Shown here one piece after another: positions 1 through 64,000 of a stretch of DNA of 64,000 nt. Source of the stretch: Nitrosococcus halophilus Nc 4 (lineage in GTDB: Bacteria; Pseudomonadota; Gammaproteobacteria; Nitrosococcales; Nitrosococcaceae); assembly GCF_000024725.1 (NCBI RefSeq), contig NC_013960.1, positions 372,001 through 436,000 on the forward strand. The letters are read 5' to 3'. Each line of letters opens with the position of its first letter. The first letter of the stretch is position 1. The position numbers and the translations under genes were made by a program. The notes beneath the pieces are model-generated. The model made no database searches, had not been told where the DNA came from, and saw only the letters and a program-made list of their open reading frames with translations.

Positions 1-249
1 CCCAATGCCGACTTGGTATTGTCAGTCAATCAAGTGGCTAACTATGGGGCGGTGGCCTCCCGTGCGGTAGCGGATGCCCTGTTGCCTCGGTTGTTCGTTG
101 ATCTCGCCTATGATAATCGCTACTTTACCCTGCGCGCCATGATGCCCTCGTTCTACCAAATCTGGGAGGTCCGTGGCGAGGAGCTGACTGCCGAAATGGC
201 GGCTCGGGTCGAGGCGGGGCTGGCCAAGGGGGAGGGGCGAGGAGGCTAG
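1..249 (+). CDS. C-terminal end of an unidentified protein, cut by the window edge
   Basis: The frame is open from base 1 and stops at 247-249, so only about 82 C-terminal residues are visible. They form a mixed hydrophobic and charged stretch ending in a Gly/Arg/Glu-rich tail (GEGRGG). No motif lets me name a family. It lies upstream of the IscB element in the same direction. The codons look coding and GC-rich like those of the glycosyltransferases further on, so it may belong to the same surface-glycan block, but that is a guess. It could also be the truncated end of a gene interrupted by the element. Confidence 0.5.
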   Translation, partial: PNADLVLSVNQVANYGAVASRAVADALLPRLFVDLAYDNRYFTLRAMMPSFYQIWEVRGEELTAEMAARVEAGLAKGEGRGG

Positions 250-310
250 CCCTCGCCGCTCCGCGTATAAACACATGGCTGAAGCCCCGGCAGCCTTGCT
301 CCGCAATAGA

Positions 311-592
311 TCACTGTCAACTACCCCCCCTAATCGCAAAGCGATCTAGTGGGGGCTTGTAAAAGCAGGCCAGTTGACCAGCTTGAGTGCTTTGGGCACT
401 ACGACAGAGCGGCGATCACACCCTGGAATGCGCGAGCCAGTTCCAGGCTCTGTGGAGCGTTATCATGCTGCGGCGAGGGGTAAACCGCGAAGGTGGCGTT
501 CTTAACAACCCGCTTTGTCTTTAGCGAGGCTCACGTTACCGGCATTAGTCGAGCGGCAGGTAACTGCCAGATTTTAGTCAACGGAGAAACCG
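311..592 (+). ncRNA. Putative omega-RNA region upstream of iscB
   Basis: IscB proteins work with a structured RNA encoded directly 5' of the gene; its guide is taken from DNA just outside the left end of the element. This 280-bp stretch has no convincing gene and is rich in foldable sequence. A closing stem pairs 316-321 (gtcaac) with 373-378 (gttgac). Inside it a strong hairpin pairs the C-run, CTA and ATCGC of about 324-337 with GCGAT, TAG and the G-run of about 341-355 around an AAA loop. More GC-rich hairpin-forming sequence follows up to the iscB ribosome-binding site. If the layout follows known systems, the guide would be the roughly 16 nt before about 311-316. The exact ends are inferred. 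Confidence 0.65.
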
Positions 593-1969
593 ATGGGCGT
601 TTTCGTACTCGACAAAAACAGACAACCCTTGATGCCTTGCCAACCGGCTCGGGCACGCAAGCTGTTGCGCGAGGGCAAAGCCGCTGTGTTTCGCTGTTAT
701 CCATTCACCATTATTTTAAAGGAGCGAGCAGGTGGCACAACGCAACCCATTTCCTTGACGGTTGACCCCGGCTCAAAAACCACAGGCATCTCCCTGAATG
801 CGCAATTTAACTCCGGCACTGTCTGTATCTTTGCGATGCAACTTGAGCATCGGGGCCGGCAAATTAAAGAATCTCTGGACTCTCGCCGAGGCGTTCGACG
901 TTCACGCAGAAACCGCAATACCCGTTATCGCCAACCCCGTTTTCTCAACCGTAGCCGCCCTAAAGGCTGGCTACCCCCCTCCTTGCTTTCTCGGGTTGAT
1001 AATACCGAGACCTGGGCAGAACGATTGGTACGATTGGCCCCGATCTGCTCAGCAAACGTTGAGATTGCGCGGTTTGATCTACAGTTGCTGGAAAACCCGG
1101 ATATAACTGGTATTGAGTATCAACAGGGAACCCTGTACGGATTTGAATTGCGGGAATATCTGCTGGCCCGCCATCAACACACCTGTGCTTATTGCCATGG
1201 CTTATCTAAAGACTCTATCCTGGAGATCGAACATATCTTGCCAAAAAGCCTGGGCGGTACTGATCGAGTGGGCAATCTGGTGGTTGCCTGCCGCACCTGC
1301 AACCAGCACAAAAACAACCTTCACCCTCAAGCCTGGGCGGATGCCTGCAGGAAGCGTAAAAACAAATTAGAGCAGCAACGCAGCCTTGCCATGCGAGCAA
1401 TTCTCAAAGGGCACCGTCCGACCCTGAAAGATGCCGCAGCGGTCAATGCCACCCGCTATGCCGTGGGACGTGTCATCAAGCAACTGATACCGGATATCCG
1501 CTTTTGCAGTGGCGGTCAAACCAAACGAAACCGCACCCTGCAAGGTTACCCCAAAGCACATTGGATTGATGCCGCCTGTGTAGGCGAGCAGGGCCAGCAG
1601 GTACGCCTGGAGTGCTCAGGGTATCTACAGGTTTCAGCCAAGGGACATGGAGCGCGGCAGCAGTGTCGTATGGACAAATATGGATTTCCGCGTACCAGTG
1701 CCAAAGCAGCTCGAACGGTGCAGGGTTTCCGAACCGGAGACATTGTAGAGGCCCGAGTACCAACAGGTAAAAAGGCAGGTCACTATATCGGTCGGGTGGC
1801 GGTACGCAGCAGTGGTTTTTTTAACATTACCAGCCAGAGGATCGTAACTCAGGGTATTAGCTATCAATATTGCCGCACCCTGCATCGATGCGATGGTTAT
1901 GGTTATGGTTATGTCATTGACACTCAGATAGCGAGCACACAACAGGAGGATGCGGGAGAAGCCGCCTGA
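593..1969 (+). CDS. iscB: IscB RNA-guided HNH/RuvC endonuclease
   Basis: This is the Cas9-ancestor nuclease of IS200/IS605-type elements (458 aa). The domains run in the expected order. The PLMP domain is at the N-terminus (QPLMP, 11-15). RuvC-I follows (VDPGSKTTG, D58), then an Arg-rich bridge helix (about 98-122) and RuvC-II (NVEIARFD, E157). The HNH domain lies at about 198-240 with the CAYC and CRTC pairs and catalytic H214 in EIEHILP. RuvC-III is KAHWIDAACVG (H323, D326). All expected catalytic residues are present, so it reads as active. The start is ATG 593 behind an ACGGAGA ribosome-binding site. The upstream structured region is the likely omega-RNA. By family knowledge the protein makes guide-directed double-strand cuts, probably to help retain the element. 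Confidence 0.95.
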   Translation: MGVFVLDKNRQPLMPCQPARARKLLREGKAAVFRCYPFTIILKERAGGTTQPISLTVDPGSKTTGISLNAQFNSGTVCIFAMQLEHRGRQIKESLDSRRGVRRSRRNRNTRYRQPRFLNRSRPKGWLPPSLLSRVDNTETWAERLVRLAPICSANVEIARFDLQLLENPDITGIEYQQGTLYGFELREYLLARHQHTCAYCHGLSKDSILEIEHILPKSLGGTDRVGNLVVACRTCNQHKNNLHPQAWADACRKRKNKLEQQRSLAMRAILKGHRPTLKDAAAVNATRYAVGRVIKQLIPDIRFCSGGQTKRNRTLQGYPKAHWIDAACVGEQGQQVRLECSGYLQVSAKGHGARQQCRMDKYGFPRTSAKAARTVQGFRTGDIVEARVPTGKKAGHYIGRVAVRSSGFFNITSQRIVTQGISYQYCRTLHRCDGYGYGYVIDTQIASTQQEDAGEAA

Positions 1970-1986
1970 CGGCGGGCGCTATCCCT

Positions 1987-2016
1987 CTCCACCCAAATCA
2001 AAGATTATGGGTGGAG
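1987..2016 (+). repeat. Right-end hairpin of the IscB element
   Basis: A perfect 9-bp stem (CTCCACCCA at 1987-1995 against TGGGTGGAG at 2008-2016) encloses a 12-nt AT-rich loop. No T-run follows, so it is a poor intrinsic terminator. Subterminal hairpins at the right end are typical recognition structures for IS200/IS605-type elements. Confidence 0.55.
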
Positions 2017-2032
2017 TATCCCGCGCAATTTG

Positions 2033-2989
2033 ATGAAACTCATCGTTCAAATTCCCTGTTACAACGAAGAACAAACCCTGCCGGAGACCATCGCCGACAT
2101 CCCGAGGGAGATAGCGGGCGTGGATGTGGTGGAGATCCTGGTCATCGATGACGGCAGCAGCGACCGAACCGCGGCGGTGGCCGAGTCCCTAGGGGTAGAC
2201 CATATCCTCCATAACAACCACAATATCGGCCTGGCCAGGACCTTCCGCCGGGGCATCGACGCCGCCTTGAAGGCCGGCGCCGACATCATCGTCAACACCG
2301 ACGGGGACAACCAGTACGTGGGGCAGGATATTCCGAAACTGATCCAGCCTATCCTGGAGGGCCGCGCGGATATGGTGGTGGGCGATCGGGAGACCGCCAA
2401 AATCGACCACTTCTCCATCGGCAAGAAATTTCTGCAATGGCTAGGCAGCGCCGTGGTGCGTAGGCTTGCCGGCATTTATGTGCCGGACGCCGTCAGCGGG
2501 TTTCGGGCCTTCTCCCGGGAAACGGCCATCCGCCTCAATATCGTCACCTCCTTCAGCTACACCATTGAGAGCATCATCCAGGCCGGCAAGCGCCAGATGG
2601 TCGTCACCTCGGTACCGGTACGCACCAACCCCAAGAATCGGGAGTCCCGCCTGTTTCAGAGCATCCCCGCCTTTGTTCAGAACTCGATGTGGACCATGTT
2701 GCGGACGTACGCTATGTACCAACCGCTGCGGGCGTTTTTCTTCATCGGCACGGTCCTGTCGGTGCTGGGGGCGATTCCCATCGTTCGTTTTCTCTATTTC
2801 TATCTGATCGGGCAAAGTGAAGGACACATCCAGTCCTTGGTGCTCGGTGGCGTGTTCTTGATGATGGGGTTTCTGGCCTATTTGGTGGGACTGGTGGCCG
2901 AGCTGATTTCCATCAACCGGCAACTGTTGGAGATGACGCTGGAGCGGGTGCGGCGGATGGAACTCGAGCAAAAGCGTGGCGACGACTAA
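2033..2989 (+). CDS. GT2 family glycosyltransferase with C-terminal membrane segments (DPM1/ArnC-like)
   Basis: The N-terminal 220 residues form a GT-A fold of family GT2. It opens with IVQIPCYNEEQTLPETI, continues with EILVIDDGSSDRT and carries a metal-binding DGD in NTDGDNQY near residue 93. Two hydrophobic segments follow at about 234-258 and 268-292, as in polyprenyl-phosphate sugar synthases that work at the cytoplasmic face of the inner membrane. It probably loads a sugar on to a lipid carrier or extends a surface glycan; donor and acceptor are unknown. A TTG one codon upstream is possible, but the ATG at 2033 is preferred. The next gene starts inside its last codons. The IscB element ends directly upstream, so its native promoter may be lost. 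Confidence 0.85.
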   Translation: MKLIVQIPCYNEEQTLPETIADIPREIAGVDVVEILVIDDGSSDRTAAVAESLGVDHILHNNHNIGLARTFRRGIDAALKAGADIIVNTDGDNQYVGQDIPKLIQPILEGRADMVVGDRETAKIDHFSIGKKFLQWLGSAVVRRLAGIYVPDAVSGFRAFSRETAIRLNIVTSFSYTIESIIQAGKRQMVVTSVPVRTNPKNRESRLFQSIPAFVQNSMWTMLRTYAMYQPLRAFFFIGTVLSVLGAIPIVRFLYFYLIGQSEGHIQSLVLGGVFLMMGFLAYLVGLVAELISINRQLLEMTLERVRRMELEQKRGDD

Positions 2990-4241
2990 TACTCCACGCC
3001 TGAGGCGTATCCTTTGCGTTACCTCGAACTTTCCGCGCTGGTCCGGCGACAGCACCACGCCCTTCGTTCTCCACTTGGCGCAAGATCTGCAAGCGCTCGG
3101 TTGGGAGGTGGATATTTTGGCGCCACACGCGCCTGGCTGCGCTGTGACCGAGACCATGGAGGGGGTGCGGGTCGAGCGCTTCCGATATCTATGGCCAGAA
3201 ACCCAGCAGACGGTGTGCTACCAGGGGGGCGCCCTGATCAACTTACGCAAACACCGCGGCAACTTACTCAAACTGCCCCTGTTGGTGGCCGCCGAATGGG
3301 CTGCGCTCATGGGCCGTCTGTTCACCCGCCAATACAACCTGGTCCACTCCCACTGGATACTGCCCCAGGGCTTCACCGGCGTGCTGGCGGCGCGGTCCCG
3401 GCGCATCCCCCACGTGATCACCGTCCATGGCGGCGACGTATTCGCTCTGCGCAGTCCCCTGATGATGCGGTTCAAGCGCTTCAGCCTCCATCATGCCGAT
3501 AGGATCACCGTCAACAGCTCGGTCACGGAGGCCGCGGTGCGCGAGCTTGATCCCGGCGGCACGCCGATCCAGCGTGTCCCCATGGGGGTTTCCAGCAATG
3601 TCGTTGCCCGCGACATCGCCCCTGTCGCCGAGATCCGCGCCCGCCATCGCCAGGGCGAAGGTCCACTGCTGGTCTTTGTCGGACGCGTGGTTGAAGAGAA
3701 AGGCGTACGAGATCTGATCGATGGGGTCGGTTTACTGCGCGCCGCTTTCCCGGAGGTGCGCGCCCTGGTGGTGGGCGAGGGCCAAGATCGCCCTGAGTTG
3801 GAGGCTTATGCCGCCTCATCGGGGCTTGGGGCCCACGTGCATTTCAGCGGTTGGGTGCAACCGGATGAGGTCAGGCACTATATGGCGGCGGCTGACGTGT
3901 TCGTCGGCCCTTCACGCCGCGCCGCCAATGGCTGGGTGGAGGCGCAAGGACTTACCTTGCTCGAGGCCATGGTGGCCGGCGTACCCGTGATCGGGACGCG
4001 GTTGGGCGGCGTGGTTGATTCGGTTGCAGACGGCGTCACCGGGCTGTTGGTGGACGAGGGCGCGCCGCAACAGATCGCCGCTGCGGTGAAGAGACTTGCC
4101 ACGGACCCCCAGTTCGCTGCGCGCCTGGTCAAAACTGCGCGTGCCAATGTGCTGGGGCGATTCAGTCGCGAGGCGTCGGCCCAAGCCTTCTCGGAGCTGT
4201 TTATGGCTCTGTCGGGCCAGGGGGAAAAATACCCGACATGA
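2976..4241 (+). CDS. GT4 family glycosyltransferase
   Basis: The protein has 421 aa and a GT-B fold. The N-terminal Rossmann half begins with RRILCVTSNFPRWSGDSTTPFVLHLA and contains HSHWILPQGF and ITVHGGDVFAL. The C-terminal half has the GT4 donor-binding features LLVFVGRVVEEKGVRDLI near residue 228 and the acidic pair region GWVEAQGLTLLEAMVAG near 320. It starts at GTG 2976, overlapping the previous gene by 14 bp, and its stop overlaps the next start (ATGA at 4238), so the genes are translationally coupled. It should transfer a nucleotide-activated sugar in the cytoplasm to a growing polysaccharide; specificity cannot be read. Confidence 0.88.
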   Translation: MATTNTPRLRRILCVTSNFPRWSGDSTTPFVLHLAQDLQALGWEVDILAPHAPGCAVTETMEGVRVERFRYLWPETQQTVCYQGGALINLRKHRGNLLKLPLLVAAEWAALMGRLFTRQYNLVHSHWILPQGFTGVLAARSRRIPHVITVHGGDVFALRSPLMMRFKRFSLHHADRITVNSSVTEAAVRELDPGGTPIQRVPMGVSSNVVARDIAPVAEIRARHRQGEGPLLVFVGRVVEEKGVRDLIDGVGLLRAAFPEVRALVVGEGQDRPELEAYAASSGLGAHVHFSGWVQPDEVRHYMAAADVFVGPSRRAANGWVEAQGLTLLEAMVAGVPVIGTRLGGVVDSVADGVTGLLVDEGAPQQIAAAVKRLATDPQFAARLVKTARANVLGRFSREASAQAFSELFMALSGQGEKYPT

Positions 4242-4963
4242 TTGATGCCAAACCCCAGTCCCATGCCGCGCTTGATTCCGACTCGCGTGTTCGCAAAGCG
4301 ATGAAGATCGGGCGATTGCTTTCACAGGTCACCGACTTGCAGGGGGCTTGCGTGCTCGAAATCGGCGCCGGGGCAGGATACATCGCCTCTTTTTTGGCTT
4401 CACGGGTGGGTGCTGGTGGGGCTGTCTCGGCGGTGGATATCATCGATCAGCGCCAGGTGTGTGACGGGTTTGATTTTCGACTGGTGAGCGATACGGCGCT
4501 CCCTTTCGATGACGATAGCTTCGATATCTGCGTGTCCAACCATGTGCTGGAGCATGTTGGCGATCCCAAGGCGCAGGCGGCTCACTTGCGCGAGATTCAG
4601 CGGGTGCTGCGTCCGGCTGGCTGGTTGTACCTGGCCGTGCCAAATCGCTGGGCCTTAATCGAACCCCATTTCAAGTTGCCGCTGCTTAGCTGGCTGCCGC
4701 CCTCACTGCGGGATACCTATGTGCGTATCACCGGGCGTGGGCAACGATATGACTGCCATCCACCCACTCATGCCGAGCTGGAAGCACTGTTGCATGGGGC
4801 CGGGTACAGGACGCGGGAGGTGAGCTTCGAGGGCATCAAGGCGGTTGGCGACATCGAAACGGGTCCGGGGTTGAAGCGCTGGTTGTGCAAGCACCCAAGG
4901 TTTTGGGCGTTGCCGTTGCGGGTGCTCTTGCCTTCCCATCTCTACCTAGCTCGGTACCCATGA
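4238..4963 (+). CDS. Class I SAM-dependent methyltransferase
   Basis: This 241-aa protein has the SAM-binding motif I VLEIGAGAGYIASFL at about 39-53. It also has an acidic motif II (VDIID) and the Methyltransf_11 pattern FDICVSNHVLEHVGDP, followed by REIQRVLRPAGWLYLAVPN. The start overlaps the stop of the upstream glycosyltransferase and the stop directly abuts the next glycosyltransferase. Its place inside a glycosyltransferase operon suggests that it methylates a sugar or a lipid-linked glycan rather than a small quinone-type substrate, but this rests on context only. Confidence 0.85.
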   Translation: MIDAKPQSHAALDSDSRVRKAMKIGRLLSQVTDLQGACVLEIGAGAGYIASFLASRVGAGGAVSAVDIIDQRQVCDGFDFRLVSDTALPFDDDSFDICVSNHVLEHVGDPKAQAAHLREIQRVLRPAGWLYLAVPNRWALIEPHFKLPLLSWLPPSLRDTYVRITGRGQRYDCHPPTHAELEALLHGAGYRTREVSFEGIKAVGDIETGPGLKRWLCKHPRFWALPLRVLLPSHLYLARYP

Positions 4964-6001
4964 ATGATTAATGGGAGGAAATTGAAGGTCTGGTTACCCT
5001 ACACCCAAGGGGGCGGCGGTTCCGACGTGTTCACCCATATCCTCGCGAAAGGCTTGCGGAAGCGGGGTATCGATGCGGTGGAACAGCCCTTTGCCCACCA
5101 CCTGCAATATGTCCCCTGGCTGTTGCGCAAGGCCGTCCCGCCTCCAGGCACCGATCTCACGCTGACCAATACCTGGAATGGATTGGCATTCAAGCGCCCA
5201 GGGATTAAGTTGGTCACCGTCGAGCACCTCTTCGTGCTCGATCCGGCACTGCGCCCCTACCGCAGCTTTGCCCAGGGGGTCTTCCACCAGAGCCTCGTTC
5301 GCTATTTTGAGCACTCGAGCCATCGGGCTTCGGAGGTCCAGGTGGCGGTCAGCCAGTACGCGGCGAATGCACATCACCGTATCTTGGGCAACCCAAAGCC
5401 GAGGGTCATCCTCAACGGTATCGATACCCATTTCTTTACGCCACCCAAGGAAAAAAACGCGCCCGCCGCGAGCAGACCTTTTCGCCTGTTATTTGTCGGC
5501 AATCTCACCCGGCGCAAGGGGGTTGACCTGCTTCCCCCCATCATGGACGCCCTAGGCGAAGGTTTTGAATTGGAGTACGCCGCAGGATTGCGCACGACCC
5601 GGACCCTGGCGGGGTTGAAGAACGCCCGTAACCTCGGATCTCTGGATCATGAGCAGGTCCGTCAGGCCTACCGGCGGGCCGATGTGCTGCTGTTCCCCAC
5701 CCGCTTGGAGGGGTTCGGCTATGCGGCCGCCGAGGCCATGGCCTGTGGCACACCCGTGGTGGCAACCCGCGTGTCGTCACTTCCTGAGGTTGTCCAGGAT
5801 GGGTTGACCGGGGTGCTCTGCCCGGTCGATGATGTCGGCGCCTTTGTTTCAGCCATCCGAACATTGGCGCGTGATAAACAACGTCGCATGGACATGGGAC
5901 GGGCCGCAAGGGCTTGGACTGTTGAACATTTTGATTTGGATGGGATGATTGGGGAGTATGTCCGTCTTTGCGAATCTCTCGTCAGAGCAAATGCCACCTG
6001 A
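4964..6001 (+). CDS. GT4 family glycosyltransferase
   Basis: The protein has 345 aa and a GT-B fold. It opens with LKVWLPYTQGGGGSDVFTHILAKGL, the glycine-rich acceptor-side loop of GT4 enzymes, then AVSQYAANAHHRI and VILNGIDTHFF. The C-terminal donor site shows LLFVGNLTRRKGVDLL and the signature PTRLEGFGYAAAEAMACGTPVVATRVSSLPEVV, with the EGFGYAAAE acidic pair near residues 247-255. The start codon follows the stop of the methyltransferase without a gap, so the genes are one operon. It is a cytoplasmic sugar transferase for a surface glycan; the linkage is unknown. Confidence 0.87.
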   Translation: MINGRKLKVWLPYTQGGGGSDVFTHILAKGLRKRGIDAVEQPFAHHLQYVPWLLRKAVPPPGTDLTLTNTWNGLAFKRPGIKLVTVEHLFVLDPALRPYRSFAQGVFHQSLVRYFEHSSHRASEVQVAVSQYAANAHHRILGNPKPRVILNGIDTHFFTPPKEKNAPAASRPFRLLFVGNLTRRKGVDLLPPIMDALGEGFELEYAAGLRTTRTLAGLKNARNLGSLDHEQVRQAYRRADVLLFPTRLEGFGYAAAEAMACGTPVVATRVSSLPEVVQDGLTGVLCPVDDVGAFVSAIRTLARDKQRRMDMGRAARAWTVEHFDLDGMIGEYVRLCESLVRANAT

Positions 6002-6014
6002 GCGGAAGTTCTGC

Positions 6015-7235
6015 ATGCCGAATTATCGTAATATTCTTGTTGCTTCCTACTATTTTCCGCCCTTTGCCGGGATCAGCGGGATGCGGGCCACTAAATTCTG
6101 TAAGTATCTGCCGAAGAATGGGTGGCGGCCCACGGTGCTGACCGTAGATCCCCGTTATTATCGCGGTAAGGCGCTTTCTGAGTTGCCTCAAGAAGTCGAA
6201 AGGATGGAGGTGCGGCGCATCCGCTTTTTAAAATTTCCGGGCTCCACCTTGTTCGTCAAGCTGCTTTATCCCCTTTATGTCTGCTACCAAGCCTATCGCG
6301 AGCGTCGACGTTTCGATGTCGTCTACCTTTGCGGCAGCCCTTTCCATCCTTTCGTGTCGACGGCCTTCATTACCAGGGTTCTCGGTATTCCAAGCGTACT
6401 AGACTTCCGTGATTTCTGGAGCCTATACGACGGCTACGATAGTCATGTGTCGTCTCCCCGGGCCAGGTCTCTAAGTTTTCGAGTCGAGCGCCTAATCAAG
6501 CAATCCATCGAATGGGTGGGAATCCGATACGCCACCAAGGTCGTTTTTGCCAGTCGGGTGCTCAAAGAAGATTACGCCGCGACTTTTCCCGCTTATCAGC
6601 ATAAGTTTCAAACCATAAACAACGGCTACGACCCGGAGGATTTTGCCGAGGTTGAGCCCAGGAAGGTGACCGCTCTTCCCAAAACGATCGTGCTCGCAGG
6701 CAAGTTCCTGGAATATACCCCCGTTGCCGCAACCCTGTTTCTCACTGTGCTTCGAGAGTTCCCGGAGGCGTGTTTTCTTTATGTAGGGGCGGAGCACCAG
6801 GAGGTGGCAGAGCTGGCGGCCCAGCTTAATATGTCCTCTCAAGTGACCAGTCTCGGCTTCATGCACTATAACCGTGTGCTCGATCTTATTGCCGGCGCCG
6901 ACTACGGTCTGGTCACCAATGGTGTGATCTACGGCATGGGCACGAAGATATTTGACTACCTGGCGCTTGGTAAACCCTCCTTATGCCTCGTGCCGAAGGA
7001 TTCCATCATCGCCCATGAGTTCGGCTCGAACCCCAGGGTAACGATCTGCGAGACGCCACACACCGAAGAACGAATCCGGGTATCATTACGTAGGCTTTTT
7101 GACAGTAAAGCATCCGCAGCCGATGCCGTGGTTGACGGGTACTCGCGCGCCGATCTGACGCGTAAGCTCGCCCAAGTCCTCCAAAGTGCCTTTGCCGATA
7201 CCGATACTGAGACAGGCCAGTGTTTGTCGCGTTGA
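6015..7235 (+). CDS. Glycosyltransferase, GT4-like
   Basis: This 406-aa protein begins NILVASYYFPPFAGISGMRATKFCKYL, typical of GT4 enzymes with an N-terminal glycosyl_transf_4 domain. It continues with PSVLDFRDFWSLYDGY and a C-terminal half with TIVLAGKFLEYTP and GADYGLVTNGVIYGMGTKIFDYLALGKPSLCLVP. That last region replaces the usual E-x7-E with a G-TKIFDYLA pattern seen in some cell-wall sugar transferases. ATG 6015 is preferred over an in-frame ATG at 5949 because GCGGAAG lies 7 nt upstream and the upstream residues overlap the previous gene. It is the last of the tight glycosyltransferase run; 249 bp without a clear gene follow. Confidence 0.82.
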   Translation: MPNYRNILVASYYFPPFAGISGMRATKFCKYLPKNGWRPTVLTVDPRYYRGKALSELPQEVERMEVRRIRFLKFPGSTLFVKLLYPLYVCYQAYRERRRFDVVYLCGSPFHPFVSTAFITRVLGIPSVLDFRDFWSLYDGYDSHVSSPRARSLSFRVERLIKQSIEWVGIRYATKVVFASRVLKEDYAATFPAYQHKFQTINNGYDPEDFAEVEPRKVTALPKTIVLAGKFLEYTPVAATLFLTVLREFPEACFLYVGAEHQEVAELAAQLNMSSQVTSLGFMHYNRVLDLIAGADYGLVTNGVIYGMGTKIFDYLALGKPSLCLVPKDSIIAHEFGSNPRVTICETPHTEERIRVSLRRLFDSKASAADAVVDGYSRADLTRKLAQVLQSAFADTDTETGQCLSR

Positions 7236-7484
7236 TGTTAAGTATCTCGGCAAAAATTTTGAGAAGAATGCGGCCGGTTTCGCGCTGCTCAACCGCCCCT
7301 ACAAGCCGGCAGATGGCGCGCCCCAGGAATGAGGGGACTGCCTTCTTTTGGATTGGGTGCGCCGTTGGGGGAACTGCAATAACAGAGTGTTGGTTGCGCA
7401 CAAAGAAAGAATTTAAGTCTACGCAAGCGCCCTTCGAGAAAAATCTCCTGGATTTCTGCGGTGCTTTTATTGGGGGAATATGAG

Positions 7485-10400
7485 ATGGCTTTAACTACGC
7501 TTGATAGGGAAACTCCAGACGCTAATACCGCGGTTGACTCGTCCGGTGTCGTGACGATCTCGGTCGGCGAAGATCGCTATCGGATTAGTTTGCCGAATGC
7601 CGAAACCGATTATATCCAGAAGAGGATCAGCACGGAAAAAAAACCTTACGAACTGCAAATGCTGGAGGATATGCGGCAGCGGTTGGAAAAGGGCGATTTG
7701 GTGTTGGATGTCGGAGCACACGTTGGAAACCATACCCTTTATCTTGCGGCAGTTGTGGGCTGCAAGGTGATTGCCTTTGAACCCAATCAGTCCTTAGCTG
7801 GGGCCTTGCTTTCAAGCATTGAGATAAATGGTTTAGTTGATAGCGTTTCGGTTCGGGTTGTCGGGCTCGGCAAGGCCAATACCCAGGGCCATTTCTTGAA
7901 GGAGATGCCCGACAATTTAGGGGGGCAAAGCATCGAACTTGGTTCAGGAAACATCCAGATCATCCCCCTTGACAGCGTGCCCGTTGAGATGCCCGTCAAG
8001 GCGCTTAAGATTGATGTTGAGGGGATGGAGTTGCTCGTTCTTCAGGGCGGTGAGACCTTACTTCGCAAGGATCGCCCCTTGCTCTATGTTGAGTGCCAAA
8101 CCGAAAACAGTTTCCGAGCCGTTGCCAACTGGCTCGATACGCTCGACTACGGCTATTGGGATACGTTCAATGCGACGCCGACGCATTTGTTCTTGCCCAA
8201 TGAAGCAGTGGATTTGCAACACAGGATTTCCCGTTTGCAGTTCAAGCAGGTGCTTGACACGTACCAGGCTGAACAGAAGTTGGTGGCGTTGCGAAAAAAG
8301 CTGGAGGATGCAAATCATAAGTATCGTGACGCCAACGAAAGAATGGCGTTAATAAAAGGAGAATTGAGAGCAAAAGCCAGCGAACTCGAATCGGTGAAGG
8401 GAATGCTTACCCAAGCCAATGAGAAGTATCGCGAGGTCACCGGTCAGCAAGTCCCCTTATTGAAGCAAAAGCTATCGCAGTTACAGTCTGAGTTGGACCA
8501 AGCAACCCAAGCCCTTCATCAAGAGCAGACTCAGCGCAAGGAGGAAGTAACCCATTACCGTGGAGAGTTGGCGGCGAAAGCCCGCGAGCTTGAAGCGGTG
8601 GAGGGAATGCTTACCCAAGCCAATGAAAAGTATCTCGAGGTCACTGGTCGGCAAGTCCCCTTATTGAAGCAAAAGCTATCGCAGTTACAGTCCGAGCTGG
8701 ACCAAGCAACCCAAGCCCTTCATCAAGAGCAGACTCAGCGCAAGGAGGAAGTAACCCATTACCGTGGAGAGTTGGCGGCGAAAGCCAGTGAGCTTGAAGC
8801 GGTGAAGAGGAGGCTTACACAAGCTGATGAGAAGTACTGCGAAGCAGACGATCAAATCCCTTTGCTGAAACAAAAGCTGTCCGCCGCCACCGAGCTTAAT
8901 CGCCAGCAGCAACGCGATTTCCTGAGACTGTCGCGGCAAGTCAACGATCTTCGTTTGCAGAAGGAAAAACTTGAGAGTCGTCTCACTGCGCTCAATAATA
9001 CTGTGAGCTTTCAGCTTGGCTCGTCACTCGTCTCTGCTGTGAGATCATGGCAAGGCTTGGCTAGATTGCCTGTTTCCTTATGGCGTGTTGGCCGTCAAGG
9101 TATCAAGTTCTTGCGGGCGCAACGTCAAAGAAAAAGAAATAATCGACCTTCGGGCAGTGGCGGTTTGGCGACGCCAGCCAAAAAACTTGAAAAGCTACCC
9201 GTCAGATCGACACGCCAGCATGCCGTCGATCGGTTCGAGCCGTCCCGGACTATCCCCTCACTGACGGAAGTGCAGCAGCTTAATAAAGCCAAGCCGCTTA
9301 AAATCGCCAGCATCATGGACGATTTTACCTTCAACTCCTTTAATCCAGAATGCGAATTGCATCAACTTACCCCTGCCCACTGGCAGGCCGAGCTTGTTGC
9401 CTGTCAACCTGAACTCCTCTTCATCGAATCCGCTTGGCGCGGCAAGGACAAACTTTGGGGTAGCAAGGTCGGGCACAAGAGCGAGGAAGTACAAGGTATT
9501 GTCGCTTGGTGCCGTGAGCACCACATCCCCACCGTATTCTGGAACAAGGAAGATCCCGTCCATTTCGAGACCTTTTTGAATACCGCCAAGCTGTTCGATT
9601 TTGTCTTCACCACCGATATCGATTGCATTCATCGCTATAAGGCGGCGCTGGGCCATGAACGAGTCTATCTGCTGCCCTTTGCTTGCCAGCCGGCCATTCA
9701 CAATCCCATTGAGACCTATGAGCGCAAGGACGCCTTCTGCTTTGCCGGCGCCTATTATGCCCGCTACCCTGAGCGGACGCGGGATCTGGAAAGTTTCATT
9801 GTCGAGTTGCCTGATTTCCGTCCGGTGGAAATCTACGACCGCAACTACGGTATGAACGACCCTCGCTACCAGTTCCCGGCCGCCTACCAGCCCTACATTG
9901 TCGGCACTCTGCCATTCGAGGAAATCGACAAGGCCTATAAGGGTTACCGCTATGCCATTAACTTGAACTCCATCAAACAGTCTCAAACGATGTTTGCAAG
10001 GCGGGTGTTCGAGTTGCTGGCCTGCAACACGCTCACGGTCAGCAACTTTTCCCGTGGCCTGCGTCTGCTGTTCAATGATCTGATCATTACCACCGACAGC
10101 GGTGGGGAGATGGTGCGCCGCCTGCATCAGCTTGCGGACGACAGGACCCATAGGGATCGCCTGTGCCTGGCCGAGCTGCGGAAAGTCATGTTGGAGCATA
10201 CCTATGGCGAGCGGATGGCCTATGTGCTGAGTAAGGTCACGGGCCGGCGCATCACCGACCCCTTGCCCGGCGTTACCGTGATTGCTCCGGCAAACAGTCC
10301 GGACGATGTGGAACGCCTGCTCGCCCATTTCCAGCGCCAGCAGGGGGTAGAGTCCTCGTTAACGCTGGTTTTGGGGAGCACCCTAGAACGGGCGCGGGTG

Positions 10401-12515
10401 GAAACCATGCTCCCCGGAAGCGATGAGCGAATCCGGCTTCTCGATGAAGCGGCGCTTGAGGGCAAAACCCTGGCCGACCTGGCGCAAGGGGCAGACTGGA
10501 TCACCGGCATGTTGCCCCAGGACTACTACGGCCCCCACTATTTGCTCGATATGGTGCTGGCTACCCGTTATAGCCAGGCGGCAGTCATTGGCAAGGCTGC
10601 ATACCATGGGCTGCACGACGGCCAGATCACCCTGAATCAGGCGGAACAGGCCTACCGGCCAGCCAAAGTCCTCAAAGCCCGCAGCGCGGCCCTCTCAGTG
10701 GAAGCCGCCGGGCAAATCAAGGCGCAAGACTGGTTGGCCGGGCTGGAGCAATGGGAATATACCCTACCCAACCAACTCGCCATTGACGCCTTCAACTATT
10801 GCCAGGAGGGGGGAGCAGAGCAGCACGCCAGTACCGTTACCCGCACTGTCGATGATCTGCCTCTTAACACCGGCATCCCCATCCAGCAACTGTTAGCACG
10901 CGCCGAAGCTATTGCTCCCTTGGCCGATCAGGAGGCGGATGCCCCGGTATTGGAGGCCCAGCAACTGGCGGAGCATTTCGGCAAACAACATGTCCACGGC
11001 ATCAAAACGGAATTAGACGAGCAGGGCTGGAAAATCACCTCCACCCTGGCCGATGGCAAGCATGAATATCTTTATGCCCCTATCGATTTTATCCCAAGTG
11101 AACTCAGCGCCGGCGCAAATAAAGACGAACTCCGTTTCTACCTGGAAATGGCCCCCGGCTTGAATCTGGGCCTGGTCATGCTGTTTCTGGATACTGAAAA
11201 GCAGCGCATCAGCTATGTGATCAATCCCCCCAATCGCAATCATGTGGTGGACATCCCCCAGGAAACCGCCTACATCCGTTTGGGACTGCGGGTGTACGCA
11301 GGCGGGACGGCTTACCTCAAACAACTCCTGTTGGGTCACCGCGACCTGGAACCTGCCGAATTGCTGGGTCGGTCCGATATCCTGCTACTGACCAACCACT
11401 ACCCCCGCTATGATGATCTCTACCGCAACGGTTTTGTGCATAGTCGGGTGCGGGCCTATCAGGAGCACGGCGTTCCCGTAGATGTCTTCCGCCTGCGCAA
11501 AGGTGAAACGATCTCCTACCATGAGTTCCAGAATGTGGATGTCACGACCGGCTCCCAAGAAGCCCTGCACCGCCTGTTGGCAACAGGCCGTTATAAACAA
11601 GTGTTGGTTCATTTCCTCGACCACGACATGTGGGAAGTGCTTCAAGATTATGTGGAGCGGATCAAGATTATCGTTTGGGTGCATGGGGCGGAGATTCACC
11701 CTTGGTATCGCCGCAAGTTCAACCTGGAAACAGATGAACAGATGGAGCGTGCCAAACTTCAGAGCGAAAAGCGCATGGCCTTCTGGAAAGAGATCCTCAA
11801 TCCCATGCCAGCCAACCTGCGGTTGGTATTTGTCTCCCGCCATTTTGCTGAGGAGGTCATGGAAGATTTAGGCTTCCGCCTACCAGAATCTCAGTATCAG
11901 ATTATTCACAACCCTATCAATACCGAGTTGTTTACTTACCAAGAAAAAGACCCAGAACAGCGCAATAAAATTCTGTCTATACGCCCCTATGCCTCCAAAC
12001 AGTATGCTAATGAACTAAGCGTTGCGGCCATTCTGACTTTGGCCAAGAAGCCCTTTTTTGACGAGCTAGAATTTCGGCTGATTGGTGATGGCAAGCTTTT
12101 CGAGGAAACCTTGGCGCCCTTACAGGACATGAAAAATGTGGTAGTCGAGCGATGTTTCCTGACACAGCTTGAAATTGCCCAACTTCATAAGGAATATGGC
12201 CTGTTTCTCTGCCCAACTCGTTGGGACAGCCAGGGTGTATCCCGAGATGAAGCCATGTCCTCTGGACTAGTGCCGGTTACTAATCGCATTGCCGCCATCC
12301 CGGAATTTGTCGATGACGACTGCGGCATCCTTGCCGCGCCAGAGATTGCTGAGGAAATAGCCGCAGGGATTGAAGCGCTGATCAACAACCCAGAACGATT
12401 TACCGCCATGTCGAGAAATTCGGCAGAACGGGTACGTGCGCAAACTGCGCAGGACAAGATCATCCATCAAGAGCTTGAACTGATTCGCAGTGATGTAGTA
12501 CGGATATTAGAATAG
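7485..12515 (+). CDS. Giant multidomain FkbM methyltransferase / coiled-coil / glycosyltransferase protein
   Basis: The protein has 1676 aa. An FkbM-type methyltransferase sits at about 60-215 (VLDVGAHVGNHTLYLA, ALKIDVEGMELLVLQGG). A long coiled coil at about 262-505 includes 68-residue tandem repeats. A CgeB/DUF3880-like GT-B region covers about 603-915 (SIMDDFTFNSFNPE, VFTTDIDCIHRYKAALG, YLLPFACQP, FARRVFELLACNTLTVSNFSRG). A weaker GT2-like segment lies at about 927-1105 and a beta-rich linker at about 1162-1283. A complete GT4 domain ends the protein at about 1302-1672 (VWVHGAEIHPW, HNPINTELF, PTRWDSQGVSRDEAMSSG). ATG 7485 is chosen for its GGGGGAA site; a GTG at 7461 is in frame. It probably extends and methyl-caps a glycan chain, the coiled coil acting as spacer or oligomeriser. 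Confidence 0.8.
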   Translation: MALTTLDRETPDANTAVDSSGVVTISVGEDRYRISLPNAETDYIQKRISTEKKPYELQMLEDMRQRLEKGDLVLDVGAHVGNHTLYLAAVVGCKVIAFEPNQSLAGALLSSIEINGLVDSVSVRVVGLGKANTQGHFLKEMPDNLGGQSIELGSGNIQIIPLDSVPVEMPVKALKIDVEGMELLVLQGGETLLRKDRPLLYVECQTENSFRAVANWLDTLDYGYWDTFNATPTHLFLPNEAVDLQHRISRLQFKQVLDTYQAEQKLVALRKKLEDANHKYRDANERMALIKGELRAKASELESVKGMLTQANEKYREVTGQQVPLLKQKLSQLQSELDQATQALHQEQTQRKEEVTHYRGELAAKARELEAVEGMLTQANEKYLEVTGRQVPLLKQKLSQLQSELDQATQALHQEQTQRKEEVTHYRGELAAKASELEAVKRRLTQADEKYCEADDQIPLLKQKLSAATELNRQQQRDFLRLSRQVNDLRLQKEKLESRLTALNNTVSFQLGSSLVSAVRSWQGLARLPVSLWRVGRQGIKFLRAQRQRKRNNRPSGSGGLATPAKKLEKLPVRSTRQHAVDRFEPSRTIPSLTEVQQLNKAKPLKIASIMDDFTFNSFNPECELHQLTPAHWQAELVACQPELLFIESAWRGKDKLWGSKVGHKSEEVQGIVAWCREHHIPTVFWNKEDPVHFETFLNTAKLFDFVFTTDIDCIHRYKAALGHERVYLLPFACQPAIHNPIETYERKDAFCFAGAYYARYPERTRDLESFIVELPDFRPVEIYDRNYGMNDPRYQFPAAYQPYIVGTLPFEEIDKAYKGYRYAINLNSIKQSQTMFARRVFELLACNTLTVSNFSRGLRLLFNDLIITTDSGGEMVRRLHQLADDRTHRDRLCLAELRKVMLEHTYGERMAYVLSKVTGRRITDPLPGVTVIAPANSPDDVERLLAHFQRQQGVESSLTLVLGSTLERARVETMLPGSDERIRLLDEAALEGKTLADLAQGADWITGMLPQDYYGPHYLLDMVLATRYSQAAVIGKAAYHGLHDGQITLNQAEQAYRPAKVLKARSAALSVEAAGQIKAQDWLAGLEQWEYTLPNQLAIDAFNYCQEGGAEQHASTVTRTVDDLPLNTGIPIQQLLARAEAIAPLADQEADAPVLEAQQLAEHFGKQHVHGIKTELDEQGWKITSTLADGKHEYLYAPIDFIPSELSAGANKDELRFYLEMAPGLNLGLVMLFLDTEKQRISYVINPPNRNHVVDIPQETAYIRLGLRVYAGGTAYLKQLLLGHRDLEPAELLGRSDILLLTNHYPRYDDLYRNGFVHSRVRAYQEHGVPVDVFRLRKGETISYHEFQNVDVTTGSQEALHRLLATGRYKQVLVHFLDHDMWEVLQDYVERIKIIVWVHGAEIHPWYRRKFNLETDEQMERAKLQSEKRMAFWKEILNPMPANLRLVFVSRHFAEEVMEDLGFRLPESQYQIIHNPINTELFTYQEKDPEQRNKILSIRPYASKQYANELSVAAILTLAKKPFFDELEFRLIGDGKLFEETLAPLQDMKNVVVERCFLTQLEIAQLHKEYGLFLCPTRWDSQGVSRDEAMSSGLVPVTNRIAAIPEFVDDDCGILAAPEIAEEIAAGIEALINNPERFTAMSRNSAERVRAQTAQDKIIHQELELIRSDVVRILE
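8370..8880 (+). repeat. 204-bp tandem repeats inside the coiled coil
   Basis: Two almost identical units and a third, more diverged partial unit have a 204-bp (68-codon) period. The marker GCTTAC occurs at 8405, 8609 and 8813. The units differ by only a few bases across 8405-8808, so this is a recent in-frame duplication that lengthens the coiled coil by about 68 residues per unit. Copy number could vary between strains. Confidence 0.9.
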
Positions 12516-12615
12516 GGATCTAATATTCTCAACTGAAGCAGTGTTGAGTGCGGAGTTATTTACATACTCGTATGAATATTAAACAAAATGTTTTCAATAG
12601 TGAGGCCTTAATCTG

Positions 12616-13425
12616 ATGGATGAAAATATTCAGAATCAAAAGTACGCCCCTAGTGTGCAATATGATGGATTTAATTATGTATTGTCAGATGAATTTCAGA
12701 AAAACTCTAAAATTGAAACTGAAAATTGGGATAAGGAGTGGATGCGATACTTTTCCTTAGGAAAAGATTACTCATTTTATTATTATGACATGGATACTAA
12801 TAATTATGCTTTATCCGTTTCTCCATCAAAAATATCGGAATTTTCTCCTGAGCAGACATATCACGCTAAATTTTTCAGAGAAATTAAGGGCCGTGTTTGG
12901 GCATATGGTTCAGATCTAGTAGATAGAGACATTCTTGAGATGGGTTGTGGACCTGGGATCTTTGGTAGAATTTCTGGGAGGTTTGCCAAGAGCTATACTG
13001 GAATTGATATTTCACTTTTTGCGTTGTATATTGCCCGTCTAACATCACCGAAAAAAAAATGTAATTACCACCATCTTTATGATCCATCGTCTATCAAACA
13101 TTTGTCTAAAAGGTTTGATACTTCTTTTGGGAGGAACTTTTTTATTCATCATAATTATAATGACTCTCTATGGATTCTTCGGTTCCTCCGTGATTTAACA
13201 AAATCAGGTGGTGTGATAATCGCGGATTTTCATTGTGAACCTGCTTTGGTGGATGGCCATCGCCGGGTTATGGCAGCTGATTCCCTTCGGAAGAATTATC
13301 CTAGTGCGTTATTCAACTTTATGGATAATGATATTGATAAAATAAGTCAAGAAGCGCATCTTACGTTAGAGGCAATCGACTATGTCCCTGAAGAAGCCTG
13401 CCGCTTTGCTCGGTTAAGAGTATAG
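12616..13425 (+). CDS. SAM-dependent methyltransferase in AT-rich DNA
   Basis: This 269-aa protein has a methyltransferase core at about 115-215. Motif I is DILEMGCGPGIFGRISG, followed by YTGIDISLFALYIARL, then the strand-loop NYNDSLWILRFLRDLTKSGGVIIADFH. The first 100 residues are aromatic and match nothing I know. The substrate cannot be told; position next to the glycan block suggests a sugar or lipid-linked saccharide. Base composition drops sharply to AT-rich here compared with the genes on the left, and it stays so to about 14.7 kb, which points to separate acquisition. The start is ATG 12616 behind GTGAGG. Confidence 0.72.
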   Translation: MDENIQNQKYAPSVQYDGFNYVLSDEFQKNSKIETENWDKEWMRYFSLGKDYSFYYYDMDTNNYALSVSPSKISEFSPEQTYHAKFFREIKGRVWAYGSDLVDRDILEMGCGPGIFGRISGRFAKSYTGIDISLFALYIARLTSPKKKCNYHHLYDPSSIKHLSKRFDTSFGRNFFIHHNYNDSLWILRFLRDLTKSGGVIIADFHCEPALVDGHRRVMAADSLRKNYPSALFNFMDNDIDKISQEAHLTLEAIDYVPEEACRFARLRV

Positions 13426-13589
13426 ATTAAAGGTATCATATTATTAGCCTCCCACATATTTAGAGAGCAGCACAAATTATATGCTGAACAAATACCATAG
13501 AATTACTACGACTCAAGACTTACAAAATATCACTACTACCCCACTAAGGATTAACAAAAAAGGCCTGAAAACCGACTTGTTTTGATACA

Positions 13590-13805
13590 ATGAATTCACG
13601 ACAATTCATTGAAGAAAAAGAAGGAGTTCAGGTCTTGGCACATCATAATACCGTATTTTTTCAGTTACTCAAACTGATCCGGAGACATGAATTTGAGACT
13701 CTGGCAAATCAGCACCACGAGGGCTGGAAACTACGCAAGATGACCCGTTGGCCACAATTTGTTTCATTACTAACAGCATGGCTGTTAGGACGCACTACCC
13801 CCTAA
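13590..13805 (+). pseudogene. IS4-family transposase N-terminal stub (DUF4372 type)
   Basis: The reading frame contains LAHHNTVFFQLLKLIRRHEFETLANQHHEGWKLRKMTRWPQFVSLLTAWLLG. This is the DUF4372 N-terminal domain found on one group of IS4-family transposases; full proteins are several hundred residues. The catalytic DDE part is absent and the frame ends after 71 codons where it meets the next gene. A -10-like GATACAAT just upstream (about 13581) probably belonged to the element. The IS body was deleted, leaving only its left end. Confidence 0.75.
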
Positions 13806-14689
13806 AAGTAAAAATTTGACTCCTGAACATAGCCTGAAATATATTTTTTAAACAATATCTTATTGTCTTTGCTATAAATTTTTTTTATATTATCTCGTTC
13901 CTCAGGTAAAAAAAGGATCGGCTTTTCATGAGTTCTGGTTGAAAAGTTTTCTTGGAGAAATTTTCGTAAAATTTTTTGTTCTTTTCTGTTTAACCTAGGG
14001 TAAAAATTAACAGCCATATCTACAGCAATTCCTGAGAAACTCCGATTCTGACCTTCTGTATCATAATTCGATATATCGATATTTTTATCAGTCAATAAAG
14101 ATATGAAATTTTGCAGATATTCTTTTGACCCATGCTGAATTGACTCATAGGGTATGCAATTAACATTTTCTCTTCCAAAATTAGAAGCAATAGCGTCTAA
14201 AACTTTTGTCCAAGAGAAACCGTTAAGATTTATCCGAGATAAATATTTATCAAATGAAACAATATTCCCGGTGTGAATTTTCTGCAAGTACCAGGACTCA
14301 ATATAATCGACTTGATTACGAACATATATTATAACCTTGGTGTTCATTCCTTCTGCCACCCAACTCAAATAGCGGGAAATAGCACCAACATTATTAAAAA
14401 ACATCGCCGTAAAAAAGTCTTCATTATGAAAAAGATACTTCGAATAGTTACCTGCATCCATAAAAGATAAAAAAGAATCTCTTCCTTTATTCCATTCAGA
14501 ATTCTGAACTTCTTGATACGAGGATAGTTTACTTATTACATTAAAGAAATCACTGTTTATTATAACTTCCCTGTCATAGCTTTTTATATCACATTTAGCC
14601 TCTAGAAAATTTTCATTTTTCCGTAAAAATTTTCTAATCATTGAAGAAGCAGTTTTATGAGCTCCACAATAGAATACCACCTCACGCAT
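13802..14689 (-). CDS. Sulfotransferase-like protein
   Basis: This 295-aa protein starts VVFYCGAHKTASSMIRKFLRKN, a loop like the 5'-phosphosulfate-binding P-loop of sulfotransferases. A second typical element is YVRNQVDYIESWYLQ (the R-x-P-x3-x-S-x-Y type 3'-phosphate region) near residues 120-135. It would move sulfate from PAPS to a glycan in the cytoplasm, but without the classic full motif it is called sulfotransferase-like only. The gene is AT-rich and stands opposite to its neighbours. Its stop lies directly at the broken end of the IS4 stub, so the last codons may have been altered by that deletion. Confidence 0.6.
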   Translation of the reverse strand: MREVVFYCGAHKTASSMIRKFLRKNENFLEAKCDIKSYDREVIINSDFFNVISKLSSYQEVQNSEWNKGRDSFLSFMDAGNYSKYLFHNEDFFTAMFFNNVGAISRYLSWVAEGMNTKVIIYVRNQVDYIESWYLQKIHTGNIVSFDKYLSRINLNGFSWTKVLDAIASNFGRENVNCIPYESIQHGSKEYLQNFISLLTDKNIDISNYDTEGQNRSFSGIAVDMAVNFYPRLNRKEQKILRKFLQENFSTRTHEKPILFLPEERDNIKKIYSKDNKILFKKYISGYVQESNFYF

Positions 14690-14740
14690 AAATATGCTCC
14701 ACGTTATTCACTGTAATTAATATCCTATTTAATGAAAAAT

Positions 14741-15680
14741 GGGGTCAGGTATTGCATTACGAATCGCGAATGCTGTACTGGATCCTCCTGTATTTTCTGA
14801 GTGTCATTACTAACCACGCTCACGGCCTCCTGTCCTTGTTTTGAGTAGCAAAGTATCTTCGAGAAAATACTTAGAACATCCGACGAAGAAAGAGTAAAAT
14901 TCATTGTGATGCTCTAATTTTTATAGGCTGGAGGTGATTTTTAGCTCAGCCTTGTTAAGCTCGTGTCGGATAGCTAACTGACTGATTTGAAAAGTGCTGG
15001 GGGAGGTCGTCAAATCTCGACTAAAGTACGTGGGAGGTTCCCGCTTGCGCGTTTCTATCGGTGTTGGGGTCTCCCGCATTATAATGGCCGATGTTCTGGG
15101 GCTGATCCGGTTTCGACAGCTATGGCATTTCTCGAATAAAATACGGCTGTATGTCATTGGCGCTATCCTAAATGGAAAAAACAAAATCTCTTAATAAAAG
15201 AATCAGTGAGATTTTACGGGTTTTGCCACCCCCTCGAGCGGCATGGTTAGCGGAACTTGGCCATATCCTTTATCCACTGCCGTTGCTCAAAAAAGGTTGC
15301 TATGGGCTCTCCAATGTCGCCATGTTGAGAGATCGCCTTGCGGATATGGCGGGATTTCTTAATGCCGATAATAGCAATGAGGCTCGAACCTTCAAATTGT
15401 CCCGGAAACCTTACAATGGAAAGGTTTTGTATGCACTCCATTCTTGCGGGCCATTCGACCCCTCAGGCTATCCGTGGGATTTGGCGCAACATGCCGAGCG
15501 CTTGAAAGTTTCTGAAGTCCACTATCAGGGCCTATGGTTTCACCTGTCGCTGGAATCGCCAGTTGCCATCCCGAAAGCTATTATATTAAGGTCTATGGTG
15601 AAAGACTACAGGCCTTGGCAGTGGAGAACGACGTCTCCATTATTCATGCCGCATTCAACTACCTTAACGGTTGGGCAGCG
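14741..15680 (+). repeat. Direct repeat copy A (pairs with 29326-30826)
   Basis: From the GGGGTCAGGT at 14741 onward, this sequence runs parallel to the DNA from 29326, at an estimated 85-90 percent identity by eye. It covers about 430 bp of non-coding leader and the 5' half of a glycosyltransferase gene. Copy B carries an extra element of about 450 bp (29524-29976) and a 78-bp segment that copy A lacks. The two copies have the same orientation and enclose the pse locus. Confidence 0.85.
15172..15680 (+). pseudogene. Broken 5' half of a GT4 glycosyltransferase (second copy of 30176-31738)
   Basis: Translation gives RISEILRVLPPPRAAWLAEL and KVLYALHSCGPFDPSGYP, matching the N-terminal third of the intact protein at 30176-31738. 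A 78-bp in-frame piece is missing exactly between two copies of CAGGCTAT. About 8 bp are then lost near 15555-15565, which shifts the frame. The homology stops around 15680, where pseI-like DNA begins. No functional glycosyltransferase can be made. Confidence 0.88.
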
Positions 15681-15683
15681 GTT

Positions 15684-15900
15684 GTGGGGGCAACGGTCAT
15701 TGAAAAACATTTCACCTTGCGGCGTGCCGACGGTGGTGTCGACAGCGCCTTTTCTCTGGAGCCCGAAGAGACGGCGGCGCTGGTGACTGAAACCGAGCAT
15801 GGTTGGCAGGCGCTAGGCGAGGTGCGTTACGGGCCGACGGAGGCTGAGACGGCATCTACGGGATTCCGTCGTTCGCTGTACATCGCCGCAGATCTCCAGG
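15684..15900 (+). pseudogene. Internal fragment of pseI (matches 25685-25898)
   Basis: About 215 bp encode VIEKHFTLRRADGGVDSAFS and the following residues, nearly identical to the segment of pseI around residues 236-303. The flanking parts of pseI are absent. It joins directly to the glycosyltransferase remnant on the left and to a transposase tail on the right. An open frame crosses part of the joints, but the product would be a meaningless chimera. Confidence 0.9.
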
Positions 15901-15901
15901 T

Positions 15902-16156
15902 TACCGCAGCCAGGTTCATAAGAAAGGTTATCGCAACCGGTCGCTCAACAAGCGAGCGCAAGAAAGCAACCATAGAAAATCGCGAATACGTGCCCGCATT
16001 GAGCATCTCTTTGGGTCGATAGAAAAGGAGATGGGGGGCCTATTCATCCGAGTGATCGGCCTGGCACGGGGCGAAACCAAGATCGGATTGATGAACCTCG
16101 TCTACAACCTCAAGCGTTGTGCCAGCCTTTGCAGGAGATGTCTGTCCGCTGCATGA
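15902..16156 (+). pseudogene. IS5-family transposase C-terminal remnant
   Basis: In the frame that reads VHKKGYRNRSLNKRAQ, then IRARIEHLFGSIEKEMGG and IGLMNLVYNLKRCASL, with a stop at 16154-16156, this is the C-terminal end of an IS5-group DDE transposase. The RxxIEHLFG stretch carries the usual last catalytic Glu. Nothing of the N-terminal two thirds is present. The short palindromic sequence after it (16160-16190) may be the old right end of the element. Confidence 0.8.
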
Positions 16157-16604
16157 GAAATTTGGGCAATAGGCCCTCAGAATAAGGGATAACATATTAA
16201 AATGGAAACACAAAATAACCTTCAAACACAACATCGAGTAGTGAAATCGCTATTCAAGTCACATAAAAAATAAGCAGAGTTGATGTCGGTCATTTTGGGG
16301 TATTTTTAGAGGTGCCTATAAAGAGTCCGCTAAACACTGATAGTCGCATATAGAGCAAGGTAAGGGGGTATCTCTTGCAACCCAACAATCTCATTGAGTT
16401 TCCGACTCAGGATGCCGCTATAGTCGGCGGTGTAATCGATGCCTGGGTAGGTAGGAAATTGCAGCAAAGCGCGAAGGCGCGAAGCTTCTTTGAGTTCTTC
16501 TCGTTCCCGGGCCGTGCTGAAAATTGATTGGAGAACTTGCTCGCTTCCGGTTCCATAAATGGTCTCAGACATCATCAACAGAACCCGTTATAAAGAGTTC
16601 AATA
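16157..16604 (+). other. Intergenic stretch with no secure gene
   Basis: It is AT-rich at first (16190-16330). A small complement-strand frame at 16330-16578 (82 aa, ending in IPPYLALYATISV) has no recognised family and could be the tail of a lost gene. No clear promoter was identified for the TPR gene that starts at 16605. Confidence 0.4.
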
Positions 16605-19280
16605 ATGACGACGAAAAAAAAGGATAGGGTGTTTTTTTTATCCAAGGCGTTAAATAGAGTATTTTTTGTAGTTAACGTATTAAAATATAAAGAAAACCAA
16701 GAAGCATCCAAAATCTTCCCGAACAAGCAATTGAAGCAACACTCGGATGATGTCCACTTACTTATGCAGTTGGCTGAAGCTGCAACTTCAGAGGCGGACT
16801 GGGCTAATGCGATTTTTCATTGGAGGCAGGTTTATGATGCATATCCCAGTAGCCAGATAGGTAAGCAAGCCAGACGCCGACTCAATCAGGCGCTTATTAA
16901 TCGGGCGATGCAATTGCGTCGGCTAGGGATATTAGACCAAACCGAGGGTTTGGTGGAAGAAGTCCTGGGAATTATGCCTGGCAATGCAAGGGCTCTGACT
17001 GAGTATGCGGAGCTGGCGACGGCACGGGGGAATTGGACTACAGCAATAGAGCGTTGGCAGGCAGTACTTGATGCGGTTCAGCATGAAAAGGATGCCGACA
17101 AGTATAAAAAGATCTTCAGCAGGGCGGTTGGCAAGCTGCGGGAAGCGCAGATATGCGCGGCTGCAATGTCGCTGAAGGAGGGAGTTCCTGACACCGAGGG
17201 AGCGTTTCTACTGGCTGCATTGCAAGGGTCCCTGGTTCCGATTAAACCAGTCATCAAACTTGACCCGGAAACAACCGCGGAAATGCGGGCTGCTCGTATA
17301 CTAATCGATCTACGTTCGGAACCGACTTGCGAAAAACTGGCAAAGTACGTAATACAGGTGCGTTGGGGAAAGGCAGTCGCCTCGGCCCTGTATCAGTTGA
17401 CGTGCCCAATCGCAGAAGTCGTGAATAATAGCAGCCTAAAAAATCTCCACATTGATACCACGACTTTATCCGCATGGCTGGTCATCCGTGCAGCTAGCAT
17501 ATTATATGCCGATGCTGATAATAAAGATTCAATACAGCATTCAATTTCCACCACAGAAGCAACCTTGAGGATGGGCATCCATGATCCGATCGCCAAGGAG
17601 ATCTTGATTGATACATATATCCGGACATGGAATTACAATGAAGTCTTCTCGATTTATTCTACCCTTGACAGCCCTAGCGTCTATTGCTCTCTTCAATATG
17701 CCAATGTACTGAATCAACTTGGCCGAAATGAAGAAGCAAAAGAGGTATTATTCGAATTATTAAGTAAAAATCCTTTCAACTGGGCTATTTTTAATAGCCT
17801 GCTGAGAATGAATAGTTATCTCAATATATTTGATAGGCTAGAGGAGCACGCATTAAAATTCTCTGAGAAAGCTATAGAGCCCATTGAGATCATCAATGCA
17901 TTTCAGATGATGTCATCGCTGGGTTTATGTGATAGATCATTGAGTTTTTTGTTTCAAAGCGGTTTGCCAGAGCAGGTAGGTGAATTAAACCCGAGTATTG
18001 CTCAAAGACTCTGCGAAACCCTTGCTAGCACTTACCTTTCCCAAGCCCGTTATGCAGAATCGTTGTATTGGTCCAATAAAGGAATTATTTTAAGCGGCGC
18101 CGCTGAAAATAAAAAAACACAAAATTTGCTTTCCTTGAGATTTGAAGCCACGCACAAATGTGGCCTTAATGATTTAGCATCAAAAACCTCCAAGAAAATT
18201 ATTGGAGTAGGTAAAATGACAACTAGGCAAAGTTATCTTGCTAGTTTGTCGGAAAAGAATTTTTCAAGGGCCTGGAAGATAAAAACCGATAATCAAGATT
18301 CAATTGGCATAAAACTGGCGTTTTCAGAAAAATATCACTCCGATGGCCCTACTTATCACCATATCAATGGGAGAAAAATTTTAGTATTTTCCATTGGAGG
18401 CGTGGGTGATCAAATCAGATTGCTTTCTATTCTTCCGGATCTATTGCGCCATTTGCAGCCACGCCAAACTACAGTGACTTGCGACCCTAGATTAGCATCC
18501 CTACTGGAGCATAGTATTCCCGGCATTCGCACTATAGCGGTCACTGAATATCGCGGAGTAGCGAGTGAGGCAATTTTTTTGGAAAGAAACAATGTGCCGA
18601 ACCATTCCGCCGTTCGTATGGTGAATAATGAGGCCTATAAAGCTGCGGAAGATCATGATTTGGTGTTGAATATTATTGAGTTTTTTCGCACACTAAGGCC
18701 GAGCGTTGATTCCTTTAAAGACAGCTCCCATTATCTCCGGCCTCGATCACGGCTCAAGAACAAATGGCGGGCGCGGATTCACGCACTAGGCGCTAAACCT
18801 AAAATCGGATTTTCATGGCGAAGCGGCCTTATGACCATGAGCCGATGGCATGAGTATACACGCTTGATCGATTGGATAGAACTCTTGCTTCGTGAAGATA
18901 TTGAAATTGTCAACTTGCAATACGATCTATCTTCTGACGAGCGCAGGTTGCTTGGCAAATTACGGCCGGAGGCGCTCAACCGTTGGCCGGATCTCGATTT
19001 GAAAAATGATCTGGAAGACTTGGCCGCGCTTTCTTCGGCCTTGGATGTCGTCATAGGACCTTGTACCACAATCACTGAGCTGGCGGCGGCAGCGGGAGCC
19101 AGCGTAATCTATACGGCAACCAACGCGGGCGGCAACTGGAGGACGCGAGAACCCGAGGGCACGGATCTTTTCTTTCCCAACATGAAGATGGTTTTCCCCC
19201 AAACGCCAGGCAGCAAAGAAGAGTTAGTCAAAATATCTCTAAAAGAATTAGATACTCTTTTGGAAGCTACGCCAAATTAA
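16605..19280 (+). CDS. TPR-repeat protein with a GT9/GT41-like glycosyltransferase domain
   Basis: The protein has 891 aa. The first 550 residues are helical repeats of TPR type (for example DVHLLMQLAEAATSEADWANAIFHWRQVYDAYP and NARALTEYAELATARGNWTTAIERWQAVL). The last 320 residues form a GT-B fold: KILVFSIGGVGDQIRLLSILP, then KIGFSWRSGLMTMSRWHEY and DVVIGPCTTITELAAAAGASV. The TPR plus GT-B layout is that of protein O-glycosyltransferases such as the TPR flagellin glycosyltransferases. It lies just upstream of pseB, so attachment of pseudaminic acid to a protein is a reasonable inference. ATG 16605 fits the start of homology better than an in-frame ATG at 16524. Confidence 0.78.
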   Translation: MTTKKKDRVFFLSKALNRVFFVVNVLKYKENQEASKIFPNKQLKQHSDDVHLLMQLAEAATSEADWANAIFHWRQVYDAYPSSQIGKQARRRLNQALINRAMQLRRLGILDQTEGLVEEVLGIMPGNARALTEYAELATARGNWTTAIERWQAVLDAVQHEKDADKYKKIFSRAVGKLREAQICAAAMSLKEGVPDTEGAFLLAALQGSLVPIKPVIKLDPETTAEMRAARILIDLRSEPTCEKLAKYVIQVRWGKAVASALYQLTCPIAEVVNNSSLKNLHIDTTTLSAWLVIRAASILYADADNKDSIQHSISTTEATLRMGIHDPIAKEILIDTYIRTWNYNEVFSIYSTLDSPSVYCSLQYANVLNQLGRNEEAKEVLFELLSKNPFNWAIFNSLLRMNSYLNIFDRLEEHALKFSEKAIEPIEIINAFQMMSSLGLCDRSLSFLFQSGLPEQVGELNPSIAQRLCETLASTYLSQARYAESLYWSNKGIILSGAAENKKTQNLLSLRFEATHKCGLNDLASKTSKKIIGVGKMTTRQSYLASLSEKNFSRAWKIKTDNQDSIGIKLAFSEKYHSDGPTYHHINGRKILVFSIGGVGDQIRLLSILPDLLRHLQPRQTTVTCDPRLASLLEHSIPGIRTIAVTEYRGVASEAIFLERNNVPNHSAVRMVNNEAYKAAEDHDLVLNIIEFFRTLRPSVDSFKDSSHYLRPRSRLKNKWRARIHALGAKPKIGFSWRSGLMTMSRWHEYTRLIDWIELLLREDIEIVNLQYDLSSDERRLLGKLRPEALNRWPDLDLKNDLEDLAALSSALDVVIGPCTTITELAAAAGASVIYTATNAGGNWRTREPEGTDLFFPNMKMVFPQTPGSKEELVKISLKELDTLLEATPN

Positions 19281-19313
19281 TCTTTCGTCTCCGGATAGGC
19301 TGGTTTCACAAGG

Positions 19314-20339
19314 ATGAATCCTATAGAAAATCCATTTCTCTCGGAAAAGCACATTCTCATCACCGGCGGTACCGGCTCGTTCGGTAGGGCTTTCGTTAGG
19401 TCGGTTCTGGATCGCTATCCCGATATTGAGCGTCTGGTGGTGTTTTCCCGCGACGAACTCAAACAGTTCGAGATGAGTCAGGAATTCAGCCCCTCGGATC
19501 ATCCTGGGCTGCGCTATTTCATCGGCGATGTACGCGATTACGACCGGTTGCGCCGGGCCATGGAGGGGATCGACACCGTCATCCACGCCGCCGCCCTTAA
19601 GCAGGTGCCGGCCGCTGAATACAATCCATTCGAGGCCATCAAGACCAACGTACTCGGCGCCCAGAATGTCATCGAGGCCGCCTTGGATACCGGCGTCCAG
19701 CGGGTCATCGCGTTGTCCACCGACAAGGCCGCCGCACCGATTAACCTATACGGGGCAACCAAACTTTGTGCCGACAAGCTGTTTACCGCTGCTAACAACA
19801 TCCGCGGCCACCGTGACATCCGCTTTGCCGTGGTCCGCTACGGCAACGTGATGGGCAGCCGCGGCTCGGTGATTCCATTTTTTCTGGAGCGACGTAAGAC
19901 CGGTGTGCTGCCAATCACCGACCCGAGCATGACCCGCTTCAACATCAGCCTACAGGAAGGCGTCAATATGGTGCTGTGGGCCGTTGAGAATGCCCAAGGC
20001 GGCGAGATTTTCGTCCCCAAGATTCCCAGCTATCGGATCACCGATCTGGCCATGGCCATCGGCCCGGACTGCGAGCATAAGGTTATCGGCATTCGTCCGG
20101 GTGAGAAAATCCATGAGGAGATGATTACCGCCAGCGATAGCATCAATACGGTCGATCTCGGTCGCTACTTCGCCATTCTACCCATGGCGGCAAAGTACAA
20201 CCGGCGCCAATACTGTGAGCGCAACGGCTGCCACTCGGTTGAACCGGGTTTTGCATACAATAGCGGCACAAACCAGGAGTTTCTGACGGTGAAGCAGTTG
20301 CGGGAATTGATCCGGGTGTATGTGGATGGGGGAATCTAG
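19314..20339 (+). CDS. pseB: UDP-N-acetylglucosamine 4,6-dehydratase (inverting), first step of pseudaminic acid synthesis
   Basis: This 341-aa extended SDR protein has the NAD(P)-binding HILITGGTGSFGRAF at about 14-28 and catalytic STDKAAAPINLYGATK, with the Y-x3-K pair near 148-152. The pattern VPAAEYNPFEAIKTNVLGAQNVIEAA is typical of the PseB group. PseB converts UDP-GlcNAc to UDP-2-acetamido-2,6-dideoxy-beta-L-arabino-hexos-4-ulose in the cytoplasm. Pathway partners pseC, pseF, pseG/H and pseI follow downstream. Length matches the family. GC content is much higher than in the methyltransferase gene that follows. Confidence 0.95.
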   Translation: MNPIENPFLSEKHILITGGTGSFGRAFVRSVLDRYPDIERLVVFSRDELKQFEMSQEFSPSDHPGLRYFIGDVRDYDRLRRAMEGIDTVIHAAALKQVPAAEYNPFEAIKTNVLGAQNVIEAALDTGVQRVIALSTDKAAAPINLYGATKLCADKLFTAANNIRGHRDIRFAVVRYGNVMGSRGSVIPFFLERRKTGVLPITDPSMTRFNISLQEGVNMVLWAVENAQGGEIFVPKIPSYRITDLAMAIGPDCEHKVIGIRPGEKIHEEMITASDSINTVDLGRYFAILPMAAKYNRRQYCERNGCHSVEPGFAYNSGTNQEFLTVKQLRELIRVYVDGGI

Positions 20340-20372
20340 TGATGGGTTATCATTTGAATAGAGAACACTAAC

Positions 20373-21275
20373 ATGCTTACACCACGTCGCCTAAAAGCCC
20401 TGCATGAGCAAGGGAAGAATATCGCTCAACTTCTACGTGAGGAGCAGGGGCTCAAACGCAACACGGTGGAAATCATTGAAATTGCCTACGACTTGCAGGC
20501 GGGAAGTTATATTGCTGCGATGGAGGATTTGGAAAAGACAGAGTACCAAATGAATTATACCTATGAAATAGCCAATATCATTGATTCCTTGTTGGAGCCG
20601 ATGTCAATCTTGGAAGCAGGCGTTGGTGAGGCGACAACGCTTTCAGGGGTGCTGAAACATCTAAAAAAAGATGTCAAAAGCTTTGGCTTTGACTTAAGTT
20701 GGTCTCGAGTTGCATATGCGAGACAATGGCTACAAAGCCGAGGCTTTTATGATGTAACTCTCTGTACCGGTAGTCTCTTTCACATCCCCTTTGCCGATAA
20801 CTCTATAGAACTTGTGTATACGTCACACTCCATAGAGCCTAATGGAGGGAATGAATCGGCAATTTTGCAGGAGTTGTTTCGAATCACTAAAAAATATCTT
20901 ATTCTACTTGAACCTGGTTATGAACTTGCCGAGACTGAAGCAAGACAGAGAATGGACTCCTATGGTTACTGTAAAAATCTGAAAGGTATAGCCGAATCCC
21001 TTGGTTTTAATGTCTTGAGGCACGATCTTTTTCCCTTTTCTTCAAATCCGCTCAATCCGACAGCAATCACAATTATCAAGAAAGAGGAGGATACGATGTC
21101 ACCCTCGCATATTCTTGCTTGCCCTAAATTCAAAACGCCACTGGACGAGATTGGGAATATGTTATTTAGTCCGGAAGCCTTGGTAGTGTATCCCATAATC
21201 GGCGGTATCCCTTGTCTGAGAATCGAGAACGGCGTTTTTGCAAGCAAGTATCATGAAGTTCTATCGGCAGGCTAA
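20373..21275 (+). CDS. SAM-dependent methyltransferase with a C-terminal Trm112-like domain
   Basis: The protein has 300 aa. The methyltransferase core spans about 65-190: MSILEAGVGEATTLSGVL, then SFGFDLSWSRVAYARQWL and NSIELVYTSHSIEPNGG. The last 60 residues (ILACPKFKTPLDEIGNMLFS followed by VVYPIIGGIPCLR) look like a Trm112/UPF0434 fold, although one Cys of the usual zinc pair is replaced. Genes like this are often found inside pse and legionaminic acid loci. It may modify the nonulosonic acid or its carrier, but this is contextual. The AT-rich composition differs from pseB and pseC on both sides, so it was probably inserted later. Confidence 0.72.
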   Translation: MLTPRRLKALHEQGKNIAQLLREEQGLKRNTVEIIEIAYDLQAGSYIAAMEDLEKTEYQMNYTYEIANIIDSLLEPMSILEAGVGEATTLSGVLKHLKKDVKSFGFDLSWSRVAYARQWLQSRGFYDVTLCTGSLFHIPFADNSIELVYTSHSIEPNGGNESAILQELFRITKKYLILLEPGYELAETEARQRMDSYGYCKNLKGIAESLGFNVLRHDLFPFSSNPLNPTAITIIKKEEDTMSPSHILACPKFKTPLDEIGNMLFSPEALVVYPIIGGIPCLRIENGVFASKYHEVLSAG

Positions 21276-21312
21276 AAGGCCGTAGAACTTGCCGAGTTTG
21301 GGTTATTGACAA

Positions 21313-21600
21313 ATGAGCAGAATTCTTCATGCTGGATTTCACAAAACAGCCTCTACATTTCTTCAAAAAGAACTGTTTCCTATTAGAAATAATAAATTCA
21401 ACAGTTCTTTCTACGGCTATAATGTCATCGCCGCTTACAGACTCCTGAATTGGATGCGGCAATTGCATTTTCTGCGAGAGATTTTTGGGCTGTTTAAAAT
21501 TCGCCCAAGAAGGATGATGCAAGGCAAGTTAGGACGTGCTCTGAATAATCTTTCGCACCGCCATGTCACCCCAAAGGATGTAGAGTATTTGTTCCGATGA
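21313..21600 (+). pseudogene. Truncated sulfotransferase-like gene
   Basis: The N-terminus reads MSRILHAGFHKTASTFLQKE, a P-loop similar to the one in the complement gene at 13802-14689. Only 95 codons remain before the stop at 21598-21600, which overlaps the pseC start; full-length relatives are around 300 residues. The 3'-phosphate-binding part is lacking, so the product cannot be an enzyme. It is AT-rich like the methyltransferase before it, and both appear to have arrived as one block between pseB and pseC. Confidence 0.65.
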
Positions 21601-22757
21601 TCCCCTACGGTCACCAAAGCATCGCCCAAACCGACATCGACGCTGTCGTCGAGGTGCTGCGCTCGGACTTTCTCACCCAAGGCCCGGTGGTGCCCTGTTT
21701 CGAGCGGGCGGTGGCCGAATACTGCGGCGCCGCGCATGCCGTGGCGGCGCACTCCGCCACCAGCGCTCTGCACCTCTCTTGTCTGGCGCTTGGGGTTGGA
21801 CCAGGCGATCGGGTCTGGACCAGTCCGATCACCTTCGTCGCTTCGGCTAACTGCGCGCGCTACTGCGGCGCCGAGGTCGATTTCGTCGACATCGACCCGC
21901 GCAGCTACAACCTGTGCCCTAGGGCGCTGGAAAGGAAGCTTGTCGCGGCCGACCGGGCAGGGCGGTTGCCCAAGGTAGTGATCCTCGTCCATCTGGCCGG
22001 ACACCCCTGTGACTTGGCCGCCATTCACGCCCTGGGACAACGGTACGGTTTCCGGACCATCGAGGACGCCTCCCATGCCATCGGCGGGCGGTATCGCGGG
22101 GAACCGATCGGCAACGGCCGCTACAGCGACATCACCGTATTCAGTTTCCATCCGGTCAAGATCATCACCACGGCCGAGGGGGGCATGGCGCTGACTAACA
22201 ACGCCGAACTTGCCAGCCGCATGGCCCGGCTGCGCAGCCACGGCATCACCCGCGACCCGGAGGAGATGACTCACCCCCCGGACGGCCCCTGGTACTATCA
22301 GCAGCACGAACTTGGTTTCAATTATCGGATGACTGAGCTTCAGGCGGCGTTGGGTCTGAGTCAGTTGCAGCGGCTCGATGGCTTCGTCGTCCGGCGTCAC
22401 GGGTTGGCGGCGCGTTACGACGACGCCTTGCGCGAGCTGCCGATGATTATCCCCTGGCGGCACCCGGATGGCTATTCCGGTTTCCACCTGTACGTGATTC
22501 GGTTGAAGCTCGACCAAATCCGCAAGACCCATCGCGAGGTAGTCGAAGCCTTGGGAGCAGCCGGCATTGGGGTGAACCTCCATTACATCCCGGTCTACCG
22601 CCAGCCTTACTATGCTCGGATGGGTTTTCATCCCGCCGACTTTCCCGAGTCGGAACGCTACTATGCCGAAGCCATCAGCCTGCCCCTGTATCCGGGCTTG
22701 ACCGAAGCGCAGCAAGCACAGGTGATCGAAGCGCTGTTCGAGGTGATAAAGTCGTGA
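21597..22757 (+). CDS. pseC: UDP-4-amino-4,6-dideoxy-N-acetyl-beta-L-altrosamine transaminase
   Basis: This 386-aa PLP-dependent aminotransferase of the DegT/DnrJ/EryC1 family has the N-terminal IPYGHQSIAQTDIDAVVEVL. It also has TSPITFVASANCARYCGAEV, EDASHAIGGRY (PLP-ring stacking and Asp), and the PLP-binding Lys in FSFHPVKIITTAEGG near residue 187. It transfers the amino group of glutamate to the 4-keto sugar made by PseB. Its start overlaps the stop of the broken gene upstream and its end overlaps the pseF start, so pseC-F-G/H-I form one operon with tight coupling. Confidence 0.94.
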   Translation: MIPYGHQSIAQTDIDAVVEVLRSDFLTQGPVVPCFERAVAEYCGAAHAVAAHSATSALHLSCLALGVGPGDRVWTSPITFVASANCARYCGAEVDFVDIDPRSYNLCPRALERKLVAADRAGRLPKVVILVHLAGHPCDLAAIHALGQRYGFRTIEDASHAIGGRYRGEPIGNGRYSDITVFSFHPVKIITTAEGGMALTNNAELASRMARLRSHGITRDPEEMTHPPDGPWYYQQHELGFNYRMTELQAALGLSQLQRLDGFVVRRHGLAARYDDALRELPMIIPWRHPDGYSGFHLYVIRLKLDQIRKTHREVVEALGAAGIGVNLHYIPVYRQPYYARMGFHPADFPESERYYAEAISLPLYPGLTEAQQAQVIEALFEVIKS

Positions 22758-23479
22758 ACATTGCAATTATCCCCGCCCGTGGCGGCAGCAAGCGCATCCC
22801 GCGCAAGAATATCCGCGACTTTGGCGGCAAGCCGATGATTGTCTGGTCAATCGAGACGGCTGCGGCCTCGGGCTTGTTTGAACATATCGTGGTCTCGACC
22901 GATGACGACGAGATCGCCCAGGTCGCGGTTGATGCCGGCGCTGAGGTACCGTTCCGGCGGCCTGCGGAACTGGCCGATGACTACACTGGGACCACCGAAG
23001 TGATTGCCCATGCCACACGCTGGCTGCTTGATCAGGGTTGGTCGATAGAGGCTGTCTGTTGCCTCTATGCCACTGCTCCTTTCGTGCGAGCCGAGGATAT
23101 TGGTCGAGGCCTGGAGTTGCTGCAATCCGACAACTGGGCCTATACCTTCACCGCTACCGAATACGCAGCACCGATCTTCCGCTCTTTCCGTATCCATCCA
23201 CAGGGCGGCATTGAGATGCTCTTCCCGGAGCATTTCACTACCCGCTCGCAGGATTTGCCCTTGATTCTCCATGATGCCGGGCAGTTCTATTGGGGGTGGT
23301 CCGAAGCTTGGTTGGAACAGAAGGGGTTATTCGATCGGCACAGTTGTCCGCTAGTCATACCCCGCTGGCGGGTGCAGGACATCGATACCGAAGACGATTG
23401 GCAGCGGGCCGAGTTACTGAGAGACAGCATCTCAAGACAGGCCGTGGCTTCCTTAGATAAAGGACATAAAGGCCCATGA
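22754..23479 (+). CDS. pseF: Pseudaminic acid cytidylyltransferase
   Basis: This 241-aa protein of the CMP-NeuAc synthetase family opens with IAIIPARGGSKRIPRKNIRDF (the CTP-binding loop) and has HIVVSTDDDEIAQVA. It ends in a C-terminal IDTEDDWQRAELL, where the aspartates bind metal. It activates pseudaminic acid with CTP to CMP-Pse, the donor for glycosyltransferases. The start is GTG 22754, overlapping the pseC stop, and its own stop overlaps the next ATG. The motif QFYWGWSEAWLEQKGLF is typical of the PseF subgroup as opposed to NeuA. Confidence 0.92.
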   Translation: MNIAIIPARGGSKRIPRKNIRDFGGKPMIVWSIETAAASGLFEHIVVSTDDDEIAQVAVDAGAEVPFRRPAELADDYTGTTEVIAHATRWLLDQGWSIEAVCCLYATAPFVRAEDIGRGLELLQSDNWAYTFTATEYAAPIFRSFRIHPQGGIEMLFPEHFTTRSQDLPLILHDAGQFYWGWSEAWLEQKGLFDRHSCPLVIPRWRVQDIDTEDDWQRAELLRDSISRQAVASLDKGHKGP

Positions 23480-24984
23480 ACGTCGCTTTCCGCGTCGATG
23501 CCTCTCCCCGAATCGGCACTGGTCACCTGATGCGTTGCCTGACTCTCGCCGATGTGCTCAAATCACGGGGATGGGAGACGCGCTTCATCTGCCGGCACAT
23601 TCCCGATCATCTTGCCGAACTGCTAAAGCAGAAAAACCATCCGCTGATGAGACTCGCGGGAAAGGGATGCACGGATTCTGCCGATGAGCTGGCTCACTCC
23701 GGTTGGTTAGGCGCCCGTCAGGCGCAAGATGCTGACGACACACTTCAGGCATTGGCCGGTGCATCCTTGGATTGGTTGATCGTGGATCATTACGCCTTAG
23801 ATATTCGTTGGGAGTCGGTCATACGTCAATCGTCCAGGCGAATCCTGGTGATCGACGATATTGCGGACCGTTCGCATGATTGTGATATATTGCTGGACCA
23901 GAATCTTTACGCGGACATGGAGGCACGTTATACAGGCAAAGTACCAAGCCATTGCCAGTGTTTGCTAGGTCCCCGCTATGCGTTATTGCGTGATGAATTT
24001 GGCCGGCTGCGCCAGCAGGTAAAACCCCGCGCTGGACCGGTCAGGCAGGTGCTAGTTTTTTTTGGTGGTGTGGATGCGGACAATTTCACCGGGAAGGCCA
24101 TTCAAGCTTTGGTCAACCTGCGTGATGAGCGTTTTCAGGTGGATGTGGTGATTGGCGCCCAGCATCCAGCACGGGTAGACATTGAAGCAGATTGCCAGCG
24201 GTACGACTACCGCTGTCATGTTCAAACGGCCCATATGGCCGAATTGATGGCGAGCGCCGATCTGGCAATCGGGGCAGCCGGTTCGGCAAGCTGGGAACGG
24301 TGCTGCCTCGGCTTGCCGACATTAGCGATCAGTGTGGCGGATAATCAGCGGCAGATGGTACACGAAGCGGCCGAGCATGGTTTGTTGTATGCGCCAACTG
24401 ATAACGTCGGCACCGTTTCGTTTTTTGAACGCCACATCCAGGCATTGCTCGAAAATCCCTATCTGAGAACCTGCTTATCCAAGGCGGGCATGGGTGCGGT
24501 GGATGGCCGTGGAGTGTTCCGGGTTATCCGCGAGCTTGGATGTCATCGTGTGGCTTTGCGGCCAGCCCGTTTCGATGACGCCGCATCACTGTTCGCCTGG
24601 CGTAATCATCCTGGAAATCGAGCGTTCTCTCGAACCAGTGAACCCATCGCTTGGACTGACCACCGGCGTTGGCTGGCAACAGTGCTTGCCAATCCGGACC
24701 GTCCATTGCTGATTGGTTTTCATGACCATCATCCCATTGGGGTGGTTCGCTTCGATATCGATACTGATACGGCCGAGATATCAGTCTATCTTGTACCGGG
24801 TCTGAATATGCGGGGGTTTGGCACTGAACTTCTGGCTAGCGCCGAGCAGTGGCTGAGCGAACATCGGCGGGATATCCGCATGATTCGCGCAGAGGTTCTA
24901 GGCGATAACCTGCCGTCCCATCGCTCGCTCCGAAACAGTGGCTATAAGGTCGAAGTGACCCACTACACTAAACGAGTGCATTGA
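23476..24984 (+). CDS. pseG: PseG-PseH fusion: UDP-sugar hydrolase plus N-acetyltransferase of pseudaminic acid synthesis
   Basis: The protein has 502 aa. Residues 1 to about 340 are PseG: AFRVDASPRIGTGHLMRCLTLA (catalytic His in GTGHLMR), LIVDHYALDIRWE, and AIGAAGSASWERCCLGLPTL in the donor site. It removes UDP from UDP-2,4-diacetamido-2,4,6-trideoxy-beta-L-altrose. Residues from about 350 to 502 are a GNAT acetyltransferase of PseH type (VALRPARFDDAASLFAWRNH, ISVYLVPGLNMRGFGTELL), which would N-acetylate the 4-amino group one step earlier. No separate pseH exists in the window, so the fusion completes the pathway. Confidence 0.9.
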   Translation: MNVAFRVDASPRIGTGHLMRCLTLADVLKSRGWETRFICRHIPDHLAELLKQKNHPLMRLAGKGCTDSADELAHSGWLGARQAQDADDTLQALAGASLDWLIVDHYALDIRWESVIRQSSRRILVIDDIADRSHDCDILLDQNLYADMEARYTGKVPSHCQCLLGPRYALLRDEFGRLRQQVKPRAGPVRQVLVFFGGVDADNFTGKAIQALVNLRDERFQVDVVIGAQHPARVDIEADCQRYDYRCHVQTAHMAELMASADLAIGAAGSASWERCCLGLPTLAISVADNQRQMVHEAAEHGLLYAPTDNVGTVSFFERHIQALLENPYLRTCLSKAGMGAVDGRGVFRVIRELGCHRVALRPARFDDAASLFAWRNHPGNRAFSRTSEPIAWTDHRRWLATVLANPDRPLLIGFHDHHPIGVVRFDIDTDTAEISVYLVPGLNMRGFGTELLASAEQWLSEHRRDIRMIRAEVLGDNLPSHRSLRNSGYKVEVTHYTKRVH

Positions 24985-24987
24985 AAG

Positions 24988-26043
24988 ATGAGCAATTCAT
25001 TCAAAATCGGGAACCGTTGGATCGGTCGCGATTATCCCCCCTTTATCATCGCCGAACTCTCCGGCAACCATAACCAGTCCCTCGAGCGGGCGTTGGCCAT
25101 CGTCGAAGCTGCCGCCCAAGCCGGTGCCCATGGGCTCAAGCTGCAAACCTACACCGCCGATACCATGACCCTGGATCTAGCCGAGGGCGAGTTCTTCATT
25201 GACGACCCCAACACCCTTTGGAAAGGGTGTTCGCTTTATGAACTCTATCAACAGGCCTACACTCCCTGGGAATGGCACGAGTTGATTTTCGCCCGTGCCG
25301 GCGAGTTGGGGTTGATCCCCTTCAGTACGCCCTTTGACGAAACAGCCGTGGATTTTCTCGAAACCCTGGACGCCCCCTGTTACAAGATCGCCTCCTTCGA
25401 GAACACCGACATTCCGCTGATCCGCAAGGTCGCCGCTACTGGCAAGCCGATGATTATCTCCACCGGCATGGCCACCGTGGCCGAGCTAGATGAAACGGTG
25501 CGCGCCGCCCGCGAGGCTGGCTGCCAAGATCTGATCCTGCTCAAATGCACCAGCACATATCCAGCTCCCCCTGAAAGCAGCAATGTGCGTACGATACCGC
25601 ACCTACGAGAGTTGTTCGGCTGTGAAGTAGGGTTGTCTGACCACACCATGGGTGTGGGTGCAGCCGTGGCCGCAGTGACCCTGGGGGCAAGGGTCATTGA
25701 AAAACATTTCACCTTGCGGCGGGCCGACGGTGGCGTAGACAGCGCCTTCTCCCTGGAGCCCGAAGAGATGGCGGCGCTGGTGACCGAAACCGAGCGTGGA
25801 TGGCAGGCGCTAGGCGAGGTGCGTTACGGGCCGACGGAGACCGAGATGGCATCTACGGGATTCCGGCGCTCGCTGTATATCGCCGCAGATCTCCAGCCCG
25901 GTGACGTGCTCACCCCGGCCAACCTGCGCCGCATCCGCCCCGGACACGGTTTGCCGCCGAAGTATTATGACACTCTGCTGGGGAAGAAGGTGACCAAAGT
26001 GGTGAGCAAAGGGACGCCGGTGGATTGGTCTTTTATCGGCTGA
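24988..26043 (+). CDS. pseI: Pseudaminic acid synthase
   Basis: This 351-aa protein is of the NeuB family. Residues 1 to about 285 form the TIM barrel (PFIIAELSGNHNQSLERALA, GLKLQTYTADTMTLD, CEVGLSDHTMGVGAAVAAV, VIEKHFTLRRADGGVDSAFS). The last 60 residues are a SAF/antifreeze-like domain (GDVLTPANLRRIRPGHGLPP) that caps the partner active site. It condenses 2,4-diacetamido-2,4,6-trideoxy-L-altrose with phosphoenolpyruvate. A fragment of this gene is duplicated at 15684-15900. It is the last pse gene; the interrupted lyase-like gene follows after 15 bp. Confidence 0.94.
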   Translation: MSNSFKIGNRWIGRDYPPFIIAELSGNHNQSLERALAIVEAAAQAGAHGLKLQTYTADTMTLDLAEGEFFIDDPNTLWKGCSLYELYQQAYTPWEWHELIFARAGELGLIPFSTPFDETAVDFLETLDAPCYKIASFENTDIPLIRKVAATGKPMIISTGMATVAELDETVRAAREAGCQDLILLKCTSTYPAPPESSNVRTIPHLRELFGCEVGLSDHTMGVGAAVAAVTLGARVIEKHFTLRRADGGVDSAFSLEPEEMAALVTETERGWQALGEVRYGPTETEMASTGFRRSLYIAADLQPGDVLTPANLRRIRPGHGLPPKYYDTLLGKKVTKVVSKGTPVDWSFIG

Positions 26044-26058
26044 TACGGAAACGAAGAT

Positions 26059-27048
26059 ATGCTCTGGAAACACGGATTCCTGATTATTTTTCTATCAATT
26101 GTTTTCTGCGCGCAGGAGACCAATGCCGCAGGCCCTGAACATGGCCCTATTTGTCGCCATATTCAACATCAACAAGACATGGCGACCTGTCATGATGAAG
26201 CCGTTTGGAAAGTGCTTGCAAAGCAAAGGGTCGATGACGAAGCACTGCCGTCCCGGCATATCACCTTATTTGTTGGTGGCGATCCGATCCAGAGAGCCGG
26301 GCAATTATGGGAAACGGGCTTTGTCCCGCCAGGTCGGGATGTTGCTCCCTGGCCCTTCACCTTGCCCGTAGATTGGAACGCAGACCCCTTTCAGGATCGT
26401 AATTGGCGTTTTCATCTGCATGCCTGGCGAATGATCGACCCCATGATCGTGGCGTGGGAACGCACCGGGGATAAAAGATACCTCCAGGACGCGCTGAAGG
26501 TCATGACCGACTGGCAGGATTACCATTTCGGTCGCAACCGGCGCAGTGCTTTTCAGTGGTATGACATGTCTGTCGGCCTGCGGGCCATGAAATTGGCGTA
26601 TGTCCTGGACAGGGTTTTGCAAGGGGAGGTTGCAAGCGACCTGCCGACCTGGCAGACATTGGTGCACCTTGCCCACACCCACGCCCAGAGTTTGACCGAC
26701 CCAACCGAGCTTTCCCGAGGTAATCATGGGTTGTTCCAGTTGCACGGGCTGATGGCATTGTGCTCGATCCTTCCGGATGTGGATACTTGCCAGGGCCATG
26801 AGAAATATGTCTTGCGCGAGATGCGGGACTTGCTCCTGCGTCAATTCAGCAGCGAGGGCGTGCACCTGGAAGGTGCTCCGGAATATCATTTCTTTGCCTT
26901 GAGCACGGTCAGGCGCATGACCAGGACCGGCTGGTACGACCAGTTCGCCTTCGTCCGGGAACTTATGGACAAGGTCGAAAAAAACCGATTCTGGATGGTA
27001 CACCCTGATGGCACCATGGTGACGGTGGGCGATTCCGAGCCCAAGCGG
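26059..27048 (+). pseudogene. Heparinase II/III or alginate-lyase-like gene, N-terminal half (cut by IS256-type element)
   Basis: It begins with a signal peptide (MLWKHGFLIIFLSIVFCAQETNAA), so the intact product was exported. It then shows an alpha/alpha-toroid lyase domain with RNWRFHLHAWRMIDPMIVAW, SRGNHGLFQLHGLMAL (conserved Asn-His) and EGVHLEGAPEYHFFALS. Reading stops soon after 27048, where the insertion element begins; the other half resumes at 28364. Intact, it would have been about 630 residues. Such periplasmic polysaccharide lyases are common in exopolysaccharide operons, where they trim or degrade the chain. Confidence 0.85.
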
Positions 27049-28363
27049 GGGTGTACAAATAACTGTGTAACTGGTGATCTGTAATTAACAACAAGGAGAA
27101 AGCACTGATGACCAGTATTGAAAAAAAGACCGATGAGTTGCTGGATGAACTTCTGAAGGAGTGCAATAGCCCGAAAGAGGTTCTGGGCGAGCATGGGTTA
27201 TTGAAGCAGCTGAGCAAGCGCTTGGTGGAGCGGGTTTTGGAGGCTGAGCTGACTGAGCACCTAGGGTACGCGCCCCATGCTCAGGAAGGTCGGGGCAGTG
27301 GCAACAGCCGCAACGGCAAGAGCAAGAAGCGGGTTCAGAGCGAGGCGGGGCAATTGGAAATCGAGGTGCCACGGGACCGCAATGGGAATTTTGAGCCGCA
27401 ATTGGTCAAGAAACGTCAGCGTCGGCTGGAGGGCTTTGATGAGAAGGTGCTAGCGCTGTATGCCCGGGGGCTCTCGACCCGAGAGATTGAGGCGCAGCTG
27501 GAAGAGCTCTATGGGGTGGAGGTCTCCCCGGCGCTGATTTCCCAGGTGACCGATGCGGTGTTGGAGGAGGTGCGGGCCTGGCAAAGCCGGCCCCTATCGG
27601 CCGTCTATCCCATCCTATATTTTGATGCCTTGTTTGTGAAATCACGCCAGGAGGGCATGGTGAAAACGAAAGCAGTGTACTTAGCCCTGGGGGTCAATCT
27701 AGAGGGAGAGAAAGAGCTGTTAGGGATGTGGATGAGTGAAAACGAAGGGGCTAAATTCTGGCTGTCGGTATTCAATGAGCTGAAAAACCGGGGGGTCGAG
27801 GATTGCTTTATTGCCTGCGTGGACGGGCTCAAGGGCCTGCCTGAGGCCATCGAGGCGGTGTTTCCACAGGCCCAGGTTCAGCTGTGCATCGTGCACAAGG
27901 TGCGCGGCTCGCTGAAGTATGTCCCCTGGAAACAGCGCCGGGCCGTGGCGGCCGACCTGCGGGCCATCTATGGCGCCGCGACCCTGGCCGAGGCCGAACA
28001 GGCCCTAGAGCGCTTCTCAGCGCGTTGGGATGAGACATATCCGGCCATCAGCCCCAGCTGGCGGGCCGATTGGTCACGGCTGACGGTCTTCTTTGATTAC
28101 CCACCCCAGATCCGGCGAGCCATTTATACCACCAACGCCATCGAATCATTGAACTATTCACTACGAAAAGTCTTGAAAAACCGGGGCGCTTTTCCCACGG
28201 ATGAAGCCATTTTCAAGGTGCTCTATCTGGCCCTGAACAATATCACCAAAAAATGGACTCAACCCATTCGGGACTGGAAGGCCGCCCTCAATCAATTCGT
28301 CATCCTCTTCGCTGAGCGGATGCCCAAGTGAAAATTAGTTACACAAAAAACTTGACACCCTCG
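27049..28363 (+). mobile_element. IS256-family insertion sequence
   Basis: Imperfect terminal repeats begin GGGTGT at both ends (about 27049-27072 and the complement of 28337-28360), with GTGTAACT conserved at the inner end. The flanks CCCAAGCGG (27040-27048) and CCCAAGCAG (28364-28372) form a 9-bp target duplication with one mismatch, in the same reading phase of the interrupted gene. The single gene inside encodes the transposase. A 3-bp uncertainty remains at the right border. Confidence 0.88.
27108..28331 (+). CDS. IS256-family (mutator type) transposase
   Basis: This 407-aa protein has the family's N-terminal LKQLSKRLVERVLEAELTEHLGY and RNGKSKKRV. The DDE catalytic residues lie in YFDALFVK (first Asp), ACVDGLKGLPEAI (second Asp) and YTTNAIESLNYSLRK (Glu). 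Length is normal and there is no frameshift, so it is probably active. ATG 27108 follows an AAGGAG site. The single-mismatch target duplication suggests that insertion into the lyase gene is fairly recent. Confidence 0.95.
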   Translation: MTSIEKKTDELLDELLKECNSPKEVLGEHGLLKQLSKRLVERVLEAELTEHLGYAPHAQEGRGSGNSRNGKSKKRVQSEAGQLEIEVPRDRNGNFEPQLVKKRQRRLEGFDEKVLALYARGLSTREIEAQLEELYGVEVSPALISQVTDAVLEEVRAWQSRPLSAVYPILYFDALFVKSRQEGMVKTKAVYLALGVNLEGEKELLGMWMSENEGAKFWLSVFNELKNRGVEDCFIACVDGLKGLPEAIEAVFPQAQVQLCIVHKVRGSLKYVPWKQRRAVAADLRAIYGAATLAEAEQALERFSARWDETYPAISPSWRADWSRLTVFFDYPPQIRRAIYTTNAIESLNYSLRKVLKNRGAFPTDEAIFKVLYLALNNITKKWTQPIRDWKAALNQFVILFAERMPK

Positions 28364-29266
28364 CCCAAGCAGCGCAATCTAACCTTTCCAGCGGGAAACC
28401 AAGAATGCGAAGGTGCAAGTCACGGAAAGGAAAGCTGTTATAGGTTGCAGGAATTCCGGGAAACCGGCTACGCCATGGTCCGCAGCGACTGGGCCGTTCC
28501 CCCGGAACAGGCCTCCATGTTGTTCTTTATGGCCTCTTTCCACGAGCCGGCACACAAGTTGCCTGATGATTTGAGCTTCGAATGGTACGACCGCGGCGGA
28601 CGCATTCTCACCAATGCTGGAAAATACTCCTACAATAGCGATGAGTGGCGCAATTACGTCGCTTCCACCCGTGCGCACAACACCGTGGAAATCGATAAAC
28701 GCAGCTTTTCCACCCGTTTAGCGGACGCCTACGGTTCGGCTTTGCAGGAGGTGCAGCGCCAGGACGGCGCCTTTCTTCTGCGGGGCAGTCTTTTCCACAA
28801 ACACCTTTCCACCACCCACGACCGGACATTGCTCTACGCGCCCGGCCGTTGGCTGGCTGTGATCGATTCCATGGGTGCAGACCGGCCGCGATCATATACT
28901 CAATGGTTTCATTTCACCCCGGATATCGAGGTGATTGCCGACGATGGGCGTTATCTGGCCACTCGGAATGACGGGATGAAGGTGCACATCGAACACCTCT
29001 CGCCGGCAGAAGAAACCCTCCTGATCCGTGGCCAGAAGGAACCTTTCATTCAAGGCTGGACTACCCAAACCTACGGACAAATGGAACCGCGCTATGCCCT
29101 GGGGTTCACCCATCAAGAAAACAATTCGACCATGGTCACCTTATTTGGGTTTTCCGATCAGGAGATGGATAAGGCCAGAGAGGCTGTGCAGGCACTGGTC
29201 AGCCGGATGGAATTACCGCGCATCGACTCGGCTCGACTGAGCCCACTTTCGATTAAGAGGGACTAA
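28364..29266 (+). pseudogene. Heparinase II/III or alginate-lyase-like gene, C-terminal half
   Basis: It continues in the same phase after the target duplication (PKQRNLTFPAGNQ). The sequence RETGYAMVRSDWAVPPEQASMLFF, with YNSDEWRNYVASTRAHNTVEID and WLAVIDSMGADRPRSYTQWFHF, is the C-terminal beta-sandwich of the heparinase II/III family, including the STRAHNTV segment. An in-frame ATG at 28328 lies inside the element, so a separate C-terminal fragment might still be translated from the IS end. It would lack the catalytic toroid. Confidence 0.85.
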
Positions 29267-29523
29267 ACACGTCTACTTTGGAAACTGGATTTTGGAAATA
29301 TGGGGTCATGAAATATGGGGTCAGGTCTTGTTAAGTGCATTGAGAACGCTGCGCTGGATCCTCCCATATTTTCTGAGTGTCATCGCTAACACGCTCACGG
29401 CCTCCTGCTCTTAGTTTGAATAGCAAAGTATCTTCGAGAAAATACTTAGAACATACGGCAAAGAAAGAGTAAAATTCATTGTGATATTCTAATTTTTATA
29501 GGCTGGAGGTGATTTCTAGCCCG

Positions 29524-29976
29524 GAGGCTGTTGGAAAACCTTCGTAGGTAGCGGTGGCGGGTTTCGCTTCGTTCCTCCTACGGCTCTACGCTAGAACCTA
29601 CCGACAGAGAGAAAGGAAAATAGAGACGAGGAACAACCTAGATTCGATTTTTAGCCGCAAATGCACGCGAATAAACGCTTATAAAAAATGGCCTGGAATG
29701 ATTTTCTGACGGGCCAACGCTTGCTTGTCTTTAAGCTATTGAAATATTTGCGTTCATAGGCGTTAATTCGCGGCTAAATGCTTTATTTTAGGAGAATTAA
29801 CAAGCAGCGATGGGTTTCGCTACGCACATCCACCCCCCCTTCGTGAGCGGGAGTTTTTATTTTTAGGGTGTGCGGAGCGTAGCGATGGTACCCTTGAGAT
29901 GGAAAAGGAAATCTACAATCAGAGGTGAGTTTTGCCGTACACCATTCATCCTATAAAGAATTTTTCAACGGCTTCT
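29524..29976. repeat. Non-autonomous inverted-repeat element (MITE-like)
   Basis: The ends read GAGGCTGTTGGAAAA (left) and the complement of TTTTTCAACGGCTTC (right), an imperfect terminal inverted repeat. The element is absent from the matching position in copy A (about 14942), which shows directly that it was inserted. It holds no gene. The ends resemble those of the element at 31845-32049, so both belong to one family. Confidence 0.75.
29649..29778. repeat. Second inverted-repeat element nested in the MITE
   Basis: The left arm (TTTAGCCGCAAATGCACGCG and onward) and the right arm (complement begins TTTAGCCGCGAATTAACGCC) are imperfect inverted repeats of about 30 bp around a core of about 70 bp. 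It appears to be a different small palindromic element inserted into the larger one. Confidence 0.6.
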
Positions 29977-30175
29977 CAGCCTTGTTAGGCCCGTGTCTGA
30001 TAGGTAAGTGACTGATCTTAAAGGTTCTGGGGAAGGCCGTCAAATCTCGATTAAAATACGTGGGAGGTTCCCGCTTGCGCATTTCTATCGGCGTTGGGGT
30101 CTCCCGCACCATAATGGCCGGTGTTATTGGGCTGATCCGGTTTCGACAGCTATGGCATTTCCCGAATAAAATGGC

Positions 30176-31738
30176 ATGAGAAAAATAACGAATAAAATAC
30201 GGCTGTATGTCATTGGCGCTATCCTAAACGGAAAAAACAAATCTCTTAAGAAAAGAATCAGCGAGGTTTTACGGGTTTTGCCACCCCTTCGAGCGGCATG
30301 GTTAGCGGAACTTGGCCATATCTTTTATCCACTGTCGTTGCTCAAAAAAGGCTGCTATGGGTTTTCCAATATCGTTATGTTGAGAGATCGCCTTGCGGAT
30401 ATGGCGGCATTTCTTAATGCCGATAATAGCCATGAGGCTCGAGCCTTTAAATTGCCCCGGAAACCCTACAATGGAAAGGTCTTGTATGCACTCCATTCTT
30501 GCGGGCCATTCGATCCATCAGGCTATGTCTCCCGTTCCGTCGGTTTGATTGGCGCTGTTCAGTCAAAAGGGATTGATACTACGGTGGCCATCCGCCCAGG
30601 CTATCCCTGGGATTTGGCGCAGCATGCCGAGCGCTCGAAGGTTTCTGAAGTCCACTATCAGGGCCTACGGTTCCGCCTGTCGCCGGAATCGCCGGTGACC
30701 CGCCGCCATCCCGAAAGCCGTTATATTAAGGTCTATGGTGAAAGACTACAGGCCCTGGCAGTGGAGAACGACGTCTCCATTATTCATGCCGCATCCAACT
30801 ACCTTAACGGTTGGGCAGCGGCATTGGCCGGCCGTGCGTTGGGTATTCCATCCGTCTATGAAGTGAGGGGCCTATGGCATCTGAGCCGTGCATTTGCAAA
30901 TCCGGATTATGCCGATACGGAACACTATCGCTACTATGAGAAGCGTGAAATCGGCGCCTGTGCTCAAGTTGACCATGTGATTACCTTGTCTGACGGTCTT
31001 CGGCAATGGTTGATGGCGCGTGGTATTTCAGGCGATAAAATCAGCGTGGTGGGTAACGCTGCGTTTCTCCCGTCAGTCGAAAAAAAAGATGAGGCATCGA
31101 CGGCGTTGGCTGTCCGTCGGCATTATGGTATTCCCGCCGACGCTCAAGTCATGGGTTACCTGGGCGCTATCGTTGAGTATGAAGGGCTTGATATTTTAAT
31201 TCGCGCCCATGCGCGCACACCCCTAAAGCATAGGCCCTATTTACTCATCGTGGGAAGCGGCAAGCATGAGCTTGTATTGCGCGAGTTGGTTGGCTCACTG
31301 GAAACAGCAACACAAGTTGTATTTGCTGGCCGGGTTTCACCTGATCAAGTATCCGCGCACTATTTAGCAATGGATGCGGTTGCGCTGCCACGCCGTGACG
31401 ATATGCTCACGCGCCTTGTTCCTGCCATTAAGCCGTTTGAAATTATTGCCCATCATCGCCCACTGCTCATCAGCCATGCCCTGGCCACTGCGCTGGGCAA
31501 TACGCTGCCCGAGGGTTATAGGGTAATAGATTTTGATTCAGTCGATAGGTTGGATTTGTTGGTGGAGACTAATAGGGATGGGCGATGCCCAGTGAAAGTC
31601 CCCACCTGGGAGGAACGTGCGGCACAGTTAGTGGATCTGTATGAGCAGCTAGCTGATATCGGCCAGCGGCAATCTGCGCCAGGGGATGCCCCTATCAAGC
31701 CGCCGCCGGGACCTTTGGAGCCCAACCCCGCACCCTAA
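30176..31738 (+). CDS. GT4 family glycosyltransferase, intact copy
   Basis: This 520-aa GT-B protein has GKVLYALHSCGPFDPSGYVSRSVGLIGAV, the start of the acceptor half, preceded by about 90 residues of N-terminal extension. It continues with HAASNYLNGWAAALAGRALGIPSVYEVRGLW. In the donor half VMGYLGAIVEYEGLDILIRA and the pattern from VALPRRDDMLTRLVPAIKPFEIIAHHRPLLIS replace the usual E-x7-E. The broken twin at 15172-15680 lacks all of the second half. ATG 30176 lies in sequence differing from copy A, so the start may have been created by a local change; ATG use further in is also possible. Confidence 0.82.
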   Translation: MRKITNKIRLYVIGAILNGKNKSLKKRISEVLRVLPPLRAAWLAELGHIFYPLSLLKKGCYGFSNIVMLRDRLADMAAFLNADNSHEARAFKLPRKPYNGKVLYALHSCGPFDPSGYVSRSVGLIGAVQSKGIDTTVAIRPGYPWDLAQHAERSKVSEVHYQGLRFRLSPESPVTRRHPESRYIKVYGERLQALAVENDVSIIHAASNYLNGWAAALAGRALGIPSVYEVRGLWHLSRAFANPDYADTEHYRYYEKREIGACAQVDHVITLSDGLRQWLMARGISGDKISVVGNAAFLPSVEKKDEASTALAVRRHYGIPADAQVMGYLGAIVEYEGLDILIRAHARTPLKHRPYLLIVGSGKHELVLRELVGSLETATQVVFAGRVSPDQVSAHYLAMDAVALPRRDDMLTRLVPAIKPFEIIAHHRPLLISHALATALGNTLPEGYRVIDFDSVDRLDLLVETNRDGRCPVKVPTWEERAAQLVDLYEQLADIGQRQSAPGDAPIKPPPGPLEPNPAP

Positions 31739-31844
31739 GCACCTCTAAAAATCAGTAATTCTACAGGATAAGCGTGAGGGGATAAGGAATGTCGTATTGT
31801 GGCTACATAGGTGATGGATATGCACATAAACTCATACATATAAG

Positions 31845-32049
31845 GCTAAGAAGCTGTTGGAAAATATCTTTATGGGTAGGGTGGGTTGAGCGTAGCGACC
31901 GATTCGCCGGGAGCGCATTGGGGCCTCCGAAGGATGCCCATAGGGAAGGGGGGCCTCGCCGCTGTTTGTTGGTCCCCCTTTCCATGGTGCGCATCGCTGC
32001 GCTCTGCACACCCTACGCTGTCATCAAAATTTTCCAACAGCTTCTTAGC
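31845..32049. repeat. MITE with perfect 21-bp terminal inverted repeats
   Basis: The left end 31845-31865 (GCTAAGAAGCTGTTGGAAAA plus T) is the exact reverse complement of 32029-32049. The body of about 160 bp contains GGTGGGTTGAGCGTAGCGAC-type sequence and no gene. A TA lies at both outer edges of the AGAAGCTG core (31847 and 32046), which would fit an IS630/Tc1-like target duplication. It ends 22 bp before the start codon of the next gene. Confidence 0.9.
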
Positions 32050-32071
32050 TTTTCTCGGATTCGTTGATGCA

Positions 32072-33814
32072 ATGAATAATAAATTCTTGAATTTAACATT
32101 GGATTATCTGGCTTGGGTTCGAGCGCTATCCATTAAGATTTGGATAAACTCGGCGCTGAAGCTTTTTTTTGGTGTTTTGTTGTTTTTAACGAATCAACTT
32201 TCTATTGTTCTGGCTTTCTTCCTGCCCTTGAAAGTCATTATTTTGGTTGGCTCTGAGGGGGTGCCTCGCTATTTGCGAGCCTTCGTTACCGAGGAAAATA
32301 AAAACGAATTCATCGTCTGGTTTGCGATTGGGGCTTTCGTTTTTTATTTGCTGTTTTTGTTAACGGGCTATCTGATGAATCGGCTGGGGGTATCGGCGGC
32401 CACGGAGATTCTGGGTCGTGCAAAAAAGGTGGCCCTGTTTCATCAGCAAGAGCTGTTTGCAAAAGATGTCTTCCTGAGGGTGGCCCGTACTTGGGGCACT
32501 TATTTTATGGTGTTCCTTGGCTTTGCTTTGGGGTTAATCCTCGAGTGGCGGGTATTTTCGGTGTTGCTGGTATTTGTGGTGGCTGAATATGCGGGTTTCG
32601 CCTATCTCTGGCAACAGTATCAAGAACCAGAGAACAGCGCCAAGCTTATGCGCTTTTTACGTAATCGTTCCGTTATTCTTGATGGGGTCTCGGCACTAAA
32701 CTTCTTTACTGGGTTCGGCATTCTATTTTATCTGTTTTTGATTGATAGCAGTCTAAACTTTATTATCGGTATATTGCTGATAATGATGACTCAACAGATA
32801 TTCCGGCGCCTGGTGGTGGCCATTAATGATGCGGTATTTTTGGTCCAGCAGAAAGCAAAAATTCAAACGGTTTTTTTTACCTATGCGCACTTGGATACGC
32901 AGGGTAAACATATTCATCATAGTTTTGAGAAAATGCTCTTACCCGAGCGGCGAGAAGCCCTTTTCGCCACTGCCGCGCCGGGTTTAAGTCAAGGTGATGT
33001 GGCGGGTTGGCGTTGGGTGGACTGTAATATCATGGGAGTGGCGGTTTATTCTTTAGAATCGGCGGAGGGAGAAAAAGGGCACGCCTGTTACTGGCTTAAA
33101 TGCTATGCCGGGGATAAATTTAATCTTTTACAAAAAGAGCGTTTAGCGTATGAGAGGGGGGCGAGTGGGATGCAGGGGATGGCCCCGCAGCTTATTAATG
33201 AAGGCAGTTACCACGGTACCCCCTTTTTATTGTTGCAGGGTGGGGTTTTGAAGCGTATTCAGCGGCGGGAATTTAAACACAGATTTAAAGCGGCGCGTTT
33301 GAAATTATGGTCCCTTATTCCTGATGGGCAGATCGTGAGTATGTTACAGCGGACTTTTCCCACTCTGGAAAAACGTTTGCATAAAAACAAGTTGTCGCTA
33401 ATGTCTCTGGCTAGCCGGGATGCTGATGAATATGGCCGGATTGCACGGTTTGTGGAACGCTCTGAGATCTTCACGGATTTTATTAGCACAATGCCATTGT
33501 TCATTACCAATAATGTTTTTAAGGAAAACAACTTGTTTTTAGATGCAGAGGAACAACCGGTGTTTCTTCATTGGCATAGAATGGCTCTGGAACCGGTTTG
33601 TTCCGACATTACTCCTAATAGTTTGGAGGTTTTTTTTGATTTAGAGGAAATTGCAGCCCATTTGCAAGAACACCGCTCGGATGCAGCCAATATTACCGCT
33701 TTGGATCTAAAAAAAATAGTGTATTTAGCGGCCATTGAGCGGGCTATTAGCTTGCAGCTTTATGGTGAGGCGTTGGATTTGGTTCAGCCTACCCTAGAGA
33801 TGTTTGATGCCTGA
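32072..33814 (+). CDS. Multispanning membrane protein with a C-terminal domain of uncertain, possibly kinase-like fold
   Basis: The protein has 580 aa. The first 270 residues hold about six hydrophobic segments (near 24-50, 75-95, 138-155, 160-178, 205-225, 230-245), spaced like an ABC-exporter membrane domain, but no ATP-binding cassette is present. The last 300 residues are soluble. YWLKCYAGDKFNLLQKERLAYE, GTPFLLLQGG and FKENNLFLDAEEQPVFLHWH, then EPVCSDI, recall the Lys, hinge and catalytic-loop positions of APH-type kinases in degraded form. I do not recognise an established family. ATG 32072 is chosen because upstream codons lie in the MITE. It is the last gene of the glycan block. Confidence 0.6.
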   Translation: MNNKFLNLTLDYLAWVRALSIKIWINSALKLFFGVLLFLTNQLSIVLAFFLPLKVIILVGSEGVPRYLRAFVTEENKNEFIVWFAIGAFVFYLLFLLTGYLMNRLGVSAATEILGRAKKVALFHQQELFAKDVFLRVARTWGTYFMVFLGFALGLILEWRVFSVLLVFVVAEYAGFAYLWQQYQEPENSAKLMRFLRNRSVILDGVSALNFFTGFGILFYLFLIDSSLNFIIGILLIMMTQQIFRRLVVAINDAVFLVQQKAKIQTVFFTYAHLDTQGKHIHHSFEKMLLPERREALFATAAPGLSQGDVAGWRWVDCNIMGVAVYSLESAEGEKGHACYWLKCYAGDKFNLLQKERLAYERGASGMQGMAPQLINEGSYHGTPFLLLQGGVLKRIQRREFKHRFKAARLKLWSLIPDGQIVSMLQRTFPTLEKRLHKNKLSLMSLASRDADEYGRIARFVERSEIFTDFISTMPLFITNNVFKENNLFLDAEEQPVFLHWHRMALEPVCSDITPNSLEVFFDLEEIAAHLQEHRSDAANITALDLKKIVYLAAIERAISLQLYGEALDLVQPTLEMFDA

Positions 33815-33856
33815 TTTGCTTGTGGCCGGTTTTTACCCTCTCAAAATAAAGGTGAT

Positions 33857-36800
33857 TTAGGCTCGCACTAGGGACTCTAATTGGCTATTCAGTACTGTAA
33901 AAGGTAGCAGATCCGTGGGCGAGGTTTCCTGCAGTTCTTCCAGCAGTCTTTGGTACTTCAATAATTTTTGTTGCCGATCTTGGGCAGCAAAAAAAGTCGC
34001 CATGCTGCGATCCGGCGTGGCGAGTATTGCCAAAGTCAAGGTTGCTAGATAAGCCCTGAATCGTTCCCTAAAGGTGGTTTGCGCTCTGCGTTCCCAGCGG
34101 TCACGCACCGGCACCCGGCTCAGTAGATCCTTGATATCCGGGTAGCCTAAATAATTGGAGACTCCTTCATAAGCGCTCACCACAGTGGTAAATTCTTCTC
34201 CCGACTCATTGACGAGATCGACTAGGAGGGGAAAATCGGTGAGACGATCCCAAAGGGCAATGCGGCGAGCAAGTGCTGCTGTAAAACCTTCTTCTTGTAG
34301 CTCCTTGAGCTTTTCCGAAAAAAGCCGGCGCTCGGATTCGGATAAATTTTGTTCTTGGTGTTGCTCATACTGTGCTAAGTGATCATGGAGGGAGGAGAGG
34401 GTTTCTTCACGGGGGGTAATGGGTTTGTCTTGACTCACCGTCCAGTGGCAGAAACTGGCCAAAGTATCCTCAAGCTGTAACAACAGCGCATGTTGGCGAG
34501 CGCTCGGAATAATGTTATCTAATGCATAGATTTGGGCACGCAGAGCCTCACCTGCCAGCACTTTATCAAAGGTCAAATAAGTGACCACAAGCGTGGTGAT
34601 GGCGGTACCTTTTAATTCTTCTATCCAGGTAAGAAAGGTGCAGCCTGCGTGATCAATAATCGTGTTGCACAAGATGGTGGCCGTAATTTCCTTGGCGAGG
34701 GGATGATCGTATAGTTGGTTACCAAACTGGTCGGTTATCGCCTGTGGAAAATAACGGACGACAAATTCTTGCAGAAATAGCGAAGACAAAAAATCTGGCT
34801 GCTCTAATAGGATTTGGTAAAGTTGCATTTTGCTATAGGACATTAAAACCGCCAACTCCGGGCGGGTTAAACCTTCACCATGTCGCGCCAGGACTTCCTT
34901 GTGGTGGGGAAATGCATCGGCAAGACGATCCAGCAACCCTGCATTTTCTAGGCGATTCGCCACCTCCATGAAAGGTTCCAGGTCCCGTAGGCAGCGCTGC
35001 CGATCCAGGGACAAGCATAGGCTCTGGCTGTAGTTGTTTGCCAGCACCTGTTGGCACACTTCTTCCTTGACCTTTTCCAGGCACTGGTTCTGTTCTTCCC
35101 AGGAAGTGATGATTCCTTTTTCCCTTAAATGATTAAAAAGGATTTTGAGGTTCACCTCATGGTCGGAAAGATCCACCCCCCCGGAGTTATCGATAGCGTC
35201 CGTGTTGATATGGCCACCCCCCAGGGCGTATTCGGTACGCCCCTTCTGGGTAAAGCCCAGATTGGCCCCTTCACCCACGACCCGGGCTTGTACTTGGGAG
35301 GCGTCGACCCGAACCGAGTCATTGGCCCGGTCCCCCACATCCAGATGCTTTTCCGTGCTTGCCTTAACATAGGTGCCAATGCCGCCGAACCAGAGGAGAT
35401 CAGCCGGGGCGGTGAGGAGCAAGCGAATCAGTCCTTCGCCATCCATGAATCGGTGCCGGGTGTTGAGCCACTGGCGGACCTGAGGGGAAAGGGGGATATC
35501 CTTGTCCTGGCGGGAATAAACTCCTCCTCCCTCGGAAATGAGGGTTCTGTCATAGTCATCCCAGGAGGACCCCGGTAGTTCAAATAATCGTTTCCGCTCT
35601 TTATAGGAAACTTCCGGGTCTGGGTCGGGATCAATAAAGATATGGGCGGCCCCAAAGGCGGCCCGCAAGCGTGTTTGACGGGAGAGCAGCATGCCATTGC
35701 CGAACACATCCCCGTCCATGCTGCCAACGCCTACCGCGGTAAAGGGTTGGGTTTGAATATCCTGATCCAGTTCACGGAAATGCCGCTTCACGCACTCCCA
35801 GGCGCCCCGGGCGGTGATCCCCAGTTTTTTATGATGGTAGCCAAAAGCGCCGCCACTGGCGAAAGCGTCGCCAAGCCAGAAATGATATTGCTTCGCCACT
35901 TCATTGGCGGTATCGGGGAGATGGGCCGTGCCCTTATCGGCGGCAACCACCAGATAAGGGTCGGCTTCGTCATAGGCGACGATTTTGGGCGGACGGACAA
36001 TGGCGTCCCCTTGCCGGTTGTCGGTAAGGTCGAGGAGCCCTTGAATGAAGGTGATGTAGGCCTGTTTCGACAGCCTGGCCCCTTCCTCACGGGTGCTAAA
36101 GGGACGTTTTACGATAAAGCCTCCTTTAGCTCCCACCGGTACGATAAGGGCATTTTTCATCATTTGAGTCTGCATCAACCCGAGGATCTCGGTGCGAAAA
36201 TCATCCGGGCGATCCGACCAACGCAGCCCGCCGCGGGCCACGTGTCCACCGCGCAGGTGAATCCCTTCCATGGCCGCCGAGTGGATGTAGATTTCATACA
36301 TGGGCCTAGGGGTGGGCATATCAATCACGCCTAAGCTGCTAATTTTAAAAGCAAGGAAATAATCCTTTTGGGTCTGCCTGCGGTAGAAGTTGGTGCGCAC
36401 GGTAGCATCAATGAGGTTAAACAAGGTCCGCAGAATACGGTCTTCATTGACATTGGTGACCGACTTGAGGGCGGTAGCCAGCTCCAGACGGATGGGAAGC
36501 AGTCCTTCTTCTTCCCGCCGCATCGGGTCCTCCCAACGGGGATCGGGACGAAATCGGGCCTCAAAATAGCGGCATAGGAGCAAGGCCACCTGGGGATTAT
36601 GGCTGAGGGACTGGTGGAAGCGAGAGAGGGTAAAAGGCGTCCCCAGTTGGAAGTAATAATTCCGATAGCTACGGAATATATCGATTTCCTTCCAGGAGAG
36701 CCCGGTCAGTACCAGTAGCTCATTCAGGGGATCATTATCGACTTCGCCGCGAAACAAAGCCGTCAAAGCGTCCAGAAGAGGGGCGCGCAGGGAAGAAAGG

Positions 36801-38635
36801 GGTTTGGCTGTGTCTCTGGTCACTTTCACAGAAAAGCTTTTAATAAAAAGCCCTCGATTTTCCACCTTGAGGGCAAATCGAACCTGATCGATCACCCTTA
36901 AACCCAAATTTTCCAGCACGGGCATGAGCTCATCGAGAAAACTTTCCCGGGAGCTATAAAACTGAAGACGATAATGTTCCTTCGGTAGTTCGTAACGGGA
37001 GTCCCACAAATCGATGAATTGCTGCTCCGTCTCCAAGACGTGTTCTAGGCCCTTGATATCTTGCAGCGCCGCCTGGGGGGGGATGAGTGCCCGATATTCC
37101 GGAGAAAACCCCCTGCGGTATTTATTCCATAAAACTTCTCCCTGTTCCTTTCCCATGGCCTGTTGCAGCAATAACTGGAGCTTATAATCCCAGGGTTTGG
37201 CAATTTGGGAGAGCGTATTTTCCAGCCGGTTAATAGGAATATGGACTTCCTTTTGTTGGGGCAGGAAAGTCAAGTGCAAACCTACATAATGATTGCGGGT
37301 TCCTCGGATGACCTGGGAATTTTCAAGCCTTCCGGTGAAGGCGCGACAGAGGTAGGCTTCAATGTCGCTTAAATGGGACTCATCAAAAAAATCTTGGGGG
37401 ATAAGAACGAGGGTGGCAATTCTCGTCGGGCTAGGACTGGCAAGAATAAGCAGCTTGACAAGGTCAGAGCGATAGAGAAAGGACAGTAAGGAGCGGGCAA
37501 TGATTTGCAATTGTATCTCGCCCATAAAAAATAGCTCTACCTTAGGGAAAAGATTGAACAGCTCAATCAGCTTATCGTACTCATGACCAGCGGTAGGCAC
37601 GTGTAACTGTTTTAAGCTTTGTTCCACTTTGTTCCGCAACGCCGGGATATTCATCGCCGTGCCTGCAAGCGCCGTTTCAGAGAATAAGCCGATAAAAGCG
37701 TGCTCCTTGTGTTTTCCTTTTTCTAAGGGCTCTTGAAATCCAAGATAAACCAGGGGCTCGGAGCGATAAAGAGCGCTTTTTATTGCCGTTTGCTGGACGA
37801 GTACGGGGAATTCTCGCTGAACCTCCTCAGGGCCTAAGATCGCCAGTAAAGGAGAGAGGTTTGCCTTTGTGGTTAAAGAACCCAACAAGGAATCAAGGGA
37901 CAAACCCAACCGTTCATTTTCTTGGAGATGGAATTCTCCGTCAGCTTGAGAGTTGACTATGAAACAATGATAGGAAAAGGGAATAAAAGCACCTTCTCGA
38001 ATCCAGCCGAGGAAATTCCGCCAGGGTTGAAAAACCGAAGCCTGTTCTAATTGACTCAGTTTGGCGGCCAGAGATTCTTTATTTCTTTGAACGTTTAAAG
38101 CTTGCGAGAATATTTTCTCAATACAAGCCGTAAAGTTTTGTAAATGTTCTTTATCGGTTTCTTCGAGTTTCAGAAGAATCAATGATTCTTTGGGGCCTAA
38201 TTCGCTGCCTGCCTTTAAATCAATAATTTCCTGGCCCTGGCGTTTTATCATCAAGACATGGTGGGCCATTATTTCAAAGGTTAAGTCTTGCGATTCTTGT
38301 AAGGCCTTGAGGGAAGCAATCAGATAGGAAGCATCGGGGGAACTTATCAGCACCAAGGTGCCGGTTTTCTCCGGGAAGGGTAGGCAGTGGGCTGCAATTT
38401 CGGTTTCACGTGCGCCAATGATGGTAAAAAATTGGGTTATCAGGGGGGCGAGGCGGTAGCTAGGAACGGAGAGCAAAAAAGAGTCAGGCGTAATGAGTAA
38501 ACTGGAGAGCGTTTTAAGAAATCGTTTTTCGTGGATTTTTTTTTGTTTATCTAAGAGTGAATGAATTTCAATCAGTTTTTGTTCATAATCGCTGTAGGTG
38601 CCTTGGGATTCACGGACTTCCACAAAAATTTTCAT
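33857..38635 (-). CDS. gdh: NAD-specific glutamate dehydrogenase, large (about 180 kDa) type
   Basis: This 1592-aa protein has the length of the large bacterial GDH class. It has a long N-terminal regulatory part of about 700 residues, then the catalytic core with GGLRWSDRPDDFRTEILGLM and GAKGGFIVKRP (substrate Lys). The NAD domain shows VAVGVGSMDGDVFGNGMLLS-type sequence (VGSMDGDVFGNGMLLS), with EGANLGFTQKGRTEYA further on. It oxidises glutamate to 2-oxoglutarate and ammonia in the cytoplasm. It stands alone, convergent with the membrane protein at 33814. The ATG at 38635 gives the expected N-terminus. Confidence 0.95.
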   Translation of the reverse strand: MKIFVEVRESQGTYSDYEQKLIEIHSLLDKQKKIHEKRFLKTLSSLLITPDSFLLSVPSYRLAPLITQFFTIIGARETEIAAHCLPFPEKTGTLVLISSPDASYLIASLKALQESQDLTFEIMAHHVLMIKRQGQEIIDLKAGSELGPKESLILLKLEETDKEHLQNFTACIEKIFSQALNVQRNKESLAAKLSQLEQASVFQPWRNFLGWIREGAFIPFSYHCFIVNSQADGEFHLQENERLGLSLDSLLGSLTTKANLSPLLAILGPEEVQREFPVLVQQTAIKSALYRSEPLVYLGFQEPLEKGKHKEHAFIGLFSETALAGTAMNIPALRNKVEQSLKQLHVPTAGHEYDKLIELFNLFPKVELFFMGEIQLQIIARSLLSFLYRSDLVKLLILASPSPTRIATLVLIPQDFFDESHLSDIEAYLCRAFTGRLENSQVIRGTRNHYVGLHLTFLPQQKEVHIPINRLENTLSQIAKPWDYKLQLLLQQAMGKEQGEVLWNKYRRGFSPEYRALIPPQAALQDIKGLEHVLETEQQFIDLWDSRYELPKEHYRLQFYSSRESFLDELMPVLENLGLRVIDQVRFALKVENRGLFIKSFSVKVTRDTAKPLSSLRAPLLDALTALFRGEVDNDPLNELLVLTGLSWKEIDIFRSYRNYYFQLGTPFTLSRFHQSLSHNPQVALLLCRYFEARFRPDPRWEDPMRREEEGLLPIRLELATALKSVTNVNEDRILRTLFNLIDATVRTNFYRRQTQKDYFLAFKISSLGVIDMPTPRPMYEIYIHSAAMEGIHLRGGHVARGGLRWSDRPDDFRTEILGLMQTQMMKNALIVPVGAKGGFIVKRPFSTREEGARLSKQAYITFIQGLLDLTDNRQGDAIVRPPKIVAYDEADPYLVVAADKGTAHLPDTANEVAKQYHFWLGDAFASGGAFGYHHKKLGITARGAWECVKRHFRELDQDIQTQPFTAVGVGSMDGDVFGNGMLLSRQTRLRAAFGAAHIFIDPDPDPEVSYKERKRLFELPGSSWDDYDRTLISEGGGVYSRQDKDIPLSPQVRQWLNTRHRFMDGEGLIRLLLTAPADLLWFGGIGTYVKASTEKHLDVGDRANDSVRVDASQVQARVVGEGANLGFTQKGRTEYALGGGHINTDAIDNSGGVDLSDHEVNLKILFNHLREKGIITSWEEQNQCLEKVKEEVCQQVLANNYSQSLCLSLDRQRCLRDLEPFMEVANRLENAGLLDRLADAFPHHKEVLARHGEGLTRPELAVLMSYSKMQLYQILLEQPDFLSSLFLQEFVVRYFPQAITDQFGNQLYDHPLAKEITATILCNTIIDHAGCTFLTWIEELKGTAITTLVVTYLTFDKVLAGEALRAQIYALDNIIPSARQHALLLQLEDTLASFCHWTVSQDKPITPREETLSSLHDHLAQYEQHQEQNLSESERRLFSEKLKELQEEGFTAALARRIALWDRLTDFPLLVDLVNESGEEFTTVVSAYEGVSNYLGYPDIKDLLSRVPVRDRWERRAQTTFRERFRAYLATLTLAILATPDRSMATFFAAQDRQQKLLKYQRLLEELQETSPTDLLPFTVLNSQLESLVRA

Positions 38636-38714
38636 AAGAATACGGCGGCAGATATGGGTATTATGATTGTTGCCCTATTTCACTATATCAGGGCATGAAT
38701 TGCAAAGCCCTTTC

Positions 38715-38858
38715 AGAAGCCGTTTTAAAAATATTTAGTAGCGCCGATACGGTGTTGAGGCACGTTTTGCGATGCCCATGTATGAGCGCATACACTACGC
38801 TTTTTAAACACGCCTCGCCTGATCTCAGCACGGAATTGCTATTTTTTAAAACAGCTTT
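38715..38858. repeat. Possible degenerate MITE of the GAAGCTGTT family
   Basis: The ends AGAAGCCGTTTTAAAAAT (38715-38732) and ATTTTTTAAAACAGCTTTTC (38841-38860) are imperfect inverted repeats and resemble the ends of the elements at 29524 and 31845. The body contains TGAGCGCATACACTACGC-like sequence and a small frame with no protein character. It fills the 250-bp gap between the glutamate dehydrogenase start and the anti-sigma gene. Confidence 0.45.
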
Positions 38859-38889
38859 TCATGATAGGGGAGATTGAGGATTAAGGGGC

Positions 38890-39315
38890 TCAATCAAGAA
38901 TTTTTCTCATTTCTAACACATTCCCTCCATTAATTTTATGGTAGCTCACAGAATCCATGATGGACTTGATCAAAAAAATGCCGCGGCCCCGTTCCCCAGG
39001 ATCTTCTAGGTCGGGCGTTTTCACCCGGTCAAGGTCAAAGCCCTGCCCGTGGTCATAAACTTTGATGCATAATTGATCGGGTAAAACCTGAATGGTGACA
39101 TGGACGGTTTGCTCACTGTCCCCCGTATTCCCATGCTCAATCGCATTGACTAGGGCTTCGGTCAAGGCCAGATTAAGATGGTAGGCGAGGGCTTTGCGGT
39201 CACCGCTATAGCGATCCAGCTCTTCAGCAACTTTTTCGCCGATTTCTCCAATAAAACCGAGATAGCAGGTTTTATTTGGGACCACGATGTCTAATTGAAT
39301 ATCCCCATTACACAT
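38890..39315 (-). CDS. Anti-sigma factor-type serine kinase (RsbW/SpoIIAB-like HATPase)
   Basis: This 141-aa GHKL ATPase has the N-box EALVNAIEHGN, G1 box YDHGQGFD and G2 box GERGRGIFLIKSIMD. The family phosphorylates a STAS partner and binds a sigma factor or another target in partner-switching systems. The ATG at 39315 follows GCGAGG, and longer upstream reading would run into the STAS gene. The STAS gene lies directly upstream on the same strand, with 13 bp between the repaired STAS stop and this start, so they are an operon. No sigma factor or PP2C phosphatase is visible here. Confidence 0.88.
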   Translation of the reverse strand: MCNGDIQLDIVVPNKTCYLGFIGEIGEKVAEELDRYSGDRKALAYHLNLALTEALVNAIEHGNTGDSEQTVHVTIQVLPDQLCIKVYDHGQGFDLDRVKTPDLEDPGERGRGIFLIKSIMDSVSYHKINGGNVLEMRKILD

Positions 39316-39368
39316 GGCAACCTCGCTGCTAGTTGCTGCCGAGGGCTTCCTGAACAGAAGGATAGATA

Positions 39369-39665
39369 TCAAAGACCCGGTGCAAAACGGGTAAGTTCGA
39401 ACATGGATTGCACCTGGGATTGAAGACCACACAATTTAAAGCTTCCATTCCGGAGGCTAGTATTTTTATGGCCAGAGAGCAATGCGCCAAGGCCGGAACT
39501 GTCAATAAACCGGACCTCTGCTAAATCCACCACCAGGTGAATTTTTCCATTTTCCCCTAGCTCTAGCATTCGGTCTTTTAATTCTCCTGAGTTGTGGGCA
39601 TCTAGGCGTTTTTCCTTGATATAAAGGACTACTGTCCCGTTACTTTTCTCCATGTGCAGATTCAT
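39369..39665 (-). CDS. STAS-domain anti-anti-sigma factor, apparent frameshift near the C-terminus
   Basis: The protein contains TVVLYIKEKRLDAHNSGELK and VVDLAEVRFIDSSGLGALLSGHK, the STAS signature with the phospho-acceptor Ser in DSSGLG. It ends early as FELTRFAPGL. Moving one base at the CGTTTTGCAC run (about 39383) restores the family-like ending HRVFDIYPSVQEALGSN with a stop at 39329-39331. One extra T in the T-run is therefore likely, either a real mutation or a read error. ATG 39665 is preferred because GGAGA precedes it; an ATG at 39677 is in frame. Partner: the HATPase gene just downstream. Confidence 0.85.
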   Translation of the reverse strand: MNLHMEKSNGTVVLYIKEKRLDAHNSGELKDRMLELGENGKIHLVVDLAEVRFIDSSGLGALLSGHKNTSLRNGSFKLCGLQSQVQSMFELTRFAPGL

Positions 39666-39898
39666 AGGTATCTCCATGCTGGAAAAAGGGCCTCCTCTCT
39701 ACATTGAGATTCTCTGGAAGGAGAAGCGGCTGATCCCTATAACTATATAGTCAAATCATAGAAAATTATACTGAGTCATGCTGAGCTGTTGATCCGCTGA
39801 TGGAGGCCGGGATCGATCCTTGCCTCAAGGTGTTGGGAAGTGGGAACCTTAGCCAAGGGGATTGGTCACAAAAATAAGACAAGACTAAATGTAATTCA

Positions 39899-41401
39899 TT
39901 GAATTTGCAGAACTCTACTGACGATTTACAACAGCTCATAGGGATTTTGCCCCGCAGTCTCCGCACCGTCTTGCAGGGGCTGCCGCAGCAACATCTTTTG
40001 GAAATTATCATGGATGTGGGGCGTTCGCCCCAGGCCCGTTTTTCTGGGCAAACGGTTAATTTGTCCGCAGACCCTGTGAGCCCCGCAGATTTAGAGCAGG
40101 TGGTCGCCTCAGTCGGCGAGTTTAGTGCCGATAATCGGGCCGGTATCGAGGGGACTTTGCACCGCATCTCCTGTTTGCGTAACCGCCGTGGAAAGATCAT
40201 TGGCTTGACCCTTCGAGTAGGACGGGCGGTGACGGGAACGATTGATTCCATCCGGGATCTTATTGAGCGGGGGGCGAGCCTACTGCTCCTGGGACGGCCA
40301 GGGGTGGGCAAAACGACCCGCTTACGGGAAATCGCACGGGTGCTGGCCGACGAATTCGGCAAGCGGGTGATCATCATTGATACCTCTAATGAAATCGCCG
40401 GTGATGGCGATATTCCCCATCCGGCCATTGGCAGTGCCCGCCGGATGCAAGTGCCCCATCCCGAGCGTCAGCATGGGGTCATGATCGAGGCGGTGGAAAA
40501 CCATATGCCGGAGGTCATTATCGTGGACGAGATCGGGACCGGGGCCGAGGCCACGGCGGCCCGGACCATTGCCGAACGGGGGGTGCAGCTCATTGGAACC
40601 GCCCATGGCAATACCTTAGAAAATCTGGTGATGAACCCCACTTTAGCCGATTTGGTGGGGGGAGTTCAGACCGTTACCCTAGGTGACGATGAGGCCCGGC
40701 TGCGGGGGACTCAAAAGACCATTAATGAGCGCAAGGCTCCCCCCACCTTTGATGCGGTGGTAGAAATTGTGGATCGGGAGGCGGTAATCGTCCATCCCGA
40801 TACGGCCGGTGCCGTAGATAAGTTGCTGCGGGGCCTTGACCCCGGTGGCATACGGCGCTCTCCCCAGGGGGAAGTAGTTTTCCTTCCTGAAGAACCGCCT
40901 CCCCAGGAGTCGCCTAGGCAAGTATCGACGATAAACCAGACAGGGTGGGTACGGATTCATCCCTATGCCCTGAGCCGCGATACGGTAGAGCGGGTCATCC
41001 GGGATTTGCGTCTGGAGGCCCGGACAGTCAAGCGTCCAGATCAAGCGGATTTCATATTGGCGCTCCGCTCCCGGGCTGAAGATGCCCGCTTACGGCGGAT
41101 ACTCCAAGCGACCCAGTTGCCCCTTTACGTGGTAAAAAAGAACACCACGGCTCAAATTCGGCGCCTATTGCAGAATGTGTTTAACATCCTCCATGGGATG
41201 CCAAGGGACGAGGTGGATGCTGCCGTGGGCGAGGCGGAAGCCGCTATCAAGCGAGTGATGGAAGAGGGAGTCACGGTGGCTTTATTACCCCGTCCGGCGT
41301 CGATGCGGAAGTTGCAGCACCGCCTTGCCGCCCGCCACCGTCTCACGGCAGAAAGCGTGGGCAGTGAGCCCCAACGACATTTGATCATCCATCCGACTTG
41401 A
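39899..41401 (+). CDS. SpoIIIAA/Ycf45-like AAA ATPase with C-terminal R3H domain
   Basis: This 500-aa protein has a Walker A GRPGVGKTT at about 132-140, Walker B EVIIVDEIGTGAEA, and the conserved SARRMQVPHPERQHGVMIEA and GTAHGNTLENLVMNPTLADL. This is the SpoIIIAA-like group that includes plastid/cyanobacterial Ycf45. The last 40 residues (LPRPASMRKLQHRLAARHRL and after) are an R3H single-strand nucleic acid-binding domain. Its cellular role is not established. The start is TTG 39899; no ATG or GTG with a better site lies upstream, and the next ATG (about 40010) would remove part of the N-terminal domain. Confidence 0.82.
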   Translation: MNLQNSTDDLQQLIGILPRSLRTVLQGLPQQHLLEIIMDVGRSPQARFSGQTVNLSADPVSPADLEQVVASVGEFSADNRAGIEGTLHRISCLRNRRGKIIGLTLRVGRAVTGTIDSIRDLIERGASLLLLGRPGVGKTTRLREIARVLADEFGKRVIIIDTSNEIAGDGDIPHPAIGSARRMQVPHPERQHGVMIEAVENHMPEVIIVDEIGTGAEATAARTIAERGVQLIGTAHGNTLENLVMNPTLADLVGGVQTVTLGDDEARLRGTQKTINERKAPPTFDAVVEIVDREAVIVHPDTAGAVDKLLRGLDPGGIRRSPQGEVVFLPEEPPPQESPRQVSTINQTGWVRIHPYALSRDTVERVIRDLRLEARTVKRPDQADFILALRSRAEDARLRRILQATQLPLYVVKKNTTAQIRRLLQNVFNILHGMPRDEVDAAVGEAEAAIKRVMEEGVTVALLPRPASMRKLQHRLAARHRLTAESVGSEPQRHLIIHPT

Positions 41402-41445
41402 GGGCGCTACCCTAGCACCCACTAGGGTCGCGCCCAGTGCAGTCG

Positions 41446-41847
41446 TTAGCGATTGTTGAGGCTAAAGCGGCCGGGACCGGTGAGAGTCAAGGCCAGGGCG
41501 GTCAACAAAAACATCCCCTGCAATTCCAAGGCCCAACCGCCCTGGGGGGTCAGATTGAGAAGTTCCGGGCGGTGAGCCAAAAAAATGGCAAAGAGCATGT
41601 TGATGGCGATCAATCCGGCGCCAACGCGGGCATACCAGCCGAGCAATAACAGGAGGGGTCCGCCAATCTCGCCGAGGTAAACACCATAGGCGGCGGAGGG
41701 TGGCAGACCGATCCCTTGCACCATCTCTTCGATACCACTGATGCCATGGGTGATTTTGCCGATCCCATGGAAGAGGATCAAAATGCCCAGCGTGAGCCGT
41801 AAAATCAGCTTACCGAGATCATCGGCCGTACCCAAACTCATACCCAT
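41446..41847 (-). CDS. DoxX family membrane protein
   Basis: This 133-aa protein has four hydrophobic segments and the DoxX pattern: LGKLILRLTLGILILFHGIGKI, GEIGGPLLLLLGWYARVGAGLIAINML, RPELLNLTPQGGWALELQGMFLLTALAL. DoxX proteins are small inner-membrane proteins related to a subunit of archaeal thiosulfate:quinone oxidoreductase, but in bacteria most have no defined function. It stands alone, convergent with the R3H ATPase, with its own upstream gap before the divergent GH31 gene. Confidence 0.85.
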   Translation of the reverse strand: MGMSLGTADDLGKLILRLTLGILILFHGIGKITHGISGIEEMVQGIGLPPSAAYGVYLGEIGGPLLLLLGWYARVGAGLIAINMLFAIFLAHRPELLNLTPQGGWALELQGMFLLTALALTLTGPGRFSLNNR

Positions 41848-42016
41848 AAATGTTTTGTCCCCCTTGCTCTGCTAATTGTCTCTACGGTCTTTGAAGTTGT
41901 TCTGGAATTTACTTTCGTTAGTTTAGCAAAAAGCAGGTAAAGCATTGCCTGGGTTTGGAGCCTATACTTTCTTCACTAAGCAAAAAATCCACTGCTGACA
42001 ACGAAGGGAAAAGGCC

Positions 42017-45000
42017 GTGAACCCCTCTATCTCTCTTTGGTGGCGAATCGCCGCTACTCTCCTGCTCCTGTGTTGTTCCTCCCTGGCGCTGGCTGAAGTC
42101 CAGCGGCTCAAATTCGAAGCGGAGGGGAATTATCTCCTGGTAGAGTGGTTAGACGATGACCTCTTGCATTTCGAATATGGCCCAGGTGCAGGACCAGTGA
42201 CCGACCAACCTCTGATCACCACCGACATGGTTTGCCAGGAAGGAGAGGCCGTCCCAGAGGTGGTCTGTGGGACGGATTTTACTGGCCCCACCCAATTTAA
42301 TCAGGAAGGGGACACGGTCATTGAAACGCAGGAAGTGCGTCTTGTGATTGAGCCCCGTACGCTTTTGGTGACGGTCATCGATAGATCCCGTAACGATAAG
42401 GTGTTGACCACTTTTCATCCCTTGAACCTGGATCAAGAGTTTAAGGGATTGGTCTTCACCCGCACCCCAGAGCTGGATGTCTATGGCCTGGGGCAGCAAT
42501 TTGTGGAACCGGGCACCAGTGACATTGATTGGGACGGTCGGGTTCGGGAAGGAGGTGAGTTTGGCAATGTCATGGCCGGGTTCAACGGGGGGGCCAATGG
42601 CAACACCCAAATTCCGGTCCTCTATGCGGTCAATGGGGCGAGCTATGAAAATTACGCCCTCTTTTTAGATAACACCTATAAGCAACGTTGGGACTTTCGC
42701 GGCGACTCCCAATGGCAGGTGGAGATGTTCGGGGAGGTGATCCGGTTTTACCTGATGACGGGCCCGGATCTTCTGGATCTGCGCCGGGATTATATGGACT
42801 TGGTGGGCCATCCGCCGGTGCCCCCCAAACGGATGTTTGGCCTCTGGATATCCGAGTATGGCTACGATCATTGGGATGAACTCATGGGAAAGCTGAATTC
42901 CCTGCGCAGCCATAAGTTTCCCTTGGATGGCTTTGTGCTGGATTTGCAATGGTTCGGGGGAATCCCGGATGTGACCGGGGAATGCCGGATGGGCTCTCTG
43001 GATTTTGACCGGGGAGCCTTTCCCGCCCCCGCAGACACCATGGCTACCCTCCGGAATCAGCACCAGGTGGGGATTATGCTCATTGAAGAAGCCTATGTCT
43101 GCGCTTCCCTCCCGGAGCACCAAAAACTCCAAGCAGAAGGCTGTTTGGTGAAGCACCGCCCCGGCAGTCCCGAGCCCGTTTTTCTATGTGGTTTTTTTGG
43201 TTGCGGCAGCATGATCGATTACACCGATGAGGGTTGCGCTCGCTTCTGGCATGATGACGAACGGCAAAAATTGATTGAATCGGGGGTAATCGGCCATTGG
43301 ACCGACCTGGGGGAGCCAGAATTCTTTAGTCCAGAGGCGGGGTATGGGGCAGGCCGCCATGCCGATGCTCACAATATTTTCAATTTCCGCTGGTTACGGG
43401 GAATTTACCGGGGTTACCAGCGCCACCAAGTCCAGCAGCGGCCGTTCATGATGTCCCGCTCGGGCACCGCGGGTATTCAGCGCTTTGGGGCGGCCATGTG
43501 GTCCGGAGACATCTCTTCCCGTTTGAGTAGTCTAGCGGCTCATGCCGCCAATCAGATGCACATGTCCTTTTCGGGGATTGATTATTACGGCGCGGATATC
43601 GGGGGTTTTCACCGAAATTTGGAGGGGGATCTTAACGAGATGTACACCCAGTGGTATGCCTACGGGATGATGTTCGATATCCCCGGCCGGCCCCACGTGG
43701 AGAATCTCTGCAATTGTAAGGAAACCGCCCCGGATCGAATCGGAGATCTCCACAGCAACCTGGAAAATACCCGCCTCCGCTATCGCCTCATTCCTTATCT
43801 ATACTCCCTGGCCCATCGGGCCTATCTTTACGGTGAACCGGTCATGCCGCCCTTGGTGATGTATTACCAAAGCGACCCTAATGTCCGCAGCCTGGGTCAT
43901 GAAAAGCTCATCGGTCGCGATCTCTTGGCGGCCATGGTGGCCGAGCACGGAGAAACGGAGCGGGATGTGTATCTCCCCCAGGGCACCTGGTTCGATTGGC
44001 ACAGCGGGCGGAAGATCGCCAGTTCAGGAATGTGGCTCCCTAAAGTCCCGGTGCAACGGAATGGAGTCCTCCGGTTGCCCCTATATGCCCGGGCCGGAGC
44101 CCTCATTCCCCTGATGCCAGTAGATGAGAAAATCCTCAATGCCCTCGGGGAGCGTCGCGATGGCCCCATGGACCCGAATCTTCAGGTGCGGGTTTTCCCG
44201 GTCGAGGAAGGGGCAGAAACCCAATTTACCCTCTTTGAAGATGACGGTAAGACCCTGGCTTATCAGGAGGGCGCGGTCCGAACCACCCGGATTTCCCAGT
44301 TGCGGACGGGGGCGGAGGTCCTTTCGGTGATGGTTGCCGCCGCGGAAGGCACCTATGCCGGTGCCCCTAGCTCCAGAAATGTGACCATTGAACTGGTCAC
44401 AGAGAAAGAGGCCGAAGCTGTACAGCTCAATGGGACTCCACTGCCAAAACGGGCCTCCTTGACTGAATTTCAGCAACATGAGACCGGCTGGATGAAGGGA
44501 AGCCAGGGGAGGGTCCTGGCCAAATCCGGACTCTTGCCTGTCAACCAGTCCCGGCAATTTGCCTTCAAATTAAAAGAATCTCCACCTTGTACCAGCACCT
44601 ACCGCTCCATCAGCGTGCCGGGGGAGGGGAATGGCTGGAACCCGGCGGATCCCCAACGGACTTTGACCTCCTGCACAGGCAAGATCTGGCAGGGTCGTAT
44701 CACCCTCTATCAGGAACAATACAAATTTGCCGCCGATGGGGCATGGACCGTCAACTGGGGGCAGGATGGCCAGCAGGATGGCCCCAACTTCCCGGCCCGT
44801 AGTCCTGGAGTTTACGAAGTCACCTTCAACGAAGCCGATCCGGCCCATCCCCGCTTCGACTTCCTCCAGGAAGCTCCGGCGCAACCTCTCCATTTCGTCT
44901 GCGAGAATGGTCACACGGTGCCGGGCATCAGCGTCTATGTGGTGGGCAATGTGGATGAACTAGGCGCTTGGGAACCGGGCAAAGCCATCAAACTGGAACC

Positions 45001-45178
45001 GGATGGCCCTTATCCCACCTGGACTGGATGGATCCCCAATCTGCCCCCCGAGACCCCCATTGAATGGAAGTGCATCAAGCGCCAGGAACAGGGAGAGTCC
45101 CCCCAGGTCGTGCAGTGGGAGCCGGGAGACAATCATATCGTGGACCGTGGCCAGGCGGAGCAAAGGGGCGGATTCTGA
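42017..45178 (+). CDS. Exported GH31 family alpha-glucosidase with C-terminal CBM20 domain
   Basis: The protein has 1053 aa. A signal peptide (about 1-26, ending SLALA) exports it. The GH31 barrel shows PPKRMFGLWISEYGYDHW and DGFVLDLQWFGG. The probable nucleophile Asp is in GHWTDLGEPEFFSPE near residue 428, and the acid/base Asp in AAMWSGDISS near 497. A beta-sandwich follows to about 840. A second module (STYRSISVPGEGNGWNPADP) lies at about 860-950. The terminal module at about 955-1045 (VYVVGNVDELGAWEPGKAIKL) is a CBM20 starch-binding domain. It probably cuts alpha-glucans such as glycogen or starch in the periplasm or outside. It is monocistronic. Confidence 0.9.
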   Translation: MNPSISLWWRIAATLLLLCCSSLALAEVQRLKFEAEGNYLLVEWLDDDLLHFEYGPGAGPVTDQPLITTDMVCQEGEAVPEVVCGTDFTGPTQFNQEGDTVIETQEVRLVIEPRTLLVTVIDRSRNDKVLTTFHPLNLDQEFKGLVFTRTPELDVYGLGQQFVEPGTSDIDWDGRVREGGEFGNVMAGFNGGANGNTQIPVLYAVNGASYENYALFLDNTYKQRWDFRGDSQWQVEMFGEVIRFYLMTGPDLLDLRRDYMDLVGHPPVPPKRMFGLWISEYGYDHWDELMGKLNSLRSHKFPLDGFVLDLQWFGGIPDVTGECRMGSLDFDRGAFPAPADTMATLRNQHQVGIMLIEEAYVCASLPEHQKLQAEGCLVKHRPGSPEPVFLCGFFGCGSMIDYTDEGCARFWHDDERQKLIESGVIGHWTDLGEPEFFSPEAGYGAGRHADAHNIFNFRWLRGIYRGYQRHQVQQRPFMMSRSGTAGIQRFGAAMWSGDISSRLSSLAAHAANQMHMSFSGIDYYGADIGGFHRNLEGDLNEMYTQWYAYGMMFDIPGRPHVENLCNCKETAPDRIGDLHSNLENTRLRYRLIPYLYSLAHRAYLYGEPVMPPLVMYYQSDPNVRSLGHEKLIGRDLLAAMVAEHGETERDVYLPQGTWFDWHSGRKIASSGMWLPKVPVQRNGVLRLPLYARAGALIPLMPVDEKILNALGERRDGPMDPNLQVRVFPVEEGAETQFTLFEDDGKTLAYQEGAVRTTRISQLRTGAEVLSVMVAAAEGTYAGAPSSRNVTIELVTEKEAEAVQLNGTPLPKRASLTEFQQHETGWMKGSQGRVLAKSGLLPVNQSRQFAFKLKESPPCTSTYRSISVPGEGNGWNPADPQRTLTSCTGKIWQGRITLYQEQYKFAADGAWTVNWGQDGQQDGPNFPARSPGVYEVTFNEADPAHPRFDFLQEAPAQPLHFVCENGHTVPGISVYVVGNVDELGAWEPGKAIKLEPDGPYPTWTGWIPNLPPETPIEWKCIKRQEQGESPQVVQWEPGDNHIVDRGQAEQRGGF

Positions 45179-45293
45179 AGTCTTTTGGTAGCATTTTTTA
45201 GGGTTCGTTGCGGTGGCGCAGTGGTTGAGGGGCTTCTTGTTAGCTTGTGTCCCTCCCTGAGAGAAATAGGGACTATTGCTATTGAAAATTAGG

Positions 45294-45355
45294 GTAGGGG
45301 CGGCTTTAGCCGCCAAGCGCATTCGGGATCAACGCGCGGCTAAAGCCGCCCCTAC
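45294..45355. repeat. Perfect 20-bp palindromic repeat
   Basis: GTAGGGGCGGCTTTAGCCGC at 45294-45313 is the exact reverse complement of 45336-45355, with a 22-nt spacer. It lies between the convergent GH31 and DUF2914 genes and could fold into a very stable stem. No T-run follows directly. It resembles the small palindromic elements seen elsewhere in the window. Confidence 0.85.
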
Positions 45356-45442
45356 AAATGGTGCAGGTCAGCATTAAACAACCCTGGTTTTGCTCCGCTC
45401 GGTCGTTGCCGCTTTTTCTATGAAGACTTACAAAAATCTTTC

Positions 45443-46372
45443 TCAAGGGCTTCGATAAACAAAGCGGCTGGCATGGAGGGGGGTGTTCTTTGAGTCGGTC
45501 ACTACGACCCGCCACTGGCCCGTCATGGCCGGGGTAAGATATTTGCTAGAGTAGGTGCGCCATGGATCGCCGCCAATGGGGAAGCGAACTTTAGCCATGA
45601 CCTCTCCTTCATGTTCCCAGCGGTGGATAAGGGTTTCCCCCGCCATGCCTTTCACTTCAGTAAAGTAGTAGAGACGCGTTAAGTCTTTTTTAGCCAGGAT
45701 GACTGGGCCTGCTTCATCGATGGGTTCCCGCTTTTTTATGCCGGTGGTGAATTGGGCCCGTATTATCCCTGTTTCCGGCTCGACTAAAGCGAGTTGGGGT
45801 TGTTTTTCTTCCGAGATGGTTCCAGGTTTATCCGTTCTCGGGGGAAGCGTTTTTGGGATTGAGGGATTTTGCTCCTGGCGGGAGGCGCGGGCCTCTACCC
45901 TTTCTTTTAATTTTGTTTCTGTGGGGGCCTTCTTCGGGGCAGGGGTCACAGTGGGCAGTGTTTCCTTAGGAGGCTCTGTTTGGAAAGTTTCTAATTTTTG
46001 AAAAAAATCTTCTTTATTATAGGGGGCTGAGGCGACGGCCTCGGGTGGCGAATGAAGACCGTTGGATGAAGGCGCCTCTTGGGCGATTAAATTTCCACTC
46101 CCTTCAGGGGCAATCTGGGGCTCTAGGACTAACCCTGGCTTTCCTGCCGGATCTTGGAAATGGGCGTAGAGGAAGATCAACAGTCCTCCCATAAGGAAGA
46201 ACAGGACAAGGGAGACAACCCACGGAGAGTATTCTTTTCCAAGAGCCTTCCCCTGGTTTTGAGAGGAGGCTTTTTCCGGAGCCGCTCTTGGGTAGGTAAT
46301 CCGAATTCGTATTTCCAGGGGTCTTCCGGGGGGCGTGGTTTTTTCTGTCATAGGTTTGGTCTCGGTCATCAT
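45443..46372 (-). CDS. DUF2914 protein with one membrane anchor
   Basis: This 309-aa protein begins with a charged N-terminal 50 residues, then one transmembrane helix (WVVSLVLFFLMGGLLIFLYA). A long Pro/Lys/Glu/Thr-rich linker of about 120 residues follows. The C-terminal DUF2914 domain (IIRAQFTTGIKKREPIDEAG, YYFTEVKGMAGETLIHRWEHEG, WRTYSSKYLTPAMTGQWRVVV) would lie in the periplasm. The domain is thought to bind glycans or peptidoglycan-related ligands, but this is unproven. Two ATGs (46372 and 46369) are equally possible. It stands alone. Confidence 0.8.
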   Translation of the reverse strand: MMTETKPMTEKTTPPGRPLEIRIRITYPRAAPEKASSQNQGKALGKEYSPWVVSLVLFFLMGGLLIFLYAHFQDPAGKPGLVLEPQIAPEGSGNLIAQEAPSSNGLHSPPEAVASAPYNKEDFFQKLETFQTEPPKETLPTVTPAPKKAPTETKLKERVEARASRQEQNPSIPKTLPPRTDKPGTISEEKQPQLALVEPETGIIRAQFTTGIKKREPIDEAGPVILAKKDLTRLYYFTEVKGMAGETLIHRWEHEGEVMAKVRFPIGGDPWRTYSSKYLTPAMTGQWRVVVTDSKNTPLHASRFVYRSP

Positions 46373-46694
46373 GCTAACCCCGGTAAATTCACGGGATCAC
46401 CGCATTGTTTTGCCGGATACGCGACGCTTAATCCGGCCTACAGTGTTTATTGGCGCCTCCTCGTAGCAAGGTCATTGCTAAGACCTCATCATCTTCGTGT
46501 TCTTTGTGTCTTGGTGGTGAAAAATCCAGGCGTTCAGCGCCCCGGCAAAATTTTGAGCCCTGATGGGGCGGGCCGAAAGCCCCGATATTTTAGATTAAAA
46601 ACCGCGAGAGGGCGCCGGAAAGAGCCCACTTGGCATGTTAAAATAACTCACTATTTTACTCAGATTTTCCCAGCCTCGGTGATAGATAAAGATT
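46373..46694 (+). other. Intergenic stretch with a REP-like palindrome
   Basis: No gene is supported in these 322 bp between divergent genes. TGCCGGATAC (46411-46420) and ATCCGGCCTA (46431-46440) form a REP-like inverted repeat with arms GCCGGAT/ATCCGGC. Further on, TTCTTTGTGTCTTGGTGGTG (46500-46519) is a motif often found in intergenic debris. The promoter of the FAD oxidoreductase must lie in its right part; AAATAACTCACTATTTTACT before 46660 is AT-rich, but no clear boxes were fixed. Confidence 0.5.
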
Positions 46695-49600
46695 ATGGAT
46701 ATGCCTGATCGGATACGTGAGATTCCCTATAACTACACTTCCTTTTCTGACCGCGAAATCGTGATCCGTTTCCTGGGTGAAGAACTCTGGACGGTCATCG
46801 AAGAGTTGCGGGGTCAACGCCGTACCGGACGTTCGGCGCGGATGCTGTTTGAAGTCTTGGGGGATATGTGGGTGATCTCGCGCAATCCCTTCATTCAGGA
46901 GGATCTTATCGAGAATCGTAAGCGTTGGCAGTCTCTCCGCCATGCGCTGCACCATCGGCTGGATCAGATCCAGGCCCGCGCCGAGGGCAATGCGCTGGCT
47001 TTGCGCCTGGTGGAACAGGCCCGTCAGGCGGTGCTCAAATTCGAACGGGAATTACTGGATCTCAGGGAACGGCACCGGCAGGCGCGGCGCCGATTGGCCC
47101 GGACCACAGCCCGCCATAATCTCCACTTTGACGGCTATGCCCGGGTGGCCCACATGACCGATGCCACGGATTGGCGGGTGGAGTTGCCCCTGGCGGTGGT
47201 GACCCCCGATAGCGAGGCGGAGATGGCCGCGGTGATCAAGGCTTGCGTCGATTTGGGATTGACCGTGATTCCCCGGGGAGGGGGTACCGGTTACACCGGA
47301 GGGGCGGTTCCCTTAACCCCGGACAGTGTGGTGGTCAATACCGAAAAACTGGAAGATTTGGGTGAAGTCACAGAACGCTGGTTACCCGGCGTGGAGGGCC
47401 AAGTGCCCACCCTTCGGGCGGAGGCGGGGGTCATTACCAAGCGGGTCTCGGAGCAGGCCGCGGCGAAGGGCTTGGCCTTTGCCGTGGACCCCACCTCCCA
47501 GGATGCTTCCACCATAGGCGGCAACATTGCCATGAATGCGGGGGGGAAGAAGGCCGTCCTTTGGGGGACTACTTTGGATAATTTGGTGTCTTGGCGCTTG
47601 GTGACTCCCGAGGGCTTATGGCTAGAGGTGGAGCGGCTCAATCATAATCTTGGCAAAATCCATGAGGTGGAATTCGCGGAGTTTCGCATTACCCGTTATG
47701 AGGCCGACGGTCGCACTCTCCGGGGTGAGCCCGAGGTGCTGCGGATTCCGGGAAAGGCGTTTCGCAAGCCGGGATTAGGCAAAGATGTGACAGGGAAGAC
47801 TTTGGCAGGGTTGCCGGGGATTCAAAAGGAGGGCTGCGATGGGCTGATTACCTCCGGCGTCTTTATTTTGCATCGGATGCCCAAGTTCATCCGTACCGTG
47901 TGCCTGGAGTTTTTCGGCACCCATCTGCGCCAGGCGGTGCCGGCCATTGTAGAGACCAAGGATTACCTGGATGGGTGCGAGGGCGTGGTCCTGGCGGGAA
48001 TGGAGCACCTGGATGAGCGTTATGTGCGGGCGGTGGACTATTCCACCAAGGCGCCCCGGCGCGAGCTGCCCAAGATGGTGCTTTTGATTGATGTCGCCGG
48101 CGACGACGAAGACGCCGTGGCCAAAGCCGCTTCGCAAGTAGTGCGGATGGCCAATGGCCGCGATGGCGAAGGTTTTGTGGCGGTCAGTCCCGAAGCCCGA
48201 GCCCGGTTTTGGGCCGCCCGGAACCGGACCGCGGCCATTGCCGCCCATACCAATGCCTTTAAGATCAATGAAGATGTGGTCATTCCTCTGGAAAAGCTCG
48301 CGGACTACAACGACGGCATTGAGCGGATCAATATCGAACAATCCACGAGCAATAAGCTGACCATGATTGAGGCGGTGTTGGCGTACTTGGATTCAGACCC
48401 GCCGGAACTCCACCCCAGTGAGTTGGAACACCAGGCAAGTGACGAGAGCGAGACCATTATTGCCGCCAAGAGGGAAGCTGCCCGGACCCAATTGAGAGAA
48501 GTCCGGGATCGTTGGCAGGCCATCCTGACGCAGATAGATGGTTCCGCCCAGGAAGCGGAATCCCTCTTGGATGAAGGCGCGCGGGAGCGGTTACGGTCCG
48601 GGGATACCCTCTTTGATCTGTTGCAGCGGCGGGATCTGCGAATCTCCTACCGGCGGGAAGTGGAACAGCCCCTTAAAGAGATTTTTGGGGGCCTGGAATT
48701 TGCCCGCTTGCGGGAGCAGTTGGATCGCCTCCATGCCAAAATCCGCTCCAGCCGTTTGTTCGTGGCCACCCATATGCATGCGGGGGATGGCAACGTCCAC
48801 ACCAATATTCCGGTGAACTCCAATGATTACGCCATGATGCGGGAGGCGGAGCGGATCGTGGAGCGGGTAATGGTCTTGGCAGGGCAATTGGGGGGCGTGA
48901 TTTCCGGGGAGCATGGCATCGGTATTACCAAGATGCAGTTCATGGCGAGGGAGGAAATCGAGGCCTTTGCCCGTTATAAAATGGAAGTAGATCCCACCGG
49001 AGCCTTCAACCGGGGCAAGTTGTTGCCGGGCTCCGGATTGGAGCGGGCCTACACTCCCTCCCTGCGCTTGTTGGAGCAAGAAGCCCTTATCTTGGAAGCC
49101 AGTGAGTTGGGGGATCTGAATAATGACATCAAGGACTGCCTCCGTTGCGGTAAGTGCAAGCCCGTCTGTACCACCCACGTTCCCCGGGCCAATTTGCTGT
49201 ATTCTCCCCGGGATAAGATTCTGGCCACCGGCCTTTTGATTGAGGCTTTCCTCTATGAGGAACAAACCCGGCGGGGCATTTCCGTGCGCCACTTTGGGGA
49301 GATGAATGATGTGGCCGACCACTGCACTATCTGCCATAAGTGCGAAAGCCCTTGTCCAGTGAACATCGACTTTGGCGATGTCACTATCAAGATGCGCTCC
49401 ATTCTCAAGGCCCATGGGCGGCGGCGGGCCAATGTGGGGGCCTGGGCTTCCATGGCCTTTTTGAATGTCACCGATCCGGCCACCATCAAGTTGATGCGCA
49501 AGGCCATGATTGAGTGGGGCTATAAGGGCCAGCGCCTGGCCCATGGGTGGGCTAAGCGTCTGAGGTTGTTGGGCAACGGTAAAAAGCGCCCACTCCCCAC

Positions 49601-50549
49601 CACCGGGAAAACCCCCATACGGGCCCAAGTCGTCCACTTCATGCGCAAACCTATGCCGGGAGGGCTGCCTACCCAGACCACCCGCGCCATGCTAGGGGTG
49701 GAAGACGATAAACTGATTCCTATTTTGCGCAACCCTCATAAAGCCAGCGAAGATGCCGAGGCCGTGTTTTATTTTCCCGGCTGTGGCTCCGAGCGGCTTT
49801 TCAGTCAGGTGGGGTTGGCGACTTTAGCCATGCTCTATGAGGTGGGGGTACAGACGGTCCTACCGCCGGGGTATCTGTGTTGCGGTTATCCCCAGACCTC
49901 TAGCGGCGATACCAAGAAGGGGCAAGCCATCTCCACCGCTAATCAGGTCTTGTTTCATCGGGTCGCCAACACCCTCAATTATTTGGATATCAAGACGGTG
50001 ATCGTTTCCTGCGGCACTTGCATGGATCAGCTCTTGAAGTATCAATTCGAGCAGATTTTTCCAGGGTGCCGTTTGCTGGATATCCATGAATTTCTCATGG
50101 AGAAAGGGCTCTCCTTGGAAGGGGTCAGTGGGGTCCGTTATATGTACCATGATCCCTGCCACACGCCCATGAAATCCTATGCCCCCCTGGAGGTGACTTC
50201 CCGCCTGGTAGGCCAGCAGGTCACCCTCTCCGATCGTTGCTGTGGCGAAGCCGGGACTTTTGCGACCGCCCGCCCTGATATTGCTACCCAGGTTCGGTTC
50301 CGCAAGGAAGAAGAGATCAAAAAAGGAGTCAAGCAGTTAACAGGGCAAGAAGTGGCCACTTCAGGCCAGGTGAAAATGCTGACTTCCTGTCCGGCCTGTC
50401 AACAGGGTTTGGAACGTTATGCCGGGGCCACCGGCGTTGAGACCGATTATATCGTGGTGGAGTTGGCTAATAATCGCTTAGGCGAGGGATGGCAGCAGGC
50501 CTTTATTGAAAAAGCCAATTACGGGGGAATCGAGCGGATATTATTGTGA
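46695..50549 (+). CDS. Large FAD-linked oxidase / Fe-S oxidoreductase fusion (D-lactate/glycolate oxidase type, DUF3683)
   Basis: The protein has 1284 aa. Residues 1 to about 140 are a DUF3683 domain. A PCMH-type FAD domain follows (LTVIPRGGGTGYTGGAVPLT, VDPTSQDASTIGGNIAMNAGGKKAVLWG). Then comes the FAD-oxidase C domain with HMHAGDGNVHTNIP and GVISGEHGIGITK. At about 813 (CLRCGKCKPVC) and 876 (CTICHKCESPC) lie two 4Fe-4S motifs. Two cysteine-rich CCG domains end it (YFPGCGSERLFSQV near 1025; YHDPCHTPMKSY and DRCCGEAGTF near 1150-1185). It would oxidise a 2-hydroxy acid and pass electrons towards quinone. Normally separate GlcD and GlcF functions are here in one chain. The start is ATG 46695. 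Confidence 0.9.
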   Translation: MDMPDRIREIPYNYTSFSDREIVIRFLGEELWTVIEELRGQRRTGRSARMLFEVLGDMWVISRNPFIQEDLIENRKRWQSLRHALHHRLDQIQARAEGNALALRLVEQARQAVLKFERELLDLRERHRQARRRLARTTARHNLHFDGYARVAHMTDATDWRVELPLAVVTPDSEAEMAAVIKACVDLGLTVIPRGGGTGYTGGAVPLTPDSVVVNTEKLEDLGEVTERWLPGVEGQVPTLRAEAGVITKRVSEQAAAKGLAFAVDPTSQDASTIGGNIAMNAGGKKAVLWGTTLDNLVSWRLVTPEGLWLEVERLNHNLGKIHEVEFAEFRITRYEADGRTLRGEPEVLRIPGKAFRKPGLGKDVTGKTLAGLPGIQKEGCDGLITSGVFILHRMPKFIRTVCLEFFGTHLRQAVPAIVETKDYLDGCEGVVLAGMEHLDERYVRAVDYSTKAPRRELPKMVLLIDVAGDDEDAVAKAASQVVRMANGRDGEGFVAVSPEARARFWAARNRTAAIAAHTNAFKINEDVVIPLEKLADYNDGIERINIEQSTSNKLTMIEAVLAYLDSDPPELHPSELEHQASDESETIIAAKREAARTQLREVRDRWQAILTQIDGSAQEAESLLDEGARERLRSGDTLFDLLQRRDLRISYRREVEQPLKEIFGGLEFARLREQLDRLHAKIRSSRLFVATHMHAGDGNVHTNIPVNSNDYAMMREAERIVERVMVLAGQLGGVISGEHGIGITKMQFMAREEIEAFARYKMEVDPTGAFNRGKLLPGSGLERAYTPSLRLLEQEALILEASELGDLNNDIKDCLRCGKCKPVCTTHVPRANLLYSPRDKILATGLLIEAFLYEEQTRRGISVRHFGEMNDVADHCTICHKCESPCPVNIDFGDVTIKMRSILKAHGRRRANVGAWASMAFLNVTDPATIKLMRKAMIEWGYKGQRLAHGWAKRLRLLGNGKKRPLPTTGKTPIRAQVVHFMRKPMPGGLPTQTTRAMLGVEDDKLIPILRNPHKASEDAEAVFYFPGCGSERLFSQVGLATLAMLYEVGVQTVLPPGYLCCGYPQTSSGDTKKGQAISTANQVLFHRVANTLNYLDIKTVIVSCGTCMDQLLKYQFEQIFPGCRLLDIHEFLMEKGLSLEGVSGVRYMYHDPCHTPMKSYAPLEVTSRLVGQQVTLSDRCCGEAGTFATARPDIATQVRFRKEEEIKKGVKQLTGQEVATSGQVKMLTSCPACQQGLERYAGATGVETDYIVVELANNRLGEGWQQAFIEKANYGGIERILL

Positions 50550-50563
50550 CCAGCCCTTGATAG

Positions 50564-50634
50564 TCCCTGGGGGAGCATTTCCAACTCCCTTTGCTCGAAG
50601 CAGGGGAGGTCGCGGGGCTTTGCGCCCCCAGGGA
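50564..50634. terminator. Hairpin between convergent genes
   Basis: TCCCTGGGGG (50564-50573) pairs perfectly with CCCCCAGGGA (50625-50634), enclosing a GC-rich region that folds again (GGGGC with GCCCC near 50613-50628). It lies between the FAD oxidoreductase stop and the DUF4124 gene stop and could end transcription from both sides. There is no clean T-run, so a Rho-independent role is uncertain. Confidence 0.45.
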
Positions 50635-50637
50635 GGC

Positions 50638-51099
50638 TTATGGGGAGCACCATTTGTTCACTTGCTTCTGGGCTTCCTGGAGTTTCTGGGTACGCTCGGA
50701 ATCCGAGTAATAATGGCGTTCGCCGTTTTCATCCATCTTAAAGAGACGCCTAGCGCTTTCAATGAGATGAAGTCGGCTTTTGGCGGCGGCGCAGTTGCGG
50801 CTGCGCTGTTCTTTTTGTTTTCGTGCTTCCTCTTCTGCCTGTTGCTTTTGCTTCCGTTCTTCTTGCCAGGTTTGGAGTAACTCCTTTTGTTTTGCCTGGC
50901 GCCCATTCTCCAAGAGGAGGGGGTTGGATGAGGATCGGGATTTGATTTCCACGGTTTCTTGCGCAACCACGCCCCGGCAGGGCCGATCCGCGTAGTGGAT
51001 TCGGCCCTGTTCGTCTATGCACTTATAAACCCCCCCGGCTTGGGAAAGGGTCACCCAGCCCCCTGCCAGGATCGCTATGACAACCCGCCTTTTTTCCAT
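50638..51099 (-). CDS. Exported DUF4124 protein
   Basis: This 153-aa protein has a signal peptide (about 1-21, ending SQA) and then the DUF4124 domain GGVYKCIDEQGRIHYADRPC with two cysteines. A long charged helical region (QTWQEERKQKQQAEEEARKQ) follows, ending with a last Cys in KWCSP. It is a periplasmic or envelope protein of unknown function; proteins with this domain are common in gammaproteobacteria. It stands alone and is convergent with the FAD oxidoreductase gene. Confidence 0.85.
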   Translation of the reverse strand: MEKRRVVIAILAGGWVTLSQAGGVYKCIDEQGRIHYADRPCRGVVAQETVEIKSRSSSNPLLLENGRQAKQKELLQTWQEERKQKQQAEEEARKQKEQRSRNCAAAKSRLHLIESARRLFKMDENGERHYYSDSERTQKLQEAQKQVNKWCSP

Positions 51100-51190
51100 A
51101 TCTTTCGACTCCTCTGCATTAGGAAATGATTGAGTAGATTAACGGCCGTTTTTGGCAATTCTGCACTTAGGTTGTCTTCTATAGCCTCTG

Positions 51191-51283
51191 CGTGCGTACG
51201 GCGCATGCTACTTGTCTGCTCCAAGCGATAGCGATAGGCCGATTAAACTTTCTTAACGTGCGTACAGTACACGCTACTTGTCT
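51191..51283. repeat. Pair of 27-bp direct repeats, 66 bp apart
   Basis: The units at 51191-51217 and 51257-51283 share CGTGCGTAC at the start and GCTACTTGTCT at the end. Each has an inner inverted repeat: GCGTAC..GTACACGC-like in the second, and GCGTACGGCGCATGC in the first. They lie in the 485-bp gap upstream of the porin gene. They may be binding sites of one regulator or remnants of a repeat. Confidence 0.6.
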
Positions 51284-51488
51284 GGCCCGGATTCAGAACC
51301 TAAATCCGATTGTCTGCGAAATCAGGGGACTTGGGGGCCGCGATTTTTTGTGTAGATGAAAAGCAGGTTTATAGCCGCTTCCTCCTTGCTTCAAAATACC
51401 CAGTGGTTACTTAATATTAATTTAATTCAATAACTTATGTTTAATTTTTAGTGGTAGTAGTGAGGCTAATTAAGCGCCCAATGCGTTA

Positions 51489-51507
51489 ATTAATGATAAT
51501 GATTTGC
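51489..51507 (+). promoter_or_regulatory. Fur-box-like site upstream of the porin gene
   Basis: The 19 bp contain AATGATAATGATT and match 14 of 19 positions of the Fur consensus by hand count. A -10-like TATAAT (51515-51520) lies just downstream, so a bound repressor would cover the promoter. It lies about 80 bp before the porin start at 51585. The match was counted by eye and not scored against the genome background. Confidence 0.6.
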
Positions 51508-51584
51508 GCTTTTATATAATGTTGTGTTTACTATGCCATCTTTTTTATCTACTGCTGTAATGTTCCCGAGGGAGGGTAAGATTA

Positions 51585-53012
51585 GTGAGAAAAAAAAATA
51601 GCTTGCTGGGAATGGGGTTGACGGCAGCCACGTTGGTGGCGAGTTTGCCTTTACAGGCGGCTGAAATGCCGAAGACCATGGAGGAAATGTGGGAAATCAT
51701 TCAGGCCCAACAAAAGGAAATCGAAACTCTTAAGGCTAAGTCGCAAGGGTTAGAGGAGGAGACCCAATCGGAAGCTTCTGAAAAAGCCACTGAAACCACC
51801 TCCACCGCCGACGAGGGCGGGCAGACAAAAGAGCAGGTCAAGGAACTGGAACGTAAGACCGACGTTCTCGCCGAAGCCGTGGAGAAATTACGGACCGAGC
51901 TCTATATTCCCGAAGAATTCGAATACAAGAGCATGTATGGTTTGGGGCCAGCGGCCTCCAAAGTCTACCAGGTGGGTAAGGGCCTTTCTATCGGCGGTTA
52001 TGGCGAAGGTCGATACCAAACTTTTGTGAATGGGGACAAGGAGGATAATGCTGATTTTGTGCGGTTAGTACTCTATGCCGGCTACAGGTTCACGGATCGG
52101 ATACTTTTTAATAGTGAGATTGAATTTGAGCATGCTTCCACCGGTAAGGAAGGATCGGTTTCCGTCGAGTTCGCCGCCTTGGACTTCTTGCTGGATCCTC
52201 GGGCCAATATCCGTGCCGGTTTAGTGTTGCTCCCAATGGGGTTCCTTAACCCCATCCATGAACCGCCTTTCTATTTCGGCAATAACCGTCCCGAGGTTGA
52301 GCGGCGGATTCTTCCCAGTACTTGGCGGGAGAATGGGGTAGGTCTCTTTGGTGAACTTTGGCCAGGCTTGACCTATACCACTTATGCGGTTAATGGCCTG
52401 GATGCTTCAGGGTTTGACTCTAGCGGTATCCGGGGTGGCCGTCAAAGCGGCAGCAAAGCCTTGGCGGAAGATTTAGCCTTTGTGGGCCGTTTGGACTACG
52501 CGCCTCCCGGAATGCCTGGGCTTTCCTTTGGGGGTTCTGCCTATGTGGGCAATTCGGGGCAAGATCAAACCTTTGCGGGGGAAGAACTGGATGTCTTCAC
52601 TCAACTCTATGAAGGCCATATTCAGTGGCAATATCGGGGCTGGTGGTTCCGGGCCTTGGGTGCTTGGGGCAGTATTGATGATGCCGAAGTGCTCAGTGCC
52701 GCTAAAGGGGAAACCGTTGGCGAGAACAATTTTGGCTGGTACACCGAGCTGGCCTATAATGTGCTGCCATTAATCTGGCCGGAAACCACCCAGTACCTGG
52801 CGCCCTTCTTCCGTTTTGAGCAGTTGGATACCATTGCCAGCACGCCATCGGGATTTAGGGATAATGGTGCTTTTGATCGGGATATCTACCAGTTTGGTGT
52901 GAACTATAAGCCTATTCCCAATGTGGTTATTAAGGCAGACTACCGCAACTTCGAAGCCGAAGATGGCCGCCCCGCCGATGAATTTAACCTGGGGCTCGGT
53001 TTCATTTTCTAG
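51585..53012 (+). CDS. Outer-membrane porin with N-terminal coiled coil
   Basis: This 475-aa protein has a signal peptide (about 1-26, ending LQAA). Residues 30-110 form a heptad-rich coiled coil (MWEIIQAQQKEIETLKAKSQ, VKELERKTDVLAEAVEKLRT). The rest is amphipathic beta-strands ending in aromatic Phe (FNLGLGFIF), as in outer-membrane barrels; the pattern is like phosphate-selective or carbohydrate-type porins with a trimerising coiled coil. The start is GTG 51585 behind GAGGGAGGG. The upstream Fur-like site suggests induction under iron limitation, hence a possible role in iron-linked uptake. A hairpin follows at 53040-53067. Confidence 0.82.
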   Translation: MRKKNSLLGMGLTAATLVASLPLQAAEMPKTMEEMWEIIQAQQKEIETLKAKSQGLEEETQSEASEKATETTSTADEGGQTKEQVKELERKTDVLAEAVEKLRTELYIPEEFEYKSMYGLGPAASKVYQVGKGLSIGGYGEGRYQTFVNGDKEDNADFVRLVLYAGYRFTDRILFNSEIEFEHASTGKEGSVSVEFAALDFLLDPRANIRAGLVLLPMGFLNPIHEPPFYFGNNRPEVERRILPSTWRENGVGLFGELWPGLTYTTYAVNGLDASGFDSSGIRGGRQSGSKALAEDLAFVGRLDYAPPGMPGLSFGGSAYVGNSGQDQTFAGEELDVFTQLYEGHIQWQYRGWWFRALGAWGSIDDAEVLSAAKGETVGENNFGWYTELAYNVLPLIWPETTQYLAPFFRFEQLDTIASTPSGFRDNGAFDRDIYQFGVNYKPIPNVVIKADYRNFEAEDGRPADEFNLGLGFIF

Positions 53013-53039
53013 CCTGGAAGTATTATGTATATAGCCTTG

Positions 53040-53067
53040 GGCAGGACCCGTATTCACGGGTCCTGCC
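53040..53067 (+). terminator. Hairpin after the porin gene
   Basis: A perfect 12-bp stem, GGCAGGACCCGT (53040-53051) with ACGGGTCCTGCC (53056-53067), has a 4-nt ATTC loop and only TTA after it. It starts 27 bp after the porin stop and ends 9 bp before the next start. It could be a partial terminator or an mRNA-stabilising stem that sets the porin to downstream gene ratio. Confidence 0.65.
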
Positions 53068-53076
53068 TTACTGATA

Positions 53077-53640
53077 ATGGAACCGATGAATACGTTTAAG
53101 CAGGGGAGGAGTGCTCTTCTCATCCTATTGATGGGAGTACTGGTGGCATCAAATGCCATGGGCACGATTTATTACGGTAAGAAGGAGGCCTTGGAACTGG
53201 CCTTTGGCGAAGAAGCCCAGGTTGAGATGCAGTCTCTTTTTCTTACCGAAGAGCAAGTGGCAAAAATTGAACAACTTGCCCGGACCAAACTCGAGTCCAA
53301 GTTGTTTACTTTTTATGTGGGACGCCATGAGGGCAAGCTTCTGGGCTATGCGGCGATTGAGTCCCATACGGTGCGTACTAAACCGGAGACCTTGCTGATT
53401 ATTCTGACCCCCACCGGTGAATTGGATCAGATCCATGTACTTGCCTTCCATGAACCCCCCGAGTATCAGCCGCCAGAACGTTGGTTCGCCCAGCTTTACC
53501 GCCGTCAACTGAGCGAGCTCAATCTCAATTACGGCATTCAGGGCATCACGGGGGCCACCCTGAGTTCACGGGCGGCAACGAGCAGCGCCCGTAAAGTGCT
53601 TGCCATTTATCAAATTGCCATTAAAGAGAAAGCGGACTGA
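53077..53640 (+). CDS. Exported FMN-binding domain protein
   Basis: This 187-aa protein has an N-terminal hydrophobic export segment (SALLILLMGVLVASNAMG). An FMN_bind domain at about 95-180 ends in GITGATLSSRAATSS. The Thr in TGATLS (about residue 161) is the position where ApbE attaches FMN covalently in RnfG/NqrC-type proteins. It should therefore be a periplasmic flavin electron carrier. ATG 53077 and ATG 53086 are both possible. Its stop shares a base with the next start (TGATG). It follows a Fur-box porin, so a redox step in iron handling is one inference. Confidence 0.83.
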   Translation: MEPMNTFKQGRSALLILLMGVLVASNAMGTIYYGKKEALELAFGEEAQVEMQSLFLTEEQVAKIEQLARTKLESKLFTFYVGRHEGKLLGYAAIESHTVRTKPETLLIILTPTGELDQIHVLAFHEPPEYQPPERWFAQLYRRQLSELNLNYGIQGITGATLSSRAATSSARKVLAIYQIAIKEKAD

Positions 53641-54620
53641 TGGGTTGTGGGCTTGCTTCAAGGCAAGCTTCCAATGCCGCCAAAATTCGTCCGCGTGATT
53701 TTGTCGAGACCCAGGAAGGGTTGATCTTTTCCGTAGTCACCCACCATCAGGAAGAGGGGCGGGCCTTAGGCGTACTGCGCTATGTGAAAAAAGGCGCCTG
53801 TTGGCGTAAGGTCAATACCCCACAGGCGGATAGCCTACTGGAAACTCATTACCCCTACTATCTTTATGACTCTCCCCGGTTGGATGCCAGACTCCATGGC
53901 GTTCCTGTAACCAGGGTGGTTAGGCACTATCAGTCCCAGCTAAGGTTGGCGGAAATTCTTACCCCATCCTCGGGGGATGAGATTGAGGAGAAGGTGAGGG
54001 GACTGGTTCAACTCTTTGAGGCGGGAGGGCTTTATTCCCAAAATTTAGGCATTACCGGTTCATTGCTTATTGGCGTCCAGCAGGTGGGTTCCGATATTGA
54101 TTTGGTGGTGTATGGTCAGAAGAATTTTCAGCAAGCCCGAAGGATTATTAAGCAGGCGCTCACCAAAGGGCAGTTAGACCCGCTCGATGAAACTCTTTGG
54201 CGTGAGACTTATAAGCGGCGGGGGTGTAGCTTAGATTTTCAGGAATATCTATGGCATGAGCGGCGTAAGTATAACAAGGCGGTTTGGGAAGGGACCAAAT
54301 TCGATATTGTGCTCGTTTCAAGACCCGAAGAAATTAAAGGGGATTCTCGGTATTTTCATAAACAAGGTAAGAGAAAGTTGCAGGCTCAGATCAAGGATGG
54401 AAGCGAAGCTTTTGCTTATCCCGCCCGCTATCGCTTGGTGCATGCTGAGATAGACACGGTAGTGGCTTTCTCCCATACTTACGTGGGGCAAGCCGAGACC
54501 GGCGAATGGGTTGAAGTTGTTGGCCAGCTAGAACGGGCTAGTGATGGCGAACTTCGAATAGTCGTCGGGTCCAGTCGCGAAGCCCTGGGAGAATACATTA
54601 AAGTGATCCCCTTGCCTTAG
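53640..54620 (+). CDS. Nucleotidyltransferase-like protein
   Basis: This 326-aa protein has in the middle NLGITGSLLIGVQQVGSDIDLVVYGQKNFQQA, the GS-x-DxD type site of the polymerase-beta nucleotidyltransferase superfamily (S-D-I-D near residues 158-161). A second acidic site is likely in WEGTKFDIVLVSRPEEI. The C-terminus carries a small beta domain (FAYPARYRLVHAEIDTVVAF and onward). Similar predicted nucleotidyltransferases are known mainly from archaea, as I recall. The substrate is unknown. It is translationally coupled to the FMN-binding gene, and its stop overlaps the candidate promoter of the sNOR cluster. Confidence 0.7.
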   Translation: MGCGLASRQASNAAKIRPRDFVETQEGLIFSVVTHHQEEGRALGVLRYVKKGACWRKVNTPQADSLLETHYPYYLYDSPRLDARLHGVPVTRVVRHYQSQLRLAEILTPSSGDEIEEKVRGLVQLFEAGGLYSQNLGITGSLLIGVQQVGSDIDLVVYGQKNFQQARRIIKQALTKGQLDPLDETLWRETYKRRGCSLDFQEYLWHERRKYNKAVWEGTKFDIVLVSRPEEIKGDSRYFHKQGKRKLQAQIKDGSEAFAYPARYRLVHAEIDTVVAFSHTYVGQAETGEWVEVVGQLERASDGELRIVVGSSREALGEYIKVIPLP

Positions 54621-54647
54621 TTGACAAAGAACTATATCAAATATAAG
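54621..54647 (+). promoter_or_regulatory. Candidate sigma-70 promoter of the sNOR operon
   Basis: TTGACA at 54621-54626 is a perfect -35 box; TATAAG at 54642-54647 could be the -10 box with a short 15-bp spacer. It lies 43 bp before norS. Whether NsrR binds across it cannot be decided by eye. Confidence 0.45.
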
Positions 54648-54690
54648 TTTTGGGGTTCTACGTAAATCTAGGAGATAAAGGATAAGCACA

Positions 54691-55221
54691 ATGCAGTCAA
54701 CTGTTTGGTTTATAACACTCGCTTGCGTAGCGTTGCTTGCGGCGGTGTTTTACTATGTGATCAGCAATTCTAAAACACCCGAGGAATATCCGCCCATCCA
54801 GAAAAAATGGTATAGCTTTCGCGGTAAGTGGTTCCTTTTTCTGGCTGGTTTGTGGGTGGTGGTGACTTTCGCCACACTCATGCCATTTCCTATCGCCCCT
54901 CAGGCCCAAGCGTATAGCGGCGATGGTTATCAGGTAGTTGATGTCAGTGGGCATCAATGGTACTGGACCATGAGCACCGATACCGTCGTGGCCGGTAAGC
55001 CCGTGGCATTTCAAGTAACGGGTGCCGATGTCAACCACGGTTTGGGTATCTATGACGAAGATTTAACGCTAGTGGCTCAGGTCCAGGCCATGCCAGGCTA
55101 CACCAATAAGCTGATTTATACTTTTGATGAGCCGGGTAAGTACCGCATTCTCTGCTTAGAGTATTGCGGATTGGCGCACCATGCCATGATAGCTGAGTTG
55201 AATGTAGAAGCAGCGAGCTAG
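54691..55221 (+). CDS. norS: Heme-copper oxidase subunit II of the sNOR type with complete CuA site
   Basis: This 176-aa protein has two membrane helices (about 5-25 and 46-66), then a periplasmic cupredoxin domain. CuA ligands are all present: H116 (DVNHG) and C155, C159, H163, M166 in CLEYCGLAHHAM. Aromatic entry residues are in GHQWYW. It is shorter than aa3 subunit II and fits the small subunit of the NO-reducing heme-copper oxidase known from ammonia oxidisers. It takes electrons from a periplasmic cytochrome. An AGGAGATAAAGG site precedes it. norY follows after 40 bp. Confidence 0.88.
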   Translation: MQSTVWFITLACVALLAAVFYYVISNSKTPEEYPPIQKKWYSFRGKWFLFLAGLWVVVTFATLMPFPIAPQAQAYSGDGYQVVDVSGHQWYWTMSTDTVVAGKPVAFQVTGADVNHGLGIYDEDLTLVAQVQAMPGYTNKLIYTFDEPGKYRILCLEYCGLAHHAMIAELNVEAAS

Positions 55222-55261
55222 GTGTGCAAAGCACGGGGAGAGAGAATAGCGGAGATAATAT

Positions 55262-56737
55262 ATGAGTACAACAACATTAAGTGGGACAGTAAGTTATAGT
55301 GAGGCAGAGAACCAGGGCGCGCTGGTTGCGGTAAAAACGCACCTGATTGTTGGGATCTTGGTTTTCTTATTAATGATGCTGGCGGGTGCGGTAATGCGTG
55401 CCGCCCAGGGCAACATGTTTACGATTAGCCCAGACCTGTTTTACCAGTTCATGACGGTACATGGAGCCGGCATGGTGGGTACCGCGGGGATTGCCTCGAC
55501 CGGGGTACTGTGGTATTTCCTGCGCCAGTACGTGCAGTTAAGCACCAAGATATTCTGGATCAATTTTGGTATCTTTCTCACTGGCGTGGTATTAATTCTA
55601 GGCTCGATTTTCCTCGGAAAATACGGGGGTGCCTGGACTTTCTTGTATCCCTTGCCGGGGATTTCTCTCGGCGCTTGGTCTGCTGGTGCTGCTGCGGCAT
55701 TCCTGCTGGGGTTACTGGTCATTGGTACGGGCTTCCTCATTCTCTATTTGGATGTGGGCCGCGCCATTCTTGCTCGTTACGGCAGCTTTGGGCGGGCGCT
55801 GGGGTTACCGCAATTATTTGGTAAGGAGCCGGTAGACACTTCTCATCCGCCGACGGTGGTGGCCGGGACTATGGTACTCATTGTTAATTTCCTGGGCATT
55901 GCAGCAGGTGCCGTAGTTTTGGTGATGATGCTGGTGAACCTCTATAATCCAGAGTTCAAGCCCGATGCCCTGCTAATTAAGAATTTGATCTATTTCTTCG
56001 GTCACGTGTTTATCAACGCGACCATCTACGCTTCAGTGACGGCGGTTTATGAGTTATTGCCCCGTTACACTGGCCGTCCTTGGAAAACGTCGAAAGTCTT
56101 TTATGCCGCTTGGTTAGCCATCGTCTTCATGGTGATGGCGGTCTATCCTCACCACTTGATGATGGACTTTGCCATGCCTCCCTGGGCGCTGATTGTCGGT
56201 CAAGTGCTCTCCTATGGTAGCGGTGTGCCCGTCATGGTGGTCACCGGCTATGGTGCTTTGATGATCGTGTACCGCTCTGGAATTCAATGGAATACCACCA
56301 CCAAACTGCTCTTTCTCTCCATGTTTGGTTGGGCGGCAGGGGTTATTCCGGCGATTATCGATGCCATGGTGACCGTCAACCGTGTTTTCCATAACACCTT
56401 GTGGGTGCCCGGCCATTTCCACTTTTATCTGCTCCTAGGCCTATTGCCTATGATCTTTGGGTTTGCCTACCATCTTCTCGGTGAAGCAAAGGAAGGGGGA
56501 ACCACCATGGCGGATCGGCTTGGTTTCTACAGCTTCCTGGGGGGTGGCTTGTTGTTGGCTTTCACCTTCCTGGCTAGTGGTGCCAGCAGCATTCCCCGTC
56601 GGTGGGCAGTTCACATGGACGAGTGGATCCCGATGGCCCATTGGGGGACGCTGGCGGCGATTTTAGTCGTCCTAGGGGTTCTGCTATTTACTTGGCGTGC
56701 CCTGACTGCGCTTCCACGGGCACCGGAACCTAGCTAA
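55262..56737 (+). CDS. norY: Heme-copper oxidase subunit I of the sNOR type (NO reductase-like)
   Basis: This 491-aa protein has 12 hydrophobic segments. Heme and copper/iron ligands can be read: H67 (MTVHGAG), H248 (FFGHVFIN), H297/H298 (VYPHHLMMD), H385 and H387 (PGHFHF). In O2-reducing oxidases the first CuB His is followed four residues later by the cross-linked Tyr (HPEVY); here that position is N252 (HVFIN), so the Tyr is missing. That, the neighbours senC and a small membrane gene, and NsrR fit the sNOR group, which reduces NO to N2O. Activity is inferred from the family. Confidence 0.88.
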   Translation: MSTTTLSGTVSYSEAENQGALVAVKTHLIVGILVFLLMMLAGAVMRAAQGNMFTISPDLFYQFMTVHGAGMVGTAGIASTGVLWYFLRQYVQLSTKIFWINFGIFLTGVVLILGSIFLGKYGGAWTFLYPLPGISLGAWSAGAAAAFLLGLLVIGTGFLILYLDVGRAILARYGSFGRALGLPQLFGKEPVDTSHPPTVVAGTMVLIVNFLGIAAGAVVLVMMLVNLYNPEFKPDALLIKNLIYFFGHVFINATIYASVTAVYELLPRYTGRPWKTSKVFYAAWLAIVFMVMAVYPHHLMMDFAMPPWALIVGQVLSYGSGVPVMVVTGYGALMIVYRSGIQWNTTTKLLFLSMFGWAAGVIPAIIDAMVTVNRVFHNTLWVPGHFHFYLLLGLLPMIFGFAYHLLGEAKEGGTTMADRLGFYSFLGGGLLLAFTFLASGASSIPRRWAVHMDEWIPMAHWGTLAAILVVLGVLLFTWRALTALPRAPEPS

Positions 56738-56800
56738 TAGGCAGCCCGAGTGAACTTGAGATGATACAAACCTCTGTTGTTGACTCTTTATGGCAATAGC

Positions 56801-56887
56801 AGAACCGACAACCTTTTAGGTTGGCACTGGGGGCGGCATGCTTTCATATATAGAGAAGGCGTGCCGCCTTTATCGGTTCTGGTTTTT
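56801..56887 (+). terminator. Long nested hairpin with T-run between norY and senC
   Basis: The outer stem AGAACCGA (56801-56808) pairs with TCGGTTCT (56873-56880); the inner stem GGCGGCATGC (56832-56841) pairs with GCGTGCCGCC (56859-56868, one G-T). GGTTTTT follows. It can work as an intrinsic terminator or as a processing/attenuation element in the 270-bp gap. Confidence 0.6.
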
Positions 56888-57006
56888 AAGATTATTAGCG
56901 ATTATCCTGTGTTATTGAATGCACCTCTTCCCTTGAGTTGGGTTCAGATAAATTCTACTGCCCTGGTGCCTAATATTTGAACCAGGTTTTAAGGAGGATT
57001 GTAGAG

Positions 57007-57633
57007 ATGAAAACTCTGTTTTTGAGCACTCTCCTGGCAATGGCGGGTCTGGCAACCCTCTGGTTTGGCACCGATGGCGGCCGGGCTTTTACCGCGGAAG
57101 AGGCGCGTCGTCTTGAGGTGCGCGAACATCCAAAACCCGTTCCCAATTGGCAACTGGAGAATCAGGATGCTAAGGCAATCGCCTTGGGGAATTGGCAGGG
57201 GCAATATGTGGTAGTAGATTTCATCTACACCAGTTGTCCCAGTGTTTGTCTGACATTGAGCAGCGGGATGCAAAGTCTTCGGAAAGAATTTAGCGAAGCG
57301 TTAGAGAAGGAGAAGCTGCATTTATTGAGTATCAGCTTTGACCCGGAAAAGGATACGCCAGAGCGGCTTCGAACCCATCTTTCCCATTTCTCCGGTGACG
57401 GGGAGCAGTGGGTAGCGGCGCGACCGACCCATCCTGTGGAGAAAAAAGCAATTCTGGATTTTTTCAAGGTGACGGTTATTCCCGATGAAATGGGCGGCTA
57501 TACTCACTCTGCAGGTTACCATGTGATTGATACCCAGGGGCGGCTGGTTGCTATTTTTGGGGTGGAGGAATATCCAAAGTTGCAAGAGTACCTGACCATA
57601 GCCCTTGCTGAAGGAGAGAGCCATGAAGGTTAG
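57007..57633 (+). CDS. senC: SCO1/SenC copper chaperone
   Basis: This 208-aa protein has an N-terminal membrane anchor (TLFLSTLLAMAGLATLWF) and then a thioredoxin-like fold. The copper site is C77-x3-C81 in YTSCPSVCLTL and a His in SAGYHVIDTQG near 170. SCO proteins deliver copper to the CuA site of subunit II, here presumably NorS. ATG 57007 is set by AAGGAGG at 56991; an earlier in-frame ATG at 56977 lacks a site. Its end overlaps the next gene by 11 bp, so both are coupled. Confidence 0.9.
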   Translation: MKTLFLSTLLAMAGLATLWFGTDGGRAFTAEEARRLEVREHPKPVPNWQLENQDAKAIALGNWQGQYVVVDFIYTSCPSVCLTLSSGMQSLRKEFSEALEKEKLHLLSISFDPEKDTPERLRTHLSHFSGDGEQWVAARPTHPVEKKAILDFFKVTVIPDEMGGYTHSAGYHVIDTQGRLVAIFGVEEYPKLQEYLTIALAEGESHEG

Positions 57634-58231
57634 ACAGGGGTGGTATTTGCCCTGCTTGGTGTGGGGGGTGCTCGCGCTGCCGCCTTTACGGTACGCCTTG
57701 GAGTTGAGTATGGTGACCCACATGTTAGTGCAGTTACCGGCTTTGGCGTTCCTAGGGTGGTGGTTGGGGCAGACCCTTCCTGAAGAATTTAAGCGCAAAA
57801 TCGCCCCCTGGAACCGATGGGGCATCACGGGTATGGTTTTGGTCGTTGTGACCGTGCTTTACTGGATGTTGCCCCGCGCCCTGGATGCCGCTATTTCGGA
57901 ACCCGCCTTTGAAATGATTAAATTTATTACGGTGCCGTTGTTTATCGGTACCGCCCTTAACTTGAGCTGGTTCCAGCTAAGTTCCATAGCCCAGGGCGTG
58001 TTGAAGCTAGAGTTCTGGGCCATGTTTATGCGTTTAGGTTGGCTGTATATGGTGCTTCCAGACCGCCTTTGTGCCAACTACTTGCTAGGGGAACAACGCA
58101 TTCTTGGCCGTGCTTTGCTCATTCTTGGGAGTATTTGGGCCGCGAGTTGGACGCTGCGCATTTTATTTGGGGTGAGGTGGCGAAAACCTCGGCTATTAGC
58201 GCCTAGCTCTTCATTACCAGAAAAGAAATAA
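57623..58231 (+). CDS. Small membrane protein of the sNOR cluster (orf1)
   Basis: This 202-aa protein has five or six hydrophobic segments (for example HMLVQLPALAFLGWWLGQTL, GITGMVLVVVTVLYWMLPRA, LFIGTALNLSWFQLSS). There are several His and Met residues in or near the membrane. It corresponds in position to the unnamed last gene of norSY-senC clusters; its role in assembly of the oxidase is only assumed. ATG 57623 has GAAGGAGAG upstream. A strong terminator follows directly after its stop. Confidence 0.78.
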   Translation: MKVRQGWYLPCLVWGVLALPPLRYALELSMVTHMLVQLPALAFLGWWLGQTLPEEFKRKIAPWNRWGITGMVLVVVTVLYWMLPRALDAAISEPAFEMIKFITVPLFIGTALNLSWFQLSSIAQGVLKLEFWAMFMRLGWLYMVLPDRLCANYLLGEQRILGRALLILGSIWAASWTLRILFGVRWRKPRLLAPSSSLPEKK

Positions 58232-58235
58232 GCGA

Positions 58236-58287
58236 ACTAACCTAATATTGCAAGAAAACTACTGCAATATTAGGTTAGTGGCTTTTT
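58236..58287. terminator. Bidirectional terminator between the sNOR operon and nsrR
   Basis: A perfect 17-bp stem (58236-58252 with 58263-58279, starting ACTAACCTAATATTGCA) has a 10-nt loop, then GGCTTTTTG. Convergent genes end on both sides (58231 and 58309). Confidence 0.9.
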
Positions 58288-58308
58288 GCTAATAAGGGCG
58301 TACTAAGG

Positions 58309-58770
58309 TTAATAACCTGCGGCTCGGGGTGGGAACCATTCGACCCGGAGCGAGGAGCGCAGTTCGTTCTTGTTTTTGATTACATCGGCCAAGGTGTACC
58401 GATTCAACACCGCCAGAAATGCGCACCGTGCTTCCCAAAAGACGTCTTTTAATTGGCAGCAGGAGGAAATAGAGCAAGTATTGTGGGTGGTGTTGAAACA
58501 TTCAGCCACATCAAATCGTCCCTCTGTTTGTTGCACTATCCGTCCTAGGTTGATTTTCTCAGGTGCCTGAGACAGGCGCATGCCCCCGCCCTTGCCCCGA
58601 GTCGTATCAATATACCCTAAGTTTGCAAGATTATGGACGACCTTGCCCAGGTGGTTACGGGAAATATTGTAACTGCTGGCGATTTCGCTAATTGTAGCCA
58701 ATTGCTCGTCATGAAGGCTAAGATAAATCAAAACCCGCAGCGAATAATCCGTGTATTGTGTCAGTTGCAT
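58309..58770 (-). CDS. nsrR: NsrR-type nitric-oxide-sensing Rrf2 repressor
   Basis: This 153-aa protein has an N-terminal winged helix (MQLTQYTDYSLRVLIYLSLH, SEIASSYNISRNHLGKVVHN, TTRGKGGGMRLS). The Fe-S ligand region AECFNTTHNTCSISSCCQL gives C91, C99 and C104 or C105, the three-Cys pattern of NsrR. NO destroys the cluster and releases DNA. It is convergent with the sNOR genes, which makes them the likely target. An inverted repeat at 58787-58800 lies just before its start and could give autoregulation. Confidence 0.88.
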   Translation of the reverse strand: MQLTQYTDYSLRVLIYLSLHDEQLATISEIASSYNISRNHLGKVVHNLANLGYIDTTRGKGGGMRLSQAPEKINLGRIVQQTEGRFDVAECFNTTHNTCSISSCCQLKDVFWEARCAFLAVLNRYTLADVIKNKNELRSSLRVEWFPPRAAGY

Positions 58771-58786
58771 TGCCTCTCCTTATGAG

Positions 58787-58800
58787 AACTCGTATGAGTT
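58787..58800. promoter_or_regulatory. Inverted repeat upstream of nsrR, candidate operator
   Basis: AACTCGTATGAGTT has 5-bp arms (AACTC/GAGTT) around GTAT, 17 bp before the nsrR start codon on the complement strand. AT-rich promoter-like DNA follows to about 58860. Its use by NsrR is a guess from position. Confidence 0.35.
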
Positions 58801-58886
58801 ATTTTTAATTATAGATTACAAATACAGTTTATATCTTGGATAGTTTTAAGTCGAATCAATCAATAAGTTACTTTAATTGATTTTAG

Positions 58887-61800
58887 CTATCCGTTAGATG
58901 TGGCGCCACTGGTGTGTAATGGTGCGCCGAATCCGCCACCGCCTGGAGTCTCAATAATAAAGATATCCCCTATCCCCATTTGGGCTTGCCCGCAGCTAGA
59001 TAGTTCCACTACTGAGCCATCAACACGTTCGATCCAGTTTCGACCCACTTGGCCGGGTTCCCCCCCTGCCATGCCAAAGGGGGGAATTTTCCGATGGCTG
59101 GAGATAATCGCGGCAGTCATCGGTTCCAGAAAACGGAACCGGCGCACAGTCCCATTCCCCCCTGGATATCGGCCGTTGCCGGCAGATTCTTTGCGAATCT
59201 CAAATGACTCTAAGAGGACTGGGAAACGCCATTCCAATATTTCCGGATCGGTAAGGCGAGTGTTGGTGATATGGGTATGGACTGCATCGGCACCCTTGAA
59301 ATTTGGACCGGCGCCGGCGCCGCCACAAATGGTTTCATAATATTGATATTGTTCATTCCCAAAAGTGAAATTATTGCAGGTTCCTTGGGAGGCCGCCACT
59401 ACTCCCATAGCGCCCAACAGGGCGTCAACAATATATTGGGAGGTTTCCACATTACCCGCCGCCACTGCCGCCGGGTAGCAGGGGTTTAAGAGACAGTGTT
59501 CGGGGATAACAATCTTTAGCGGTTTAAAAATTCCTCCATTAAGGGGGATATCGGCTTTAACCAAGCAACGAAAGACATAAATGACAGCGGCCATGGTCAC
59601 GGCAGCCGGGGCATTAAAGTTCCCCAGATGCTGGGGGCTGGTACCGGAAAAATCGATAAGGGCCTGAATGCCCTCTTGTGGGGAGGGCTCCTCGATGCGG
59701 ATGCTCACCTTAATCTTGCTGCCATCATCCATGGGGTAGGTGAAACTGCCGTCTTTGAGGGTTTCGAGAACGCGGCGCACCGAGGTTTCGGCATTATCTT
59801 GAACGTGCTTCATATAGGCCTGCACCACCTCAAGTCCAAAATGATCTACCATGCGTCGAAGTTCTTGCACTCCTTTCTCACAGGCAGCCACTTGGGCTTT
59901 AAGGTCCGCCAGATTCTGTGGGATATTGCGGGCCGGATAGGGACCGCTGCTGAGCAAGGCCACGACTTCCTGTTCCAGAAACCGTCCTCCCTCGAGCAAT
60001 TTAACGTTGTCGATGACGATCCCTTCCTGGTCAATCGTTTGGCTATAGGGGGGCATGGAGCCGGGCGTAATGCCTCCAATATCTCCGTGGTGCCCCCGTG
60101 CGGCGACATAAAAGAGGAGCTGGGCTTCTGACTTATCAAATACCGGCTTCACGACCGTCACATCGGGTAAATGAGTCCCCCCGTTGTAGGGTGTGTTGAG
60201 CATAAAAACATCGCCGGGAGAAATATGTTCCCTATGGTCGCGAATCACCGCTTTAATGCTGGCGCTCATGGATCCCAGGTGGACTGGAATATGTAAGGCA
60301 TTGGCGACAAGATCCCCCTGTTGATCGAAGATCGCGCAGGAGAAATCCAGACGTTCCTTGATGTTGACCGAGGAGGCGGTTTTTTTGAGAACTGCGCCCA
60401 TTTGATCAGCGATGGATGTGAATAGGTTGTTAAAAATTTCCAGCATCACTGGATCAGCCTGGGTCCCTATGTCTAGCTGCTTAGGCAGCGGTATCATTCG
60501 AGTAAGAACGAGATCCCGCCGGGGAGTGAGTTCTGCTTCCCAGCCAGGCTCCACAACGGTGGTGCTATTGGTCTCAATGATGATGGCCGGGCCGCTGACT
60601 CGGTCATGGGGTTGCATTGCCTCCCGCTGGTAAATGGGGGTGTCTTGGGTTTTCCCGCCCAGGGTTGCCGTGACCGTGGCTATCGTCGGCACGGTTCCCT
60701 GTCGCGGCGGAGGGGATTCGAACGAAGTGGGGTCGGACCATAATGGATTGCGGCCAATGACCTCTATTTGAGCTGATTCCACAATCAACGGCTTCTCGGG
60801 CATCAGAAAACCAAAGGCCTGTTTATAGACCTTTGCAAATTCCGCGGCAATTTCCGTTTGGTGATCGAAATTGACTAACAAGGCGGTGTCCGTACCCTGA
60901 TAGCGCACATGGAGTTTGCGGACCGAGGAGATGCATTCTTGAGCAACGCCCTGGGCGAGTATTTCCTGTTCCCCTTGTGCCATGAGCTGGTCAAAGGTTG
61001 CCGCCAACGTGGGCATGAGTTCCTCCCTGAGGGGGGCTTCCACGGCCATTTCCCGCAATGACCGTAAGTCCGCAAGCCCCATCCCGTAGGCAGAGAGCAG
61101 CCCCGCGTAGGGATGGATGAGGGCCCGTTTCATGCCTAAGGCATCGGCAACCAGGCACGCATGCTGCCCTGCCGCGCTTCCAAAACAGCACAATCCGTAT
61201 TCCGAAACATCGTAACCCCGCTGAATAGAGATGCGTTTGATGGCATTGGCCATGTTTTCCACCGCAATGGCAAGAAAACCTTCCGCCACTTGGAGCGGGG
61301 TTCGGTCATCTCCCGTAGCCGTTTTGATCTCAGCGGCTAGGGCGGTGAATTTTTCCTGGACAATGGCCTCATCCAAGGGTTGATTGGCGTGGGGGCCAAA
61401 TACTTTGGGAAAGAATTCGGGCTGGAGTTTGCCCAGCATGACGTTGCAGTCAGTGACTGTCAAAGGCCCACCCTTGCGGTAGCAAGCCGGTCCCGGCTGA
61501 GCCCCGGCAGAATCGGGTCCCACCCGATAACGGGCACCGTCGAAATGGAGAATGGAGCCTCCCCCCGCAGCGACGGTATGGATCTGCATCATGGGGGTTC
61601 GTATCCGAACCCCTGCCACTTCAGTTTCAAAAGCCCGTTCATACTCCCCGGCATAGTGGCTGACATCGGTGGAGGTCCCTCCCATATCAAATCCAATCAC
61701 CTGATGGAAATCGGCTAGTTCCGAGGTCCGGGCCATGCCGACGACCCCCCCGGCTGGGCCGGACAAGATGGCGTCTTTGCCCTGGAAGCAATGGGCTTCA

Positions 61801-62549
61801 GTCAGTCCCCCATTGGATTGCATGAAGAGCAGGCGAGTGTCGCCCAACTCGGCGGCGACATGGTCCACATAACGGCGCAGGATGGGGGATAAGTAGGCAT
61901 CTACCAAGGTGGTGTCGCCACGGCTGACTAGTTTCATCAGCGGACTGACTTCGCTGCTCGTCGAGATTTGGGTAAAGCCGATATCCCGCGCGATCCGGGC
62001 GACGGTCTGTTCATGGTGGGGATAGCGATAAGCATGCATGAACACGATAGCCACGCTTCGTAGGCCCCTGTCATAGCAGCTCTGTAGCTGTTGGCGGACG
62101 GTATCTAGGTTAAGGGGCTGTAGCACCTCACCACCCGCACTATAACGTTCATCCACTTCAATGACCTGCTGATAAAGCATCTCAGGGAGTTTAATGTGGA
62201 GTGCGAAGAGATGGGGGCGGTTTTGATAGCCGATTCGTAAAGCATCGCCAAATCCCTGGGTTGTCACTAGTACGGTAGGTTCCCCCCGGCGCTCTAGCAG
62301 TGCGTTGGTGGCTACCGTGGTGCCCATTTTGACTGAGTCGATCCTTGTTGCCGGAATAGGATCTTGGGGGCCTAGGCCGAGTAGATCCCGTATCCCCTGG
62401 AGGGCGGCATCCCGATAATGGGAAGGGTTTTCGGACAGTAGCTTATGGGTTTTGATGGTGTTATCAGGGGCTTTAGCCACAATATCCGTAAAAGTGCCGC
62501 CCCGATCGATCCAAAATTGCCAGCCCCGGCGTGCCTGGACCTGTTTCAT
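58887..62549 (-). CDS. 5-oxoprolinase / hydantoinase A-B fusion
   Basis: The protein has 1220 aa. The N-terminal HyuA part of about 690 residues has [44 protein letters not shown] and [12 protein letters not shown] (ATP-binding, actin-like fold). The HyuB part (about 700-1210) has [28 protein letters not shown] and [13 protein letters not shown]. The single-chain form and length are those of ATP-dependent 5-oxoprolinase, which opens 5-oxo-L-proline to glutamate. N-methylhydantoinase or acetone carboxylase-like roles are less likely. It stands alone with AT-rich DNA before nsrR. Confidence 0.9.
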
Positions 62550-62790
62550 GGTCTTTCTGCTTTTTTCTGTTGCTAACGTGAGCCTCTATGATATATGGGG
62601 GTTTGGATTCTAGCCATCATTGAAGGAGTGCCTGGATGCACGACGCCCCCCTAGCGAGAGTGCGAAGTGAAACGGCGCGTCGAGCGCGAGGGCCGATTAC
62701 TCGCGTTTGGCCATGAATTCGCGTTTTGCGTAGTTGGCCAGCCCTTGAGTACTCTTTTGCCATAGGCGACAGTTGTGGCATGATGGCTGC

Positions 62791-63948
62791 GTGGTAACGC
62801 AACGGGCCTACAAATTCAGGTTTTACCCTACGCCCACGCAAAAGCGGCAATTGGCCATTGAATTCGGCCATACCCGCTATGTGTGGAATTGGGCATTGGA
62901 AAGGCGAACGAAGGCGTATCAAGCGCAGGGCGAGTCGCTGAACACTATCAGCCTCAGCCGCCAATTGACGGTACTGAAGCAAACGGAATGCCCTTGGCTG
63001 AGCGAAGCCACCGCCAGTTGCCATACCCAAAAACTGAGGGACCAAGATAGGGCGTTTAAAAACTTCTTCGCCGGTCGGGGCAAGTATCCCCGATTTAAGA
63101 AACGCCATCAGACCCAATCGGTACGCTATCAATTGGACCAACGCCATGTGGCGAAGAACTTCAACGCCGAAAGCAAGCGGTTGAAGCTGCCCAAGCTGGG
63201 TACGCTCAAGCTCAAGTGGTCTCAGCGTATGGGGGGCATCCCCAAAATGGTCACGGTCAGTAAAGACCCGGCTGGCCGTTATTTTGTCAGCCTGGCCTGT
63301 GAGGTGGAGATTGCCGCTCTGCCTGCCCGCAAGAACGCTGTTGGGGTGGATGTGGGGGTTAAGGATGTGGTTATCACTTCCGATGGGTATAAGTCGGGTG
63401 CGCCCAAATACACCTACCGCTATGCCCGTCAATTGAAGCGGGCGCAGCGACGCTTGAGCAAGAAGCGTAAAGGCGCCAACCGCCGCCGCCAGCAGCAACA
63501 GCGTGTGGCCAGAATTCATGCCCGGATAGCGGATAGCCGCCGGGATTTTCTGAACCAACAATCCTCGAAGCTGATTAACGAGAACCCAGTAATTTGTCTT
63601 GAGGATTTGAATATCAAAGGGATGTTGAGAAATCGCCGCCTGAGTAAAGCCGTCGCGGATTGCGGGCTGTACGAACTCAGGCGACAAATCGAGTACAAAG
63701 CAGCAATGTATGGCCGCGAGGTATTGATCGTGGACCGTTGGGTGCCCACCAGCAAGACGTGCTCTGAGTGCGGGACTATTCAAGAGCCCATGCCGCTGAA
63801 AGTTCGCGAGTGGGTTTGCCGGGACTGTAATACCAGCCATGATCGCGATATCAACGCGGCCAAAAATGTTTTGATGTTGGGTACGGCGGGGAGCGCCGAA
63901 ACCGATAAAGCGCGTGGAGCGGTGAAGACCCCAAGGGCCGTGGCCTAG
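62791..63948 (+). CDS. tnpB: TnpB RNA-guided RuvC endonuclease (OrfB family)
   Basis: The protein has 385 aa. The N-terminal TnpB domain shows AYKFRFYPTPTQKRQL and HTRYVWNWAL. RuvC active site residues are D187 (GVDVGVKD), E271 (ICLEDLNI) and D353 (HDRDINAAKN). A zinc finger lies between them (C324-x2-C327 and C343-x2-C346). All catalytic residues are present, so the nuclease should be active. GTG 62791 is preferred over TTG 62773 because MVTQRAYKFRFYP is the usual N-terminus. TnpB uses a right-end RNA that begins within its own 3' coding end; that region lies at the window edge. Confidence 0.92.
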   Translation: MVTQRAYKFRFYPTPTQKRQLAIEFGHTRYVWNWALERRTKAYQAQGESLNTISLSRQLTVLKQTECPWLSEATASCHTQKLRDQDRAFKNFFAGRGKYPRFKKRHQTQSVRYQLDQRHVAKNFNAESKRLKLPKLGTLKLKWSQRMGGIPKMVTVSKDPAGRYFVSLACEVEIAALPARKNAVGVDVGVKDVVITSDGYKSGAPKYTYRYARQLKRAQRRLSKKRKGANRRRQQQQRVARIHARIADSRRDFLNQQSSKLINENPVICLEDLNIKGMLRNRRLSKAVADCGLYELRRQIEYKAAMYGREVLIVDRWVPTSKTCSECGTIQEPMPLKVREWVCRDCNTSHDRDINAAKNVLMLGTAGSAETDKARGAVKTPRAVA

Positions 63949-64000
63949 CCACCGTCTGAGGACCGCGAGGAAACGCGAATTCTCCAGACTGACAAGGTGA
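63850..64000 (+). ncRNA. Possible TnpB guide (reRNA/omega-RNA) region
   Basis: In known TnpB systems the guide RNA spans the 3' end of tnpB and the right element end, with the guide just outside it. Here the last tnpB codons and 52 bp downstream are available, including GACCGCGAGGAAACGCG, which can fold. The right border is not visible, so the assignment rests on family knowledge. Confidence 0.35.

What the first reader, a model, noticed from the sequence alone, without database searches (positions are those of the whole stretch)
311..2022. Complete-looking IscB and omega-RNA unit
All catalytic residues (D58, E157, H214, H323, D326), the PLMP domain, zinc cysteines and a structured 5' RNA region with a closing stem (316-321/373-378) are intact. 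Such units are programmable nucleases of the Cas9 ancestor type. The guide predicted from position would be the roughly 16 nt before about 311-316.
Basis: partly seen in the sequence, partly recalled or inferred. Interest (0 to 1): 0.65.

Follow-up and report, generated by a model that had tools for sequence, protein, structure and literature searches.

The report
Intact IscB nuclease with guide RNA
This is a complete copy of a known kind of jumping gene that carries a small Cas9-like, RNA-guided DNA cutter and its guide RNA; comparison with relatives fixes its ends, guide and neighbour motif, and shows that it sits directly in front of the start codon of the next gene.

Summary
Window 316-539 is a HEARO/omega-RNA (Rfam RF02033, 118 bits, cut-off 83). 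593-1969 is an intact 458-aa IscB with catalytic residues and zinc cysteines almost invariant among 39 relatives. The element is most likely 316-2032 (1717 bp); the proposed 311-2022 is slightly off at both ends. The left border is the first omega-RNA base, as shown by ten sister copies in the same genome and by natural empty sites of relatives in sister species and Pseudomonas plasmids. The right border is placed before the ATGA at 2033, from a right-end pattern shared with 22 relatives, two of them with natural empty sites. Predicted target: TCCGCAATAGATCACT (300-315) followed by ATGA(AA). This copy's own empty site was not found, because its flanks are not conserved in the genus. The ATGA is the start codon of a glycosyltransferase gene. 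About ten of 23 such elements abut a start codon, and in six the IscB stop codon borrows the A of that ATG. No transposase is encoded in cis. A sister IscB lineage in the same genome shows a different motif (NNGG). New member of a known kind; the start-codon placement is suggestive only.

The parts
300..315 (+). predicted guide, TCCGCAATAGATCACT, in the left flank outside the element
   Evidence: 16 nt next to the omega-RNA start; border shown for relatives; no second exact site in the genome
316..539 (+). omega-RNA (HEARO) scaffold; its first base is the left border of the element
   Evidence: Rfam RF02033, 118 bits, model 1-211; covariation
593..1969 (+). iscB, 458 aa, PLMP + RuvC + bridge helix + HNH
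1987..2016 (+). right-end hairpin
   Evidence: DNA fold -20.4 kcal/mol over 1960-2040, z -4.33
2017..2032 (+). right terminus TATCCCGCGCAATTTG; 2032 is the predicted last base of the element
   Evidence: pattern shared with relatives; two of them have natural empty sites
2033..2038 (+). predicted TAM ATGAAA in the right flank, also the start codon of the next gene
   Evidence: 20 of 23 loci have ATGA and 3 have ATGG here
2033..2989 (+). family 2 glycosyltransferase gene abutted by the element
   Evidence: Pfam PF00535
22..249 (+). 3' end of the 742-aa upstream gene, oligosaccharyltransferase-like by inspection
   Evidence: ORF L056:4021-6249

Best explanation
Window 316-2032 is an intact, non-autonomous IS200/IS605-type element made of an omega-RNA gene and iscB. 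It inserted without target duplication between an oligosaccharyltransferase-like gene and a glycosyltransferase gene, directly 5' of an ATGA that is the glycosyltransferase start codon. A transcript entering from the left flank would carry the 16 nt of flank as guide, followed by the omega-RNA body. IscB would bind it and cut double-stranded DNA that matches the guide and is followed by ATGA, which is the unoccupied insertion site; this favours keeping or recopying the element. Shown: the parts, the RNA structure, the conserved active sites and, for relatives, the exact borders. Inferred: this copy's right border and TAM, expression, cleavage, and mobilisation by a TnpA acting in trans.
For: HEARO hit; IscB domains and conserved residues; covariation; identical left borders with nine different flanks in sister copies; empty sites of relatives; shared right end followed by ATGA or ATGG; DtIsrB prefers NTGA and OgeuIscB uses a 16-17-nt guide (PMC9581776; PMC9640706).
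Against: No empty site for this copy. Single copy, no transposase in cis, and no transposase in the genome with matching ends was found. The right-end comparison was aligned by eye, and nothing here measures RNA or activity.
Confidence: 0.88

Rival explanations
1. An immobile, decaying copy: it looks intact but is no longer expressed, active or mobile.
For: Single copy and no transposase in cis; no expression data.
Against: Full-length ORF, conserved active sites, complete HEARO model; several sister-lineage copies in the same genome are visibly broken, this one is not.
Confidence: 0.2
2. A fixed, domesticated unit that serves the host, for example by influencing the glycosyltransferase gene behind it.
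For: Placement exactly at the start codon, a pattern seen in about ten of 23 relatives, six of them with overlapping stop and start codons.
Against: Nuclease residues are kept; neighbours differ from relative to relative; no conservation of this locus in the genus.
Confidence: 0.07
3. The right border and motif are different: for example the element ends earlier, near 2022, and the motif is NNGG as in the sister lineage.
For: The sister lineage in the same genome has NNGG; no direct empty site for this copy.
Against: The window groups with ATGA relatives and shares their right terminus; two members of the ATGA group have confirmed borders.
Confidence: 0.08

Closest known systems
IscB-omega-RNA (OMEGA) systems, e.g. 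OgeuIscB (PDB 7xht, 7utn) and TbaIscB (PDB 9k30)
   Same: PLMP, split RuvC, bridge helix, HNH; omega-RNA upstream with a 5' guide
   Different: Predicted TAM ATGA instead of NNRR as in OgeuIscB; smaller protein; not tested biochemically
HEARO RNA, Rfam RF02033
   Same: Full model matched above the cut-off
   Different: One longer first hairpin; otherwise a standard member
IscB of Geoalkalibacter subterraneus plasmid pGSUB1 (WP_040202914.1)
   Same: 58% protein identity, same RNA and right-end type, ATGA
   Different: ATGA there is not an annotated start codon
Sister IscB lineage in the same genome (L058-L068)
   Same: Same architecture, 52-53% protein identity, omega-RNA start equals element border
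   Different: Multi-copy, weaker HEARO score (36-63 bits), other right end, motif NNGG
DtIsrB (PMC9581776)
   Same: TAM NTGA
   Different: IsrB lacks the HNH domain, which is present here

Membership tests
IscB (OMEGA) | PLMP, RuvC I-III, arginine-rich bridge helix and HNH with catalytic residues | tested here: met
IscB (OMEGA) | omega-RNA (HEARO) directly upstream | tested here: met
IscB (OMEGA) | guide encoded in the flank next to the omega-RNA, at the element border | tested here: inconclusive
   Shown for sister and plasmid relatives; this copy's own empty site not found
IscB (OMEGA) | RNA-guided cleavage next to a TAM | not testable with these tools
   needs biochemistry
IS200/IS605-type element | insertion without target duplication at a short motif | tested here: inconclusive
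   Exact joins for L058 and L175; one extra ATGA in L176; not testable for the window copy
IS200/IS605-type element | subterminal hairpin at the right end | tested here: met
IS200/IS605-type element | TnpA (Y1) in the same element | tested here: not met
   Y1 transposases lie elsewhere in the genome, none in or next to the element; hence called non-autonomous
IsrB | no HNH domain | tested here: not met
   HNH present
Cas9 (type II CRISPR) | large protein with REC lobe | tested here: not met
   458 aa with IscB-like layout
Cas9 (type II CRISPR) | CRISPR array and cas1/cas2 nearby | not tested
   no dedicated search was made

The most novel reading that the evidence does not exclude
In the ATGA clade the motif and insertion point coincide with gene start codons more often than avoidance of coding sequence explains. 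The element then becomes the new upstream cistron of its target gene: it supplies the last bases before the start codon, and in some members the IscB stop codon overlaps that start (TG|ATG). IscB would be translationally coupled to, or able to affect, the gene whose start it occupies.
Probability: 0.25. Interest if true: 0.6.

Novelty: new member of a known kind. Interest (0 to 1): 0.35.

Why it matters
It turns a sequence-only guess into exact, testable predictions: borders 316 and 2032, guide TCCGCAATAGATCACT, TAM ATGA. One genome holds two related IscB lineages with different predicted motifs (ATGA and NNGG), and natural empty sites exist for relatives of both, a useful setting for asking how motif specificity changes. 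If the start-codon pattern held on a larger set, it would say how such elements insert with little harm and whether they influence the genes behind them.

Tried and rejected
(1) Joined-flank search for this copy's empty site in 58 relatives: none; the one outside match (G016, 39 bp, E 3.5e-4) lies in coding sequence that reads like pheS and is taken as chance. (2) Guide search in the own genome with up to 3 mismatches: no second exact site, and near-matches do not exceed the reversed-pattern control. (3) Linking the element to a transposase in the genome by DNA similarity of their ends: nothing convincing. (4) The idea that sister copy L068 keeps an open frame across an inserted repeat: the repeat contains an in-frame stop. 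(5) L175 was first counted as a start-codon insertion; the uninterrupted plasmid shows that its ATG is internal to the native gene. (6) Confirming the genome's identity through its plasmid: no match, such records may be left out. (8) The original HEARO, ISC and OMEGA papers are not held, so whether the ATGA/start-codon placement was noted before is unresolved.

Full report
What is there. The ORF at 593-1969 is a 458-aa IscB. Pfam gives RRXRR at 241 bits plus three HNH models. The best-matching solved proteins are IscBs, TbaIscB first, with OgeuIscB among the next. In an alignment of 39 IscBs made here D58 and H214 are invariant, E157, H323 and D326 are kept in 38, C198, C201 and C236 are invariant, and C233 is kept in 36. 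Upstream, 316-539 is a full-length Rfam HEARO hit of 118 bits against a cut-off of 83, the only hit above cut-off in the 64-kb window. RNAalifold on 17 relatives predicts 44 pairs, 31 of them with changes on both sides that keep the pair.

Where the element begins. The genome holds 11 further HEARO matches and a sister IscB lineage, 52-53% identical to the window protein. Ten left ends of that lineage begin with GTTGAG, the omega-RNA start, behind nine different flanks; two copies share a flank because of a local duplication. One of these insertions (L058) is absent from three congeneric genomes; the join is ...GAGTTATT|AGGGTA when occupied, and ...GAATTATT|AGGGTA in the closest empty site, with no duplication and no loss. 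Elements with the window's type of RNA and right end behave the same. L175, on a Pseudomonas plasmid, has empty sites reading ...GAGCGA|ATGAAG. L176 has empty sites reading ...GGT|ATGAATGAC, with one extra ATGA in the occupied plasmid; repeat slippage is the simplest reading, a 4-bp duplication the alternative. The left border of the window element is thus taken as 315|316, and the guide as the 16 nt before it; OgeuIscB uses a 16-17-nt guide (PMC9640706).

Where it ends. Relatives have, after iscB, a hairpin and a terminus resembling GGTWTCYCGCG...TG, followed at once by ATGA (20 of 23 loci, window included) or ATGG (3 of 23). The two cyanobacterial loci L164 and L165 lack the CGCG part. I aligned these by eye, so the counts carry selection; in the printout the window row is shifted by one base. 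The two plasmid empty sites confirm the border before ATGA independently of that alignment. In the window the terminus is AGTATCCCGCGCAATTTG (2015-2032), followed by ATGAAA. The element is therefore 316-2032, 1717 bp. DtIsrB prefers NTGA (PMC9581776), which agrees. The sister lineage is followed by NNGG in nine of ten copies from four genomes. In the tree the window groups with L116, L150 and L115 (support 0.91-0.94), next to the NNGG lineage (joint support 0.998).

The start-codon pattern. The ATGA at 2033 begins a family 2 glycosyltransferase whose domain starts within six residues. Neighbours placed the same way include an etfB-like gene (L054), a recJ-like gene (L153), parB (L169), a DUF4400 gene (L170), an OmpW gene (L174) and a nuclease-related gene (L176). 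For L176 the uninterrupted plasmid is annotated with its start exactly there. The etfB and recJ names are my reading of the translated starts, not search results. In L117, L153, L170, L171, L173 and L174 the IscB stop TGA is made of the element's TG and the A of the target ATG. About 10 of 23 loci abut a start codon once L175 is removed; L175's ATG proved internal to the native gene. In 40 kb of one annotated plasmid 11 of 71 non-disruptive ATGA sites (15%) are starts, and 10 of 24 would have a binomial P of about 0.002. The set is small and hand-picked with one control region, and most annotated starts were called after insertion, so I regard the pattern as suggestive only.

How it most likely works. 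From published OMEGA biology: transcription entering from the left copies the flank as guide, IscB binds the RNA, and the complex cuts unoccupied sites reading TCCGCAATAGATCACT followed by ATGA, which favours retention of the element. Retention by cutting the empty site is inferred here from my knowledge of TnpB and IscB work. No TnpA lies in the element. Published surveys also find HEARO nucleases only rarely with TnpA (PMC9755519). The genome has Y1 transposases, but none with matching ends was found. The single copy leaves present mobility open.

Genome identity. The contig sizes of 4,079,427 and 65,833 bases, and those of the relatives, suggest Nitrosococcus halophilus to me from memory. 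No tool confirmed this.

Verdict. An ordinary but complete and now closely delimited IscB-omega-RNA unit. The additions of interest are the placement at an ATGA start codon and the coexistence of two motif types in one genome.

Noticed in passing
G000:C2 loci L057-L068, L120 (G001), L121 (G003): A multi-copy sister IscB lineage, 430-aa open frames, some copies almost identical, with nine different natural guides; some copies keep the omega-RNA but have a truncated or missing iscB (L057, L065, L066).
   Followed up: partly
G000:C2:1870000-1917500 (L064, L065, L066): Three IscB copies bound what looks like a roughly 21-kb tandem duplication; the middle copy combines the left flank of one with the right side of another, as expected from recombination between copies.
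   Followed up: partly
L068:2741-2840, L060:2518-2609, L049:532-634, L066:1286-1377: A roughly 95-bp palindromic repeat (TACCAATTT...AAATTGGTA), inserted at the same point of two different iscB copies; in L060 a further 1.3-kb insertion lies within it.
   Followed up: partly
right flanks of L058-L068, L120, L121, L151, L157 versus window 2033: Two related IscB lineages in one genome have different right-flank motifs, NNGG and ATGA.
   Followed up: yes
L117, L153, L170, L171, L173, L174: The IscB stop codon is completed by the A of the target ATG, giving TGATG overlap with the downstream reading frame.
   Followed up: partly
G000:C2:1461652-1461995 (L149): The flanks of the G003 IscB copy are found in the own genome with about 60 bp missing around the insertion point, so it is not a clean empty site.
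   Followed up: no
L116:2597-2672: A group II intron match (Rfam RF00029, minus strand) lies just upstream of the omega-RNA on the Oceanisphaera plasmid.
   Followed up: no
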